This document shows positions 1-64,000 of a stretch of DNA of 64,000 nt, piece by piece. This DNA is from Streptomyces tsukubensis (GTDB taxonomy: Bacteria > Actinomycetota > Actinomycetes > Streptomycetales > Streptomycetaceae), in the NCBI RefSeq assembly GCF_003932715.1, contig NZ_CP020700.1:1316001-1380000 (forward strand), read 5' to 3'. The position numbers and the translations under genes are program-made. Every line of letters begins with the position of its first letter. The stretch's first letter is position 1. The notes beneath the pieces are model-generated. The model saw nothing but the letters and a program-made list of their open reading frames with translations, was not told the origin of the DNA and ran no database searches.

Positions 1-3000
1 GGGCGGTCTCGACGCCGACCTCGACGGCCGCGAGGACCTCCTCGCGGGTGAGGGCGGGGCCGGTGGTGAAGTCGGCCGTGCCGGGGCGGACCTTGCGGGG
101 CACCAGACCGGGCTGCGCGGGCAGCTCCGTCGCGACGCCGACGTCGATGACGCAGACCTCGGCCCCGACCTGGTTGGCGAAGGCGTTGCAGACCGCTCCC
201 CCGCCGAGGAAGTTGGCGACCATCTGGCCGGTGACCTCCTGGGGCCAGGCCGTCACGCCCTGGGCGTGGACGCCGTGGTCACCCGCGAAGATCGCGACGG
301 CGGCGGGCTCCGGGATCGGCGGCGGGCAGACCCGGGACAATCCGCTGAGCTGGGCGGAGATGATCTCCAGCATGCCGAGGGCGCCCGCGGGCTTGGTCAT
401 CCGCTTCTGGCGCTCCCAGGCCTCGCCGAGCGCCTTGGCATCCAGCGGGCGGATCGCGGCGACCGTCTCCTGGAGGAGGTCGTGCGGCTCCTCGCCGGGC
501 AGCGCCCGGCGGCCGTACGTCTCCTCGTGGACGACCCAGGACAGGGGGCGGCGCTTGGACCAGCCCGCCTGCGCCAGCTCGGGCTCCTCGGGGAACTCGT
601 CGACGTAGCCGACGCAGAGGTAGGCCACGACCTCCAGGTGTTCCGGCAGGCCGAGGGTACGGACCATCTCGCGCTCGTCGAAGAAGCTGACCCAGCCGAC
701 GCCGAGCCCCTCGGCGCGGGCGGCGAGCCAGAGGTTCTCGACGGCGAGCGCGGAGGAGTACGGGGCCATCTGCGGCTGAGTGTGCCGGCCGAGGGTGTGG
801 CGGCCGCCGCGCGTCGGGTCGGCGGTCACCACGATGTTCACCGGGGTGTCGAGGATGGCCTCGATTTTGAGTTCCTTGAACTGCTTGGCGCGGCCCTTGG
901 GAAGGGACTCGGCGTAGGCGTCGCGCTGGCGCTGGGCGAGTTCGTGCATGGTGGTGCGCGTCTCGGCGGAGCGGATGACGACGAAGTCCCAGGGCTGGGA
1001 GTGGCCGACGCTGGGGGCGGTGTGGGCGGCCTCCAGAACGCGCAGCAGTACGTCGTGCGGGATGGGGTCGCTGCGGAAGCCGTTGCGGATGTCGCGGCGT
1101 TCGCGCATCACCTTCAGGACGGCTTCGCGCTCGGCGTCGTCGTACGCGGGCGCGGGCAGGCCTGCGGGCTCGGCAGGGGCCTCGGCGGGAACCTCGGCTC
1201 CGGGCACGGGCTCGGACGCAGGAGCGGCCGGGGCTTCGGTGGCGGCTTCTGCACCGGACGCGGCTACCCCTTCGGGCGCCTCCGGCGCGGATTCGGCCGG
1301 GGGCTCCGCGGTCGCGTCGGCCGGAGCCGGTGCTGCTTCGGCCGCGGGGGCCTCCTGCGGCGTCTGCTCGGGCTCGGGGGCGGTGGCCGGGGCCGGGCCA
1401 TCGGCAGCCTGCTCCGGGGCGGGCGGCTGCGCTTCGGCGGCCTGTGCCTGGGGGGCCTGTGCCTCGGGGGCGGGGGTCTCCGCCTGCTCGGGCGCGGCCT
1501 GCGGAGGTACGGGAGCGGAGCCGGGCGCCTCGACGGATCCGGGCGTCTGCTGCTCCCCCGCAACGGGCTCCACGGCGACGGCGCCTTCGGCCGACGGCTC
1601 GGCAACGGCCACGGGAGCGGCGGCCTCGTCGGGCTCGGGCTGCTCAGGAGCCGCGGCCTGCACGGGCACCTCTGCGGCATCAGCGGCATCGGGCGCCACG
1701 GCCTGCTCGGAGGCCACGGCCTGCTCCGGCGCCACCGGCTGCTCGGGCGTCGCGTCCCCTTCGGGCGCCGCAACCGCCTCAGGGGCCACCGGCTGCTCGG
1801 GTGCCACGGCCGCCTCGGGCGCGGCAGCCTGTTCCGGCGTCAGCGCATCGCCGGTGCCCTCGACCTGCTCAGGAGCCGCGACCTGCGCGGGCACCTCTGC
1901 GGTATCAGCGGCATCGGGCGCCACGGCCTGCTCGGGCGCCACCGGCTGCTCGGAGGCCTCGTCCGCCCCGGCAGTCCCGGCAGTCCCGGCCGCCTCGGCC
2001 GTCTCGGCCGGCTCGACTGCCAAGGGCATCTCTGCCGCCGGGGGTACCGCGGGCTCTTCCGGAGCCGGCTGCGGGACGACCGTTTCTGCGGCCGGGGCAG
2101 GGGTGGCCTCGCCCTGCTGCGGCACGGCGTCCCAGGGGGCTCCGGCCTGCGGAGGGATCTCGGCGAGCTGCGGCCCGGGCAGCACCGGCGCCTCGTCCTC
2201 GCCGGGCACGTCCAGATACTCGGGGCCGAGCGTCGGCGGTCCGGAATCGGGCTGCACGGTCAGCGGGTGCGGAGCGACTCCGGCGGGCCCGCGATCGGCC
2301 AGGGAACGGACCACACCACCGGTGTTGTCGGGCAGGGGCGGCCCCATGTGCAGGGGGCGGCGCGCGGGCGGCGGAGTCGGGGTCGCGGACCCGGCCGCGA
2401 AAGCAGGGGCCGGAACGGACGGTTCCGCCGGGTCGGTTACGGCCGGGCCGTCCGCGGCCATGGGCACGGCGGCGGCCGGAACCGGAGCCTCCGAAGGCTG
2501 CTGGTCCTCCGGTGCCCCGGCCTGTGCCGGCACCCGGACCTGGTCGGGAACTTCCGGCGCGGGAGCCTGAGCAGCGCTGCCCTCGTCGACGGGCACCCCG
2601 GCGGCGGGAGTCTGCCCGCCCGGCTGTATGACGGGCGCCGTCTGGTCGGCCTGCACGGCATCAGCGGACTCCGGGCTTCCGAGATCCGTGGGGGCCGTCT
2701 GCGCCGGCGCGGCAACCGCACCGGCCGGGGGCATCACCACGGGATCGGCGGCACCCGGCTGCTCCGGGGAGCCCAGATCCGTGGGCGCGGCCAAGCCCGG
2801 CCCGGTGAACTCGGGACCCGCGGCCGGCGGGCTCTGCGCCGGTGCGGGCGCCCCGGCCGCCGCCACAGGCACAGCCGGATGCGGTGCGGGGGCCGGAACG
2901 GCCTCGTACATATGGCCGGGGTCGACAGGGGCCGCAGGGGCGGCGGGCTGCGCCACGGGCACTCCCTGCGGGGGCGTTGCCCCGACGGCAACCGGAGCCG

Positions 3001-3313
3001 GTACGGAAGCCGGGGCCGCGACGGGAGCTGCCTGGGCCACCGGTGCCGCGCCCAGGGTCTGCACGGGCGACGGATACTGGCCGCCCAGGGTCCCCTGGGG
3101 GTCGCTCCAGGCACCCTGGGCGCCCGGCATCAGCAGCAGATCGTCTCCGGCCGGGTGCGCCGCGGGCCGTGCGGGCTCCGCCGGACCGGCGGCCGGCCGG
3201 CCGGAGGGGTCCACGAGGGTGTAGGCATCAGGGGCGGGAACGCCCGGCTGCTGCTCCACCACGCCTGCGTTCCCCGGCAGCCCCTCGCCCGGGATCTGGC
3301 CGGTGTCGGTCAT
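1..3313 (-). CDS. cobT: BluB-CobT fusion with long Ala/Pro/Glu-rich N-terminus (3' end outside window)
   Basis: The reading frame starts at ATG 3313 after a GAGGGG ribosome site and runs off the window at base 1, so the C-terminus is missing. Residues 1 to about 720 are low-complexity Ala/Pro/Glu/Val with many PEQ and AP repeats. From about 724 (DAEREAVLKVMRERRDIRN, then APSVGHSQPWDFV) it is a BluB/nitroreductase-fold domain, the enzyme that fragments FMNH2 to 5,6-dimethylbenzimidazole. From about 944 (RPLDAKALGEAWERQKRMTKP) it is the N-terminal part of CobT, which transfers ribose phosphate from nicotinate mononucleotide to dimethylbenzimidazole in B12 lower-loop assembly. Fusion would channel the base directly. 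BluB-CobT fusion proteins are known in streptomycetes; the length of the N-terminal tail is the odd part. CobL is the upstream neighbour on the same strand. The catalytic Glu of CobT lies beyond the window. Confidence 0.9.
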   Translation of the reverse strand, partial: MTDTGQIPGEGLPGNAGVVEQQPGVPAPDAYTLVDPSGRPAAGPAEPARPAAHPAGDDLLLMPGAQGAWSDPQGTLGGQYPSPVQTLGAAPVAQAAPVAAPASVPAPVAVGATPPQGVPVAQPAAPAAPVDPGHMYEAVPAPAPHPAVPVAAAGAPAPAQSPPAAGPEFTGPGLAAPTDLGSPEQPGAADPVVMPPAGAVAAPAQTAPTDLGSPESADAVQADQTAPVIQPGGQTPAAGVPVDEGSAAQAPAPEVPDQVRVPAQAGAPEDQQPSEAPVPAAAVPMAADGPAVTDPAEPSVPAPAFAAGSATPTPPPARRPLHMGPPLPDNTGGVVRSLADRGPAGVAPHPLTVQPDSGPPTLGPEYLDVPGEDEAPVLPGPQLAEIPPQAGAPWDAVPQQGEATPAPAAETVVPQPAPEEPAVPPAAEMPLAVEPAETAEAAGTAGTAGADEASEQPVAPEQAVAPDAADTAEVPAQVAAPEQVEGTGDALTPEQAAAPEAAVAPEQPVAPEAVAAPEGDATPEQPVAPEQAVASEQAVAPDAADAAEVPVQAAAPEQPEPDEAAAPVAVAEPSAEGAVAVEPVAGEQQTPGSVEAPGSAPVPPQAAPEQAETPAPEAQAPQAQAAEAQPPAPEQAADGPAPATAPEPEQTPQEAPAAEAAPAPADATAEPPAESAPEAPEGVAASGAEAATEAPAAPASEPVPGAEVPAEAPAEPAGLPAPAYDDAEREAVLKVMRERRDIRNGFRSDPIPHDVLLRVLEAAHTAPSVGHSQPWDFVVIRSAETRTTMHELAQRQRDAYAESLPKGRAKQFKELKIEAILDTPVNIVVTADPTRGGRHTLGRHTQPQMAPYSSALAVENLWLAARAEGLGVGWVSFFDEREMVRTLGLPEHLEVVAYLCVGYVDEFPEEPELAQAGWSKRRPLSWVVHEETYGRRALPGEEPHDLLQETVAAIRPLDAKALGEAWERQKRMTKPAGALGMLEIISAQLSGLSRVCPPPIPEPAAVAIFAGDHGVHAQGVTAWPQEVTGQMVANFLGGGAVCNAFANQVGAEVCVIDVGVATELPAQPGLVPRKVRPGTADFTTGPALTREEVLAAVEVGVETA

Positions 3314-3652
3314 GCGTACCCCTCGCCCCATCGCTCTGTGATCCTTCGTCCATCCGCCCGGACGGCCGCTCGCGGTGCGCCCGCCGGTCTCATGACGAGA
3401 ACGAGCGCATGCGCCACCCGGCACGACGGACTACCAGCATTCTCGCGGCCGTTCGCGGACCCGGCAGTGGTATCCGCCACGGCCCGCTGTGGGCTGCGCC
3501 ACGCTGCGCGTCCCCCGGTTACGGCGTACCACATACCGGAGCCAATACGACACTCGTTTTCCGGTTTTCCCGGACCATGCCGAAGGAAGCGACGGCACGT
3601 CCGGTGCGGTACGACGGTCGGTCAGCCTACCTCGCGCCACCGACAACCATGG
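3314..3652. other. 339-bp intergenic region between cobL and the bluB-cobT gene
   Basis: I see no gene here. Read on the minus strand it is the upstream region of the BluB-CobT gene, with a GAGGGG ribosome site just before ATG 3313. I looked for a cobalamin riboswitch because of the flanking genes. There are A-rich patches around 3555-3575 but no convincing B12 box or CCCGCCACTG core, so no riboswitch is called. No clear terminator was found after cobL. Confidence 0.5.
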
Positions 3653-4864
3653 TCACGGGGCACGCTCGGGCAGCCGTCCCGAGACCAGGAAAACCACGGC
3701 GCGTTCCCGCTCCGACCAGGTCTTCGGGTCGAGATCGACCGACTGGACGAACACGCACTCCACGGCATAGCCACCGGCCGCCAGGGCGGTGCAGAGGGCC
3801 TCGGCCTCGTCGCGGGTTCCGGCGTGGGTGACGATCCGCTCGGGGCGCCGGTCGGCGCAGGCGGTGACGGTCTCCACGCCGCCGCCGCCGATCCGGACGA
3901 CATCGGGTTCGGGCAGCTGCTCCAGCACCTGCGGGGCCCGGCCGTTCACGGTCTGCATCCGGATTCCGGCGCGGCGGGCCGCGGCCTCGGTGCGGGCGCA
4001 GGCGGCCGGGTCGGCGTCGACGGCGATGACCGCGGCTCCGAATCGGGCCGCCTCCACGGCGAGCAGCCCGCCGCCGGAACCGACGTCCCAGACCAGATCG
4101 CCCTCCCGGGGGCCGAGCCGGGCGAGTTGGAGAGCGCGCAGGGAAGCGCCGGTGCCTTCGCTCAGGTCGCCGCCGTCCGCCGGCGCCCAGCCCCGTACCC
4201 CGGCCGGGAAACCGGGCTCCCGGCCCGCGATCCAGCTGCTGTCGGCGACCGCCCCGCCGGCCGCCCCGCCCACCACCACGACCACGTTCGGATCGCGCCA
4301 GACGTGGTCGGCGGCCTTGTCGGAGGTGACGACGGTGACCTGTTCCCGTTCGGTGCCGAGTTCCTCGCAGATCACGAAGGTGCGGTGGATGCCGTCCAGG
4401 AGCAGGGCCAGTTCGGCGGGGCCCGCGCCCGGGGAGGTGAGCACGGCGACCTTCGGGTGGGCGCGGCAGACGTTGACGGCCCGCCGCAGGGTGCGGGGGT
4501 GGGCGACCACGATCCGGGCGTCGTCCCACGGCATCCCCGCCCGGGCGAAGGCGGCGGCGACGGAGGAGACCGCGGGCACCACCTCCACCTCCAGGCCGTG
4601 CTCGGGAGCGCGGAGGGTGCGGACGACTCCGAAGAAGCCCGGGTCGCCGTCGGCGAGCACGACGGCGCTGCCGCGGTGTCCGGCGATCCGGCGGGCGGCG
4701 AGGCCGATGCTGCCGAGGCGGATGCGCTCGGCGTTCCCGGGGACTTCGGGGAGGGCGAGATGGTGGGCCGCCCCGGCGACCAGGGTGGCGGCCGCGAGGG
4801 CGGAGCGGGCCGCGGCGGTCAGGGGTGAGCCGTCCCAGCCGATCACCGTGACGCGGTCGGCCAT
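3653..4864 (-). CDS. cobL: Precorrin-6Y C5,15-methyltransferase (decarboxylating), CbiE-CbiT fusion
   Basis: 403 residues from ATG 4864, which has GGGAG upstream; an in-frame start at 5023 would add a Pro-rich tail with no family match. Residues 1 to about 205 are the CbiE-type tetrapyrrole methylase half (MADRVTVIGWDGSPLT, then a GDPGFFG segment). The C-terminal half is CbiT-like, with the SAM-binding loop WDVGSGGG at 259-266 followed by VIAVDADP. The enzyme methylates precorrin-6Y at C5 and C15 and decarboxylates the C12 acetate in aerobic corrin synthesis. It lies 339 bp upstream of the bluB-cobT gene on the same strand, so the two form a B12 pair. Other corrin genes are not in the window. 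Confidence 0.93.
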   Translation of the reverse strand: MADRVTVIGWDGSPLTAAARSALAAATLVAGAAHHLALPEVPGNAERIRLGSIGLAARRIAGHRGSAVVLADGDPGFFGVVRTLRAPEHGLEVEVVPAVSSVAAAFARAGMPWDDARIVVAHPRTLRRAVNVCRAHPKVAVLTSPGAGPAELALLLDGIHRTFVICEELGTEREQVTVVTSDKAADHVWRDPNVVVVVGGAAGGAVADSSWIAGREPGFPAGVRGWAPADGGDLSEGTGASLRALQLARLGPREGDLVWDVGSGGGLLAVEAARFGAAVIAVDADPAACARTEAAARRAGIRMQTVNGRAPQVLEQLPEPDVVRIGGGGVETVTACADRRPERIVTHAGTRDEAEALCTALAAGGYAVECVFVQSVDLDPKTWSERERAVVFLVSGRLPERAP

Positions 4865-5102
4865 GGTCGTCAGTCTCCCTGGATTCGTCGCAGGTGGGGG
4901 TGGTGGGTCTCCCGGGGCCGCAGGGGCACACGGAGGTGGACCGGGGCGGCTCGGGAGGAGGTACCCATTGAACCAGTTGGAACACTGAATCAGTTGGGCG
5001 TACGGCAGTCCACCGAGGCCCACCGGGACCGGCCTCTGCGCACCGACCGGGACCGGTCCCGTCCGCGCGCGGTGCGCTCCGAACCGGTGCCGGCCTCAGC
5101 TC

Positions 5103-5134
5103 CGGTCAGCCTCAGCACCGGTCAGCCTCAGCTC
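5103..5134. repeat. Two 16-bp tandem copies overlapping a stop codon
   Basis: CGGTCAGCCTCAGCAC at 5103-5118 is followed directly by CGGTCAGCCTCAGCTC at 5119-5134, with a degenerate third copy just before. The second copy includes the TGA of the acetyltransferase gene (minus strand, 5130-5128), so the array begins inside its 3' end. It looks like a small slippage duplication. Confidence 0.75.
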
Positions 5135-5760
5135 CAGTCGGAGTAGGCGTATCCGGACTCGGCCGATCCGTCGGCGACCCCGTCGAGGTCCTCCGGCAGC
5201 AGGCTCCAGACGATCAGATCGGTGCGGGTGTCGGTCCAGGTGCCGTCGGCGGCCCGGATCCGGGCCAGCCAGGCGTTGCGCAGCACCCCTTCGCTGATGG
5301 CGCCGATCTTCTGGGCGACCTGCTGCGAGGCGGTGTTGTCGGCGGCGGTGCGGAGTTCGAGCCGCTCGAACTTCCGGTCGCGGAAGAGCCACTTGGCGAC
5401 GGCGAGAAGGGATTCGGTGGCGTAGCCCTCGCCGCGGGCCCAGGGCGCGGTGGCGTACGCCGCCTCGGTGGTGAGCACCCGCCAGTCGGTGTTCTTCAGC
5501 CGTACGGTCCCCACCAGCCGCTGGGTGAGGAATTCGGTGACGGCGAAGACGATCCCCCGGCCCGTGGTGCGCTGCGCGGGCGCTATCTCGTGGATCCACC
5601 GCTCGGCGTCGGCCCGGGTGAAGGGGTGCGGTACGGGTGTCCAGGCGGTCACCGTCTCGTCGTTCATCATCTCGGTGTACGCCGGGACGTCGGCCTCCTC
5701 GAAGGGGCGCAGCACCAGTCGCTCCGTACTGATGGACACGTCCGGAAAGGTGGTAGTCAT
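5128..5760 (-). CDS. GNAT-family N-acetyltransferase (RimJ/RimL type)
   Basis: 210 residues from ATG 5760, chosen because GGAG lies 8 bases upstream; a longer in-frame start at 5952 adds only Pro/Arg/Ala sequence. The protein opens with STERLVLRPFEEADVPAY, the usual RimJ/RimL beginning, and has the acetyl-CoA loop region APWARGEGYATESLLAVAKW around residues 118-137, followed by the FERLELRTAADNTASQQVAQKIG segment. This is the layout of the acetyltransferase_3 family, which acetylates protein N-termini or small amines such as antibiotics. The substrate cannot be read from sequence. It is followed by the met operon terminator and is probably transcribed on its own. Confidence 0.85.
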   Translation of the reverse strand: MTTTFPDVSISTERLVLRPFEEADVPAYTEMMNDETVTAWTPVPHPFTRADAERWIHEIAPAQRTTGRGIVFAVTEFLTQRLVGTVRLKNTDWRVLTTEAAYATAPWARGEGYATESLLAVAKWLFRDRKFERLELRTAADNTASQQVAQKIGAISEGVLRNAWLARIRAADGTWTDTRTDLIVWSLLPEDLDGVADGSAESGYAYSDWS

Positions 5761-5877
5761 GCGCCGCTCCGTAACCATGCTCTGCGGGGAACAGGCGACC
5801 AGTGGCCTGCCGAAAGGCCCAGCATGCAGCATGGGCCGACCGGGTGGCACCGCGGGGGCGGGGGCGGAACGGGCGGA

Positions 5878-5969
5878 GCCCCGCACCCCGGGCGGGGGTG
5901 CGGGGCGTGGCGCCGGACGGCGGACCGGCCGGTCAGCCGGTGAACCGGGCAACCGGTCAGCCGGCCGGT
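5878..5969 (-). terminator. Double hairpin downstream of metQ
   Basis: Two GC-rich dyads lie after the metQ stop. The first met by minus-strand transcription is ACCGGCCGG (5924-5932) with CCGGCCGGT (5961-5969), which encloses further CCGG pairs. The second is a perfect 12-bp stem, GCCCCGCACCCC (5878-5889) with GGGGTGCGGGGC (5895-5906) and a 5-base loop. There is no U-tract, as is common for Streptomyces terminators. Confidence 0.7.
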
Positions 5970-5987
5970 GAGTGGGTGGCCGGTGGA

Positions 5988-6824
5988 TCAGAAGGCCGGG
6001 ATGACCGAGCCGTCGTACTTGTCCGCGATGAACTTCTTCACCTCGGGCGTCGTGAGCAGCTTGGCGAGCTTGACCACGCGCGGGTCCTTCTCGCTGCCTT
6101 CCTTGACCGCGAGGAAGTTGCCGTACGGGTTGTTCTCGGCGGACTCCAGGACGAGGGAGTCGTTCTTCGGGCTGAGCTTGGTCTGCACCGCGTAGTTGCC
6201 GTTGATCACAGCGGCGTCGACGTCCCCGAGGGCCCTCGGCACGGCCGCGGCCTCCAGCTCCTTGAAGGTGAGCTTCTTGGGGTTCTCGGCGATGTCCTTC
6301 GGCGTGGCCTCGTTGCCCGTACCCGGCTTCAGCTTGATGAGGCCGTTCTGCTCCAGCAGGCGGAGGGCGCGGGCCTCGTTGGTGGTGTCGTTGGGCAGGG
6401 CGACGGTGGCGCCCTCCTTGAGGTCCGCGAGCTTGTCGACCTTCTTGGAGTACAGGCCCAGCGGCTCCAGGTGGACGGTGACGACCGGCACGATGGTCGT
6501 CTTGTTCTTCTTGTTGAAGTCGTCCAGGTAGGGCTTGTGCTGGAAGTAGTTGGCGCCGACCTCACCGCTCTGGGTGGCGGTGTTGGGGGTGACGTAGTCG
6601 GCGAACTCCTTGACCTCCAGCTTGAGGTCTTCCTTGGCGGCCAGCTCGTCCTTGACGAAGCCGAGGATCTCGGCGTGCGGGACGGAGCTGGCGGCGACGA
6701 CCAGGGGCTTGGACGGGTCGGCCCCGGCCCCGGTCTTGTTGTCGTCGTTGCCGCAGGCGGTCAGCCCGAGGGTCAGTGCTCCGACGGCGAGGACAGCGGT
6801 GGTGATCTTGGCAGTGTTACGCAC
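5988..6824 (-). CDS. metQ: Methionine ABC transporter substrate-binding lipoprotein
   Basis: 278 residues. The N-terminus is a lipoprotein signal peptide ending in LGLTAC with Cys24 as the lipidated residue. The mature part is a NlpA/MetQ-type binding protein (VVAASSVPHAEILGFVKDEL, then NYFQHKPYLDDFNKK and VALPNDTTNEARALRLLEQNGLI). It binds D/L-methionine outside the membrane and delivers it to MetNI. It is last in the order metN-metI-metQ, 78 bases after metI. That gap holds a run of nine G (6894-6902 on the plus strand) touching the metI stop. The paired permease and ATPase make the assignment firm, although related lipoproteins can bind other amino acids. Confidence 0.94.
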   Translation of the reverse strand: MRNTAKITTAVLAVGALTLGLTACGNDDNKTGAGADPSKPLVVAASSVPHAEILGFVKDELAAKEDLKLEVKEFADYVTPNTATQSGEVGANYFQHKPYLDDFNKKNKTTIVPVVTVHLEPLGLYSKKVDKLADLKEGATVALPNDTTNEARALRLLEQNGLIKLKPGTGNEATPKDIAENPKKLTFKELEAAAVPRALGDVDAAVINGNYAVQTKLSPKNDSLVLESAENNPYGNFLAVKEGSEKDPRVVKLAKLLTTPEVKKFIADKYDGSVIPAF

Positions 6825-6902
6825 GAAAAGTGCCTTTCTCCATGGGTGGTGCGGTGGTGCGGACCCGGACGGGTCGCGGGGAGGGAAAGTTTCGGGGGGG
6901 GG

Positions 6903-7703
6903 TCAGTCGGCCTTGACGGGCTGCGGCGACCGGGTCGCACCGGCCGCGCCCGTCGCTTCGAGGGCTCCGGCGGTGTTCGCGACGGCGATGGCGTCCGCGG
7001 CCCGGGAGGCCTTCAGCAGCCTGAGCCGGGGGGCCGGTCCGCCGCGGCCGCGCCGGTGCAGGGCCCGGGCCGCGTAGTCCCCGGCGAACTGGATGACGGC
7101 GATGACCGCGGCCAGCACGGCGACGGTGATCCACATCATCTCGGTCTCGAAGCGCTGGTAGCCGTAGCGGATGGCGATGTCACCGAGTCCGCCGGCGCCG
7201 ACCGTGCCGGCCATGGCGGAGTAGCCGATCAGGGCGACGACGGTCGTCGTGGCGCCGGAGATCAGAGACGGCAGGGATTCGGGGACCAGGACCTTGCGGA
7301 CCACGGTCCAGGTGCTGCCGCCCATCGACTGCACGGCCTCGACGAGACCGCCGTCGACCTCCCGTACGGAGGTCTCCACCAGCCGGGCGAAGAAGGGGAT
7401 CGCCCCGATGGCCAGGGGGACGATCGCGCCCTCGCGGCCGATGGTGGTGCCGGTGATCGCCTTGGTGAACGGCAGCAGGGCGACCATCAGGATGATGAAC
7501 GGCATCGAACGGGTGACGTTGACGATCTGGCCGATCACCTTGTTGGCGACGGTGTTGGCGAGCAGACCGCCCTTGTCGGTGAGGACGAGGACGATGCCCA
7601 GCGGCAGTCCGACGGCCACCGCGATCAGGGCGGACCAGCCGACCATGTAGAGCGTGTCCCAGCTCGCCTGCTCCAGCAGCGGCTGCATCTCGGACCAGGT
7701 CAC
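6903..7703 (-). CDS. metI: Methionine ABC transporter permease
   Basis: 266 residues from GTG 7703, whose first bases overlap the metN stop (GTGA), so the two are translationally coupled. It has about five membrane segments and the permease EAA-type loop near GATTTVVALIGYSAMAGTVGAGGLGDIAIRYGY, typical of MetI. It forms the membrane pore of the MetNIQ importer. The C-terminal tail of about 45 residues (HRRGRGGPAPRLRLL and onwards, Ala/Arg-rich) extends past the usual MetI end and looks poorly conserved. Expression should follow metN and its leader. Confidence 0.93.
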   Translation of the reverse strand: MTWSEMQPLLEQASWDTLYMVGWSALIAVAVGLPLGIVLVLTDKGGLLANTVANKVIGQIVNVTRSMPFIILMVALLPFTKAITGTTIGREGAIVPLAIGAIPFFARLVETSVREVDGGLVEAVQSMGGSTWTVVRKVLVPESLPSLISGATTTVVALIGYSAMAGTVGAGGLGDIAIRYGYQRFETEMMWITVAVLAAVIAVIQFAGDYAARALHRRGRGGPAPRLRLLKASRAADAIAVANTAGALEATGAAGATRSPQPVKAD

Positions 7704-8833
7704 TGGGCACCGTCCTTCACCAGGTTCGGAGCGGAAGCGTTCGGAGCGGAAGCATCAGGATCCGAGGGGTCCGGGTCCGAGGCGTCCGACCCGGAACCGG
7801 AACCGGGAGCGGAAGCGGAAGCGGGGTCCGTTCCGGTGATCACGTCGATCTGGAGTCCCTGTTCGCGCAGGAAGCCGATGGGGACGACGTTCTCCTCGAA
7901 CCGGCCGGGCAGTTCGATCCGCATCCGGCCGACCTGCTTGCCGCCGACGGTGTCCATCGCGGCACCGAGAATCGAGATGTCGATGTTGTAGGTCCGGGAG
8001 AGCTGCGAGATCACCGGCTGGGTCGCCGCGTCACCGTGGAAGGTGACGTCGACGACCGTGCGGTCGTCGCCCGACGCCGCTCCGCTGACCGGGAAGAGGG
8101 CCGAGGCGAGCTGCGATCCCGGGGTGGCGAGCAGCTCGCTGACCGTGCCCGATTCGACGATCCGGCCGCGCTCCATCAGGGCGGCGGAGTCGCAGACCGA
8201 CTTCACGACGTCCATCTCGTGGGTGATCAGCAGTACGGTCAGGCCGAGCCGCTCGTTCAGATCGCGCAGCAGCCGGAGGATGGAGCGGGTGGTCTCCGGG
8301 TCGAGGGCACTGGTGGCCTCGTCCGACAGGAGCACCTTGGGGTCGCCGGCCAGGGCGCGGGCGATGCCGACGCGCTGCTTCTGGCCGCCGGACAGCTGGC
8401 TGGGGTAGGACCGCGCCTTGTCGGCGAGACCGACCAGGTCGAGGAGTTCGAGGGCCTTGCGGCTCCGCTCGCGGCCCGAGAGCCCGAGGATCTCCAGCGG
8501 AAGTTCGACGTTGCTCTGGACGGTGCGGGACGACAGCAGGTTGAAGTGCTGGAAGACCATGCCGATCCGGCTGCGGGCCGCGCGCAGTTCCCGACCGGCG
8601 CGCGGGCCCTTCCCGGCGAGGGCGGTGAGCTCGACGCCGTCCACGGTGACGGTGCCGGAGGTGGGGCGCTCCAGCAGGTTGACGCAGCGGATCAGGGAGG
8701 ACTTGCCGGCGCCGCTCTGCCCGATGACGCCGTACACCTCGCCTTCCCTGACATGGAGGTCGACGCCGTCCAGGGCGGTGACCTCGCGTCCTCGCGAGCG
8801 GTAGACCTTGGTCAGGCCCGTTGTGGTGATCAC
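7700..8833 (-). CDS. metN: Methionine ABC transporter ATP-binding protein
   Basis: 377 residues from GTG 8833. Walker A GQSGAGKS is at 38-45, the ABC signature LSGGQKQR at 147-154 and Walker B with D-loop, KVLLSDEATSALD, at 166-178. Residues about 255-345 form the NIL domain, the methionine-sensing regulatory domain that inhibits transport when methionine is high, which separates MetN from other amino-acid ATPases. The last 40 residues are a Ser/Asp/Pro/Ala tail of no known role. The ribosome site is weak (GACGGACG), which fits regulation through the leader upstream. It begins the metNIQ operon, about 300 bases after a Cys-rich leader peptide. Confidence 0.95.
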   Translation of the reverse strand: MITTTGLTKVYRSRGREVTALDGVDLHVREGEVYGVIGQSGAGKSSLIRCVNLLERPTSGTVTVDGVELTALAGKGPRAGRELRAARSRIGMVFQHFNLLSSRTVQSNVELPLEILGLSGRERSRKALELLDLVGLADKARSYPSQLSGGQKQRVGIARALAGDPKVLLSDEATSALDPETTRSILRLLRDLNERLGLTVLLITHEMDVVKSVCDSAALMERGRIVESGTVSELLATPGSQLASALFPVSGAASGDDRTVVDVTFHGDAATQPVISQLSRTYNIDISILGAAMDTVGGKQVGRMRIELPGRFEENVVPIGFLREQGLQIDVITGTDPASASAPGSGSGSDASDPDPSDPDASAPNASAPNLVKDGAQ

Positions 8834-9131
8834 TGGGTTCGTCCGTCACTGTCGAGTGCGCGGCAAGGTCGTCGCCGGGCACGGGGCTTTCGTCGTCGAT
8901 ACCGTCGGACCGGCCGGAAACCGCCGTTCCCGTACGGGGCAGACACCGGCTCGGGGCGCTGCCGCGCACAGTCCTCCGCGGCCACCGCGCGGGGATCTCG
9001 TCGACGAGGTCCGGGGCGGGGGCGTTGCGGAAGCGGTCACGGGGTTCGGGGGGCAGCCACGGTCCTTCTCAGAGGACGTCGCAGGCCGCGCGGTCTCTCA
9101 CTTCGGGGCGCGAGGTGCGGTTCGGGGGCCC
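8834..9131 (-). promoter_or_regulatory. 298-nt untranslated leader between the Cys-rich peptide and metN
   Basis: No gene is apparent between the leader-peptide stop and the metN GTG. The segment is GC-rich with several short complementary patches that could form alternative hairpins. It does not show the SAM-I or SAM-IV riboswitch cores I know. If the upstream peptide is a cysteine-responsive attenuator, this is where rho-dependent or hairpin attenuation would act. Confidence 0.5.
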
Positions 9132-9218
9132 TCAGAAGGCGCACATTCGACACAGACAACGAGCACCGGGCGTGGTGTTCGCCTCGGTCGCAGGGGTGCG
9201 GTTGCTCGTCGTGGTCAT
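9132..9218 (-). CDS. Cysteine-rich leader peptide upstream of metNIQ, probable leaderless ORF
   Basis: A 28-codon frame from ATG 9218 to TGA 9132 ends ARCLCRMCAF, with Cys at 21, 23 and 26, plus Met25. Three Cys codons in the last eight positions are unusual in this GC context. A promoter-like -35/-10 pair places the -10 hexamer only five bases before the ATG, so the mRNA would start at or next to the ATG with no ribosome site. Short leaderless Cys-codon ORFs act as cysteine-responsive attenuators of sulfur operons in mycobacteria. A similar role for metNIQ is my inference. The next gene is metN on the same strand, 298 bases away. Confidence 0.65.
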   Translation of the reverse strand: MTTTSNRTPATEANTTPGARCLCRMCAF

Positions 9219-9223
9219 GGCGG

Positions 9224-9253
9224 TAAGTAAAGCAGACCGCTTTCCGCGAGCAA
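9224..9253 (-). promoter_or_regulatory. Promoter for the leader peptide and metNIQ
   Basis: On the minus strand TTGCTC (9253-9248) and TACTTA (9229-9224) are separated by 18 bases. The ATG of the leader peptide begins five bases after the -10 hexamer, which predicts a leaderless transcript. Both hexamers fit a vegetative sigma-70-type promoter moderately well. Confidence 0.6.
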
Positions 9254-9259
9254 CCGAGC

Positions 9260-9300
9260 GTCCGAATAGCGGACACTTTGGTTCGGCCATCAGATGGCCG
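9260..9300. promoter_or_regulatory. Two palindromes just upstream of the met promoter
   Basis: GTCCGAATAGCGGAC (9260-9274) has 5-bp arms, and CGGCCATCAGATGGCCG (9284-9300) has perfect 7-bp arms around CAG. The first lies seven bases upstream of the -35 box. Either could bind a repressor or activator of sulfur-amino-acid uptake. The second could instead be a terminator stem for a transcript arriving from higher coordinates. Confidence 0.45.
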
Positions 9301-9511
9301 AGGCAGCCGCTCCGGCCGCCCGTCTCACGGCTCTGACCTGCGAAATCATCGGAGCTGCCCACGGCAGGGGACCGAGTGCGGCCGGTACGGGGCGGACGGG
9401 CGCTGTGGTCAAGGCCACGATCGGACCGTCCGGCCCGGGGCCGCCGCGCCACCGCGAAGGACCCCGGGGCCGCCCGCGGCGGGCTCCGCACGCCGTAATA
9501 CGCTCGGGGCC

Positions 9512-9871
9512 ATGCTCGACGCCCTCACGGTCGCGATCTCCGTCACCGCACTCGCCCTCGCCGCCTGGTGCGGCTACGCCGCCTACCGCGACCAGCCCAC
9601 CAAGGACTGGCACTTCATCGGCATGGCCGTGGTGACGGTGCTGGCGCTGGTCCAGCTGGTGGTGGGCATCGTCCGGCTGGCGGGGGGAGACGAGCCCGCG
9701 CAGGGCACCACGATCTTCGTCGCCTATCTGATCGGCGCGCTCGCGACCGTACCGTCCGCGGGGGTGCTGTCGCTGGCCGAGCGGACGCGCTGGGGTTCGG
9801 CGACCGTGGCCGCCGGTGCGGTCCTGCTCGCGGTCCTCGAAGTACGGCTGTACGACATCTGGGGAGGCTGA
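9512..9871 (+). CDS. Small four-helix membrane protein, unknown function
   Basis: 119 residues from ATG 9512, with a GGGG ribosome site in the preceding bases. Four hydrophobic segments can be read: VAISVTALALAAWCGYAA, MAVVTVLALVQLVVGIVRLAG, IFVAYLIGALATVPSAGVLSLA, and AAGAVLLAVLEVRLYDIW. I recognise no catalytic motif. It is two bases upstream of another membrane protein gene and almost surely co-transcribed with it. It may be a small integral membrane protein of the kind conserved among streptomycetes. Confidence 0.75.
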   Translation: MLDALTVAISVTALALAAWCGYAAYRDQPTKDWHFIGMAVVTVLALVQLVVGIVRLAGGDEPAQGTTIFVAYLIGALATVPSAGVLSLAERTRWGSATVAAGAVLLAVLEVRLYDIWGG

Positions 9872-9873
9872 CG

Positions 9874-10494
9874 ATGACCGAGCCCACCACCACCGGAACC
9901 GGCGCACGGACCGGCAACGACCCGGAGACCGGAGCCCTGACCGGAAGCGGAACCGGAACTTCCGACGGGCCGGAGGCCAGGGGCGGAACCGGGACCTCCG
10001 ACGGGCCGGAGGCCAGGGGCGGAACCGGGACCTCCGACGGGCCGGGGAGCGTAGGCGGAACCGGTACGGCCACGGCCGCCGCCCGGGACTCCCGGCTCGT
10101 CAAGGGCCCCGGGCTGCTGCTCGTGTGGCTCTACGGAGTGATGTCGGTGGGCGCCGTATCGCGCTCCGTACTCCATATCCTCACCGACTTCGACCGGGCC
10201 CCGCTCGCCCACGGACTGTCGGCCGCCGCCGCGGCGGTGTACGTGTTCATCACCTACACCCTGGTCCGCGGCGGGGAGACCGCCCGCAAAGCCGGCCTGG
10301 TGTGCTGTGCGGTCGAGCTGGCGGGCGTACTGGTCGTCGGCACCTGGACCCTGGTGGACCCGTCCGCCTTCCCGGACTCCACGGTCTGGTCCGGCTACGG
10401 CTGGGGCTATGTCTTCCTGCCCGTACTGCTGCCGGTCACCGGCCTGCTGTGGCTGCGCCGCTCGCGTACGGAGACGGCCGCCGCCCGGGCGTGA
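9874..10494 (+). CDS. Membrane protein with tandem Gly/Thr-rich N-terminal repeats
   Basis: 206 residues from ATG 9874, two bases after the previous stop, with GGGGAGG upstream. Residues 1 to about 70 are soluble and repetitive: three 12-residue units of the form GTGTSDGPEARG, encoded by 36-bp DNA repeats. The rest has four membrane segments (GLLLVWLYGVMSVGAVSRSVL, AAAAVYVFITYTLVRGG, AGLVCCAVELAGVLVVGTWTLV, and WGYVFLPVLLPVTGLLWLRR). It probably forms a complex with the upstream membrane protein. Function unknown. The repeat tract is likely to vary in length between strains. Confidence 0.8.
   Translation: MTEPTTTGTGARTGNDPETGALTGSGTGTSDGPEARGGTGTSDGPEARGGTGTSDGPGSVGGTGTATAAARDSRLVKGPGLLLVWLYGVMSVGAVSRSVLHILTDFDRAPLAHGLSAAAAAVYVFITYTLVRGGETARKAGLVCCAVELAGVLVVGTWTLVDPSAFPDSTVWSGYGWGYVFLPVLLPVTGLLWLRRSRTETAAARA
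9949..10056 (+). repeat. Three tandem 36-bp repeats inside a membrane-protein gene
   Basis: Units lie at 9949-9984, 9985-10020 and 10021-10056. The first two differ in two positions and the third diverges at its end. Each unit encodes 12 residues in frame, so copy-number changes would keep the reading frame. Confidence 0.9.
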
Positions 10495-10545
10495 ACGCGG
10501 GCTCCCCCGTAGCGCCCGGCACCGGGCCGGACCCGCCCGCTCCGC

Positions 10546-11049
10546 TCAGGCGCTGGTGACGAACGTCCCCGCCGCCGCTTCCTTCTCCAGCGTGACCAGG
10601 GTGAGCCGGGGGCCGACCTCCTCGCGGGCCACCGGCACATAGCCGTGGCTGCGGTAGAGCCGGAGGTTGCCCTCGCTGCGGTGACCGGTGAACAGCTGGA
10701 ACTTCTTCGCGGCGGGCGCCCCCGCGAAATGGGCCTCGATGGCCGCCAGCAGCCGTCCGCCGAGGCCGTGGCGCTGCATCCGCGGATGGACGATGAGCTT
10801 CGCGATCTGCGCCGTACCGGTCGCGTCGATCCAGCCGCGCACCGAGGCCACCACCTCGTCGCCCAGCCGGGCGACCAGCGCGTGCCCCTGGTCCAGCTCG
10901 GCCCGCACACCCCCCAGCGACTGGGTGAGCGGCTCGATGGCGTAGTCGCCGTAGATCTCCGCCTCGGACTGGTAGCAGAGGTATTGGAGCTTGAGGATCT
11001 GCTCCGCGTCCTGCGCCGTCGCCGCTGAGATGGTCACGCTCATGCCCAT
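10546..11049 (-). CDS. GNAT-family N-acetyltransferase
   Basis: 167 residues from ATG 11049, chosen because GGGAGG sits nine bases upstream; GTG 11070 is the weaker alternative. The acetyl-CoA-binding motif is clear: IAKLIVHPRMQRHGLGGRLLAAIEAHF around 84-110, followed by KFQLFTGHRSEGNLRLYRSHGYVPVAREEVG, typical of small-molecule GNATs. The acceptor substrate is unknown. It sits 38 bases downstream of the sigma-like gene on the same strand and may be co-transcribed with it. Confidence 0.85.
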   Translation of the reverse strand: MGMSVTISAATAQDAEQILKLQYLCYQSEAEIYGDYAIEPLTQSLGGVRAELDQGHALVARLGDEVVASVRGWIDATGTAQIAKLIVHPRMQRHGLGGRLLAAIEAHFAGAPAAKKFQLFTGHRSEGNLRLYRSHGYVPVAREEVGPRLTLVTLEKEAAAGTFVTSA

Positions 11050-11087
11050 GCGCGCATGCCTCCCGCTCACCTGTCCCTACCGATTGT

Positions 11088-11651
11088 CTAACGCTCCTTT
11101 CCCCGATGTTCAGGAGCCGCAACCTCTGCCGCGAGCATTCTGCGCAGACATCCCAGGCAACGGGAACGTATCGGCCCTAGACTCCCCTGTGAGATATTCA
11201 ACTCTCCTGCGATTTCACGGTATGTAGGGTCGTGGGGCGACAACATCGCAGAAAGAAGCCGGGGGCAGTCACCCGGCGTACGGGCGACCGCCGACCGGAC
11301 CGTACGGCCCGTCTCCGCCCGCAGGGCCGCGTGCTCGGCGCTCTCCCCCTGCGCGGCAGCCCCGGAGCCGTACGGCGCACCGTCGGTGAGCGGCCGCTCC
11401 CGGACCGTCCTGCGGCGGGCCCGCCGCACCTCGGCCCGCACCACGGCCCGTACCCAGCGGGCCGGATCCCCCGGCGGACCGGCCCGGCCGAGCCGTTCGA
11501 ACAGCCTCACCCAGACGGCCTGTTCCAGATCCCCGGCGTCGGCCGCGGCGCCGGGGGCCTCGGCCGTCGCCTCCGCGGCGACCAGCGGGCCGAGTGCGGC
11601 CACCACTTCCTCCGCCGGTACGCCCGGGGGTCGGTCTGCGGGACGTGTCAT
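11088..11651 (-). CDS. ECF-like RNA polymerase sigma factor / sigma-70 region 4 protein
   Basis: 187 residues from ATG 11651 (MTRPADRPPGV). The middle, GDLEQAVWVRLFERLGRAGPPGDPARWVRAVVRAEVRRARRR, looks like a degenerate sigma region 2. The C-terminus, SPHDPTYREIAGELNISQGSLGPIRSRCLGCLRRML, is a standard region 4 helix-turn-helix that would read a -35 element. The length suits an ECF sigma factor. No anti-sigma gene is adjacent. The Ala-rich N-terminus and divergent region 2 leave room for a sigma-like transcription factor without full activity. The ribosome site is weak. Confidence 0.75.
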   Translation of the reverse strand: MTRPADRPPGVPAEEVVAALGPLVAAEATAEAPGAAADAGDLEQAVWVRLFERLGRAGPPGDPARWVRAVVRAEVRRARRRTVRERPLTDGAPYGSGAAAQGESAEHAALRAETGRTVRSAVARTPGDCPRLLSAMLSPHDPTYREIAGELNISQGSLGPIRSRCLGCLRRMLAAEVAAPEHRGKER

Positions 11652-11769
11652 ACCGGCCGGAACGTGCCGCCGCCCGGCGGAGTTGCCCGGTGGCGGCGTC
11701 CTCACCCGTACGAGGGAACACTCCCCCGTACGGGTGCAGGTCCCCGACGGCAGCCGGTTCCCTGACTCT

Positions 11770-12954
11770 TCAGTCCTGTACGGCGTCGGCCGCGGCCAGC
11801 AGGCCCGTGTCGGGGTGGTCGGTGAAGATGCCGTCGATGCCCGTCGCGAAGTAGCGGCGGTAGGCACCGAAGACGTCCCCGTACCCGTTGGGGTCGGTGC
11901 CCGGGGTCGTGGTGTCCCGGTCGCGCCGGAAGTCGGCCGGAAGGAAGGTGTTCTCGTTGCGCAGGGTGTACGGGTGGAGGATCAGGCCCCGCCGGTGGGC
12001 GTCCCGCACCAGGGTGGTGGGGGTGCCGAGCCTGCCGTCCGGGCCCTTGGGGATGACGAGGTCCAGCGTGGGCCCGATGCCCTGGGCGTAGGAGGCGATC
12101 CACTTCAGCCCCGCCGGGGTGATCAGATCGGCCACGGTCCGCGGATCGCCCGCCTCGGTGAAGTCCCACGGCCGGGTTCCGGCGCCGGAGAGCAGCACCA
12201 CGCGCGGCGCGTCCACCAGCCGGGCCATCCGCTGCATGCTGCTGGGCTCGAAGGACTGGAGGAAGACGGGGGCGTCGCGGCCGTCCCGGCCGTACCGGCG
12301 CAGCAGCCGGGCCAGCGGCTCCTCCAGGCCGAGGCCGAGCTTCCGGAAGTAGGTGGGGTGTTTGGTCTCGGCGTGCAGCCACACCGGCCGGCCCCGCCTG
12401 CGCCCCTCACGGTCCGCCCACTTCAGGACCTCTTCGAAAGTGGGCACCGTCCACCGTCCGTCGTAGAGGGTGTTGTCCGGCCGGACGCCCGGGATCCGCT
12501 CCTTCGCCCGCAGCGTCCGCAGCTCCGCCAGGGTGAAGTCCTCGGTGAACCAGCCCGTCATCGACGTGCCGTCGACCGTCTTCGTGGTCCGGCGGGCGGC
12601 GAACTCCGGGTGGTCGGCGACATCGGTGGTGCCGGTGATGTCGTTCTCGTGACGGCAGACCAGATGGCCGTCCCGGGTGGGCACCAGATCCTGTTCGATC
12701 ACATGTGCGCCCATGTCGAGGGCGAGCTGATAGGCGCCGATGGTGTGCTCGGGGCGGTAGCCGCTGGCGCCCCGGTGGGCGATGACCGTGGGGTACGGGA
12801 GATCCCGGTACCCGCCGCGGCCCCGTCGCGCCGGACGGTCCGCGGCCGCGTGCGCCGTGCCCGCCGCCCCGCCCGCTCCGGCGGCGGCCGCGCCGAGCGC
12901 CGCCGCCCCCAGCACCGTACGCCGTCCGGGCCGTGCCTGTGCGCCCTGTGTCAT
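11770..12954 (-). CDS. glpQ: Tat-exported glycerophosphodiester phosphodiesterase
   Basis: 394 residues. The N-terminus is a Tat signal (PGRRTVLGAAALGAAAAG, cleavage probably near AHA), so the folded enzyme is exported. The GDPD fold follows: VIAHRGASGYRPEHT with catalytic His60 and Glu69, IEQDLVPTRDGHLVCRHE with the metal-binding Glu/Asp pair, and WLHAETKHP. It hydrolyses glycerophosphodiesters, from phospholipids or teichoic acids, to glycerol-3-phosphate and an alcohol, usually with calcium. In Streptomyces this class is often phosphate-regulated. I do not see a convincing PHO box. It is divergent from the acyltransferase gene. Confidence 0.93.
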   Translation of the reverse strand: MTQGAQARPGRRTVLGAAALGAAAAGAGGAAGTAHAAADRPARRGRGGYRDLPYPTVIAHRGASGYRPEHTIGAYQLALDMGAHVIEQDLVPTRDGHLVCRHENDITGTTDVADHPEFAARRTTKTVDGTSMTGWFTEDFTLAELRTLRAKERIPGVRPDNTLYDGRWTVPTFEEVLKWADREGRRRGRPVWLHAETKHPTYFRKLGLGLEEPLARLLRRYGRDGRDAPVFLQSFEPSSMQRMARLVDAPRVVLLSGAGTRPWDFTEAGDPRTVADLITPAGLKWIASYAQGIGPTLDLVIPKGPDGRLGTPTTLVRDAHRRGLILHPYTLRNENTFLPADFRRDRDTTTPGTDPNGYGDVFGAYRRYFATGIDGIFTDHPDTGLLAAADAVQD

Positions 12955-13332
12955 CGGGGTTCCTCCCTCGTGGTCCGTGTCCGTCGTCCGGTGTCCGGCG
13001 CCGGTTCCCGCCCGATTCCGGCGGATACCGGCCCGCTGTCCGACGGCCCGACGCTAGGGAGTGCCGCGGTACGGGTGGCGGCTCCCCGGCGAACGGCGGT
13101 CGAACACATGTCAACACGGAGTATCGGTGTGTATCGAGTCCGTGAACCCGACGTGCGGGGAGGGCAGAGCCGCGAGTATGGTCCTCACCTGCGCGGACCA
13201 CAGTGGTTCACGCGCCGACAGACCAGCACCGCACCAGCACCTGCACCTGCACCTGCACCTGCACCACCTGCTGTACCGACCGATCCGCCACCCGATCCGA
13301 CACCGAACCAAGGTCACCGCCGGAGGCCCCCG
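12955..13332. other. 378-bp divergent intergenic region with a CACCTG repeat
   Basis: This region separates the GDPD gene (minus) from the acyltransferase gene (plus). No ORF with a ribosome site is evident. It includes an AT-richer patch near 13105-13145 that may hold promoters for either side, and a hexanucleotide array at 13232-13270. Confidence 0.55.
13232..13270 (+). repeat. Tandem CACCTG hexanucleotide array upstream of the acyltransferase gene
   Basis: Four perfect CACCTG units (13238-13261) are flanked by a CACCAG unit before and CACC-ACCTG after. It lies about 65-100 bases upstream of the acyltransferase start, in the position of a 5' leader or promoter spacer. Such arrays can change length by slippage. 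Confidence 0.85.
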
Positions 13333-14007
13333 TTGTCCCGCATGTCGCTCATCAAGGCCGTCCTCGGACCGGTCCTGCGCCTGATGTTCCGGCCCCGCGT
13401 GGAAGGCGCGGAGAACATTCCCGGCACCGGCCCGGTCATCCTGGCGGGCAACCACCTCACCTTCATCGACTCGATGGTGCTGCCGCTGGTCTGCTCCCGG
13501 CCGGTGTACTTCATCGGCAAGGACGAGTACGTGACCGGAAAGGGCGTCAAGGGCAGGCTGATGGCCTGGTTCTTCACCGGTGTCGGCATGGTCCCCGTGG
13601 ACCGGGACGGGGCGAACGGCGGTGTCGCCGCGCTCAACACCGGCCGTCGGCTGCTGGAGCAGGGCAAGATCTTCGGCATCTACCCCGAGGGCACCCGCTC
13701 CCCCGACGGCCGGCTCTACCGGGGCCGCCCCGGGATCGCCCGGCTCACCCTGATGACGGGTGCGCCCGTGGTGCCGTTCGCCGTCATCGGCACCGACAAG
13801 CTCCAGCCCGGCGGTTCGGGGCTGCCCCGGCCCGGCCGGGTGACCGTCCGCTTCGGTGCGGCGATGGAGTTCTCCCGGTACGAGGGCATGGGCCGGGACC
13901 GCTACGTTCTGCGGGCCGTCACGGACTCGGTGATGGCCGAGGTGATGGCGCTCTCCGGGCAGGAGTACGTCGACATCTACGCCACCAAGGCGAAGAAGGC
14001 CGCCTGA
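13333..14007 (+). CDS. plsC: 1-acyl-sn-glycerol-3-phosphate acyltransferase (PlsC family)
   Basis: 224 residues from TTG 13333 (MSRMSLIKAV), chosen because GGAGG lies six bases upstream; ATG 13342 is too far from it. The PlsC motifs are intact: block I NHLTFID with His41 and Asp46, and block III EGTRSPDG at 119-126. There is a hydrophobic stretch before block I. The enzyme acylates lysophosphatidic acid to phosphatidic acid at the membrane. Genomes of this type carry several paralogues, so the exact acceptor is uncertain. A long hairpin terminator follows the stop. Confidence 0.92.
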   Translation: MSRMSLIKAVLGPVLRLMFRPRVEGAENIPGTGPVILAGNHLTFIDSMVLPLVCSRPVYFIGKDEYVTGKGVKGRLMAWFFTGVGMVPVDRDGANGGVAALNTGRRLLEQGKIFGIYPEGTRSPDGRLYRGRPGIARLTLMTGAPVVPFAVIGTDKLQPGGSGLPRPGRVTVRFGAAMEFSRYEGMGRDRYVLRAVTDSVMAEVMALSGQEYVDIYATKAKKAA

Positions 14008-14030
14008 CCGCCCCGGGCACGCACCACGGC

Positions 14031-14074
14031 AGAGAGCCGGGCCGGAACCTCGTGGGGTTCCGGCCCGGCTCTCT
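14031..14074. terminator. 19-bp perfect bidirectional terminator hairpin
   Basis: The left arm 14031-14049 and right arm 14056-14074 are perfectly complementary over 19 bp with a 6-base loop (TCGTGG). It lies between the convergent acyltransferase (plus) and MFS (minus) genes. It has no long U-tract on either side. Confidence 0.92.
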
Positions 14075-14122
14075 GTCTGTGCGGCCCGTTCGGTCCGTTC
14101 GGTCCGTTCGCAGGCTACGGCG

Positions 14123-15667
14123 TCACGGGTGCTCGACGCCGTCCTCCAGCTTCTGGCCCCGCAGCAGGAACCAGGCCGCGACGGCGGTCGCGAACAGCAC
14201 CGCCGAGCCGACCGCGCCGGCCATGTGGAAACCGTCGGCGAAGGCGTCGCGGGCGGCGGACAGCAACTCCGCACTCTGCTCGGGCGGCAGCACCGCCGAG
14301 GCCTCCGCGGCCCCGCCCAGGGACTCACGGGCCCCCTCCGCGACCTCCACCGGCACCCCCTCCGGCACGGTGAAGCCCCGGTAGACACCGGTGACGACCG
14401 AGCCCAGTACGGCGATACCGAGGGCGGCACCCAGTTCGTATGCGGTCTCCGACACCGCGGACGCGGCACCGGCCTGCTCCTTGGGCACGCTGGACAGGAT
14501 CACGTCCGCCGTCACGGTGAAGGCGAAGCCGGCACCGAGACCACCGATGAACAGGGCGACACCGATCGCGGGGGCGCCGGTGCTCGCGCTCAGCACCGTA
14601 CAGCCCGCGAGGGCGGCGCCGACGGCCGCCAGACCACCGGCGACGGTGCCCCGGACGGAGAACCGGCGGGCCACGAAACCGGCCAGCAGACCCGCTCCCA
14701 CGGCGCCGATCGCCGCGGGCAGTTCGATCAGACCGGCCTCCAGTGGCGACCTGCCCTGCACCAGCTGGAGGAACTGCGACAGGAAGAACACCAGCCCGGA
14801 GAGGCCGAGGATGGTCAGCAGATCCGCCAGTACGGCACCGGAGAAGCCCCGGTTGCGGAAGAGCCGGACGTCCAGCAGCGGCGACGGCAGGGTGAGCTGC
14901 CGGCGGACGAACCACACCAGGGCCGTCGCTCCGAGGGTCCCGGCCAGCAGCGCCCCGGCGCCGAAGCCGTGCACGGCCAGCTCCTTGATGGAGTACACCG
15001 AGGCGATCATGCCCACGAGGGAGAGGACGACGCTGATCGGGTCCCAGGGGCCGGGGTTGGGGTTGCGCGACTCCGGGAGGAGCTTCACACCGATGAGGAC
15101 CAGCAGCGCCATCACCGGCAGGTTGATCAGAAAGACCGAGCCCCACCAGAAGTGCTCCAGCAGCACACCGCCGACCAGCGGGCCGACCGCGGCACCGGCG
15201 GAGGCCGCGGCGCCCCAGATACCGACCGCAATGCTGCGCTCCCGGGCGTCGTGGAAGAGGTTCCGGATCAGCGCCAGCGTGGACGGCATCAGGGTCGCAC
15301 CGGCGACACCGAGCAGGGCCCGGGCGAGAATCATCATCTCGGGGCTGGTGGCATAGGCGTTGAGGACGGAGACCGCGCCGAACGCGACCGCACCCGTCAG
15401 CAGCAGCTTCTTCCGGCCGATCCGGTCACCCAGACTGCCCATGGTGATCAGCAGACCGGCGATGACGAAGGAGTAGACGTCGCCGATCCACAGGAGCTGG
15501 GTACCCGAGGGCTGCAGATCCTCACTCAGATACGGTGTGGCCAGACCGAGTACGGTGGCGTCGACCGCCACCAGCAGTACGGCCAGTACCAGGACGCCGA
15601 GGGCGACCCAGCGGCCGGGGGCCTTGGTGATCTCCTCCGTCTTCGTCAGGCGGACGGTACCGGTCAC
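14123..15667 (-). CDS. Drug:proton MFS efflux transporter, DHA2 (14-TMS) family
   Basis: 514 residues with about 14 membrane segments. The start overlaps the stop of the TetR gene (ATGA), so the pair is translationally coupled. Motif A appears as GSLGDRIGRKKLLLTG near residue 77, an acidic residue lies in TM1 (VLLVAVDATVLGLATPYL), and motif C-like Gly/Ala-rich sequence GAAASAGAAVGPLVGGVLLEHFWWGSVFLINLP is seen. This is the QacA/LfrA/EmrB type, which exports cationic drugs or natural products using the proton gradient. The neighbouring TetR probably represses the operon and is released by a transported ligand. The substrate is unknown. Confidence 0.92.
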   Translation of the reverse strand: MTGTVRLTKTEEITKAPGRWVALGVLVLAVLLVAVDATVLGLATPYLSEDLQPSGTQLLWIGDVYSFVIAGLLITMGSLGDRIGRKKLLLTGAVAFGAVSVLNAYATSPEMMILARALLGVAGATLMPSTLALIRNLFHDARERSIAVGIWGAAASAGAAVGPLVGGVLLEHFWWGSVFLINLPVMALLVLIGVKLLPESRNPNPGPWDPISVVLSLVGMIASVYSIKELAVHGFGAGALLAGTLGATALVWFVRRQLTLPSPLLDVRLFRNRGFSGAVLADLLTILGLSGLVFFLSQFLQLVQGRSPLEAGLIELPAAIGAVGAGLLAGFVARRFSVRGTVAGGLAAVGAALAGCTVLSASTGAPAIGVALFIGGLGAGFAFTVTADVILSSVPKEQAGAASAVSETAYELGAALGIAVLGSVVTGVYRGFTVPEGVPVEVAEGARESLGGAAEASAVLPPEQSAELLSAARDAFADGFHMAGAVGSAVLFATAVAAWFLLRGQKLEDGVEHP

Positions 15668-16218
15668 TTCTCCACACTCCGTCGGGTGACACCACCGAGC
15701 AGCAGCTCGGTGATCATGAACGTATAGTCGCGGGCGGCGATCCGGCCGGACTGGACGGCCCAGGCGGCCGAGCTGACCAGCCCGAAGAGGGCCTCGGTGA
15801 TCCAGGCCGCCGTGAGGTCGATCCGGAACACCCCCTCTTCCTGGCCCCGCTGCACCAGCGCCACAATGCGCCGGTCCGCCCGCTGCCAGCCCTCGTGGAC
15901 GTCCTCGCCCTCGAAGAGCTGGTTCTCGGTGATCAGGAACGAGAGCAGATGGGCGCAGCGCTCGGACTCCGCGACCAGGCGCCGCAGCGCATCGGCCGCG
16001 CTGCCCTCGTCGAGCTTCGCGGCTTCGATCGCCGTCTCCAGCTCCCGCAGTCCGTAGTCCTCCAGCGCCCGCACCAGGGTGTCCCGCCCGGCGAAGTGCC
16101 GGTGCAGGGTCGCCCGGCCGATCCCGGCCGCCCGGGCGACCTCGTCCATGGTCGCGCTCCCCTTCCGGGAGAGAAGGGCGGCGGCAGCCCGCAGAACCTG
16201 CTCACGATCAACAGTCAT
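15664..16218 (-). CDS. TetR-family repressor of the adjacent efflux gene
   Basis: 184 residues from ATG 16218. The N-terminal helix-turn-helix is typical: VDREQVLRAAAALLSRKGSATMDEVARAAGIGRATLHRHFAGRDTLVRAL. The C-terminal helical domain (SFLITENQLFEGEDVHEGW) would bind a ligand. It is the first gene of a two-gene operon with the MFS transporter. A perfect 8-2-8 palindrome lies just upstream and a TAGTCT -10-like hexamer ends seven bases before the ATG, so the mRNA is probably leaderless and autoregulated. The inducer is not known. Confidence 0.93.
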   Translation of the reverse strand: MTVDREQVLRAAAALLSRKGSATMDEVARAAGIGRATLHRHFAGRDTLVRALEDYGLRELETAIEAAKLDEGSAADALRRLVAESERCAHLLSFLITENQLFEGEDVHEGWQRADRRIVALVQRGQEEGVFRIDLTAAWITEALFGLVSSAAWAVQSGRIAARDYTFMITELLLGGVTRRSVEK

Positions 16219-16237
16219 GAGACAAGACTAGCCGATG

Positions 16238-16255
16238 TGAGACATGAATGTCTCA
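16238..16255. promoter_or_regulatory. TetR operator palindrome at the efflux operon promoter
   Basis: TGAGACATGAATGTCTCA is a perfect inverted repeat with 8-bp arms, 20 bases upstream of the TetR start codon. On the minus strand TAGTCT (16230-16225) would be the -10, so the palindrome covers the -35/spacer area. A related half-site, TGAGACAAGAC, lies at the start codon itself (16218-16228). Confidence 0.75.
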
Positions 16256-16308
16256 TTCGATATGTCGACGCCCCGCGCGAGGGGGGCGATTCTTGGAAGG
16301 ATGTGGTG

Positions 16309-16815
16309 ATGAAACCGCTGCTGTTGATCGACGTCGACGGCCCGCTCAATCCGTACGGGGCGAAGCCGGAGCGGCGCCCTGCGGGCTATGCGACCCATCG
16401 GATGCGGCCCGAGGGCTGGCGGGAGAAGAAGCCGCTGCGGGTCTGGCTGAATCCGGGGCACGGGGGCGAGCTGCTTCTGCTTGCGGACCGCTTCGAGCTG
16501 GTGTGGGCGACGACCTGGAAGGGCGAGGCGAACCGTTGGATAGCTCCGCCGCTGGGGCTGCCGGAGCTGCCGTACATCGACTGGCCGGTGATGCACGGCG
16601 GGTCGCCGCGCGGCACCTTCTGGAAGACGCGGTACGTCCTCGACTATGCGGCGGGGCGGCCGTTCGCCTGGGTGGATGACGAGATCACCGAGCTGGACCG
16701 GGAGTTCGTGGAGCAGAAACACCTGGCCGCCGCCCTGCTCCTCCGTATCGACCATCGAATCGGGCTGACGGGGCCGGATTTCAAGGCGTTGGAGGAGTGG
16801 GCGGCGGCGCTGTAG
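16309..16815 (+). CDS. HAD-like hydrolase, unknown substrate
   Basis: 168 residues from ATG 16309 with GGAAGG eight bases upstream. The N-terminal LLIDVDGPLNP carries the HAD motif I DxD (Asp8, Asp10), and PFAWVDDEITELD resembles motif IV. The cap region is short. These streptomycete proteins are annotated as HAD-domain or hypothetical proteins, and no reaction is established. It is divergent from the TetR gene and would share its intergenic region. It may be regulated by the palindrome at 16238-16255, but that is a guess. Confidence 0.75.
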   Translation: MKPLLLIDVDGPLNPYGAKPERRPAGYATHRMRPEGWREKKPLRVWLNPGHGGELLLLADRFELVWATTWKGEANRWIAPPLGLPELPYIDWPVMHGGSPRGTFWKTRYVLDYAAGRPFAWVDDEITELDREFVEQKHLAAALLLRIDHRIGLTGPDFKALEEWAAAL

Positions 16816-16943
16816 GCAGTGAGTGACCGTGGCAGCCGGTCCTGGAGGAGCGCTCCGGCTGTCCAGGGCTACTTGTTCGGCGCGGCTCCTGCATGCCGGA
16901 GCTACTTGGTTGGGCTGCTGCTCGGTGGGGCTCCTTGGCGCGG

Positions 16944-19639
<2,696 letters not shown>

Positions 19640-19670
19640 GGGCTTCTCCTTAACGATGCATTCGGTGATG

Positions 19671-19704
19671 GCATAAGTATGCATGATCCCGTATGTTTCG
19701 TCAA
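19671..19704 (-). promoter_or_regulatory. argG: argG promoter with ARG-box-like dyad
   Basis: On the minus strand TTGACG (19704-19699) and CATACT (19681-19676) are 17 bases apart. The palindrome GCATAAGTATGC (plus strand 19671-19682) covers the -10. ArgR sites in Streptomyces are AT-rich imperfect dyads with CAT/ATG elements, so this is a likely ArgR operator. A further CATTCG/TGCAT half-element follows towards the start codon. Confidence 0.7.
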
Positions 19705-19785
19705 CGCCCCCGTTCGGGGGTGTGCGGGCCCGGACGGACCGGCTCGGGACGCGGGGCCCGCGGGGTGTGCGTACGGTCGGGAGAC

Positions 19786-20550
19786 ATGCGCCGTCGCCTC
19801 CTTCCGCTCTCCGTCCTGTTGCTGCTCACGGCCGGGACGGTCGCGTTCTCCCCGCCGCCCGCGCCGCTCGCGGCGCCCCCGTCGGCGGCCGTACCGGGAC
19901 CGGCGGAACCGGCTCCGGAGACTCCTCTGCCGGAGCGGATGGCGGATACCGGCGGGGGTACGCAGCTGATCACCGCGGTGGCGCCCGATACGGGGTCCAC
20001 GACGGGCCGGGTGGTGTGGTGGGACCGGGGAGCCGACGGACGGTGGACCGAGGCGGGGTCGGCGCCCGCGCGGTTCGGGGCGAACGGGCTGGTGGCGGGC
20101 GGCGAGCGGGTGCAGGGCACCTCGACCACTCCGACGGGGCTGTACGACCTGCCGTACGCCTTCGGTCTCTCGCCCGCGCCGGAAGGGGCCGGTTTTCCCT
20201 ACCGGCAGGTGACCGACCGGTCGTACTGGTGCCAGGACAACGACTCCGCCGAGTACAACCGCTGGGTGGAGGGCCTGCCGCCGGACTGCCGGGCGGCGGA
20301 GGCGGAGCATATGGCCGACTACGGCGTTCAGTACGCCCATGGGCTGGTCATCGGCTTCAACTACGACCGGCCGGTGCGCGGCCGGGGGGCCGGGATCTTC
20401 CTCCATGTGAACGGGGAGGGTCCGACGGCGGGCTGTGTTTCCGTACCGGCCGAGGACATGGCGCGGATTCTGGTCTGGGCGGATCCCGGGCGGCGACCGC
20501 ATATCGCCGTGGGAACGGAGTCGGGGCCCACGGCCGTCACGCGTGGATGA
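19786..20550 (+). CDS. Secreted L,D-transpeptidase (YkuD-type)
   Basis: 254 residues from ATG 19786 with GGGAG upstream. The N-terminus is a Sec signal peptide ([22 protein letters not shown]) followed by a Pro/Ala-rich linker. The catalytic segment [15 protein letters not shown] carries His207 and Cys217 in the HXnGC arrangement of L,D-transpeptidases, which make 3-3 peptidoglycan crosslinks or attach proteins to the wall. The preceding [15 protein letters not shown] also fits the YkuD fold. The usual SHGC is here TAGC, a common variant in the streptomycete branch. It is inserted between argR and argG but is on the opposite strand. Confidence 0.88.
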
Positions 20551-20571
20551 GCGTGTCGGCGGTGGGCCCCG
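20522..20571. terminator. Hairpin at the end of the L,D-transpeptidase gene
   Basis: CGGGGCCCAC (20522-20531) pairs with GTGGGCCCCG (20562-20571). Inside are CACGC (20538-20542) and GCGTG (20551-20555). The TGA of the gene is in the loop. It serves the convergent L,D-transpeptidase and argR ends. Confidence 0.75.
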
Positions 20572-20624
20572 TATCCGTCGGCGATTCGTGGGCGATCCGT
20601 CGGTGGTCCTTGGGCGGACCGCGG

Positions 20625-21224
20625 TCAGCGGGCTCCCTGGGCGAGCCGGAGGAGATGGTCGGCGAGCGCCTGGCCGCCGACCGGGTCCCGGCTGATCAGC
20701 ATCAGGGTGTCGTCCCCGGCGATGGTGCCGAGGATGTCGTGCAGTTCGGCCTGGTCGATGGCGGAGGCGAGGAACTGCGCCGCTCCCGGTGGGGTGCGGA
20801 GCACCACCAGGTTCGCCGATGCCTCTGCGGAGATCAGCAGTTCGCCGGAGAGCCGGCGCATGCGCTCTTCTTTGGCGGACTCTCCCAGGGGGGCCTGGGG
20901 GGTCCGGAAGCCTCCTTCGCTGGGGACCGCGTAGATCAGCTCACCGCCGGTGTTGCGGATCTTGACGGCTCCCAGTTCGTCGAGGTCCCGGGAGAGCGTC
21001 GCCTGGGTGACGCTGAGCCCGTTGTCCGCGAGCAGCTTGGCGAGCTGGCTCTGGGAACGCACCGGCTGGCGGTTGAGGATGTCCACGATCCGCCGGTGGC
21101 GGGCCATCCGGGTCTGCGGTACCGCGGGTCCGCCGGCCTCGGCCATCTGTGCTGCCACCGCGGCCGCCTGGATATCGCGGGCGTCCCTGGCGTCCTGTGC
21201 CGCACTGTCTCGCGCCTCGGTCAT
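20625..21224 (-). CDS. argR: Arginine repressor ArgR
   Basis: 199 residues from ATG 21224. An Ala/Asp-rich N-terminal extension of about 38 residues precedes the winged-helix DNA-binding domain ([51 protein letters not shown]). The C-terminal domain holds the hexamerisation and arginine-binding region, with [22 protein letters not shown] matching the GTIAGDDT motif. With arginine bound it represses arg promoters. It is the last gene of argCJBDR, with its start seven bases from the argD stop, giving autoregulation through the operon. The N-terminal extension is longer than in E. coli ArgR but usual for streptomycetes. Confidence 0.96.
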
Positions 21225-21231
21225 CGTCGTC

Positions 21232-22422
21232 TCATTCCCCGTTCTGTCCTTCCGCCTGGTCCAGAATGCCGGGCAGTGCCTGGAGGAGGGCGTCCACCGC
21301 CTCCTCTCCGATGGTCAGTGGCGGCATCAGCCGTACGACATCGGGGGCGGGGGCGTTGACCAGGAACCCGGCGCCCTGAGCCGCCTTCTGCACCTGGGGT
21401 GCGAGGGGCTCCTTGAGCACGATACCCAGCAGGAGTCCGGCACCGCGGACATGGGACACCTGTGGGTGGTTCAGCGATTCGACTCCGCTGCGGATCTTCT
21501 CACCGAGGCGTTTGACCTCGTCGAGGAGGCCTTCGGCCGCGATGGTGTCGAGGACGGCCAGTCCGGCGGCGCAGGCGACGGGGTTGCCGCCGAAAGTGGT
21601 GCCGTGCTGTCCGGGCTTCAGCAGGTCGGCGGCCGGGCCGAAGGCGAGGGTGGCGCCGAGGGGCAGTCCGCCGCCGAGTGCCTTGGCGAGGGTGACGATA
21701 TCGGCCTCGACGCCTTCGGCCTGGGCCGCGAACCAGTGGCCGGTTCGGCCGATGCCGGTCTGTACTTCGTCGAGGACGAGGAGCGTGCCGGTGGCCCGGG
21801 TGATGTCGCGGGCTGCGGTGAGATAGCCCTTGGGCGGGGTCACCACGCCGTTTTCGCCCTGGATGGGTTCGATGATCACCAGGGCGGTGTCCTCGGTGAC
21901 GGCGTCGCGCAGCGCTTCCGCGTCCCCGTAGGGCACATGGGTGACATCGCCGGGGAGCGGGAGGAAGGGCTGTTGTTTGGCGGGCTGGCCGGTGAGGGCG
22001 AGGGCGCCCATGGTGCGTCCGTGGAAGCCGCCGTGGGTGGCGACCATATGCCGGCGGCCGGTGAGCCGGCCGATCTTGAAGGCGGCTTCGTTGGCTTCGG
22101 CACCCGAGTTGCAGAAGAAGACCCGGCCCGGACGGCCGGACAGCTGGATCAGCCGTTCGGCGAGGGTGACGGGGGGTTCTGCGATGAAGAGGTTGGAGAT
22201 ATGGCCGAGGGCGGAGATCTGGCGGGTGACGGCCTCGACGACGGCGGGGTGGCCGTGGCCGAGGGCGTTGACCGCGATTCCGCCGACGAAGTCGAGGTAG
22301 GCCGTGCCGTCGGCGTCGTGGACCGTGGCCCCTTCGCCGTGGGTGAGGGCGAGTCCGGGGGTTCCGTAGTTGTCGGCCATGACGTCCCGCCAGCGCTGGA
22401 CGTTCTCGTGGTTGGTGGTCAT
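21232..22422 (-). CDS. argD: Acetylornithine aminotransferase
   Basis: 396 residues. Its ATG overlaps the argB stop (ATGA), so it is translationally coupled. It is a class-III PLP aminotransferase: [18 protein letters not shown] near residues 101-118, [15 protein letters not shown], and the PLP lysine in [18 protein letters not shown]. It converts N-acetylglutamate semialdehyde to N-acetylornithine using glutamate. Position and length are standard for the arg operon. Confidence 0.97.
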
Positions 22423-23351
22423 ACGGCTGTTTCCCCCTGATTCCCCGGGGTGCCGGGGGTGGCCCGTCCATCGGGCACGACCATGGTGCCGATGCCTTCG
22501 TCGGTGAAGATTTCCAGCAGGATGGAGTGCTGGACGCGGCCGTCGATGACGCGTGCGGTCTGCACTCCGTTGCGTACGGCGTGGAGGCAGCCCTCCATTT
22601 TGGGGACCATGCCGCTGGAGAGGTCGGGCAGGAGCTTCTCCAGCTCGGTGGCGGTCAGTCTGCTGATCACTTCGTCGCTGTTCGGCCAGTCCTCGTAGAG
22701 GCCTTCGACGTCGGTGAGGACCATCAGGGTTTCCGCGCCAAGCGCCGCAGCGAGTGCCGCAGCCGCCGTATCAGCATTGACGTTGTAGACATGTCCGTCG
22801 TCCTCTGCGCGGGCGATCGACGAGACGACGGGAATCCGGCCGTTCTCCAGGAGGGCTTCGACGACTCCGGTGTCGATTGCGCTGATCTCGCCGACCCGGC
22901 CGATGTCGACGAGTTCGCCGTCGATGGTGGGCCGGTGTTGGGTGGCGGTGATGGTGTGTGCGTCTTCGCCGGTGATGCCGACGGCGAGGGGGCCGTGTTG
23001 GTTGAGCAGTCCGACCAGTTCACGCTGCACCTGGCCGGCGAGGACCATCCGGACGACGTCCATGGCTTCGGGGGTGGTGACGCGCAGTCCGGCCTTGAAC
23101 TCGCTGTCGAGGCCGTGCCGGTCGAGCTGGGCGCTGATCTGGGGGCCGCCGCCGTGGACGACGACGGGCTTGAGCCCGGCGTGGTGGAGGAAGACCACGT
23201 CCTGGGCGAAGGCGGCTTTGAGGTCGTCGTCGACCATGGCGTTGCCGCCGAATTTGATGACGACGGTCTTCCCGTGGTGGCGGGTCAGCCAGGGCAGGGC
23301 CTCGATGAGGATCCGGGCCTTGGGGAGCGCGGTGTGCTTCCGGGTGCTCAT
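22419..23351 (-). CDS. argB: Acetylglutamate kinase
   Basis: 310 residues from ATG 23351, overlapping the argJ stop by ATGA; an in-frame upstream start would lie inside argJ and is rejected. The amino-acid-kinase motifs [21 protein letters not shown] and [16 protein letters not shown] are intact. It phosphorylates N-acetylglutamate, the usual target of arginine feedback. An N-terminal helix ([21 protein letters not shown]) before the first strand is of the type linked to arginine-sensitive hexameric kinases. Coupled to argJ and argD on both sides. Confidence 0.97.
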
Positions 23352-24499
23352 GAGCTGTAGGCGCTGTTCTCGTGGACGTAGTCGGCGGTGAGGTCGTTGG
23401 TCCAGATCACCGCGGACTCGGATCCGGCGGAGAGGTCGGCGGTGATGCCGACCTCGCGGTAGCGCATGTCGACGAGGTCCCGGTCTTCCCCGAAGGAGCC
23501 GTTCTTGCAGACCCAGACGCCGTTGATGGCGACATTGAGCCGGTCGGGGTCGAATGCGGCGCCGGTGGTGCCGATGGCGGAGAGCACTCGGCCCCAGTTG
23601 GGGTCCTCGCCGTGGATGGCGCATTTGAGGAGGTTGTTCCGGGCGATGGAGCGGCCGACTTCGACGGCGTCGGCTTCGGTGGCGGCGCCGATGACTTCGA
23701 TCCGGATGTCCTTGGAGGCTCCTTCGGCGTCGCCGATGAGCATGCGGGCGAGGTCGTCGCAGACGGTGCGCACTCCGGCGGCGAAGTCCTCGTAGCCGGG
23801 GGTGGTGCCGGAGGATCCGGAGGCGAGCAGCAGCACGGTGTCGTTCGTGGACATGCAGCCGTCGGAGTCGACCCGGTCGAAGGTGGTCCGGGTGGCGTCG
23901 CGCAGGGCGCGGTCGAGGGTGGCGGAGTCCAGGTCGGCGTCGGTGGTGAGGACGACGAGCATGGTGGCGAGCCCGGGGGCGAGCATGCCCGCGCCCTTGG
24001 CCATACCGCCCACGGTCCAGCCGTCGCCCCGGTGGACGGCGGTCTTGTGGACCGTGTCGGTGGTCTTGATGGCGATGGCGGCCTTCTCCCCGCCGTCGGT
24101 GTCGAGCTGCGCGGCGGCGGTGTCGAGGCCGGGGAGCAGCTTGTCCATGGGGAGCAGGGTGCCGATGAGGCCGGTGGAGGCCACGGCGATCTCGCCCGCG
24201 CTGTGTCCGAGCAGTTCGGCGGCCTTCTCGGCGGTGGCGTGGGTGTCCTGGAAGCCCTGGGGGCCGGTGCAGGCGTTGGCTCCGCCGGAGTTGAGGACGA
24301 CGGCGGTGACGGCGCCGCCCTTGAGGACCTGCTCGGACCAGAGGACCGGAGCGGCCTTGACGCGGTTGCTGGTGAAGACGCCCGCGGCGGCGTGGCGGGG
24401 CCCGGTGTTGACGACGAGAGCCAGGTCGGGATTGCCGTTCTGCTTGATTCCTGCCGCGATGCCCGCGGCGGTGAATCCTTGCGCTGCGGTGACGCTCAC
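23348..24499 (-). CDS. argJ: Bifunctional ornithine acetyltransferase / N-acetylglutamate synthase
   Basis: 383 residues from GTG 24499 with GAGGAG five bases upstream; the longer frame from 24541 has no such site. The self-cleavage site is [10 protein letters not shown], with the nucleophile Thr179 that becomes the N-terminus of the beta chain. It moves the acetyl group from acetylornithine to glutamate, recycling acetyl in the arginine route, and may also use acetyl-CoA. It is second in the operon, 79 bases after argC, and overlaps argB by four bases. Confidence 0.97.
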
Positions 24500-24578
24500 T
24501 GGGTCTCCTCTGTGGCGGCGACAGCCGCGGATGTGTTCCAAGTTTCGGTATCGGTGTCGGTTGCGGTGGCGCTGGTCC

Positions 24579-25660
<1,082 letters not shown>

Positions 25661-25746
25661 TCACTCGAATGGCCGACACCGCCGGGACGGGCGGCGGTGT
25701 CGGTGTTGCTCGGTGGCGCGTCAGTGGCGCCTCGTACGGTCGGCGC

Positions 25747-27129
25747 ATGACCGACAACATCCCTTCATCCGCGCCGGTGTTCGCCTTCACGACCTGGGAG
25801 CCGGTGCTGCGGCTGCTCCGCGCCGGCCGGGCGGCCCGGAGCGGTGGGCCTCCGGTTCGGGTGGTGGGGCGCATCGGGCGGGGCTCGTGGAGCCTGGACC
25901 TGGTGCGGCCCGGCCCGGGGCCGGGAGGTGCGGCGCGGGTCGAGGGCGTGCAGGACGAGATGGACGCGGTGGACCGGGTCCGGGGCGCGCTGGAGGCGGT
26001 GGGGGCCGAAGAGGTCTCGTTCTGCGCGGAGATCGCGGCCGACGGCCGGACCGCGCTCCAGCTGATCGGGCCGAGTTCCGCGGTGGAGTCCGCGGCCGGG
26101 GGTACGGGTCCGGGGGTGCTGCTGCTGGTCGAGGGGGCCGTTCCCGCCCCCCGGCGCCGGCTTCCCGCATCCGCACCCGGGGCGGTGGCGGCTCCTTCGG
26201 CGGATCCCGGGCTGCTGGAGCGGACGCTGCGGGAGCGGTTGCCCGATGCCGTCGGGGCGACGGAGGCAGAGCTCGCAGCGGCGGAGGAGCGTCTCGGTAT
26301 CGCGCTGCCCGCGGAGCTGAAGGCGCTGTACCGGGCCACCCGGGCCCGCCGGGCGGACCGGCCCGCTTCGAAGATCTTCCGGGCGGTGGGCTGCGAGCTG
26401 CTCGAACCGGACCGGGTGCATATCGCGGACCCGTCGTCCCGCCCCTGGTCCTGGGCGTCCGCTGCGCTGGACGCGTCCGGCGCCCGGCCCGGTGACGCGG
26501 TACAGGGGCTGGTCGGGTCACCGGGGTGGATCGTGTTCGGGGACACCGGTGGCGGGGACCGGCTGGCGATCGACCTGACGCCGGGCGCGGGGGGACATAT
26601 CGGCCAGATCATCGTCATCTCGCACGAGGAGAACATCGGCGCCGGGCTCGTCGCCGACTCCCTCACGGACCTGGTGCTGGGCCGGCACAGCGCGGGCGGC
26701 GCGGTGCGGGAGCCCGGTCCCGAGCCGGTGGCCTGGGTGAACGAGCGGTCCGTGCGGAGCGTCGAGGCCGCAGCGCACCCCGGGCTGGAGGTGCTGTCCC
26801 TCGGGGTGTGGGAGGGGGAGCCGTTCAGTCTCGCCCCGGTCGTCGGGCTGCCCGGACTGCGGACGCTGTCCGCGCATCCGGGGACGCTTGCCGACCCCCG
26901 GGAGATCGCCGGTCTCACCGGGCTGGAGTTCCTCGAACTCGGCCCCGCGGACTGGCGGGTCCTGCTGGACGCGGGAGCCGTTCCCCGGAGTCTTCTCGCC
27001 GCCGGGATCGAGGACTACGGCCGGGATCCGCTGCCGAACGTGGACCTGGCGAATGAACTCCTGGCCCTCTGGGGCCGGCCGCCGATCATCCGGAGGGCGG
27101 TGAAGGGAGACCTCGGGCCGCCGGGGTAG
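25747..27129 (+). CDS. SMI1/KNR4 (SUKH)-domain protein with leucine-rich tail
   Basis: 460 residues from ATG 25747. Residues about 160-330 contain an SMI1/KNR4-type core: GATEAELAAAEERLGIALPAELKALYRATR, then GSPGWIVFGDTGGGDRLAIDLTPGAGGHIGQIIVISHEE. The last third (PGLEVLSLGVWEGEPFSLAPVVGLPGLRTLSAHPG, then GLTGLEFLELGP) reads like leucine-rich-repeat strands. SUKH proteins often neutralise polymorphic toxins, but many solitary copies exist with no known role. No toxin gene is adjacent. It is divergent from argC. Confidence 0.8.
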   Translation: MTDNIPSSAPVFAFTTWEPVLRLLRAGRAARSGGPPVRVVGRIGRGSWSLDLVRPGPGPGGAARVEGVQDEMDAVDRVRGALEAVGAEEVSFCAEIAADGRTALQLIGPSSAVESAAGGTGPGVLLLVEGAVPAPRRRLPASAPGAVAAPSADPGLLERTLRERLPDAVGATEAELAAAEERLGIALPAELKALYRATRARRADRPASKIFRAVGCELLEPDRVHIADPSSRPWSWASAALDASGARPGDAVQGLVGSPGWIVFGDTGGGDRLAIDLTPGAGGHIGQIIVISHEENIGAGLVADSLTDLVLGRHSAGGAVREPGPEPVAWVNERSVRSVEAAAHPGLEVLSLGVWEGEPFSLAPVVGLPGLRTLSAHPGTLADPREIAGLTGLEFLELGPADWRVLLDAGAVPRSLLAAGIEDYGRDPLPNVDLANELLALWGRPPIIRRAVKGDLGPPG

Positions 27130-27295
27130 CACCTCCGGCCGTGCGCCGCAGCGCACTCCCGAGCACTCCCGAACACTTCACTGTCGCCCTGTGTCACCAA
27201 TTCGTGTCATTGCGTAAGGGCTTCGGCATGGGTGGTGACGGCGCGGGCAGAACCCGGATCGGGGACTGATCGACTGTTTGTACGGGAGGTGCGCG

Positions 27296-28015
27296 GTGCT
27301 GGTGACCGGATTCGAGAGGTTGAGGCGTTGGTGGCCGCTGCCCGGCGGGGGCGGCGGCCCGGGGGGCGGTGAGGTGGTCTTCACCGCGGACTTCGCGTCG
27401 GCCTCCCAGTGGGTCGCGGGACGTTCCTGGGCCTATCCGGGGGGCGGTCCGGAGAATCCGGGGGACAACAAGCTGGACCATCTGGTGGAGGATCCCGCGT
27501 ACAGCCGGGGCGGGGTGTTCCGGGCGACCCGGCGGGAGGACGGCAAGTGGGACGCGGGGCTGCTCACGACGGAGGGCAGTGAGGAAGGCTTCATGGTGCG
27601 CGCCGGTGATGTGCTGGAGGCGCGGGTGAAGCTGCCGGTGGAGATGGGGGCCTGGCCGGCGATCTGGACCTGGCGCGACGGCGGCCAGGAGATCGACGTC
27701 TTCGAGTACCACCCGGACAATCCCGATCTGCTGGAGCTGTCGAACCGGGTCCGGGGCGGGCAGCGCTACTACCGGGATCCGGCGATCGAGCCCGGCGGCT
27801 GGGTCGATCTGCTGGTGGAGTTGGGGGCCCGCTCGGTGGTGTGGTGGGTCAACGGCCGACGGGTGTACGCGGACTACCGGGGCGTGGGGAGACGCTGGCA
27901 GGCGTATCTCATCGTCAATCTCTCGGTCTGCGCGGGGCGCTATCACCCGGCTCCGGATCCCGCCGTTTCGGAGATGTCGTACGAGGTGGAGGGGCTGGTG
28001 GTGCGGCGTGGGTAG
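27296..28015 (+). CDS. Glycoside hydrolase family 16 protein (beta-glucanase-like)
   Basis: 239 residues from GTG 27296, with GGGAGG six bases upstream; TTG 27278 is the alternative. The GH16 active-site motif GQEIDVFEYHPD gives nucleophile Glu132, helper Asp134 and acid/base Glu137. Flanking sequence WPAIWTWRDGG and VWWVNGRRVYADYRG matches the family. GH16 enzymes cut beta-1,3/1,4-glucans. Unusually, I see no signal peptide: the N-terminus is charged, then Gly-rich. The protein may be cytoplasmic, exported by another route, or have a misread start. Confidence 0.82.
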   Translation: MLVTGFERLRRWWPLPGGGGGPGGGEVVFTADFASASQWVAGRSWAYPGGGPENPGDNKLDHLVEDPAYSRGGVFRATRREDGKWDAGLLTTEGSEEGFMVRAGDVLEARVKLPVEMGAWPAIWTWRDGGQEIDVFEYHPDNPDLLELSNRVRGGQRYYRDPAIEPGGWVDLLVELGARSVVWWVNGRRVYADYRGVGRRWQAYLIVNLSVCAGRYHPAPDPAVSEMSYEVEGLVVRRG

Positions 28016-28053
28016 CGAACTCCGCGGAGGTGGAGCGCCGGGGTCCGGGATCG

Positions 28054-29676
28054 TCAGGCCGGGTACAACGTGGCGACGTTGTCCCTGGGGTGTGGCCGGA
28101 CGGTCGCCGCCGGGCCCTCGGCGAAGGCGCGGAGCAGATTCTCCGTGGTCCGGGTGGTGAAGGCTCCGGTACGGGCGTCCATGGCGTGGTTGCGTCCGTT
28201 CTCGGTGGTCCCGGCCATCAGCCCTTCGACCCAGCGCATCGTGCCGGACGAGAAGACTCCGGCACCGCTCGGGGCCGTGTAGTAGGAGGAGTCGGCGTGG
28301 CTGGGCCGGCCGCGGCACACCAGGGGTGAGTGGGCGAGGATCTCCAGCGGCCGGGGGGTGGGCATATCGGTCATCACCCGGTCGTACTCGACACCCACCA
28401 GATGGTCGAAGCGGTCTCCCCGCCGTACCCCCGTGCCCTCGAACAGCCAGTGGTCGGGGCTGTGGACGACATAGGGCGCATCGACGGGAAAGCCCTCGTA
28501 GAGAACGCCGACGAGCCGGGACTCGGGGTCGGGCGCGGGATCCTGGCGGAAGTCGTTGGTGGGAAAGCGGGGATGGGAGGCGAGGTAGGGATCACGGCGG
28601 TAGTCGGTCTTGTAGCAGACGACGGTGCGGAGTTCGCCGGGCGGTCCCTCCTCCGGGCGGATCCGCCGGTAGCAGCAGTTGGCACCGAGGAAGGCGAGAT
28701 TGGTCCCGGCGTCCCGGGCGCCGGTGACCCGTTGCCGCTGTTCCGGTGTCCAGTACTCGTCGTGGCCGAGGGAGAGGAGGGCGCGGGCGCCGCGCAGGGC
28801 GTCGGGGTCGCGGTGGACGTCGAGTCCCGTGGTGTAGGCGAGGGGGATGCCGAGCCGTTCGGCGAGGACGACGAGGGCGCGCTCGTAGGCCAGGAACTTC
28901 TCGGCCCCGTCGGCGTTGTAGGGCCGGTCGAAGGAGACGGCGTAGGCGCGGGAGCCGTAGGAGCCGTCACGGCCGCGGTAGAGGTCGTAACCGCCCCAGG
29001 TGTTGTACGCCTGCCAGGTCGCGACGGCGTGCATCACCACGGTGCGGCCCTCGGCGCTCGGGGAGCGCACGACGAGGGGGATGTAGCGCTGGTGGCCGTG
29101 GTCCGCGTCGAGACGGAGCAGATAGGCGCCCGGTGGCCAGCCGTCGGTGCGGACGGTGGTGGTGCGCGGCCAGTCCGCCCGGACGGTCCGGGTGTCGGGG
29201 AGGAAGCGGGCGGCCGGTGCGCGGCGGCCGGGGAGCCGGTCCGAGCGCCAGACGAGGCGGGCCCTGGCGCCTCCGTACCAGCCGATGCGGTAGGCGGAGA
29301 CGGTGAATCCGGGTGCGGTGGTGGAGACGTGGAGGCCGAATGCGCCGCCGGGTGGTACGGCCGTGCGGTCGGTATAGCCCTCGACGGCGTCGGGCGGGCC
29401 CTGGGAGGTGATCCGCCAGTCGGCGTCTCCGGGGCGGTCGCGTTCCGCCCGCTCGGCGGCCGCGCTGGTCTCACCGGCTCCGGTGCGATCACGCCGGGGT
29501 GCCGTGGTCGGCGGGCCGCCGGGACCGGTGTCGCAGGCGGTGGCCGCGGTGGCGATACCGGCCGCGCCCGCCGCCGCGGCACCGAGGAAGCGCCGCCGGT
29601 CCAGTCCGCCGCGTGGCTCCCCGGCGGCCTTCGCCGTGCCGTCCGCCGGTGGTGGCCGGTGGTCGCCGTCGTCCAC
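28054..29676 (-). CDS. Tat lipoprotein with N,N-dimethylformamidase beta-subunit-like domain
   Basis: 540 residues from GTG 29676, with GGAG five bases upstream; ATG 29745 would add a poor N-terminus. The signal is Tat-type (GGLDRRRFLGAAAAG) and ends in TAATAC, a lipobox, so it is predicted to be a Tat-exported lipoprotein. The body matches the large-subunit family of N,N-dimethylformamidase: YRIGWYGGARARLVW, WQAYNTWGGYDLYRG, SLGHDEYWTPEQRQRVTGARDAGTNLAFLGANCCYRRIR. Dimethylformamidase itself is cytoplasmic with a small subunit. No small-subunit gene is adjacent, so the substrate here is unknown and may be an extracellular amide or glycan. Confidence 0.8.
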   Translation of the reverse strand: MDDGDHRPPPADGTAKAAGEPRGGLDRRRFLGAAAAGAAGIATAATACDTGPGGPPTTAPRRDRTGAGETSAAAERAERDRPGDADWRITSQGPPDAVEGYTDRTAVPPGGAFGLHVSTTAPGFTVSAYRIGWYGGARARLVWRSDRLPGRRAPAARFLPDTRTVRADWPRTTTVRTDGWPPGAYLLRLDADHGHQRYIPLVVRSPSAEGRTVVMHAVATWQAYNTWGGYDLYRGRDGSYGSRAYAVSFDRPYNADGAEKFLAYERALVVLAERLGIPLAYTTGLDVHRDPDALRGARALLSLGHDEYWTPEQRQRVTGARDAGTNLAFLGANCCYRRIRPEEGPPGELRTVVCYKTDYRRDPYLASHPRFPTNDFRQDPAPDPESRLVGVLYEGFPVDAPYVVHSPDHWLFEGTGVRRGDRFDHLVGVEYDRVMTDMPTPRPLEILAHSPLVCRGRPSHADSSYYTAPSGAGVFSSGTMRWVEGLMAGTTENGRNHAMDARTGAFTTRTTENLLRAFAEGPAATVRPHPRDNVATLYPA

Positions 29677-29947
29677 GAGCACTCCTGTGCGTCGGTCCGG
29701 TCCTCGCCTTTCGGTGATCGTCCAACGGGGTGGAGGGGGGCGCAAAAACGGTTCCGCCGGATGGCCGCCGGGGGATCCGGCGGGGACCGGAGGCCGCCCG
29801 GCGGGGCTTCGCCGATCGCGCCGGGACCCGGCCCGGTGGCCCGGCCGGGTCTGCGGGAGCAGTCGGCGCGGGCAGCCGGGCGGCTCGGGCCCTTGGAGCG
29901 TCAGGGCCGTGGAGGAGGTGACGGGGCGGCGGCGGGAGTCCGGTGGA

Positions 29948-30358
29948 TCAGCATTCGACAGTGACCTCGGTGGGGGCCCGGTCGGCCGTGAAGTGGACGG
30001 CGGGCCAGTAGCCGTCGAGCATCCGGCCGCCCGTCTCCGTGTAGTGGAGGGCGAATCCGCCGTCCTCGCGGACGACGAGTTCGGCGGGGTGCATGGTCGC
30101 GATGAACTCGGCCCGGTCGTCGTCCGTGTCGGACGGTTCCGCTCCCCACTGCCAGAGATGGTCGACGGCGGTACGGCGGACGGTGTCGAAGTCGGTGAGC
30201 AGGTCCCGCACCCGGGGCAGCAGGGCGTCGAGTATCTGCGCGGAAGGGCCGCCGGGCCCGGTGCCGGGCGTGGCGTCGAAGGAGACCGTCAGTTCCCGGT
30301 CCCCGGCGACGCGGACCGTGACCCATCCGGTGTCGGCGAAGTCGTCGGTGTGGAGCAT
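29948..30358 (-). CDS. Hypothetical acidic protein
   Basis: 136 residues from ATG 30358 with GGGAGG seven bases upstream. It is acidic and soluble (MLHTDDFADTGWVTVRVAGDRELTVSFDATPG, then DFDTVRRTAVDHLWQWGAEPSDTDDDRAEF). I recognise no family with confidence. Its 5' end overlaps the 3' end of the MFS gene by 70 bases in another frame, so both are probably in one transcript. Confidence 0.7.
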   Translation of the reverse strand: MLHTDDFADTGWVTVRVAGDRELTVSFDATPGTGPGGPSAQILDALLPRVRDLLTDFDTVRRTAVDHLWQWGAEPSDTDDDRAEFIATMHPAELVVREDGGFALHYTETGGRMLDGYWPAVHFTADRAPTEVTVEC

Positions 30359-31908
30359 GGTGGCCTCCCGGGCGGGGTGTTGGTCACGGGTGTCGTACCG
30401 CGGTCTCGTCGTCCCATTCTTCCGTCCCGGCGGCGGCCACGGCCGGAGAGGGGGAGGACGGCGAGGAGCTGGACGATCGCGGCGGCCGTCAGGGCGATCG
30501 CCGGGGAGTGGGCGGCGAGAGGTCCGGCGGCGGCCGCGCCGACCGCGAAGCCGGTGATCTTCAGACTGGCTCCGGTGGTGAAGATCTGGGCGCGCAGCCG
30601 TTCCGGCGCTTCCCGGTGGCGGATCGCGAAGAGCGCGGTGAGCTGCGGCCCCTCGCCCGCGCCGAGGAGAACGGCACCGGCGACGACGGCGAGGGGGTGG
30701 TACGTGGCCATGAGGGCGAGGGCGGTGGCGAGCAGGGCCGTGCTCGCCGCGAGCACCGTCTCGGGGCGCGGCGGCGTCCGGCGGCGGGCCGACAGGGCGT
30801 TGACGGCAAGGGCGTTGGCGGCGAGGGCGGACGCCGCGACGACGGCGAGCAGGAGCGTCCCGTGGCCGGGGTCGCCCAGCACCTGTGCCCCGAGGAACGG
30901 CGCGCAGACGAGGAAGGTGCCCTGGCCCGCGCAGGAGAGGACGGAGGAGGCGGTGGCCCGGGACAGGGGTCCGGTTTCCGCGATCGCCCGGAATCCCGCG
31001 GCCAGTTCGGTGCGGACGGACGGCCGGTGCGGAGTCTCCGGCCCGGTCCGCGCCTCCCGGGCGGGTGCGGGGGACGGGCCGGAGGGAGCGTCGGCGGGGG
31101 CCGGGGGGACGGGAGCCTTCGCGGAGACGCATGCGGATGTGGAGGCGGAGGCGGATGTGGAGGCGGAGGGGACGGTGCGCGGTCGGGGTCCGGTGAGGTG
31201 GAGGGCCGCGGGCACTGCCGTCGCGACCAGGGCAGCGGAGACCACGACCGCGGTGCCCGCGCCCGCGAACAGGGCGGTGCCCCCGGCGAGGAGAGGGCCG
31301 AGGAGCCCGGCGGCGTTGAAGGTCATCGCGTCGAGCGTGTTCGCCCGGTCGAGCCGGTCCGCCCGTACGACGCCGGGAAGCCGGGAGGTCCAGCCGCCGG
31401 CGACGGCGGGTCCGAGGAGTCCGGCGAGCACGGCGACCGCGAGGGTCGGCCCGATGGGTGCCCGGCCCAGACAGAGCAGGATCACCAGGAGGGCCAGGGC
31501 GTATCCGGCGAGAGCCCCGGCGAGGAGCCTGCCGGGACGGGCGGACCGGTCCAGCAGGGCGCCGAGGAGCGGCCCGCCCGCCGCCGCGGCGACGGTGACG
31601 GCGGCCAGGAGCGTGGACGCCGTCACGGCGGAGCCGGTGGTGGCGAGACCGGCGAGCAGCAGGGCGGGCCCGGACATCTCGTCACCGGTGCGGGCGACCA
31701 CCGCTCCTGCCGTGTACTGCGCGAGCCCGTACGACCGCCGGTCGCCGGGGGCGGCCCCGCGCTCGGTTGCGTCGTGCGGCGCCGATGGACCGTCGTGCGG
31801 CGCGGGTCGGCCGTGGCGGGGTGCGCGGCTGCCGGTCCGGGCGGGACCGGTGCGGTGCCGGGCGTACCGCCGCAGGTCGGAGCACCACCATCCGTAACGC
31901 TTCTGCAT
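30289..31908 (-). CDS. MFS transporter
   Basis: 539 residues from ATG 31908 (a TTG at 31935 is in frame). About 12 hydrophobic segments are present, with a hydrophilic Ser/Ala/Pro-rich central loop (TGPRPRTVPSASTSASASTSACVSAKAP). The sequence LLAVTVAAAAGGPLLGALLDRSARPGRLLAGALAGYALAL resembles MFS motif A. The N-terminal 60 residues (KRYGWWCSDLRRYARHR) are unusually basic. The C-terminal 45 residues read through the start of the next gene in another frame and look non-native, so the true end may differ or a sequencing frameshift may exist. It is divergent from a CGNR zinc-finger regulator. Substrate unknown. Confidence 0.82.
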   Translation of the reverse strand: MQKRYGWWCSDLRRYARHRTGPARTGSRAPRHGRPAPHDGPSAPHDATERGAAPGDRRSYGLAQYTAGAVVARTGDEMSGPALLLAGLATTGSAVTASTLLAAVTVAAAAGGPLLGALLDRSARPGRLLAGALAGYALALLVILLCLGRAPIGPTLAVAVLAGLLGPAVAGGWTSRLPGVVRADRLDRANTLDAMTFNAAGLLGPLLAGGTALFAGAGTAVVVSAALVATAVPAALHLTGPRPRTVPSASTSASASTSACVSAKAPVPPAPADAPSGPSPAPAREARTGPETPHRPSVRTELAAGFRAIAETGPLSRATASSVLSCAGQGTFLVCAPFLGAQVLGDPGHGTLLLAVVAASALAANALAVNALSARRRTPPRPETVLAASTALLATALALMATYHPLAVVAGAVLLGAGEGPQLTALFAIRHREAPERLRAQIFTTGASLKITGFAVGAAAAGPLAAHSPAIALTAAAIVQLLAVLPLSGRGRRRDGRMGRRDRGTTPVTNTPPGRPPCSTPTTSPTPDGSRSASPGTGN

Positions 31909-31917
31909 GCGCAGCAC

Positions 31918-31931
31918 GTTACGCGGGTAAC
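31918..31931. promoter_or_regulatory. Dyad between the MFS and CGNR genes
   Basis: GTTACGCGGGTAAC has 5-bp arms and lies just upstream of the MFS start. Related GTTAC/GCTAC half-elements follow at 31951-31965 next to the CGNR-protein start. This could be the binding site of the divergent regulator. Confidence 0.45.
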
Positions 31932-31973
31932 TCAAACATTCACCAGATGCGTTACATGCGCTACGGTCTCCGC

Positions 31974-32618
31974 ATGGTCTCGGCAGATACTCCGGCCCTT
32001 GGCGGAAACCGGCGCGACGGCTGGTCGGCCCGGCATTCCGTGGCGGCGGTCGCCGCCCGTACCGCCGCTCTCGTCAATGCGCTGTCCGGCCCCCGGGTCC
32101 CGGCACCGGACGAGGTGGCGGCGGTACTGCGCGCCCACGGCGAGCAGGTGGCAAACGGGCTGTCCGGCCGGGACGTCGCCCAGTTGCGCGAGGCCGCGGA
32201 GAAGCTGCGCGCGGTGTTCGCGGCCGACGACGTCGATACGGCCGCGGAGCGGCTCAACGCGCTGCTGCCGCTGAGCGCCGGACCGCTGCGGCTGACGTCG
32301 CACGGCGGCGCATCGCCCTGGCACCCTCATCTCGACAGCCATGACGACGCACCGTGGGGCGAGTGGCTGCTGGCCTCCTCGTCCCTGGCCCTGACCGTCC
32401 TGGTCTGGGACCGGCAGCGGCCGCCCGGCGGTATCTGCGCCTCCCCCGCGTGCGAAGACGTCTTCCTGACGCAGGGCAGCGGCCCCGTCCGCCGCTACTG
32501 CTCCCGTCGCTGCGCGACCCGGGAGCGGGTCGCGGCCCACCGGCGCGCCGGACGGATCCGCGGCGCGGCGCCCCCGGACGGCACCGGGGAGCCCGGGCGG
32601 CGCCTCGACCGGCCCTGA
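31974..32618 (+). CDS. CGNR zinc-finger (ABATE-type) transcriptional regulator
   Basis: 214 residues from ATG 31974 (MVSADTPALGG); ATG 31947 and 31956 are in-frame alternatives. The N-terminal part (WSARHSVAAVAARTAALVNAL) fits the ABATE ligand domain. The C-terminal zinc finger has CASPACEDVFLTQGSGPVRRYCSRRCATRERVAAHR, with paired cysteines CxxxxC and CxxxC. The canonical CGNR residues are replaced by CATR. Such proteins are ligand-responsive regulators often next to transporters, as here. No ribosome site is obvious, so a leaderless start is possible. Confidence 0.82.
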   Translation: MVSADTPALGGNRRDGWSARHSVAAVAARTAALVNALSGPRVPAPDEVAAVLRAHGEQVANGLSGRDVAQLREAAEKLRAVFAADDVDTAAERLNALLPLSAGPLRLTSHGGASPWHPHLDSHDDAPWGEWLLASSSLALTVLVWDRQRPPGGICASPACEDVFLTQGSGPVRRYCSRRCATRERVAAHRRAGRIRGAAPPDGTGEPGRRLDRP

Positions 32619-32632
32619 CGCAGGGGCGGACC

Positions 32633-32655
32633 GGCCGCGCCACTGCGGTGCGGCC
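32633..32655 (+). terminator. Hairpin after the CGNR gene
   Basis: GGCCGCGCC (32633-32641) pairs with GGTGCGGCC (32647-32655) with one G-T wobble and a 5-base loop. It lies 14 bases after the stop. The remaining bases up to 32869 show no gene. Confidence 0.6.
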
Positions 32656-32869
32656 ACAACGCAGCGGCTTGAGCCCCGGGGCCACGGGCTCGCCTCGGCC
32701 GCCGAGAGGTGTTCGCTCAGCGCGTGCCCGGGCGTACTCCGCGCCGTACCGGTGGCGCCCGGGCCCGCACCGGAGCGCTTGGTTGCGGCACTCCGGCCGA
32801 CGACGCGCCTCCGCTGTCGGGCGGCCTTGCCCGGCCGTCGTCCGACGGCTCCGGGACGCCGCCCGGCCC

Positions 32870-34306
32870 TCAGCCGCGGACCTCGTCGTACGCGGTGCGC
32901 AGCCGCCGCACCCCCTCGGTGAGTTCCGCGGGCGCCGCGACGGCCGCGAAGCTCAGGCGCAGATACCCGGCCGGGGGCTCGGCGCAGTAGTACGGCCGCC
33001 CCGCCGTGACCGCCACGCCCGCCCGCAGCGCCGCCGAGTGCAGGGCGAGTTCGTCGGTGCCGTCCGGCAGCCGCAGCCACAGATGGTGGCCGCCGTACGG
33101 GACGGAGGTGAGGGCGAGTTCGGGCAGGGTGCCGGTGACCGCGGCGGCAAGGGTGTCGCGGCGGCCCTTCAGCGCGGCGGCGAGGGAACGGAGGTGGCGG
33201 TTCCAGGCGGGCGCGCCGACGAGTTCGAGGGCGGCCTCCTGGAGCGGGCGGGCGACGAAGAAGCTGTCCACGACGTGGATGGCGCGCAGGCGTTCGAGTA
33301 CGGGTCCGCGGGCCGCGAGCATGCCGACGCGCAGGCTCGGGGAGCAGACCTTGGTCAGCGAGCCGACATGGACGACGACGCCGTCCGGATCGTCGGCGGC
33401 GAGCGGGCGCGGCAGCGGGGGCGCGTCCTCGTGGCCGAGGCGGTTCGCGAAATCGTCCTCGACGACGAAGGCGCCCGCGGCGCGGGCGATCCTCAGTACC
33501 TCGGGGCGCCGGTCGGCGTGGAGGACGGCGCCGGTGGGGTTCTGGAAGCGGGGCTGGCAGACGAAGACCTGGGCGCCGGTGGCTTCGAAGGCGGCGGCGA
33601 GGAGTTCCGTACGGACGCCGTCCCTGTCGACCGGTACCGGTACGGGCCGGACCCCCGCGGCCCTGGCGATGGCGAGGAGCCCGGGGTAGGTCGGGGATTC
33701 GACGAGGACGGGGGCGCCGGGCGGGGCGAGGGCGCGCAGGGCGGTGGTGAGCGCGGACTGGCCGCCGGCCGTCACCAGGACGTCGGCGGCGGTCAGCGGG
33801 GCGCCGATGCCCCGGGCGAACCACTCCCGGAGTTCGGGCAGTCCGTCGGTGGGCGGCCGGCCCCAGGCGCCGGGGCGCCGTGCGGCGCGGGCGAGGGCTG
33901 CGGACAGGGCGCGCTCGGGCTGGAGGGTGGGGTGGAGGTAGCCGCCGTTGAGTTCGATGACGCCCGCCGGGGGCGCGGCGAGGGTGGCGAGGACTCCGGA
34001 GGCGTCGACCGACCGCGGTACGGATTCGGCGGCGGTGGCGGCGCTCAGGCTCACCTCCTGCCAGGAGGTGTCCCCGGCGGGCGCGGTCGCGGACGGCCGT
34101 TCGGCGCGGAAGGCGCCTGCTCCGGGCCGGGTGACGACGAGGCCTTCGGCGGCGAGGCGGGCGAGCGCGCGGGTGACCGTCACCGGGGAGACCCGATAGC
34201 GCTCGACCAGGGTCCGACTCGATGGCAACTTTCCACCCGGTGAGTAGCGGTCGAGTTCATCCCGCAGGGCATTGGCCAGTTCGACCACACTGCTACTCTC
34301 ATTCAT
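32870..34306 (-). CDS. MocR/GntR-family regulator with aminotransferase domain
   Basis: 478 residues from ATG 34306; an upstream in-frame extension to 34783 would run through the divergent transporter gene and is rejected. The N-terminal GntR winged helix is clear (YSPGGKLPSSRTLVERYRVSPVTVTRALARLAAEGLV). The C-terminal part is a fold-type-I aminotransferase: ADVLVTAGGQSALTTALRAL, VCQPRFQNPTGAV, FVVEDDFANRLGHED, and the PLP-lysine loop HVGSLTKVCSPSLRVG. MocR proteins bind PLP and control PLP or amino-acid genes. It is divergent from an EamA transporter whose start codon overlaps its own, so it most likely regulates that exporter. Confidence 0.92.
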   Translation of the reverse strand: MNESSSVVELANALRDELDRYSPGGKLPSSRTLVERYRVSPVTVTRALARLAAEGLVVTRPGAGAFRAERPSATAPAGDTSWQEVSLSAATAAESVPRSVDASGVLATLAAPPAGVIELNGGYLHPTLQPERALSAALARAARRPGAWGRPPTDGLPELREWFARGIGAPLTAADVLVTAGGQSALTTALRALAPPGAPVLVESPTYPGLLAIARAAGVRPVPVPVDRDGVRTELLAAAFEATGAQVFVCQPRFQNPTGAVLHADRRPEVLRIARAAGAFVVEDDFANRLGHEDAPPLPRPLAADDPDGVVVHVGSLTKVCSPSLRVGMLAARGPVLERLRAIHVVDSFFVARPLQEAALELVGAPAWNRHLRSLAAALKGRRDTLAAAVTGTLPELALTSVPYGGHHLWLRLPDGTDELALHSAALRAGVAVTAGRPYYCAEPPAGYLRLSFAAVAAPAELTEGVRRLRTAYDEVRG

Positions 34307-34344
34307 GAGAGCACAGAATAGCGCTATCGCTTCCGCGCCGATAG
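34272..34344. promoter_or_regulatory. Overlapping divergent promoters and dyads of the MocR/EamA pair
   Basis: Plus strand: TTGGCC (34272-34277) and TACTCT (34294-34299) with a 16-base spacer, ending five bases before ATG 34305. Minus strand: TATTCT (34320-34315), eight bases before ATG 34306. Two dyads lie at the 5' end of the transporter gene: ATAGCGCTAT (34318-34327) and CTATCG-N9-CGATAG (34324-34344). These are likely MocR sites. Confidence 0.55.
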
Positions 34345-35234
34345 CAGTCGGCACCCCGCCGGGCCCCCGGCGGAGCGGGGACCGGGCGGGTACGGCCCTC
34401 GCGGCCACCGGCGTGGTCGCCTTCTCCCTCACTTTTCCGTCCACGGTATGGGGGCTGGACTCCTTCGGCCCCTGGTCACTGGTCTCGCTGCGCAGTGTGC
34501 TCGCGGCGCTGGTCGCCGGTGGTTTTCTGCTGGCGTTCCGCGTTCGGCTGCCGGAGCGGCGCCACTGGGGTTCGCTGCTGGTGGTTGCGGGCGGTGTGGT
34601 GGTCGGTTTTCCGCTGCTGACGACCCTCGCGCTCCGGTCGTCCAGTACCTCGCACGCGGCGGTGGTGGTGGGGCTGCTGCCGCTGACGACCGCGGTCTTC
34701 GCCGCGCTGCGCACCGGCCGCCGCCCGTCCCGGGCCTTCTGGCTGGCGGCGCTGGCCGGTGCCGCCGTGGTGATCGTCTTCACCGTGTCGCAGAGCGGCG
34801 GCGCGCTGCAGGTCGCGGACCTGTATCTCTTCGGCGCCCTGCTGGTGTGCGCGGCCGGTTATACGGAGGGCGGGCGGCTGGCGGCGGAGCTGCCGGGCTG
34901 GCAGGTCGTCGGCTGGGCCCTGATCTTCTGTCTGCCGCTCGCCGTCGCGGGTTCGGCGGTGGCGCTGGCGTACGAGCCGGTGCGGCTGACCGCGCAGGGC
35001 GTGGCCGGGCTGGCCTGGGTGGCCTGCGGTTCCGCCTTCTTCGGCCTGTACGTCTGGTATCGGGGCATGGCGGCGATCGGCATCCCCCGGGCGAGTCAGT
35101 TGCAGTTGGCGCAGCCGCTGCTGACGCTGGTCTGGTCGGTCGCCCTGCTGGGCGAGGACCTGGCCCCCGCGGCGCCGGTGGCGGCGGTGGCGGTGCTGGT
35201 CTGCATCGCGGCGACCCAGCGGGCACGTACCTGA
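34305..35234 (+). CDS. EamA/DMT-family transporter (RhaT/YdcZ-like)
   Basis: 309 residues from ATG 34305. About ten membrane segments are visible, from AGTALAATGVVAFSLTFPSTVWGL to PVAAVAVLVCIAATQ, with the two-repeat layout of EamA exporters. DMT proteins export amino acids, nucleobases or small metabolites. Its start codon shares the bases CATG with the divergent MocR start. Upstream sequence suggests a leaderless mRNA. The likely role is export of a metabolite sensed by the MocR protein through its PLP domain. Confidence 0.88.
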   Translation: MRAQNSAIASAPIAVGTPPGPRRSGDRAGTALAATGVVAFSLTFPSTVWGLDSFGPWSLVSLRSVLAALVAGGFLLAFRVRLPERRHWGSLLVVAGGVVVGFPLLTTLALRSSSTSHAAVVVGLLPLTTAVFAALRTGRRPSRAFWLAALAGAAVVIVFTVSQSGGALQVADLYLFGALLVCAAGYTEGGRLAAELPGWQVVGWALIFCLPLAVAGSAVALAYEPVRLTAQGVAGLAWVACGSAFFGLYVWYRGMAAIGIPRASQLQLAQPLLTLVWSVALLGEDLAPAAPVAAVAVLVCIAATQRART

Positions 35235-35290
35235 GGCACGGGCGTCCGGGGGCGGGCCGGGACGGCGGAGGGGCGATCCGAGAGAGGACC

Positions 35291-35399
35291 GGACCGCGAC
35301 CGGAACCGCGGAGGTACGGTCGGCCCACCGGAAGGTCGGGACAGCGAAGGTACGGTCCGCGGGAGGCCGGACCGCAACCGGAACAGCGGAGGTACGGTC
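35291..35399. repeat. Intergenic 31-bp repeats with a GGTACGGTC core
   Basis: Two 31-bp copies (35291-35321 and 35369-35399) differ at two positions. A partial copy lies between them, with its core GGTACGGTC at 35349-35357. The spacing of the cores is 36 and 42 bases. They fill the gap between the EamA gene and the DUF1918 gene. No ORF is evident. Confidence 0.85.
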
Positions 35400-35463
35400 C
35401 CCGGGGCGGCCGTAGACTCGGAAGCACACGGACCACCACCCGGCTTCGAGGAGGTCACTCCCG

Positions 35464-35658
35464 ATGCATGCGAACGTGGGCGACAAGCTGCTGGTGCACG
35501 GCAGGACCGTGGGGCACCACGACCGGGTCGCCGAGGTCGTCGAGGTGCTCGGCGAGCACGGCGGGCCGCCCTTCCGCGTACGGTTCGAGGACGGCCACGA
35601 GACCGTGATGTCCCCCGGGCCCGATACGGTCGTCCGGCCCCACGAGCCCGTCGCCTGA
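35464..35658 (+). CDS. DUF1918 domain protein
   Basis: 64 residues from ATG 35464 with GAGGAGG upstream. MHANVGDKLLVHGRTVGHHDR followed by EVVEVLGEHGGPPFRVRFEDGHETVMSPGPD is the whole DUF1918 domain, a small SH3-like beta-barrel common in actinobacteria. No function is established. It is probably monocistronic. Confidence 0.9.
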   Translation: MHANVGDKLLVHGRTVGHHDRVAEVVEVLGEHGGPPFRVRFEDGHETVMSPGPDTVVRPHEPVA

Positions 35659-35782
35659 TCCGCTCCCCGGCCCGCACGGGCCGACCGGTGTCCGGCCGCG
35701 ATCCGTCCCGGCCGGTTGTGGGTGCGCCCTAGAGGTGCGGGCCGACCGGACCGGAGGCGTTCCCGGTCGGCCCCGACAACCG

Positions 35783-37036
35783 CTACGGCACCGGCACCCG
35801 GCTCGGATAGTGGTCCGCCACCACCCGCGCCATCGCCCCGATCCGGTCGGCCCCGACCTCCTTCGCCGAGAAGAAGCAGTGGCCCCGCACCTGCGCGTAC
35901 TCCCCCGCCAGGGTCAGATGCCGGGACAGCTCGGCCGGATCCTGCCAGGGCGCGCCCTGCCCCGGATCGCCCGCCTTGTAGAGGGCCTCACCGATGTAGA
36001 GGTCCACGCCGGTGCCCTTGACCAGCGTGTTCCACCAGGGCACGAGCTTGGCGTAGTCGGCTGCGGCGAAGCCGATGTTCCAGTAGATCTGCGGGACGAC
36101 GTAGTCGATCCACCCCTCCTTGACCCAGGTGCGGGTATCGGCGTGCAGATCGTCGTACGTCTGGATACCGCCGCGGGTGTCGGAGCCGCGCGGATCGGTG
36201 GAGGCGTTGCGCCAGACGGCGAACGGGCTGATCCCGAAGGCGACGCCGGCCCTGGTCTCCTTGATGCGCTCCGACATCTCCCGCACCAGCCGGTCGATGT
36301 TGTCGCGCCGCCAGGCGGCCTTGGAGGCGAAGCCGCTGCCGTAGCGGGCGAAGGTGGCTTCGTCGCCGAAGGTCTGTCCGGCCACCGGGTAGGGGTAGAA
36401 GTAGTCGTCGAAGTGGACGCCGTCGATGTCGTAGCGGCGTACGGCGTCGATCATGGCGTTCTGGACGAAGGCGCGGACCTCGGGAACCCCCGGGTTGTAG
36501 TAGAGCTTCCCCCCGTACGGAAGCACCCAGTCCGGGTTGCTGCGGGCGGGGTGCCCGGCGGCGAGCCGGGTGGGGTCGGTGTGGGTGGCGACCCGGTACG
36601 GGTTGAACCAGGCGTGCAGCGCGAGGCCCCGCCGGTGGGCCTCGGTGACGGCGGTGCCGAGCGGGTCCCAGCCGGGGTCCCGGCCCTGGACGCCGGTCAG
36701 ATACTGCGACCAGGGCTCGTACGGGGACGGCCAGAACGCGTCCGCGGCGGGCCGGACCTGGAAGACCACGGCATTGAGCCGGCGGGCGACGGCCGTGTCG
36801 AGCTGTGCGATCAGCTCCGCCCGCTGCTGGGCCGCGGTCAGCCCGGACCGGGAGGGCCAGTCGCGGTTGGTGATGGTCGCCAGCCACATGCCCCGGAACT
36901 CCGGGGAGTCGGCGGCGCGTCCCCCCGCGGCCGGGGCCGGGGCACCGCGCGGCACCGCGGCCGCGTCCCCGGCGGTGGCCAGCCCCGCCATCATCCCGGC
37001 CGCGGCCATGAACCCTCTTCTGCTGATACGTCCCAT
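35783..37036 (-). CDS. Tat-secreted glycosyl hydrolase-like protein (GHL10 / DUF187, YngK family)
   Basis: 417 residues from ATG 37036 (MGRISRRGFMAAAG), a clear Tat signal with cleavage near AAAVP; the longer frame from 37177 hides this signal. The TIM-barrel glycosidase-like domain shows EFRGMWLATITNRDWPSRSG, LNAVVFQVRPAADAFWPSPYEPWSQYLTG, DGVHFDDYFYPYP and WIDYVVPQIYWNIGF. The family is believed to act on cell-wall or environmental glycans; the true substrate is unknown. It is divergent from the 3-hydroxybutyryl-CoA dehydrogenase gene. Confidence 0.87.
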   Translation of the reverse strand: MGRISRRGFMAAAGMMAGLATAGDAAAVPRGAPAPAAGGRAADSPEFRGMWLATITNRDWPSRSGLTAAQQRAELIAQLDTAVARRLNAVVFQVRPAADAFWPSPYEPWSQYLTGVQGRDPGWDPLGTAVTEAHRRGLALHAWFNPYRVATHTDPTRLAAGHPARSNPDWVLPYGGKLYYNPGVPEVRAFVQNAMIDAVRRYDIDGVHFDDYFYPYPVAGQTFGDEATFARYGSGFASKAAWRRDNIDRLVREMSERIKETRAGVAFGISPFAVWRNASTDPRGSDTRGGIQTYDDLHADTRTWVKEGWIDYVVPQIYWNIGFAAADYAKLVPWWNTLVKGTGVDLYIGEALYKAGDPGQGAPWQDPAELSRHLTLAGEYAQVRGHCFFSAKEVGADRIGAMARVVADHYPSRVPVP

Positions 37037-37180
37037 ACGCCCTGTCGCCTTTCTGTTCCGGACCCGGCCCGCCCTGCCCTGGTGATCGTGCCCGAAGTGA
37101 ATCCGGAGTAACGTCGTACAGTCGAGGCGGGCGCCGGAACCATACGGGGAATCCCGCACGGAAGCAGCGAAAGGCACGAG

Positions 37181-38053
37181 GTGACGGACTCAATGGCCGA
37201 CATTGCACGCGTCGGAGTGGTGGGCTGTGGCCAGATGGGCGCGGGCATCGCGGAGGTTGCCGCCCGCAGCGGTCTGGAGGTGAAGGTCGCCGAGACGACG
37301 GGTGAGGCGCTGGAGCTCGGGCGCACCCGGCTCGTCAACTCCCTCTCGAAGGCCGCCGAACGGGGCAAGATCACGGAGGAGGAGCGGGACGAGGCCCTGG
37401 GGCGGCTGAGCTTCACCACCGATCTCGGGGAGTTCGCGGACCGCGATCTGGTCATCGAGGCGGTCGTGGAGAACGAGCAGGTGAAGACGGAGATCTTCCA
37501 GGTGCTGGACCAGGTGGTGACCCGCCCGGACGCGATCCTGGCCTCCAACACCTCCTCCATTCCGCTGGTGAAGCTGGCCGTGGCGACCTCCCGCCCCGAC
37601 CAGGTCATCGGCATCCACTTCTTCAACCCGGCGCCGGTGCAGAAGCTGGTGGAGCTGATTCCCGCGCTGACCACGTCCGAGGAGACCGTGAAGCGGTCGG
37701 AGGCCCTCGTCGAGCAGGTGCTGGGCAAGCATCCCATCCGGGCCCAGGACCGGTCCGGCTTTGTGGTGAACGCCCTGCTGATCCCGTATCTGCTCTCCGC
37801 GATCCGGATGTTCGAATCGGGGATCGCCAGCCGTGAGGACATCGACAACGGCATGGAGCTGGGTTGTGCGCATCCGATGGGGCCGCTGAAGCTGGCGGAT
37901 CTCATCGGTCTCGACACCGTCGCCTCGGTGGCCGATTCGATGTATGCGGAGTTCAAGGAGCCGCTGTACGCCGCGCCGCCGCTGCTCCAGCGGATGGTGG
38001 ACGCGGGGCGGCTGGGCCGTAAGACGGGCTCGGGGTTCTATCCGTACGGCTGA
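37181..38053 (+). CDS. fadB2: 3-hydroxybutyryl-CoA dehydrogenase
   Basis: 290 residues from GTG 37181 with AAAGG before it; ATG 37193 is the alternative. The NAD site is VGVVGCGQMGAGIAEVAARSG. The family residues are present: SNTSSIPLVKLA with the catalytic Ser region, HFFNPAPVQKLVELI with the catalytic His, and DRSGFVVNALLIPYL. It oxidises (S)-3-hydroxybutyryl-CoA or works in reverse in butyryl-CoA and polyketide-precursor supply. The gene appears monocistronic and is followed by a 51-bp repeat array. The symbol is the mycobacterial one. Confidence 0.93.
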   Translation: MTDSMADIARVGVVGCGQMGAGIAEVAARSGLEVKVAETTGEALELGRTRLVNSLSKAAERGKITEEERDEALGRLSFTTDLGEFADRDLVIEAVVENEQVKTEIFQVLDQVVTRPDAILASNTSSIPLVKLAVATSRPDQVIGIHFFNPAPVQKLVELIPALTTSEETVKRSEALVEQVLGKHPIRAQDRSGFVVNALLIPYLLSAIRMFESGIASREDIDNGMELGCAHPMGPLKLADLIGLDTVASVADSMYAEFKEPLYAAPPLLQRMVDAGRLGRKTGSGFYPYG

Positions 38054-38079
38054 GGGCCCGGTGTCCGTACGGCGGGGGG

Positions 38080-38197
38080 CGATCGTACGGAAGCGGTCGC
38101 GCGGGAGCGTTCGTACGGCCGGGGCCGAGGCGGTCGTACGGAAGCGGTCGTGCGGGGACACTCGTACAGCCGAGGCCGAGGCGGTCGTACGGCTGAG
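38080..38197. repeat. 51-bp tandem repeat array in the intergenic region 38054-38410
   Basis: Unit 1 (38080-38130) and unit 2 (38131-38181) are each 51 bp and about 85 percent alike. A partial third begins at 38182. Each carries CGTACGGAAGCGGTCG and ends GGCCGAGG. The array starts 27 bases after the dehydrogenase stop, whose own TACGGCTGAG context recurs in unit 3 (38188-38197). No ORF is supported in the remaining 357-bp gap. Confidence 0.88.
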
Positions 38198-38410
38198 ACT
38201 GCGGCGCGCGTGCGCGTACGGCTGAGGCCGGGCGCCCTGCCGCCCGCCCCCGGCCGGACGGACGAGCACGTCCCGCCGTTGTTCCACGGGCCTCTGCGCC
38301 CGCTGTCCGGTCCTTCACGGGCCCGCCGGGCCCGCCGTGCGCTGTGACGGGCGTCCGCGCCCGCCGTCACCCGCGACGCCGCCGGTCCCGGCACCGGCGG
38401 CCACCGGGGC

Positions 38411-38941
38411 TCAGCCCAGCCGCATGTGATGCAGCATCAGCAGCCCGGCCGCCATATTGGCGGCCGGGATCTGGCCCCGGGCGATCAGCTCGGGGATCAG
38501 TTTCAGCGGGACCCACTCACGGCGCGAGGACTCGAAGTCGTCCTCGGGGTGGCCGATGTAGGTCGCGCCCTCCGCCCAGTACAGATGGTGCCGCGCGTCG
38601 ATCAGACCGTTGGCCGGTTCGACGGTGAGCAGATGCCGGAGGGGGCCCGGCCGCCAGCCGGTCTCCTCCTCCATCTCCCGGGCCGCCGCGGACTCGATCT
38701 CCTCGCCGTCCTCGACCACTCCCGCGGCCAGCTCCCAGCCCCAGCTGTCGGTGATGAACCGGTGTCGCCAGAGCATGAGGACCTCGTTGTCCTCGTTGAC
38801 GGCCGTCGCCACGGCGACGGCACGGAGCCGGATGAGGAAGTGGTCCAGATGCCTGCCATCGGGCAGCCGCACATCCGCCAGATTCACCCTGAACCAGCGG
38901 TTTTCATACACAGTTTGCTCATTGAGGTTCGTCCACTGCAC
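38411..38941 (-). CDS. NUDIX hydrolase
   Basis: 176 residues from GTG 38941. The NUDIX box is GVVEDGEEIESAAAREMEEETGW, matching GX5EX7REUXEEXGU around residues 74-96. Preceding text (FLIRLRAVAVATAVNEDNEVLMLWRHRFITDSWGWELAAG) is like ADP-ribose pyrophosphatases. It hydrolyses a nucleoside diphosphate linked to another group. The substrate is undetermined. It lies downstream of the TPR regulator gene on the same strand with 155 bases between. Confidence 0.9.
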   Translation of the reverse strand: MQWTNLNEQTVYENRWFRVNLADVRLPDGRHLDHFLIRLRAVAVATAVNEDNEVLMLWRHRFITDSWGWELAAGVVEDGEEIESAAAREMEEETGWRPGPLRHLLTVEPANGLIDARHHLYWAEGATYIGHPEDDFESSRREWVPLKLIPELIARGQIPAANMAAGLLMLHHMRLG

Positions 38942-39096
38942 AGTTCTGCCACCTTTCGGGCCGTAGGTGGCAACATCGCAGCAGTCGATCTTGTCCAGTG
39001 GAATCGCCCACCGTTGTGGTCAAGCCACGGGAACACCCCACGGCACCCCGGGGGCCGCCGCGGACCGGCGGTCCGGCGCCGGGTGCTCCGCCGGTC

Positions 39097-40437
39097 TCAC
39101 AGCGGGACCCGCAGCGTCTCGTCGATCAGCCCCGCCGCCTCCTGCGCACCGGCGCTGCCGCTCGCCAGCAGATGCTCCCGGACCCCCCGCAGCCGGTCCC
39201 GCAGCCGCCGGGACTCCATGCCCCGTACCCGCTCCGTCATCTCGACGGCCGTCGCCGCGGCCCGGTCCGGTTCGCCCTGGCAGAGTTCGATCTCGCAGAG
39301 CATCGCCAGCCGGTGCACCCGGCCCCGGTCGTGGGCGGGCGTCCCGGCCGCGGCCGCGGCGTGCTCCCGGGCCCCGGCCAGATCACCCAGACTGAGCAGC
39401 GCCTCCGCCGCCTGCACATTGACCAGGCCCGGCTGGACATAGCCGGTCTCGTCCGGCTCGTCCCCGAAGTGGATCCGCTCGGCCTCGGTCTCGGCCCGGC
39501 CGATGCAGCGCAGCGCCGAGGCGTGGTCGCCGAGATGGGCGTAGGCCTTCGCCTGCATCGCGTACAGATCGGCGGAGAGCGCCGGGGTGATCCGGCCGCC
39601 CGCCGTGCGCAGGGCGGCCTCCGCGAAGGCGACGGCCTGCCGGTGCTCGGAGAGGAACAGCGACTGGTTGACCAGCAGGGCGATCACATAGGCGCCGAGC
39701 CCCTGGTCGCCGCTGGCCTTGGCGAGCCGCAGCGCCTGATGGAAGTAGCGCTGGGCCAGTCCGTGCGCATCGGAGTCGTAGGCGCAGATCCCGGCGACGG
39801 CGACGAGTCCGCCGGTCGCCCGGTGCAACTGCCGTCCGAGGGCGTCGTTGTACGAGCCGCGCAGCAGCGGCGCGGTCTCGGCGTTGAGGAAGCCGACGAT
39901 CCGGGTACGGGTCGCCACCCCGCCCGCCCTGCGGTACATCAGCTCGTAGTGGGCGCGCGCGGCCCGCAGCATGGTGACGTCGGCCATGGAGACCCGGGTG
40001 ACGCCGGAGCGGGAGACGTCCGCGTCCTCCGGGGGGTTCTCCCACTCCCAGACCGGCATCACCGCCGGGGTGCCGGTGACCGCGGGGGCCTCGATGACAT
40101 GTCTGCGCTGCTGTTCGTCGGAGCGCCACAGGGCGGTGGCCCGGTCGACGAAACCGGAGAGCGGGGTGCCGGGCGGGGTGGGCTGGGCACCGTCCACGCC
40201 GAGGCCGATATCGCCCAGACCGAGGGAGCGGTGCAGCCGTGCGCCGAGGACCTCGCAGATCAGATCGGGCACCTGTCCGCGCGGGCGCTGGCCCTTGAGC
40301 CAGCGGGCGACGGCGGTGTGCTCGTAGCGCAGGGAGAGTCCCCTGGCCCGGCCCGCCTGGTTGACCCGGGCGGCGAGGCCCGCGTGGGAGAAGCCCGCCT
40401 CGTCGAGGAGGGCGTCGAGCAGGGTGTTCGGCTGCAT
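39097..40437 (-). CDS. TPR-containing XRE-like transcriptional regulator (NsdA-like)
   Basis: 446 residues from ATG 40437 (MQPNTLLDALLDEAGFSHAGLAARVNQAG). The N-terminus looks like an XRE helix-turn-helix (RYEHTAVARWLKGQRPRGQVPDLICEVLG). The remainder is alpha-helical with TPR-like repeats (ALRLAKASGDQGLGAYVIALLVNQS, ALSADLYAMQAKAYAHLGDHASALRCIGRAE). This layout is shared with Streptomyces NsdA-type proteins that dampen sporulation and antibiotic production. I call only the architecture and cannot say which member it is. A strong palindrome lies 46 bases upstream of the start. Confidence 0.82.
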   Translation of the reverse strand: MQPNTLLDALLDEAGFSHAGLAARVNQAGRARGLSLRYEHTAVARWLKGQRPRGQVPDLICEVLGARLHRSLGLGDIGLGVDGAQPTPPGTPLSGFVDRATALWRSDEQQRRHVIEAPAVTGTPAVMPVWEWENPPEDADVSRSGVTRVSMADVTMLRAARAHYELMYRRAGGVATRTRIVGFLNAETAPLLRGSYNDALGRQLHRATGGLVAVAGICAYDSDAHGLAQRYFHQALRLAKASGDQGLGAYVIALLVNQSLFLSEHRQAVAFAEAALRTAGGRITPALSADLYAMQAKAYAHLGDHASALRCIGRAETEAERIHFGDEPDETGYVQPGLVNVQAAEALLSLGDLAGAREHAAAAAGTPAHDRGRVHRLAMLCEIELCQGEPDRAAATAVEMTERVRGMESRRLRDRLRGVREHLLASGSAGAQEAAGLIDETLRVPL

Positions 40438-40465
40438 GCAGGCGCTCCGGAGGCTCGGTGCGCCC

Positions 40466-40501
40466 AGCGTAGTGGACGGGCGGTTCACACGGGGTGTGAA
40501 C
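40466..40501 (-). promoter_or_regulatory. Operator palindrome and -10 upstream of the TPR regulator gene
   Basis: GTTCACACGGGGTGTGAAC (40483-40501) is a dyad with perfect 8-bp arms. On the minus strand TACGCT (40471-40466) could be the -10, so the dyad covers the -35/spacer. The regulator probably binds its own promoter. The rest of the gap up to 40782 shows no gene. Confidence 0.65.
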
Positions 40502-40782
40502 GGAATGCCCGGACCGGGGGCCCGTGTGCGCTGCCGCCGCCCGCCCGCAGCCGCTTGACTGAGGTGCCTCTCAAGGAGGCGGCCGGACCGCCGGCTCCCC
40601 CTCGTACAGTGCGGCGGTCCCCGATCGCGTCGTCTGCCCTGCTGATCTGCCCGACACTCCGCGGCAGGGCGGACGGCGCAGGCCGCGCGGGCAGCCCTCG
40701 GAGGGCTTTCCTTCGCAGCGTGCGGCCGACCGGGTCCGTCCGGTGGACGGGCCCGGGGCCGCGCCCGCGCCGGCTTCCGGCA

Positions 40783-41976
40783 TCAGTGCCGGGCCGGGGC
40801 GGCCGGTACGACCGCGGGCGGCTCGGCCGCCGGGGTGCCCGCCGGTTCGCCGGTACGGTTCCCCCTCGCTTCCTTCCCCGTACTCGCGGCGCGGTCGTGG
40901 CGGTCGTTGCGGAGCAGCAGCAGGGCGACGTCGTCGCCGGGGCGGCCGCCGGTGTGCCGCAGCAGTGCGGCCCTCAGGGTGGCGATCACGGCGGCGGGTG
41001 GGGCGGGCGGGGCGGCCGCGATGCGTTCCAGAGCGGTACGGAGGCCGAAGAACCGGCCCCGGGCGTCCCGCGCCTCCAGCGCCCCGTCCGTGTGGAGGAG
41101 CAGGTCCTCGCCCGGCCCCAGGGGTTCGGCGAGGTAGGGGTCGAGTACGGCGGGGAGGGGGAACGGCCCGAGCGGGGGCAGGGGTTCGGCGGCGGCGAGC
41201 GGCCGGGCGCCGCCGGGGCCGAGCCGGTAGGGCCAGGGGTGGCCGCAGTTCAGCGCCCGTACGCCGCAGTCCTGGTCGATCTCCAGCAGAAGCAGGGTGA
41301 CGAACTCCTCGGCCGACGGGTTCTCGGGGTCGGTGCCGGAAGCGGCCGGGTGTTCGTCGCGGGCGCGTTCGCGCAGATGGCGCTGGACGGCGCGGTCCAG
41401 CCGCCGCAGCAGGCCGCCGAGTTCGGGTTCGTCGTGCGCGGCCTCGCGGAAGCTGCCGAGGACCGCGGCGACGGCCCCTATCGCGGGCAGCCCGTGGCCG
41501 CGTACGTCCCCGATGACGGCACGCACCCCGTACGGCGTGGCCACGGCCTCGTACAGATCGCCGCCGACGATCGCGCCCCGGCTCGCGGACAGCTGACCCG
41601 CGGCGACGGAGAGCCCTTCGAGACGGGCGGGGGGCGGGCGCAGCAGAACGCTCTGGGTGGCGTGTGCCACGGCGCGCGCCCGGCGCAGTTCGCGGCGGAG
41701 CCGGCGGCGGGCGCCGATGACGACTGCGGTGCCGACGGTCAGGAGGACCAGGGCCGCGACGATCCGCTCGGCAAGGCTCTCGGGGTGGTCGTGGGGCATC
41801 ACCACCCGTCCGACGAGCGCGGCGGCGGCGCAGGCCACGGGCAGACCGAACGGGAGCAGCCTGCGCAGCGGCCGGATCGCACCGGGCCGGGCGCGGGCCG
41901 CGGCCGGACCGTGGGCGCGTGGCCGTCCGGCCCGGGGCGGGCCCGGACGGGGACGTGCAGAACTGCTACGGATCAT
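40783..41976 (-). CDS. Membrane PP2C-family (SpoIIE-type) serine phosphatase
   Basis: 397 residues from ATG 41976 with AGGGG upstream; a frame from 42171 lacks support. Two membrane segments at about 40-65 and 70-90 (LLPFGLPVACAAAALVGRVVM, IVAALVLLTVGTAVVIGA) anchor it. The SpoIIE phosphatase domain follows: IVGGDLYEAVATPYGVRAVIGDVRGHGLPAIGAVAAVLGSFR, and LLLHTDGALEARDARGRFFGL. The metal-binding Asp residues are present. Such Streptomyces phosphatases act on anti-anti-sigma proteins. Partner genes are not adjacent. The long upstream region may hold its promoter. Confidence 0.9.
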   Translation of the reverse strand: MIRSSSARPRPGPPRAGRPRAHGPAAARARPGAIRPLRRLLPFGLPVACAAAALVGRVVMPHDHPESLAERIVAALVLLTVGTAVVIGARRRLRRELRRARAVAHATQSVLLRPPPARLEGLSVAAGQLSASRGAIVGGDLYEAVATPYGVRAVIGDVRGHGLPAIGAVAAVLGSFREAAHDEPELGGLLRRLDRAVQRHLRERARDEHPAASGTDPENPSAEEFVTLLLLEIDQDCGVRALNCGHPWPYRLGPGGARPLAAAEPLPPLGPFPLPAVLDPYLAEPLGPGEDLLLHTDGALEARDARGRFFGLRTALERIAAAPPAPPAAVIATLRAALLRHTGGRPGDDVALLLLRNDRHDRAASTGKEARGNRTGEPAGTPAAEPPAVVPAAPARH

Positions 41977-42137
41977 GCCGATGGTCCCCTCATAGGCCCC
42001 TGCCCGGCGCTCCGGCCGCCCCGCGCCCCCGTCCGGACAGCGGTGCCGGCTACCCCCCTCAAGGGGCGGACGGGGCTGGACGGGCACGGTCTGCGGCCGG
42101 GTCGATTGTGTCGACCGTACGGGGAGGAAGGGAACAA

Positions 42138-42192
42138 CCTGCCCCGTTCTCACTCGAATGAGTGAGTACACCGACAGACCGGACGGGGCAGG
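42138..42192. other. Nested perfect stem-loops in the gene-free region
   Basis: The outer stem is CCTGCCCCGT (42138-42147) with ACGGGGCAGG (42183-42192). The inner hairpin is CTCACTC-GAAT-GAGTGAG (42149-42166), perfect over 7 bp. About 16 unpaired bases follow the inner hairpin. Candidate roles are a terminator, a regulator-binding dyad, or part of a structured RNA. Confidence 0.75.
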
Positions 42193-42570
42193 CGGGGGGC
42201 GGTTCGCCCCGGCGGGCCGCCCGCGTCCGATGCCCTGTCATATCGCTTGCAGGCATGGGAAGTTGATGTCAAGCACGCCGGGGCGGGTGGTGGCGCGGGG
42301 CGGAGTTCTCGCGGGGTGCGGGCGGGCCGGGACGGCCGCGGCGGACGTCAACCGTGCCACCGGGGCCTCCCGGCGGGGCAGGAGGTGAGGGCCCGGGGGC
42401 CGGGCGGTCGCGGGCCATGGGTTCGGCGCGCGGGGCTTCCCGCCGGGGTCCGGGCGACGAGCCTGCTCCCGGGTCGGGCCGGTATCGGCCACGAAAGGGG
42501 TACGGCCGCGGGCTCCGGCTCGGTGCCCCGGAGTGGTGCCCGCCCTCGCGCCCGGTGGGCGCGGGCGGCG

Positions 42571-42775
42571 GCGTACGGCCACGGCCACTGCACGGCGACC
42601 CGGTGCGCTCCCGGTACGACGGCTGCACGGGCCGCCCTGCGTACGGCCACCGCACAGCGCCCCGCGCGGCCCGGAACGGACCACGGCTGTACGACGGGTA
42701 CCCAGGGCGCCCCGTACGGACACGGCACAGCATCCAGCGCCCCGGGAACGTACCGCGGCGGTACGAGTCGTCCGG
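42571..42775. repeat. Degenerate tandem repeats with a GTACGGCCAC core
   Basis: The core GCGTACGGCCAC occurs at 42571 and 42639 and as CCGTACGGACAC at 42712, giving periods of 68 and 73 bases. Each is followed at a similar distance by a GTACGACGG-type element (42614, 42689, 42757). The copies have diverged. It is not CRISPR-like. Confidence 0.6.
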
Positions 42776-43117
42776 CGCACCGCAGCAACCCGGCTCGAAA
42801 CCGGCCGCCGTGGCAGTGGCCGCCCCAGCGGCTCGCCGCCCCCGGCGCGCAGTTCGCGGCGCGCAGTTCGGCGGAGGTGGAGACGTTCGGCCCTGCCGTA
42901 TCCTCCGTCCCGGTCTCTCGGCGGGCGATACCACTGCCGTACGGTGCGGTGGCGCGGCTCCGGACAGCCGTCCGTACAGCACCGCACCGACAGCCGCCTG
43001 AGCCTCCGTTCAGCGTGCCGAAACGGACCGCGGTGGTTGCGGCGCTCGCGCGAGGCGCCCCGCGGCAGCGCGGCGACCCGGGCCCGGCCCGGGAACGTAC
43101 CCGCAGCGCGGAACAGG

Positions 43118-43156
43118 CCGCGGCCCCCGGAGCCGTTACGGTTCCGGGGGCCGCGG
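43118..43156 (-). terminator. pheST terminator
   Basis: CCGCGGCCCCCGGA (43118-43131) pairs perfectly over 14 bp with TCCGGGGGCCGCGG (43143-43156). The loop holds a small CCG/CGG pair. It begins 20 bases after the pheT stop. Confidence 0.92.
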
Positions 43157-43175
43157 TTGCGGTGGAGGCAGGGTG

Positions 43176-45703
43176 TCAGACGCCGCGGAGGACCGCGCCC
43201 GCGGACTCGGCCGCGGCGGCGACCGCCGCGTCCCGGGCCGCTGTGGCCTCCTCGACCGTCAGCGTCCGGTCGGGGGCGCGGAAGCGCAGCGCGTACGCCA
43301 GCGACTTCTTGCCCTCGCCCAGCTGCTCCCCGGTGAAGACGTCGAACAGCCGGATGGACTCCAGCAGCTCACCGGCGCCCACGGCGAGCGCGTGCTCGAC
43401 GAAGGCGGCGGGGACGTCCGCGTCGACGACCAGGGCGACGTCCTGGGTGGCCACCGGGAACGAGGAGATCCGCGGTGCGGTGACCGCGCCCTCGCCCGCC
43501 CGCTGCACCAGGTCCAGGTCGATCTCCATGGCGCAGGTCCGGGCGGGCAGCCCGAAGACCTTCACCACCCGCGGGTGCAGTTCGCCCGCATGGCCCACGG
43601 AGGTCTTCACCCCGTCGACGACGACGAACAGCTCCGCGCAGCGGCCGGGGTGCCAGGGGCCGTACTGTGCCTGCTCGACGGCGAGTTCGGCACCGGCCTC
43701 ACGGGCGACGGTACGGGCGGCCTCGACGGCGTCCGCCCAGTCCGCCGGGTGTCCCTTGCCCCACCAGCCGGCCTGTTCCCGGGCTCCGGCGAGCACCACG
43801 GCGGCGTGCCGGGGCTGCTCGGGCAGGGCCGCGTCCAGGCCCGCCAGCTCCGCGTCCGTGGGGCGCCGGTCGACGGGGAGGGCGTCGGTCCGCCGGGGCG
43901 CGGCGGAGGGGTGGAAGACCAGACCGGTCTCGAAGAGGGCCAGGTCGTGGCTGCCGCGGCCGTCGTTGCGGCGGAGGGCTCCGAGGAGTCCGGGCAGCAG
44001 CGTGGTGCGGAGCGCGGGCTCCTCGTCGGAGAGCGGGTTGGCCAGGGTGACGACGCGGCGCGCCGGATCGTCGGCGGCCAGGTCCAGCTTGTCGAAGACC
44101 TGCGTGCCGATGAAGGGGTAGTTCGGCGCCTCGGTGTAGCCGGCCCCGGCGAGCGCCCGGCCGATGCGGCGGTGCAGCCGCTGCCGGTCGTTCAGCCCGC
44201 GGCCGGAGGACGGCCGGGGCAGCGTGGCGGGCAGGTTCTCGTACCCCTCCAGCCGCATGACCTCCTCCGCGAGGTCGTTGGGCGCGGCGAGGTCGGGGCG
44301 CCACGACGGGACGGTGACGATCAGCTCGTCCTGCCCGTAGACGTCGCAACCGACCTCCTGGAGGCGGCGGACGACGGTCTCGCGGCCGTAGACGACACCG
44401 GCGACCCGGTCGGGGTGGTCGGCGCGCATGGTGACCGTGCGGGGCGCGGAGGGCGAGATGGCCTCGGTGACACCGGGTTCGGCGGTGCCGCCGGCCAGGA
44501 GCACCAGCAGATCGACGGTCCGCTGGGCGGCGGCGGCCGCGGCGAGCGGGTCGACGCCGCGCTCGAAGCGCCGGGACGCCTCCGAGGACAGCTTGTGGCG
44601 GCGGGCGGTGCGGGCGATGGCGACCGGGTCGAAGTGGGCGGCTTCGACGACGATGTCGGTGGTGCCGGTGGTCTGCCCGGTCTCCGGGTCGACGACCGCG
44701 TCGGCGATCTCGGTGTGCGCGCCGCCCATGACGCCCGCGAGGCCGATCGGGCCGCGGCCGTCGGTGATGACGAGGTCCTCCGCGTCGAGGACGCGGCGGG
44801 TGCCGTCGAGGGTGGTGAGCTTCTCACCGGCCTCGGCGCGGCGCACCCCGATCGGGCCGTCGATCCGGGAGCGGTCGTAGGCGTGCAGCGGCTGGCCCAG
44901 CTCCAGCATCACGTAGTTGGTGATGTCGACGGCCAGCGAGATCGGCCGCATACCGGCCTTCTGCAGGCGGCGGCGGAGCCAGATCGGGGAGCGCGCCTCG
45001 GGGTCGACGCCGGTGACGGTGCGCGCGGTGAAGCGGTCGCAGCCGACCGGGTCGGTGACCTGGACGGGGTAGCCGTGGGCGTTGGGCCCGGGGACGTCGA
45101 TCAGCGCCGGGTCGCGCAGCGGCAGCCCGTACGCGGTGGCGGTCTCGCGGGCGATACCGCGCAGCGAAAGGGCGTAGCCGCGGTCGGGGGTGACGGCGAT
45201 GTCGAGGACCTCGTCGCGCAGCTCCAGGAGTGCGATCGCGTCGGTGCCTGCCTCGTGCTCCGGCGGGAGCACGATGATGCCGTCGGTGCCGTCGTCGCCC
45301 ATGCCCAGTTCGGCGGCGGAGCAGATCATGCCGCGGGACATCCGGCCGTACGTCTTCCGCTCGGCGATCTTGAAGCCGCCGGGCAGCTCGGCGCCGGGGA
45401 GGACCACGACGACCTTGTCGCCGACGGCGAAGTTGCGGGCGCCGCAGACGATCTCCTGCGGTTCGCCCGTCCCGTTGGCCTGTCCGACGTCGACCATGCA
45501 GTGCCGGATGGGCTTCTTGAACTCGGTGAGCTCTTCGATCGACAGCACCCGGCCGACGACGAGGGGGCCGGTGAGCCCGGCGCCGAGCTGCTCGACGGAC
45601 TCGACCTCCAGACCCGCCGCGATCAGCTTCTGCTGTACGTCACGGCCGGTCTCCGTCGCCGGCAGGTCGACGTACTCCCGCAGCCAGGAAAGCGGGGCCC
45701 GCA

Positions 45704-45704
<1 letters not shown>
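43176..45704 (-). CDS. pheT: Phenylalanyl-tRNA synthetase beta subunit
   Basis: 842 residues from ATG 45704, which overlaps the pheS stop by one base (TGATG). The start [15 protein letters not shown] is typical. The EMAP/tRNA-binding domain follows ([26 protein letters not shown]), then B3/B4 editing-domain sequence, the B5 region ([16 protein letters not shown]) and the C-terminal ferredoxin-like anticodon-binding domain ([25 protein letters not shown]). It pairs with PheS as an alpha2-beta2 enzyme that charges tRNA-Phe. Length is normal. Confidence 0.98.
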
Positions 45705-48138
<2,434 letters not shown>

Positions 48139-48308
48139 ACCCGTGCCCCCACCTCTCCGCCGCCGCAGTGGGCCCCCGAGCCCGTCACCCTACTAGCTCA
48201 AGGTGACGGTCCGGACCCCCTGCGCGAGTGCGCCCCCTGTACCACCTGTCGATCCCGCTCTGCTCCCCGGATGCGCCGTCCGCTGCTGCGGCGCGCTCCG
48301 GGCCGTAC

Positions 48309-49139
48309 TCACCCGCCGGTGCGCTGGGCGCGCGCCGAGGCGTAGAGACATACGGCCGCGGCGGTCGCCAGGTTCAGGCTCTCCGCCTTTCCGTGGATCG
48401 GGACCCGGATCACGGCGTCCGCGAGCGCCCTGGTCTCCTCGGGCAGGCCCCAGGCCTCGTTGCCGAAGACCCAGGCGGTGGGGCCGCCCATGGTTCCGGC
48501 GTCCAGTTCGGTGTCGAGGTCGTCCCCGGCGCCGTCGGCCGCCACCACGCGCACCCCGGCGCCCCGCAGCTCCCGTACGGCACGCTCCACCGGGACGCCG
48601 ACGGCGACCGGGAGGTGGAAGTGGGAGCCGACGGAGGCCCGTACGGCCTTGGGGTTGTAGAGGTCGACGGAGGCGTCGGTGAGGACGACGGCATCGGCTC
48701 CGGCGGCGTCGGCGCAGCGCAGTACGGTGCCCGCGTTCCCGGGGTCGCGGACGTTGGCGAGCACGGCGACCAGCCGGGGCCGGGCGGCGACGATGTCGTC
48801 GAACGGGGAGTCGACGAACCGGCAGACGCCGACCAGCCCCTGCGGGGTGACGGTGGTGGAGATGTCCGCGATCACCGTCTCGTCGGCGAGGTGGAACCGC
48901 ACCCCGGCGGTCCGGGCCGCTTCCACGATGTCCGGGTACCGTTCGGCGGCTTCGGGGGTGGCGAACAGCTCGGTGAGCGTGTCGTCCCCGGCGGGTGTCC
49001 GGTGGCCGGTGGCCTCCCGTACCGCCTGCGGTCCCTCGGCCAGGAACAGGCGCTCCTTGCCGCGGAAGTTCCGCCTCGCCAGCCGCCGGGCGGCGCCGAC
49101 GCGCGGGGAGCGCGGGGAGATCAACTCGGGGGCGGCCAT
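48309..49139 (-). CDS. SpoU/TrmH-family RNA 2'-O-methyltransferase
   Basis: 276 residues from ATG 49139 with GGAAG seven bases upstream; an extension to 49367 crosses a repeat tract and is rejected. The three SPOUT motifs are intact: NVRDPGNAGTVLRCADAAGADAVVL, WVFGNEAWGL and IPIHGKAESLNLATAAAVCLY-like sequence near the C-terminus. It starts with a substrate-binding L30e-like domain. The enzyme methylates the 2'-O of an rRNA or tRNA nucleotide. Related Streptomyces proteins include thiostrepton-resistance-type methylases, but this copy beside rplT looks like a housekeeping paralogue. It is downstream of rplT on the same strand. Confidence 0.92.
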   Translation of the reverse strand: MAAPELISPRSPRVGAARRLARRNFRGKERLFLAEGPQAVREATGHRTPAGDDTLTELFATPEAAERYPDIVEAARTAGVRFHLADETVIADISTTVTPQGLVGVCRFVDSPFDDIVAARPRLVAVLANVRDPGNAGTVLRCADAAGADAVVLTDASVDLYNPKAVRASVGSHFHLPVAVGVPVERAVRELRGAGVRVVAADGAGDDLDTELDAGTMGGPTAWVFGNEAWGLPEETRALADAVIRVPIHGKAESLNLATAAAVCLYASARAQRTGG

Positions 49140-49303
49140 GGACTCACTTCCGGGAGGGGCACCGCGCGGGCACGGACAAACACAGACAAGTGCAGACAGG
49201 TGCAGACAAGCACGGGCGGCGTGACGGACGGGCGGAGGGGGCGCACCCGGGAAGCCGGCCCGGACGGGGTGTACGGGCGGGGTGCCCGGGCGGCGGATGC
49301 AGA

Positions 49304-49336
49304 CGGACCCGCAGGCCACAGGGGCCCGCGGGTCCG
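49304..49336 (-). terminator. Terminator hairpin after rplT
   Basis: CGGACCCGC (49304-49312) pairs over 9 bp with GCGGGTCCG (49328-49336), and the loop holds further GGCC elements. It starts 65 bases after the rplT stop. A short ACAGACAAGTG-type direct repeat (49178-49215) lies further on, before the methyltransferase gene. Confidence 0.65.
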
Positions 49337-49400
49337 GAACGCGGGGTGTCCCACCGCCGCAGCGCATGGCGCGACGGCGGGCGGGACGATCACGCGGCGA

Positions 49401-49787
49401 TCAGGCGGCGGCCTTCGGCGCGTTCACATCGGCGGGGAGCGCCTTCTGCGCGACCTCGACCAGCGCGGCGAACGCGTTGGCGTCGTTGACGGCCAGCTCC
49501 GCCAGGATCTTGCGGTCCACCTCGATGTTGGCGGCCTTCAGACCCTGGATCAGACGGTTGTAGGTCATACCGTTCTGACGGGCGGCGGCGTTGATGCGCT
49601 GGATCCACAGCTGACGGAAGTCGCCCTTGCGCTTCTTCCGGTCGTTGTAGTTGTAGACCAGGGAGTGGGTGACCTGCTCCTTGGCCTTGCGGTACAGGCG
49701 CGACCGCTGACCGCGGTAACCGCTGGCCTGCTCCAGGATCGCCCGGCGCTTCTTGTGGGCGTTGACTGCCCGCTTGACGCGTGCCAC
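49401..49787 (-). CDS. rplT: 50S ribosomal protein L20
   Basis: 128 residues from ATG 49787. The sequence [42 protein letters not shown] is unmistakable L20, a basic protein that binds 23S rRNA early in assembly. The last ten residues ([13 protein letters not shown]) are a short Ala-rich tail seen in streptomycetes. In the operon infC-rpmI-rplT it is the last gene, 140 bases after rpmI. In E. coli and Bacillus, L20 controls this operon; that mode here is not visible from sequence. Confidence 0.99.
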
Positions 49788-49927
49788 TTGTTTAACTCCT
49801 TGTAGCGGGGCCGTACGTGCGGCGGCACGGCCCGAATACGAATTTGGTCTCCCGGTCCCGGCGTCGGCTCCCCTGCCCCGTCAGCGGGCCCCGCCGGTGC
49901 GGGGCCGCCCGGAGGCGGGAGGCGACG

Positions 49928-50122
49928 TCACTTGCCGAGAAGCTTCTTGATCTTCTTGGCGTCGCCGGGGGCCATCTCCGCGTTGCCGGTGAGGCGACGC
50001 GTCAGCGTGGACGGCTTGTGCTCCAGCAGGTGGCGCTTGCCGGCGCGCTCACGGAGCACCTTGCCGGAGCCGGTGATCTTGAAGCGCTTCTTGGAACCGC
50101 TGTGCGTCTTGTTCTTCGGCAT
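49928..50122 (-). CDS. rpmI: 50S ribosomal protein L35
   Basis: 64 residues from ATG 50122 ([31 protein letters not shown]), the full L35 length, with the conserved [10 protein letters not shown] and HLLEHK segments. It binds 23S rRNA. It lies between infC and rplT with about 125-140 bases on each side. Confidence 0.99.
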
Positions 50123-50247
50123 CGCGCCGTAATCTCCTCGTCAGTGGCGCTCTCGCCCGGCGCGTGAGCACCGGGCACGCGGGAGCGTCCAGTTCGTCTT
50201 GTCAGGTCCGGGGACGGACCCGGGGCTGCCTGCGGCTGCCCCCGGGA

Positions 50248-50883
50248 TCACCCCTCGGCGGGCGTCTCGGCCGGAGCCTCGGCCTCGGCTTCGGCCTGGG
50301 CCTCAGCCTTCGGGTCACGGCCCGCCTTGCGTGCGGCCTGAGCCTCACGCGCCTCGGCCATGGCCTCGGTCTTCTTCTTGTGCGGTCCGAGAACCATGAT
50401 CATGTTCCGGCCGTCCTGCTTCGGGTTCGACTCGATGAATCCGAGGTCTTCGACATCGGAAGCGAGGCGCTGAAGCAGACGGTAACCAAGCTCGGGGCGG
50501 GACTGCTCACGACCACGGAACATGATCGTGATCTTGACCTTGTCGCCCTGCTTGAGGAACCGGACGACATGACCCTTCTTGGTGTCGTAGTCGTGCGGGT
50601 CGATCTTCGGCCGGAGCTTCATCTCCTTGATGACCGTGTGCGCCTGGTTCTTGCGCGCCTCACGGGCCTTCATGGCCGACTCGTACTTGAACTTCCCGTA
50701 GTCCATGAGCTTGCACACGGGCGGCCGGGCGTTCGCCGCGACCTCGACGAGGTCGAGGTCGTACTCCTGGGCGAGTTCGAGAGCCTTGGCGAGCGGGACA
50801 ATGCCCACCTGCTCGCCGCTGGGACCGACAAGCCGCACTTCGGGAACGCGAATCCGGTCGTTGATGCGGGGCTCGGCGCTGAT
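50248..50883 (-). CDS. infC: Translation initiation factor IF-3, AUC start codon
   Basis: 211 residues. I place the start at ATC 50883 ([20 protein letters not shown]), because GAGGAGG lies five bases before it and the protein then begins as other IF-3 proteins do. Any upstream ATG/GTG/TTG start would translate through the ribosome site (residues GGS) and give a foreign N-terminus. IF-3 genes in other bacteria use AUU or AUC, and IF-3 itself rejects such codons, so it limits its own synthesis. The body holds [23 protein letters not shown] and the C-domain [23 protein letters not shown] highly acidic Ala/Glu tail of about 30 residues ends the protein. First gene of infC-rpmI-rplT. Confidence 0.95.
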
Positions 50884-51252
50884 GGATCCTCCTCGGTAGC
50901 ACCGCGCGGCCGACTGGCAGACGGCCGCGAGCGTCTGGTGAGACCAACCGCGCAGGAGCACAAAAAATGCCCCGGACGGGACACAGGCGGCAGCTCCTCG
51001 AATACCGGAGCACCGCCGCGGAACCCGCGGGGCGCACATCGGGCGGTTCCATCGTCCGTACGGAACGATGGGGACCGCCTGACCGGTGACCCGCCGCCCG
51101 GAGGGCGGTCAGGTGGGAGATCGGAGCCTCCACTTGTGGGCCGGGCACAGTCGTGTCCGGCCGGTCATCACACAAGGTTAGCAGCTCCGGCGGGGCGGTG
51201 CTAACCGGTGGCCCCGGCGGCGCGGTGCCCGGCGGGGCATATCGTGGGCGTC
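50884..51252. promoter_or_regulatory. infC leader and promoter region
   Basis: On the minus strand TTAGCA (51204-51199) and TAACCT (51180-51175) with an 18-base spacer make a plausible promoter, giving a leader of about 285 bases. Within it ACCGCC can pair with either GGGCGG or GGCGGT (51077-51112 area), suggesting alternative structures. The DUF1844 gene begins on the plus strand at 51253. No ORF is evident in the leader. Confidence 0.6.
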
Positions 51253-51651
51253 ATGAGTGACGCGACCCCTTACCCCGGCGCCGGCGAGCCCCTTCAGCCG
51301 GGCGCCGCTGCCGAATCCCCCGACTTCGACGCCTTGACCCGCGATATCGCGGAGGTGCCCGCCGTCGAGGTGATCGTCACGGTCGCGGTGAACCTGATGA
51401 GCGCTGCCGCCGTGAAGCTCGGTCTCACCGAGGACAGCGACGAGCACAAGGACCTCGACGAGGCCCGCAAGCTGGTGCACGCCCTGGCCGGGCTGCTGGA
51501 CGCGAGCACCACGGAGATCAGCTCGTTCCACGCGGCCCCGCTGCGTGACGGTCTGAAGTCGCTGCAGCTCGCGTTCCGCGAGGCGTCCCTGGTGCCGGAC
51601 GGTCCCGGTCAGGGCCCGGGCGAGAAGTACACGGGCCCGGTCTACGGGTAG
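51253..51651 (+). CDS. DUF1844 domain protein
   Basis: 132 residues from ATG 51253. The DUF1844 core PAVEVIVTVAVNLMSAAAVKLGLTEDSDEHKDLDEARKLVHALAGLLD, followed by LRDGLKSLQLAFREAS, is clear. This small helical family has no assigned function and is regularly found beside infC in actinobacteria. The N- and C-terminal ends are disordered and Gly/Pro-rich. It is divergent from infC. Confidence 0.92.
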   Translation: MSDATPYPGAGEPLQPGAAAESPDFDALTRDIAEVPAVEVIVTVAVNLMSAAAVKLGLTEDSDEHKDLDEARKLVHALAGLLDASTTEISSFHAAPLRDGLKSLQLAFREASLVPDGPGQGPGEKYTGPVYG

Positions 51652-51694
51652 CCGCGGGGGCCGGGCGGTTCCGGCCGACCGGAAGTTCAGAAGT

Positions 51695-52438
51695 TCAGGA
51701 ACGTACGTAGAAGGGCTCGCCCGGAGGGGTGGCCCCGGCCGGCAGCAGTGCCAGGTCGAGGCCCCGCACCAGGCGGGCCCTGAGTACGTCGTGGCCCGCG
51801 ACGGCCCTGGCCACCCGTCCGGCGGCCTCGGCGGGCTCGGCGCCGTCGGCGAGGACCAGGGCGAGGGTGCCGTCGGTGCCGTCGCCGGGCAGCAGATGGA
51901 CCCGGACGACGGCGGGCTCGGCCGCCATCACTTCCCGGACCGCCCCGGTCACCGCCGGATCGTCCAGCGGGTCGGCGCTGGTCCGCCCCTCGGCCAGGGC
52001 CCGCAGCGCGGCACCGCTGAGCTGGTAGGGCACGGGACCGGCGAGGTCGAGCACCAGGGTGTCGGCCTGCTCGTGGGCGACCGCCTTCAGCGCCTGGTGC
52101 AGCGGCACGGCGACCGGCCGGGCCTTCGGGTCCCAGCGGGCGAGGGTCTCCAGGGATGTGAACGCGGGCAGCGCGCGCCGGTCCCCCGCGGTGAGCGTGG
52201 GCACCGCCATCTCACTGGTCTTCTCGCGCCGGAGTCCGTTCTCGTCCGTCTCGACCTCGCCGAGGACGGCGACGACGGGCACCAGCAGGCGGGCCCCGGC
52301 GAGCGCCGCCAGAACGGCCCCTTCCGCCCCTTCGGCCGTCCGGTCCCCCGCCCAGGCGGCGAGGGCCGCCGTGAGCCGCGGGTCGGCGGTGCCGTCGTCT
52401 TCGGAGAAACCGGGATCGGGGATGTTCTTGAGCGCCAC
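51695..52438 (-). CDS. SseB-family protein
   Basis: 247 residues from ATG 52438. The N-terminal part (AALAAWAGDRTAEGAEGAVLAALAGARLLVPVVAVLGEVETDENG, then MAVPTLTAGDRRALPAFTSLETLARWDP) fits the SseB N-terminal domain, and the second half has SseB_C-like sequence (VVRVHLLPGDGTDGTLALVLADG). SseB modulates enhanced serine sensitivity in E. coli; its role in actinobacteria is unknown. It is convergent with the DUF1844 gene and divergent from a serine hydrolase gene. Confidence 0.88.
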   Translation of the reverse strand: MALKNIPDPGFSEDDGTADPRLTAALAAWAGDRTAEGAEGAVLAALAGARLLVPVVAVLGEVETDENGLRREKTSEMAVPTLTAGDRRALPAFTSLETLARWDPKARPVAVPLHQALKAVAHEQADTLVLDLAGPVPYQLSGAALRALAEGRTSADPLDDPAVTGAVREVMAAEPAVVRVHLLPGDGTDGTLALVLADGAEPAEAAGRVARAVAGHDVLRARLVRGLDLALLPAGATPPGEPFYVRS

Positions 52439-52494
52439 GTGCCGAGCCTAGTTCCCTCCGGTCGGCGGAGCGTCACGGGGTGGTCGGCAGAGGG

Positions 52495-52549
52495 CCGGTC
52501 CAGGACGGGCCGCCGACCGGTTTCCGGCCCTCGGCCCGTCCTGGACCGG
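52495..52549. other. 18-bp perfect inverted repeat in a divergent promoter region
   Basis: Left arm 52495-52512 and right arm 52532-52549 are perfectly complementary over 18 bp. The 19-base loop contains a smaller CCGG-TTT-CCGG stem. It lies between the divergent sseB and serine-hydrolase genes, 57 and 22 bases from their starts. A terminator would be unexpected there. Confidence 0.85.
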
Positions 52550-52570
52550 GCCTCCGGATAGCCTGCGGCC

Positions 52571-53218
52571 GTGACCGACCCGACCGCCGTGACCGGACCG
52601 GCGCGCCCGGGGCTGTCCGTGGCGGTCGGCACCGCGACCGACGCGTGGTACAGCGGGGAAGCGGACCGGGGCTATCCCTCGGCCAGCATCGTCAAGGTGT
52701 CGATCCTGGCGGCTCTGCTGGCGCGCGGGCGTCCGCTGGAGGCGCACCACCGGGAGTGGGCCCGGGACGCGATCGTCAGCAGTGACAACGACGCGGCGAC
52801 CGCGCTCTGGCGGGACCTCGGCGGCCCCGGGGCGCTGGACGCGGCACATGCCCGCCTCGGCCTCACCGGTACCACCGCCGATCCGGCCTGGGGGCTGACC
52901 CGGACCACCGCCCGCGATCAGCTGACCCTGCTGCGGGCCGTGTTCCGGGAGCCCGTGTACGCGCCGCTGCGCGAGCTGATGGGCCGGGTCCGGGCGGACC
53001 AGGCCTGGGGGGTGTCGGCGGCCGGCCCGGGGGACGGCGGACGGGCGCTGAAGAACGGCTGGATGCCGATGCGGGCGACGGGCCTGTGGGTGGTCCACTC
53101 CGTCGGCCGGGTGGACGGCCGGCTCGTGGTGGCGCTGTCGGACGGGCATCCGTCGAAGGAGGCGGGGATCGCGCGGGTGGAGGCGGCGGTGCGGGAGGCG
53201 GTGGCGGCCGCGCCCTGA
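52571..53218 (+). CDS. Class A beta-lactamase-like serine hydrolase
   Basis: 215 residues from GTG 52571. The serine-hydrolase motifs are present: SASIVKV gives Ser39 and Lys42 (SxxK), SDNDAATALW gives SDN at 71-73, and LKNGW resembles the KTG box. This is the Pfam beta-lactamase2 type. No signal peptide is visible, so it is probably cytoplasmic and may be an esterase or peptidase rather than a resistance beta-lactamase. The typical Glu166 region is not clear. It is divergent from sseB. Confidence 0.82.
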   Translation: MTDPTAVTGPARPGLSVAVGTATDAWYSGEADRGYPSASIVKVSILAALLARGRPLEAHHREWARDAIVSSDNDAATALWRDLGGPGALDAAHARLGLTGTTADPAWGLTRTTARDQLTLLRAVFREPVYAPLRELMGRVRADQAWGVSAAGPGDGGRALKNGWMPMRATGLWVVHSVGRVDGRLVVALSDGHPSKEAGIARVEAAVREAVAAAP

Positions 53219-53279
53219 GCGGTTCGCGCGCCCGGCCGCCCGGCCCGGTGCCGTAGAAGCAGATGCGGTACGGGGCGGA

Positions 53280-54557
53280 TCAGGCGCCCGGCCGGGGACC
53301 GGTGCCGCGGCGGAGGACGACCGCGATCGCGAGGACCACCGCACCGGCACCGCCCACCAGCGGCGCGAGCCAGTTGGACGGTGTCTCGTCGGGCTCCTCG
53401 GGCTGCGGCCCCGGCCCGAAGTGCGGCTTCGCATAGCCCGCCGTGGCCGTCTTCGGATCCCGGGGGCGGAGTTGCTTCCCCTCCTCGATGGCCGCTGCCG
53501 GGTCGACCGTGCCGTAGCCGAGGGAGTCGTCCCGGCCGGAGTCGGGGCGGTCGCGGGCGGTGTCGACGAGGAGCCGTTTGATCTGGGCGGGGGTCAGACC
53601 GGGGTGGGCGGAGCGGACGAGGGCGACGGCGCCGGAGACGAAGGCCGCCGCCGCGCTGGTGCCCCAGCCCTCGTAGTACTTGCGGTCCGGGTCCGGTATC
53701 ACGATGTCGACCCCGGGTGCGCTGACGGTCGCGTACCACCGGCGGGTGGAGAAGGAGGCGCGGTTGCCGAAGCGGTCCACGGCCGTGACGGCGATGACGC
53801 CCGGGTAGGCGGCGGGGTAGGAGATCCGGTCGCCCTTCTCGCCGCCGTTGCCCGCGGAGGCGACGACGACGGCGCCCTTGGCGAGCGCGTACTGGACGGC
53901 CGCGTCCTCGCCGGGTTCGGGGTGTGCGGACTCGCTGTCGTCGCCGAGGGAGAGGTTGATGACGTCGGCGCCCTGGTCGGCGGCCCAGCGGATGCCCTGG
54001 GCCAGGGCGGTGCCCCGGGATTTGCGGGCCTTCTCGCGGGCGTTGTCGCCGCCTTCGAGGATGACCCGGACGGGCAGGATCTTCGCCTCGGGCGCGATGC
54101 CGACGACCCCGGACTCGTCGTTCCAGCCCCGGCCGTGGGCGGCGATGATCCCGGCCATCGCGGTGCCGTGCCGGGCCCAGGCCCGGTCGCCGCGTACGGC
54201 GCCGAAGCCGATCAGGTCCTTGCCGGGCAGCACATTGCGTTTGAGGTCGGGGTGTTCGTCGTCGACGCCGGTGTCGAGTACGGCGACCGTGACGCCCTCG
54301 CCCTTGGTGGTGCGCCAGGCCTCGTCGGTGTTGAGGGCGTCGAGCCCCCACTGCTGGACGCGGATGCCGTCAGCGCGCGCGGGTACGGCGGGCAGCAGCG
54401 CGAACGCGGTGGCCGCGGTGAGCGCGGCGGCTCGGTGCAGCCTCCGGCGCCGGACGGCCCCGCGGACGGTCCCGGGCACAAGGGCGGCGGCGGAGGTACG
54501 GGGAGTGGGCGCGGCGGCGGGCGTACGGGCCGTGCGGGAGGCGGGCGTCGGGGTCAC
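53280..54557 (-). CDS. mycP: Type VII secretion-associated subtilisin protease, mycosin
   Basis: 425 residues from GTG 54557 with GGAGG upstream. The start overlaps the previous stop (GTGA), so the genes are coupled. A signal peptide (LHRAAALTAATAFALLPAVPARA) precedes an S8 protease with Asp95 (VLDTGVDDEHPD), His130 (RHGTAMAG) and Ser301 (GTSAAAAFVSGA). A C-terminal membrane segment (WLAPLVGGAGAVVLAIAVVL) anchors it, the mycosin layout. Mycosins support ESX/type VII secretion and cleave substrates. No Ecc or Esx gene is in the window. Confidence 0.92.
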   Translation of the reverse strand: MTPTPASRTARTPAAAPTPRTSAAALVPGTVRGAVRRRRLHRAAALTAATAFALLPAVPARADGIRVQQWGLDALNTDEAWRTTKGEGVTVAVLDTGVDDEHPDLKRNVLPGKDLIGFGAVRGDRAWARHGTAMAGIIAAHGRGWNDESGVVGIAPEAKILPVRVILEGGDNAREKARKSRGTALAQGIRWAADQGADVINLSLGDDSESAHPEPGEDAAVQYALAKGAVVVASAGNGGEKGDRISYPAAYPGVIAVTAVDRFGNRASFSTRRWYATVSAPGVDIVIPDPDRKYYEGWGTSAAAAFVSGAVALVRSAHPGLTPAQIKRLLVDTARDRPDSGRDDSLGYGTVDPAAAIEEGKQLRPRDPKTATAGYAKPHFGPGPQPEEPDETPSNWLAPLVGGAGAVVLAIAVVLRRGTGPRPGA

Positions 54558-56770
54558 TCGGGGGCCTCCGTCGGGGGGTTGAGCGCCGCCCGGAGGGCCC
54601 GTTCGGCTCCGGCGGCGAGGCCCGCGGCCTCGTGGCCGAGACCGGCCTGCGCGACGGGGGCCGTCGATGTGGCGTCCCGGGCCGCGGCGACGGGCTGCGG
54701 CCCCTCCGCGGCCCGGCCGTCCGCGAAGCCGGAGACGGCGTAGACCACGACGGGCGCGTCGGGCAGTACCTTGAGCGACCAGCTCGCCCGCTGGGCGGCG
54801 CCGAACCGCTCGGCGACGGTGCCCTTGGCCGGGAAGGCGCGCGGCAGCAGATCGGGGCGCTCGTCCAGGCTCTGGGTGTCGACGCGCTGGGCGAGGGCGG
54901 CCATATCGTGCTCGTCCGCGCCGGTGAAGACCATGCCGACGGTGGTCACATTGGTCGAGGTGGCGTCGGTGTAGGTGGCCCGGACGACGCGGGCGCAGCC
55001 GGTCTTCGACAGGGTGGCGGCCAGCCCCGGGTCGAGTGCGGTGACGCAGTCGCTGTCGGGTGCCACGGCGATCCGGGTCCAGACGCGGTCGGCCTTGCCG
55101 GGTCCGGCCTTGAGTCCGCGGACCGTCCGGGGGAAGAGGCTGTCGACGGGCGCGGTGTGCCAGAGCGTGTGCGCGCGGTCGTAGGCGGACTCCGCGCCGG
55201 AGCCGCCGCCGGCCCCGCCGGTGAGGACGGCGGCGGTGACGGCACCGCCGATCAGCCCGAGTCCGAGTACGGCGCAGACCGCGGCGGCGACGGTCCGCAC
55301 CGGTCGCCGCTCGGGCACGGGCCGGAGCCGGGCCGTGATCTCGGCGTACTCCTCGGGCGGGAGCAGCGGTGCGTAGGGCGGGGGTACGGGGGGACGGGCC
55401 GTGCGCTCGGGCGGCAACGGGCCCGCGGGCTGCGGCCGTACGGCACCGGCACCGGTGGACGGTGCGGGCGCAGGGCCCGCGGGGGACGGCGGGGGCACCG
55501 CGGGCCGGGCAGGCGCGGCCGGCTCCGCGGTCCGGCCCCGGCCGGGCCCCTCGGCGAGCGGAGCACGGGAACCCGGGGCGGGCGGCGGGCCGGCAGGCCG
55601 AGCGGGCGGGGTGGGCGCGGTGGACGGCGGGGCCGTCCCCTCGACGGGCGCCCCGGTCCCGGCCGTACGCGAAACCGTCGGCCCGGTGGGGTGCCCCGGC
55701 TTCACCGGGCGCGCGGCGCGGGACGTTCCGGCCGGTGGGGCGTCCGGGCAGGCGGTGGAGTTCTCGGCCGGGCGTCGGGGCCCGGCGGGGTCCGGTGCTC
55801 CCGTACCGGTACGGACGGGGCCGGGCGCCGCGGGCCGGGCACCGGCAGCCGCCGGAGCCTGGCCGGGCGGCCCGGCGGTACGCACCGGCCTTCCCGCGGC
55901 CGGGGCTTCGGTTCCGGCTTCGGGGGGCAGTTCCGGGCCGGGCGCTGCGGGGCGCTGCGCCCTCGGCGCGGGGGGCGCCGGACGGGCGTCCCGTTCCGCG
56001 GTGCTCTGCTCCCCCGCCGGGGCGCCGGAGGCGGGAGGCCCTGCCGGGCGCGGTGGCACCGTACCGGCCGGGGGAACCGCTGCCGTACCGCTGCCGGTTC
56101 CCCCGGCAGGTACGGCGGGTGCTGCGGGTGCCGGCCCGGAGCCGGACGGAGGTGCCGCGGGGCGGGGCGGGCTCGGCGGATCGTGCGGTGCGCCGGACGC
56201 GGCGGCGGCCGGTGCGCCGGGCTCCCGTACCGTACGGCCGCCTTCGGAAGCGTTCGACGGCGGCAGGGGGATGCGGAGCCGGGCCGTGTCCCTGTCCCGC
56301 GCGGGGCCGCGGGCCGGTTCCGAGCCCGACCGCGGACCGGGAACGACAGGGCCCGTGCGCCGGGGTGCGCCCGGCGCGTCCGGAGCCGTAACCGGGCTCC
56401 CGGCGCGAGCGGCGGCCGTCGGCCCGGAGTCCGTGCGTCTGCCGGAACCAGCCGGGCGGGGAGCCGTGTTCTCCCGAGGAACCGGCGCGCGCGTGCCGAG
56501 GCGGCGCGTTGCCGTGGCGTCCGTGGTGTCCGTGGGGAGCGGCAGCGGGGTGCCGAGGGGGCGGGTCGGGGTGTCGCGGCGGGGCGCGGACTGCGGTGGC
56601 CGGCGGGCCGACGGGTCCGTCGGGGCGCCGGACGGCCCGGTGGGTGCCTTCGGAACACCGGCGGACCGCTGTCCCGGACCCGGCAGCAGGGCGTCCGTGA
56701 TACGGGAGCGCGGCGGAGGCGGCGGGGTGTCGTCGGCGTGGCCGGGCGGGCTCGGTGTCTCCGTACTCAT
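54554..56770 (-). CDS. Pro/Ala-rich single-pass membrane protein upstream of mycP
   Basis: 738 residues from ATG 56770. Residues 1 to about 500 are low-complexity Pro/Ala/Gly. One membrane segment (RRPVRTVAAAVCAVLGLGLIGGAVTAAVLTGG) then precedes a conserved-looking exported domain of about 190 residues (DRAHTLWHTAPVDSLFPRTVRG, then CVTALDPGLAATLSKTGCARVVRATYTDATSTNVTTVG). Its TM-then-domain form and coupling to mycP by a GTGA overlap suggest a partner in type VII secretion or in mycosin control. I know no function for the family. The Pro-rich region is probably a cytoplasmic tail. Confidence 0.82.
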   Translation of the reverse strand: MSTETPSPPGHADDTPPPPPRSRITDALLPGPGQRSAGVPKAPTGPSGAPTDPSARRPPQSAPRRDTPTRPLGTPLPLPTDTTDATATRRLGTRAPVPRENTAPRPAGSGRRTDSGPTAAARAGSPVTAPDAPGAPRRTGPVVPGPRSGSEPARGPARDRDTARLRIPLPPSNASEGGRTVREPGAPAAAASGAPHDPPSPPRPAAPPSGSGPAPAAPAVPAGGTGSGTAAVPPAGTVPPRPAGPPASGAPAGEQSTAERDARPAPPAPRAQRPAAPGPELPPEAGTEAPAAGRPVRTAGPPGQAPAAAGARPAAPGPVRTGTGAPDPAGPRRPAENSTACPDAPPAGTSRAARPVKPGHPTGPTVSRTAGTGAPVEGTAPPSTAPTPPARPAGPPPAPGSRAPLAEGPGRGRTAEPAAPARPAVPPPSPAGPAPAPSTGAGAVRPQPAGPLPPERTARPPVPPPYAPLLPPEEYAEITARLRPVPERRPVRTVAAAVCAVLGLGLIGGAVTAAVLTGGAGGGSGAESAYDRAHTLWHTAPVDSLFPRTVRGLKAGPGKADRVWTRIAVAPDSDCVTALDPGLAATLSKTGCARVVRATYTDATSTNVTTVGMVFTGADEHDMAALAQRVDTQSLDERPDLLPRAFPAKGTVAERFGAAQRASWSLKVLPDAPVVVYAVSGFADGRAAEGPQPVAAARDATSTAPVAQAGLGHEAAGLAAGAERALRAALNPPTEAPE

Positions 56771-56954
56771 ACCGTCCCCCGTGTCCGATGCCCTTACCGC
56801 CGTCGGATCGCCCCTCGCAGCATGCTTGTTCGTCTCCGCGCCTGCGTCACTCTACGGGGTGGAGGGGGCGCGGAGGCACCGGGCGCCGACTCCGCCCGGA
56901 TCTGCCCCGATCCTCCCCCTACCCCTCGGTAATCCGGTCTGGCAGGCTCTGGCC

Positions 56955-58157
56955 ATGACTCACCGAGCCGCCGACCGGGCCCGGTACGACCGGGCCACCG
57001 ACCGACTCGACGCGCCCTTCGCCGTCGTGGATCTGGCGGCGTTCGACGCCAACGCCGCCGATTTGGTGCGGCGCGCGGGCGGCAAGCCGGTGCGGGTCGC
57101 CAGCAAGTCGGTGCGCTGCCGGGCGCTGCTGGAACGGGCGCTGGCGCAGGAAGGTTTCGCCGGGGTGATGTCGTTCACGCTGGCGGAGTCGCTCTGGCTG
57201 GCGCGGGCCGGTTTCCGGGATGTCCTGCTGGCGTATCCGTCCGTGGACCGGGAGTCCTTCGGGCGGCTCGCCGCCGATCCCAAGATGGCCGCGGCCGTGA
57301 CCGTGATGGTCGACGATCCGGCGCAGTTGGAGCTGATCGACCGGGCCCGGGACGGGGGCCGGGAGGAGATCCGGGTCTGTCTGGAGCTGGACACGGCGCT
57401 GCGCCTGTTCGGCGGGCGGGTCCGGGTCGGGGCCCGGCGCTCGCCGCGGCACGCTCCGGAGCAGTTGGCCGCGCTGGCCCGCTCCGTGGTCCGGCGGCCG
57501 GGGTTCCGGCTGGTGGGCCTGATGGCGTACGAGGGGCATATCGCGGGCGTCGGGGACGCGGTGGCCGGGAGTCCGCTGCGGTCCCGGGGCATCCGGCTGA
57601 TGCAGCGGACGGCCCGCCGTCAGCTGGCGGCGCTGCGCGCGGAGTCGGTGAGGGCGGTCCGGGCCGTGGTGCCGGACCTGGAGTTCGTCAACGGCGGCGG
57701 GACGGGAAGCGTGCAGAGCACGGCCGCGGAGGATGCGGTGACGGAGATAGCGGCGGGCTCGGGGCTCTACGTACCACGGCTGTTCGACCATTACGCGGCG
57801 TTCTCGGGGCGTCCGGCGGCGCTGTTCGCGCTGCCGGTGGTGCGCCGGCCGGGGGTGGGCGTGGTGACGGTGCTCGGCGGTGGCTATCCGGCGTCGGGCC
57901 CGGCGGGCCGGGACCGGCTGCCGGTGCCGTATCTGCCGGAGGGGCTGCGGTACGACGCCATGGAGGGCGCGGGCGAGGTACAGACGCCGCTGCTGGGCTC
58001 CCCGGCGGACGATCTGCTGATCGGGGACCGGGTGTGGTTCCGGCATGCCAAGGCCGGGGAGCTGTGCGAGCGGTTCGCCGTACTGCATCTGATCGACGGC
58101 GACCGGGTGGTGGACACGGTGCCGACGTACCGGGGCGAGGGCCTCACCTTCCTGTGA
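56955..58157 (+). CDS. PLP-dependent alanine racemase N-domain / D-threonine aldolase-like protein
   Basis: 400 residues from ATG 56955. The alanine-racemase-type barrel begins DAPFAVVDLAAFDANAADLVRRAGGKPVRVASKSVRCRALLERAL, with the PLP lysine expected in ASKSVR. The C-terminal domain (YDAMEGAGEVQTPLLGSPADDLLIGDRVWFRHAKAGELCERF) resembles the D-serine dehydratase/D-threonine aldolase type, with metal ligands in the HAKAGELC segment. It probably acts on a D-hydroxy or D-amino acid. It is divergent from the mycP pair and convergent with the ethanolamine cluster. Confidence 0.83.
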   Translation: MTHRAADRARYDRATDRLDAPFAVVDLAAFDANAADLVRRAGGKPVRVASKSVRCRALLERALAQEGFAGVMSFTLAESLWLARAGFRDVLLAYPSVDRESFGRLAADPKMAAAVTVMVDDPAQLELIDRARDGGREEIRVCLELDTALRLFGGRVRVGARRSPRHAPEQLAALARSVVRRPGFRLVGLMAYEGHIAGVGDAVAGSPLRSRGIRLMQRTARRQLAALRAESVRAVRAVVPDLEFVNGGGTGSVQSTAAEDAVTEIAAGSGLYVPRLFDHYAAFSGRPAALFALPVVRRPGVGVVTVLGGGYPASGPAGRDRLPVPYLPEGLRYDAMEGAGEVQTPLLGSPADDLLIGDRVWFRHAKAGELCERFAVLHLIDGDRVVDTVPTYRGEGLTFL

Positions 58158-58183
58158 CCCCCGGCCCGGGCGGCTGCAGCCGG

Positions 58184-58969
58184 CTACAGCGGGGTGACGT
58201 AGGCCCCCGAGAGTCCGCCGTCGACGAGGAAGTCCGTGGCGTTGACGAACGAGGAGTCGTCGCTGGCGAGGAACGCGACGGCGGCGGCGATCTCGTCCGC
58301 TTCGGCGAACCGTCCGACGGGGATGTGGACGAGTCGGCGGGCGGCGCGCTCGGGGTCCTTGGCGAACAGCTCCCGGAGCAGCGGGGTGTTCACGGGGCCG
58401 GGGCAGAGGGCGTTGACCCGGATGCCCTCGCGGGCGAACTGGACGCCCAGTTCGCGGGACATGGCGAGCACCCCGCCCTTGGACGCGGTGTACGAGATCT
58501 GGGAGGTCGCGGCCCCCATGAGCGCCACGAAGGAGGCGGTGTTGATGATGGAGCCGCGGCCCTGGCGCTGCATATAGGGGAGGGCGGCCTTGCAGCAGAG
58601 GTAGACGGAGGTGAGGTTCACGTCCTGGACCCGCTTCCACGCCTCCAGGCCCGTGGTGAGGATGGAATCGTCGTCGGGGGGCGAGATGCCCGCGTTGTTG
58701 AAGGCGATGTCGACGGAGCCGTAGGTGTCGTACGCGGCCCGGAACAGCGCCTCGACCTGCTCGGGGTCGGTGACGTCGACTCGGACGAACAGCCCGCCCG
58801 TCTCCTCGGCGGCGGCCTTGCCCGCGGTCTCGTCGATATCGCCGCAGACGACGTGCGCGCCTTCCGAGGCGAGGCGGCGGGCGGTGGCCAGTCCGATGCC
58901 GCTGCCCGCGCCGGTGACGACGGCGGTACGGCCCACCAGCCGGCGGCAGACGTTCTGGGGTTCGCTCAT
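58184..58969 (-). CDS. Short-chain dehydrogenase/reductase
   Basis: 261 residues from ATG 58969 with GGAGG upstream, four bases after the ALDH stop. The NAD(P) motif VVTGAGSGIGLATARRLA, NNAG, and the active-site YTASKGG are intact. Asp in VCGDID after strand 2 suggests NAD. It is the third gene of the glnA4-aldH-SDR run on this strand and may oxidise the alcohol of a gamma-glutamyl-ethanolamide-type intermediate. That substrate is an inference from context. Confidence 0.92.
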   Translation of the reverse strand: MSEPQNVCRRLVGRTAVVTGAGSGIGLATARRLASEGAHVVCGDIDETAGKAAAEETGGLFVRVDVTDPEQVEALFRAAYDTYGSVDIAFNNAGISPPDDDSILTTGLEAWKRVQDVNLTSVYLCCKAALPYMQRQGRGSIINTASFVALMGAATSQISYTASKGGVLAMSRELGVQFAREGIRVNALCPGPVNTPLLRELFAKDPERAARRLVHIPVGRFAEADEIAAAVAFLASDDSSFVNATDFLVDGGLSGAYVTPL

Positions 58970-58973
58970 GGGG

Positions 58974-60344
58974 TCAGTCCTCCGTGCTGATGAAGACGTT
59001 CTTGGTCTCGGTGAAGGCGGTGAGGGCGTCGGGGCCCAGCTCCCGGCCGAGGCCGGACTGCCGGTAGCCCCCGAACGGGGTCCAGTAGCGGACGCTGGAG
59101 TGGGAGTTGACGGAGAGGTTGCCCGCGCGGACGGCGCGGGAGACCCGGACGGCACGGCCGATGTCACGGGTCCACAGGGAGCCGGAGAGGCCGTACTCGG
59201 TGTCGTTGGCGAGCCGGATCGCGTCGGCCTCGTCGTCGAAGGGGAGGACGGCGGCGACGGGTCCGAAGATCTCCTCGCGGGCGGCGGGCGCATCGGGGTC
59301 GAGGCCGGTGAGGACGGTGGGCGGGAACCAGAACCCGGGGCCGTCCGGGGCGGTGCCGCGGATGCCGGGCAGTTCGCCGGGGGCGTAGGAGCGGACCCGG
59401 TCGAGCTGGGCCCGGGAGATCAGCGGGCCCATCTGCACCGTCTCGTCGGCGGGGTCGCCGACGGTGACGGCTTCGATCGCGGGGGCGAGGAGTCCGAGGA
59501 AGCGGTCGTACACGGAGCGCTGGACGAGGATCCGGCTCCGGGCGCAGCAGTCCTGGCCGCTGTTGTCGAGGAAGGACATGGGGGTGGCGGCGACGGCCGC
59601 TTCGAGGTCGGCGTCGGCGAAGACGATATTGGGGCTCTTGCCGCCGAGTTCGAGGGTGACGCGTTTGACGGTGGCGGCGCAGCGGGCCATGACGGCCTTG
59701 CCGACCCGGCCCGATCCGGTGAAGACGATCTTGGCGATGCCGGGGTGGTCGACCAGCGCGGCGCCGGTGACGTCGCCCGCGCCGGGCAGCACCTGGAAGA
59801 GGTGCTCGGGCAGTCCGGCCTCCAGGGCGAGCGCGGCGAGCCGCAGTGCGGTGAGGGGGGTGGTCTCGGCGGGTTTGAGGAGGACGGCGTTCCCGGCGGC
59901 GAGGGCGGGTGCGGTGCCCCAGGCGGCGATCGGCATCGGGAAGTTCCAGGGGGCGATCACCCCGACGGTGCCGAGGGGTTCGAGGAAGGTGAGGTCGATT
60001 CCCCCGGGGACGGGGATCTGGCGGCCGCTGAGCCGCTCCACTCCCCCGGCGCTGTAGTCGAGGAGGTCGCGGACGTTCCCGGCCTCCCAGCGGGCGTTGC
60101 CGATGAGGTGCCCGGCTTCGAGGACCTCCAGCCGGGCGAGCTCCTCGATGTGGTCGTCGACGACGGCGGCGAAGCGGCGCAGCAGTCTCGCCCGGTCGGC
60201 CGGGGCGGCGGCGGCCCAGCCGCGCTGGGCGGCAGCGGCGCGGGTGACGGCGGCGTCGACTTCGGCCGGGGCGGTGGCGGCGACCTTGTCTACGACGGCG
60301 CCGGTGGCGGGGTTGAGGACCTCGTGGTACTCGGGGTGGTGCAC
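58974..60344 (-). CDS. Aldehyde dehydrogenase of an amine-utilisation cluster
   Basis: 456 residues from GTG 60344 with AAAGGA upstream. The NAD and catalytic motifs are intact: APWNFPMPIAAWG, FTGSGRVGKAVM, LELGGKSPNIVFADAD with the general base Glu, and SGQDCCARSRILV with the catalytic Cys. It oxidises an aldehyde to an acid. It lies 80 bases downstream of glnA4 and four bases before the SDR gene. In this context a gamma-glutamyl-aminoaldehyde is a plausible substrate, as in gamma-glutamylated amine pathways. Confidence 0.93.
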   Translation of the reverse strand: MHHPEYHEVLNPATGAVVDKVAATAPAEVDAAVTRAAAAQRGWAAAAPADRARLLRRFAAVVDDHIEELARLEVLEAGHLIGNARWEAGNVRDLLDYSAGGVERLSGRQIPVPGGIDLTFLEPLGTVGVIAPWNFPMPIAAWGTAPALAAGNAVLLKPAETTPLTALRLAALALEAGLPEHLFQVLPGAGDVTGAALVDHPGIAKIVFTGSGRVGKAVMARCAATVKRVTLELGGKSPNIVFADADLEAAVAATPMSFLDNSGQDCCARSRILVQRSVYDRFLGLLAPAIEAVTVGDPADETVQMGPLISRAQLDRVRSYAPGELPGIRGTAPDGPGFWFPPTVLTGLDPDAPAAREEIFGPVAAVLPFDDEADAIRLANDTEYGLSGSLWTRDIGRAVRVSRAVRAGNLSVNSHSSVRYWTPFGGYRQSGLGRELGPDALTAFTETKNVFISTED

Positions 60345-60424
60345 GGCGTTCCTTTCCGGGGCGCGGGCGGGCCGGGGGCGTCAGGTGCGGGCGCAGGCCC
60401 GGCAGGCCGCGGGCGGCTACGGCC

Positions 60425-61789
60425 TCAGTGGCGTTCGAAGGAGCGGCGCCGCTCCCAGTCGGTGACCGCGGCGTCGTACGCGGCGAGTTCGACCCGGGCC
60501 ATGTTGAGGTAGTGGTCGACGACCTCGGCACCGAAGGCGGCCTTGGCGAGGGGGCTGGTCTCCCAGAGTTCGGCGGCCTCGCGGAGGGTGGTGGGGACAT
60601 GGGCGTGTCCTGCCGTGTACGCGCTGCCGGTGCACGGTTCGGGCAGTTCCAGCTCCTGTTCCACTCCGTACAGTCCGGCGGCGATCATTCCGGCGACGGC
60701 GAGGTAGGGATTGACGTCGCCGCCGGGGAGCCGGTTCTCGAAGCGCAGGGAGCGGCCGTGCCCGACGACCCGGAGGGCGCAGGTCCGGTTGTCGTGGCCC
60801 CAGGCGACGGCGGTGGGGGCGAAGGAGCCGGGCTGGAAGCGTTTGTAGGAGTTGATGTTGGGCGCGTACAGCAGACTGAAGTCGCGCAGCGCGGCGAGCT
60901 GTCCGGCGAGGAAGTGCCGCATCACGGGCGACATCCCGCCGGGCCCGTCCCCGGCCATGACGTTGTGTCCGTCGGCGTCGGCGAGGGAGAGGTGGATATG
61001 GCAGGAGTTGCCCTCGCGCTCGTTGTACTTGGCCATGAAGGTGAGGGAGACGCCTTCCTGGGCTGCGATCTCCTTGGCTCCGGTCTTGTAGACGGAGTGC
61101 TGGTCGCAGGTGGTGAGGGCCTCGTCGTAGCGGAAGGCGATCTCGTGCTGGCCGGGGTTGCACTCGCCCTTCGCGGACTCCACGGTGAGCCCGGCGGCGG
61201 CCATCTCGTTGCGGATGCGGCGCAGCAGGGGTTCGATCCGGCCGGTGCCGAGGACGGAGTAGTCGATGTTGTACTGGTTGGCCGGGGTGAGTCCGCGGTA
61301 GTCGCGGTCCCAGGCCTGTTCGTACGTGTCCTTGAAGACGATGAACTCCAGCTCGGTGCCGACGTTCGCGGTCCAGCCGCGTTCGGCGAGCCGGGCCGAC
61401 TGGCGGCGGAGGATCTGGCGGGGAGCGGCGGCGACGGGGCGGCCGTCGCCCCAGGCGAGATCGGCGACGAGGAGGGCGGTACCGGCGTTCCAGGGCACGC
61501 GGCGCAGCGTGGCGGTGTCGGGGTGCATGGCGAAATCGCCGTACCCCTGCTCCCACGAGGACATCGCGTAGCCGTCGACGGTGTTCATCTCGGTGTCGAC
61601 GGCGAGGAGGTAGTTGCACCCCTCGGTGCCGTTGCCGAGGACCTCGTCGAGGAAGAAGGGGGCCGCGAACCGCTTTCCCTGGAGCCGTCCCTGCATATCG
61701 GGGAAGGCGAGCACGACGGTGTCGATCTCGCCCGCCGCCACCAGGGAGCGCAGCTCCTCCACGGCGAGCGGGGGTGTGCGGTCAGCCAC
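60425..61789 (-). CDS. glnA4: Glutamine-synthetase-like gamma-glutamyl-amine ligase (GlnA4 type)
   Basis: 454 residues from GTG 61789, with GAGGAGG nine bases upstream; ATG 61843 adds residues with no site. The GS fold is clear: LAFPDMQGRLQGKRF, ANVGTELEFIVFKD, ECNPGQHEIAFRY, REGNSCHIHLSL and GHGRSLRFENRLPGGDVNPYLAVAG. It differs from true GlnA in the ammonium-pocket area. In S. coelicolor GlnA4 is known as a gamma-glutamylethanolamide synthetase, and the gene neighbours here match that region, so I infer the same. It would join glutamate to ethanolamine at ATP cost. Confidence 0.88.
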   Translation of the reverse strand: MADRTPPLAVEELRSLVAAGEIDTVVLAFPDMQGRLQGKRFAAPFFLDEVLGNGTEGCNYLLAVDTEMNTVDGYAMSSWEQGYGDFAMHPDTATLRRVPWNAGTALLVADLAWGDGRPVAAAPRQILRRQSARLAERGWTANVGTELEFIVFKDTYEQAWDRDYRGLTPANQYNIDYSVLGTGRIEPLLRRIRNEMAAAGLTVESAKGECNPGQHEIAFRYDEALTTCDQHSVYKTGAKEIAAQEGVSLTFMAKYNEREGNSCHIHLSLADADGHNVMAGDGPGGMSPVMRHFLAGQLAALRDFSLLYAPNINSYKRFQPGSFAPTAVAWGHDNRTCALRVVGHGRSLRFENRLPGGDVNPYLAVAGMIAAGLYGVEQELELPEPCTGSAYTAGHAHVPTTLREAAELWETSPLAKAAFGAEVVDHYLNMARVELAAYDAAVTDWERRRSFERH

Positions 61790-61828
61790 GGAATCGCGCC
61801 TCCTCGGGTCGGCCGGGAGCCATAAGGT

Positions 61829-61847
61829 ATTGCTGAAGACCATTGCT
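61829..61847. promoter_or_regulatory. Direct repeat in the glnA4-regulator intergenic region
   Basis: ATTGCT occurs at 61829-61834 and 61842-61847, 13 bases apart, in a 78-bp divergent region. It is an AT-rich patch that probably holds promoters and the binding site of the adjacent GntR regulator. Confidence 0.4.
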
Positions 61848-61867
61848 TGGGAAGAGGGAACGGGGAC

Positions 61868-62608
61868 GTGGCGGAGACGAACGGGCGGGACGGGGCGGAG
61901 CCGGGGCGGCCGGTGGCCGTGCTGCGGCCGGTGCGGGCGGGCAACGGTTTCGAGGAGGCACTGGAGCAGATACTCCGGCTGCTGCGGCTCGGGCTGGTGG
62001 CCGCCGGGGAGAGGCTGCCCGCGGAGCGCGAACTGGCCGAGCGGATGGGGATCAGCCGGGTGACCCTGCGGGAGGTGCTCAGGGTCCTCACGGAGCAGCG
62101 GCTGCTGGAGAGCAGGCGGGGGCGGTACGGCGGGACATTTGTGCTGCCGCGTCCCGAGGCCTACGGCGAGGAGGAGCTGCGGCGCCGGCTGGCGGGCGCG
62201 GACCTGGAGGACACGCTGCGGTTCCGCGAGGTGCTGGAGGTGGGGGCGGCGGGGCTGTGCGCGGGGCAGGGGCTGACGGAGGAGGGCGGGCGGCGGCTGC
62301 GGGCGGCGCTGGCGGCCACGCACGATGCGCCGCTCGCGGAGTACCGGCGCCGGGACACGCTGTTCCATCTCACGCTGGCCGAACTGTCGGGCTCGCCGTC
62401 GCTGGCGGAGCAGTACGCGGCGGTCCGGGCCGGGGTGAACGAGCTGCTGGACTGCATTCCGATCCTGGTCCGGAATCTGGAGCATTCGCAGCAGCAGCAC
62501 ACGGCGGTGGTCGAGGCGGTGCTGGCGGGGGACGCGGAGGGGGCGCGGCAGGCGATGCGCGAGCACTGCGGGGGGACGGCGGCGCTGCTGCGGGGCTTCC
62601 TGTCCTGA
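61868..62608 (+). CDS. GntR/FadR-family regulator of the amine cluster
   Basis: 246 residues from GTG 61868; TTG 61847 is the alternative. The GntR wHTH is present (LRLGLVAAGERLPAERELAERMGISRVTLREVLRVLTEQRLLESRRGRYGGTFV). The C-terminal FCD-like helical domain has FREVLEVGAAGLCAG and RRRDTLFHLTLAELSGSPSLAEQY, where His and Asp bind a metal and ligand. It is divergent from glnA4, and its position matches EpuRII of S. coelicolor (a name from memory). It probably represses the cluster until an amine or its glutamyl derivative binds. Confidence 0.88.
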   Translation: MAETNGRDGAEPGRPVAVLRPVRAGNGFEEALEQILRLLRLGLVAAGERLPAERELAERMGISRVTLREVLRVLTEQRLLESRRGRYGGTFVLPRPEAYGEEELRRRLAGADLEDTLRFREVLEVGAAGLCAGQGLTEEGGRRLRAALAATHDAPLAEYRRRDTLFHLTLAELSGSPSLAEQYAAVRAGVNELLDCIPILVRNLEHSQQQHTAVVEAVLAGDAEGARQAMREHCGGTAALLRGFLS

Positions 62609-62774
62609 CCGGGCCGTGCGGCACCGGGGCCGGCTGCCGGTCGTTCCGCATGACGGGGCCGGGCGGGCCCGGGGTTCGCCGGAGCGTGCGAGTTCGGCGC
62701 AGGGGGCTTGCGCGGATCCCGACCGTACCGCAAAGGTGTCGCCCTCAACCTTTGAAGGCGGGAGGGGTCCAGCC

Positions 62775-64000
62775 ATGGCCGAAGGAACCACTCAGACCAA
62801 CACCCCACCGGAACCGGCACCTCCGGAGCGGGCCCCCGCCGCCGACGGCTATCTCAGCCGCCGGATGCTGCGCCGTGGCAGCGCGGGCTGGCTGCTGCTG
62901 ACGGGGCTCGGGGTCGCCTATGTCGTCTCCGGCGATTTCTCCGGCTGGAACATCGGCCTCTCCAAGGGCGGTTTCGGCGGTCTGGCGATCGCAACCGTCC
63001 TGATGGGCGTGATGTACGCCTGTCTGGTCTTCGCCCTCGCGGAGCTGTCCGCGATCCTGCCGACCGCGGGCGGCGGCTACGGCTTCGCCCGGCGGGCGCT
63101 GGGCACCTGGGGCGGCTTCCTCACCGGGACCGCGATCCTCATCGAGTACGTCCTCGCGCCCGCGGCGATCTCCATCTTCATCGGCGACTACGTGGAATCC
63201 CTCGGCCTCTTCGGCCTGGAATCGGGCTGGCCGGTCTACCTCGTCTGCTTCCTGGTCTTCATCGGCATCCATCTGTGGGGCGTGGGTGAGGCACTCCGGT
63301 TCAGCCTGGTCGTCACGGCGATCGCGGTGGCCGCCCTGCTGATCTTCGCGCTGGGGGCGTTCACGGAGTTCTCCGCGGACGGGCTGAACGACATCCCGGT
63401 CGACGAGGACGCGTTCGGCGCGAACTCGTGGCTGCCGTTCGGACTGCTCGGGATCTGGGCGGCGTTCCCGTTCGGCATGTGGTTCTTCCTCGGTGTCGAG
63501 GGGGTGCCGCTGGCGGCGGAGGAGGCCAAGGACCCGGTGCGGTCGCTGCCGAGGGCGCTGGCGATCTCGATGGCGGTCCTGGTGCTGCTGGCGGTGCTGA
63601 CGTTCTTCGCGGCGACCGGAGCCCGGGGCTCCGCGGCGATCCAGGAGGCGGGGAATCCGCTGGTGGTGGCGTTGCAGGGGGACGGCGACCCGACGGCGCT
63701 CAGCCGGTTCGTCAACTATGCGGGGCTCGCCGGTCTGGTGGCGTCCTTCTTCTCCCTCATCTACGCCGGTTCCCGGCAGCTGTTCGCGCTCTCGCGGGCC
63801 GGATATCTGCCGCGGTTCCTCTCCCTCACCAGCCGCCGCCGCTCCCCGTATCTCGGGCTGCTGATCCCGGGCGCGATCGGGTTCGCGCTCGCCGCTTCGA
63901 CCGGCAACGGCGGGCGGATGCTGAACATCGCGGTGTTCGGGGCGACGATCAGCTATGCGCTGATGGCGCTCTCGCATATCGTCCTGCGCCGCCGGGAGCC
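62775..64000 (+). CDS. APC-family amino acid/ethanolamine permease (3' end outside window)
   Basis: From ATG 62775 with GGAGGGG upstream; 409 residues are visible before the window ends. At least ten membrane segments are seen (GSAGWLLLTGLGVAYVVSGDFSGWN, IATVLMGVMYACLVFALAELSAILPTAGGGYGFARR, then FTEFSADG and GVEGVPLAAEEAKDP). The SGDFSGWN segment in TM1 and EGVPLAAEEAKDPVRSLPRA are typical of the ethanolamine transporter subgroup. It would import ethanolamine for GlnA4. It follows the regulator by 166 bases on the same strand. Confidence 0.88.
   Translation, partial: MAEGTTQTNTPPEPAPPERAPAADGYLSRRMLRRGSAGWLLLTGLGVAYVVSGDFSGWNIGLSKGGFGGLAIATVLMGVMYACLVFALAELSAILPTAGGGYGFARRALGTWGGFLTGTAILIEYVLAPAAISIFIGDYVESLGLFGLESGWPVYLVCFLVFIGIHLWGVGEALRFSLVVTAIAVAALLIFALGAFTEFSADGLNDIPVDEDAFGANSWLPFGLLGIWAAFPFGMWFFLGVEGVPLAAEEAKDPVRSLPRALAISMAVLVLLAVLTFFAATGARGSAAIQEAGNPLVVALQGDGDPTALSRFVNYAGLAGLVASFFSLIYAGSRQLFALSRAGYLPRFLSLTSRRRSPYLGLLIPGAIGFALAASTGNGGRMLNIAVFGATISYALMALSHIVLRRRE

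Follow-up and report, generated by a model that had tools for sequence, protein, structure and literature searches.

Leader-peptide attenuators of the classical type, like tnaC, use the position of the ribosome on a short open reading frame (ORF) as their sensor. In mycobacteria, polycysteine leaderless short ORFs were reportedly described by Canestrari et al. in 2020. A passage of PMC13236596 cites these authors for the translation attenuation of cysteine biosynthetic genes in M. smegmatis. In their section on cysteine, which names no Streptomyces case, Seliverstov et al. (2005, PMC1262725) reported that Mycobacterium, P. acnes and B. longum have Cys leader peptides that lack terminators.

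The closest described system is found in Streptomyces. In the part of their paper that treats this leader, Droste et al. (2021, PMC8079986) presented metL (SLIV_29928; MSTTSDRTPATEATTTPGARCMCRRMCAF) of S. lividans TK24, which precedes metNIQ, has a start that is leaderless by RNA-seq and is followed by no typical Rho-independent terminator. They classed metL as methionine-dependent, mentioned several methionines and threonines, and proposed attenuation of metNIQ from the sequence and RNA-seq, without a mutant test. Our literature search, which had most subscription journals outside its scope, returned nothing on this leader besides Droste et al. 2021.

Here we analysed a 64,000-nt stretch of Streptomyces tsukubensis DNA (the window) that holds an ortholog of this leader. 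It resembles S. lividans metL in its locus, its peptide family, its place upstream of metNIQ and a promoter spacing that fits a leaderless start, and the identical 29-residue S. lividans peptide occurs in 4 of the 76 Streptomyces loci read. The initial annotation of the window knew of no methionine-importer case in Streptomyces; S. lividans metL was already in print. As metL is published, the leader as an object is not new. Compared with the metL account of Droste et al., as far as it covers this leader, the present analysis adds the Cys codons, the cross-genus conservation, the complementarity to metN, the upstream palindrome and, as its new part proper, the RNA-level constraint.

Like the mycobacterial polycysteine ORFs, the leader is a short and apparently leaderless ORF with Cys codons before sulfur genes. 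Unlike them, it mixes Cys with Met and Arg and has no Cys run, and the metNIQ importer lies downstream instead of cysteine biosynthesis genes. It shares with the leaders in the cysteine section of Seliverstov et al. the short ORF, the Cys codons near the stop and the lack of an obvious terminator; those leaders, unlike metL, precede cys operons and cbs and carry their Cys codons in runs. Unlike classical attenuators, metL has no intrinsic terminator-like site before metN in a consensus scan.

Results

The leader ORF and its downstream genes

The minus-strand ORF listed first in Table 1 is real and conserved. It translates to MTTTSNRTPATEANTTPGARCLCRMCAF followed by the stop codon, with Cys at codons 21, 23 and 26, and this translation and the 76 Streptomyces loci bore out the 28-codon ORF with a C-L-C-R-M-C tail noticed in the initial annotation. 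The stop codon lies 298 nt from the GTG start of metN, and metI and metQ follow in that order. The identities of MetN, MetI and MetQ are based on best NCBIfam matches and Pfam domains, with MetN and MetQ below the curated cut-offs. No NCBIfam family matched the leader peptide at E ≤ 1, and plasmid records gave no similar DNA at E 1e-5.

Table 1. Positions in the window of the leader features and of the metNIQ genes.
Feature	Position	Strand	Basis or remark
Leader ORF, metL ortholog	9132..9218	minus	28 codons and stop; conservation, published S. lividans ortholog
-10 region CTGCTTTACT (conserved form CTGNTTNACT)	9226..9235	minus	ends 7 nt before ATG
Palindrome GTCCG-N5-CGGAC	9260..9274		upstream of promoter; conservation
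Predicted three-way junction in the ORF	9156..9212	minus	consensus fold
Predicted junction helix P1	9212-9204 with 9164-9156	minus	consensus fold
Predicted junction helix P2	9200-9189	minus	consensus fold
Predicted junction helix P3	9188-9165	minus	consensus fold
Codons 21-26, Cys-Leu-Cys-Arg-Met-Cys, presumed stall site	9141..9158	minus	tail conservation; TGT and CGA enriched
TGTCGAATGTGCGC, complementary to the pre-metN element with a 2-nt bulge	9139..9152	minus	pair counts
Hairpin CTCGC-GCCCCGAA-GTGAG between leader ORF and metN	9097..9114	minus	conserved stem
Element GCGCACTCGACAGTGACGG before metN, probable ribosome-entry region	8843..8861	minus	alignment of 76 loci
metN, methionine ABC transporter ATPase	7700..8833	minus	best NCBIfam match TIGR02314, below cut-off; Pfam ABC_tran and NIL domain
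metI, permease	6903..7703	minus	best family match; NCBIfam score just above curated cut-off
metQ, substrate-binding lipoprotein	5988..6824	minus	Pfam Lipoprotein_9; NCBIfam matches below cut-off

Conservation of the leader

An alignment of Streptomyces metN upstream regions, which the initial annotation had proposed as a check, contained the leader ORF in all 76 loci read; it was detected there from its N-terminal motif, independently of the Cys codons. These loci comprise the genome of the window, six named records (of 80 loci), 29 loci and 40 further stretches, all from the listed, closer part of the metN match table and with repeats included (72 distinct 132-nt fragments). Of 295 Streptomyces genomes searched, 286 had MetN. 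The ORF has 28 codons in 53 of the 76 loci and 29-33 in the remainder, always differing by whole codons. Its in-frame stop is either TAG or TGA, the two forms of the sequence being one base apart.

With a covariance model of the leader region, matches at E ≤ 0.1, weak ones included, were obtained in 96 of the 121 Streptomycetaceae genomes. Among 66 distinct matches that were read, 63 adjoin metN, and 62 of these 63 keep an ORF of the metL type; the metN-adjacent matches span 14 of the 17 sampled Streptomycetaceae genera. The conservation in 76/76 and 62/63 metN loci, together with the whole-codon length variants, rules out a chance ORF. The same conservation and the published S. lividans metL, as far as Droste et al. 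describe it, support the earlier view that the ORF encodes the leader peptide of metNIQ. In L247, a locus of a related genus, the promoter and the 5' part of the leader are missing and the CRMC-coding end is retained. An Actinoplanes locus (L021) had no leader ORF and was excluded from the counts.

The second set of loci consists of more divergent Streptomycetaceae, namely four divergent Streptomyces genomes and other genera, and was recounted as 62 loci without a Cys filter. A filtered form of 61 rows, which required two or more Cys among the last 16 residues (L188, L203 and L204 dropped; L247 with its lost ORF kept; L191 and L215 being one place), underlies the second-set figures for accessibility, shuffled partners and recoding stability, the covariation test of the long-range pairing, and the palindrome shuffle control. 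Loci L219 and up, here called the L219+ group, belong largely to one genus, which at a guess is Kitasatospora-like.

Outside the Streptomycetaceae there were weak matches at most. A class-level search gave weak matches in 20 genomes outside the genus (best E 0.0024), and the three that were fetched had no recognised metN nearby. In another family of the class, locus L251 has a short ORF ending in MCCRMCC on the reverse strand, roughly 200 bases from the beginning of the sequence that was fetched; it precedes an ORF that resembles a DNA-binding regulator by eye, whose first 154 residues had no Pfam match.

Promoter and upstream palindrome

The promoter motif CTGNTTNACT ends 6-7 nt upstream of the ATG in 66 of 76 Streptomyces and 59 of 62 second-set loci, and this spacing fits a leaderless start at the ATG, which would place the transcription start at 9218. 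The initial annotation had reached the same start from a -35/-10 pair. Its -10, TACTTA, which ends 5 nt before the ATG, was off by two bases from the conserved core given in Table 1, and its -35, TTGCTC, was not visibly conserved in the alignment of 76 loci; the leaderless start itself is supported by the conserved spacing and by the RNA-seq result that Droste et al. give for S. lividans. A scan for a sigma-70-type consensus found no promoter upstream of the leader ORF.

The palindrome GTCCG-N5-CGGAC is present with nine or more of its 10 arm bases in 73 of the 76 Streptomyces loci and in 40 of the 62 second-set loci. It lies 41-44 nt before the ATG in 72 of these 73 and 51-53 nt before it in 37 of these 40; the spacing in the second set is about one helical turn longer. 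In the shuffled control, 2 of 76 regions reached this level. Its conservation indicates that the palindrome is probably a transcription-factor site. A strict pattern of palindrome, promoter and ATG occurred exactly in 13 of 61 relatives, all within the genus.

The palindrome pattern alone was found at 9 places in the own genome against 1 in the control, and the metL site and locus L257 are among the nine. With a free centre, it was found 30-60 nt upstream of GGTCANGAG in 18 of the 61 Streptomyces genomes; a stricter form of this combined pattern matched 1 of the 61 relatives and did not match the own genome. Rfam identified a SAM-IV riboswitch in three of four loci with both motifs (L257 of the own genome, L295 and L296) and none in the fourth, L294. 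At L257 (G000:C1:1952080-1952145), GTCCG-N5-CGGAC lies upstream of the SAM-IV riboswitch, as it does upstream of metL. A common sulfur regulator of metL and the SAM-IV loci is possible.

The Cys/Met tail

The last 12 residues of the leader peptides in 138 loci contain 24.5% Cys and 16.2% Met, compared with 2.5% and 3.6% in the preceding residues and 0.87% and 1.3% in the window genes. At least two Cys occur among these 12 residues in all 76 Streptomyces tails and in 58 of the 62 of the second set, the other 4 having a single Cys, and Cys outnumbers Met in 61/76 and 40/62, respectively. The tail prefers rare codons: of its 405 Cys codons 259 are TGT, a codon with a share of 15% in the window genes, and of its 379 Arg codons 138 are CGA, with a share there of 2.3%. 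A spacing of C-x-C-x-x-C is common, and the window leader (C-L-C-R-M-C) has no run of consecutive Cys codons.

Arg-Met was found within the last 12 residues of all 138 tails. Among 42 distinct 28-codon sequences, Cys 26 is replaced by Arg in eight and Met 25 is invariant, and Cys-to-Arg changes were found at each of the three Cys positions. Because Arg-Met is more constant than any Cys codon, a response to cysteine is not established. The initial annotation had both the ORF and its probable role right, and was too specific in naming cysteine.

A search of the own genome for a second leader with YGYCGNATGTGY gave 26 places against 15 in the control. Besides metL, the listed frames with CRMC or RRMC within a few codons of their end are L274, L277, L279, L280, L283 and L284 (the last two being one place); they were rejected, with no metL promoter motif within 150 nt.

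Constraint on the RNA and predicted fold

The strongest new result, drawn from sequence comparison, is the constraint at the RNA level. Across one set of 53 loci, the synonymous difference between pairs averages 0.036 in the leader ORF, against 0.24 in metN over its first 60 codons (p 2e-6), and the amino acid difference is 0.129 in the leader peptide and 0.05 in MetN. The synonymous sites are nearly frozen while the peptide varies more than MetN, which means that selection acts on the RNA. Wobble positions are freest at codon 14, within the loop predicted for P3, and at codon 20.

The predicted consensus fold is a three-way junction over codons 3-21. In 35 chosen sequences, which left out the L219+ group (by eye not fitting this fold), 95.0% of the cells were paired and five pairs were changed on both sides; none of 500 shuffles reached either value, and slid controls had 25-45% paired. 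The count of further pair types was not above the shuffles (226/500), one pair common to related genera, possibly a single event, accounts for 15 of the 20 double changes, and P1 pairs are broken in some loci. In the L219+ group the Cys/Met tail is kept and the three-way fold is changed, as judged by eye. The loop bases C24 and C25 are nearly fixed despite changing encoded residues.

Recodings for the same peptide were less stable on average, with a mean z of -0.92 in Streptomyces (52 of 60 below zero) and -0.37 in the second set (35 of 51 below zero), so that the modelled stability advantage over synonymous recodings is modest. A known riboswitch was rejected, as no Rfam 15 model matched the leader even at a permissive threshold; with E up to 5, positions 8700-9400 gave one chance-level miRNA match outside the ORF. 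The single Rfam 15 match in the whole window lies elsewhere, at 50962-51169 on the minus strand, and is Scr1601, a Streptomyces small RNA.

The leader-metN stretch

The untranslated gap between leader and metN varies from about 115 to 360 nt, and GAGGGCCCC directly after the leader stop is conserved in Streptomyces. Around CCCCGA, a stem of at least four pairs is present in 68/76 Streptomyces and 38/62 second-set loci. The consensus scan for intrinsic terminators found none between the ORF and metN and three terminator-like sites at 9232-9274, upstream of the leader ORF. The GCGCACTCGACAGTGACGG element lies about 20 nt before metN and is altered in the L219+ group. By eye, metN has no clear Shine-Dalgarno sequence, and CGAC and CGGAA-like blocks recur before the GTG in much of the family.

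The strand UGUCGA-AU-GUGCGC of codons 23-27 is complementary to GCGCAC-UCGACA before metN. Of the 76 Streptomyces loci, 26 allow all 12 pairs and 56 allow 11 or more, with a C-A mismatch inside the pairing in 12 loci; in the L219+ group, 6.65 of the 12 pairs remain. An alternative pairing in that group, seen by eye only, was dropped. Covariation of this pairing was looked for and not found, since own and cross-genus partners pair alike, and energies with shuffled partners differ little (mean z -1.04 and -0.54). Covering the tail raised the modelled accessibility of the metN start by 0.069 in Streptomyces, against 0.021 for shuffled tails, and the gain exceeded that of the own shuffle in 48 of 76 loci (p 7e-5), a small effect which was absent in the second set (27/61, p 0.95). 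These models are a hint, not proof, of a long-range pairing with the metN element.

Discussion

On the best, if tentative, reading, metL is a leaderless leader ORF of metNIQ which could quite possibly serve as a ribosome-sensing attenuator for cysteine and/or methionine, acting via its fold and the pairing with metN. Transcription would start at the leader ATG, as Droste et al. reported for S. lividans and as we presume for this strain. The ribosome would translate 20 codons of structured RNA and then reach C-x-C-R-M-C. With enough charged tRNA-Cys and tRNA-Met, it would complete the leader and the RNA would refold, and UGUCGA-AU-GUGCGC could then pair with the pre-metN element and reduce the translation of metN. 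When cysteine and/or methionine is short, the ribosome would be held on codons 21-26, the UGUCGA strand would be covered and metN would be translated. The ORF, its frame and codons, the promoter spacing and the constraint on the RNA can be read from the sequences, and from these the stalling, the amino acid sensed, the pairing and its effect are inferred.

A bolder form of this reading, which we consider rather doubtful, holds that the leaderless coding sequence is also a regulatory RNA fold. The junction formed by the first 21 codons, which might bind its own ligand, would stand beside an anti-ribosome-site strand that is the Cys/Met tail, and a coding stretch of 84 nt would sense sulfur amino acids by both ribosome position and folding.

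The same leader ORF could instead control Rho-dependent termination in the untranslated stretch before metN. By analogy with tnaC, a ribosome stalled beside the stop codon would block Rho loading. The lack of an intrinsic terminator-like site before metN and the account of Droste et al., which gives metL no typical Rho-independent terminator downstream, are in line with this, as is a gap whose length varies while GAGGGCCCC stays conserved in Streptomyces. Rho alone leaves unexplained the conserved pre-metN element and its complementarity to the ORF, and we regard this route as unlikely. A leader that answers to methionine only, with secondary Cys codons, is the label that Droste et al. give in their description of metL; it agrees with the methionine-import genes downstream and with the Arg-Met of all 138 tails. 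Cys is nevertheless the more enriched residue of the tail and outnumbers Met in most loci, and ATG has no synonym, so that its constancy may reflect the RNA, which makes this narrower signal quite improbable in our view.

The tight nucleotides, and the nearly fixed C24 and C25 in the loops, would also be expected of a riboswitch-like domain that binds a small molecule, with the ORF minor except that the fold sits in translated RNA. Against this, the frame and stop are kept in 76/76 and 62/63 loci, no Rfam family matches, and the L219+ group changes the fold and keeps the tail. Several tail insertions add Cys or Met codons and others add neither, and altogether such a domain seems a distinctly poor candidate. 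The C-x-C-x-x-C spacing could suit a peptide that is itself the functional product, for example a metal-binding Cys peptide acting in trans or during its synthesis. The replacement of each of the three Cys by Arg, the frozen synonymous sites and the location adjoining a Met importer speak against it, and we find such a role very hard to credit.

The conservation of amino acid leader peptides is usually put down to their codons, yet across Streptomyces the nucleotides of metL are held more tightly than the peptide. This points to a leader in which the RNA shape and the codons work together. The presence of the palindrome before SAM-IV riboswitches as well hints at a common regulator. Our findings suggest that metL offers a testable route by which streptomycetes may adjust methionine uptake to the supply of sulfur amino acids.
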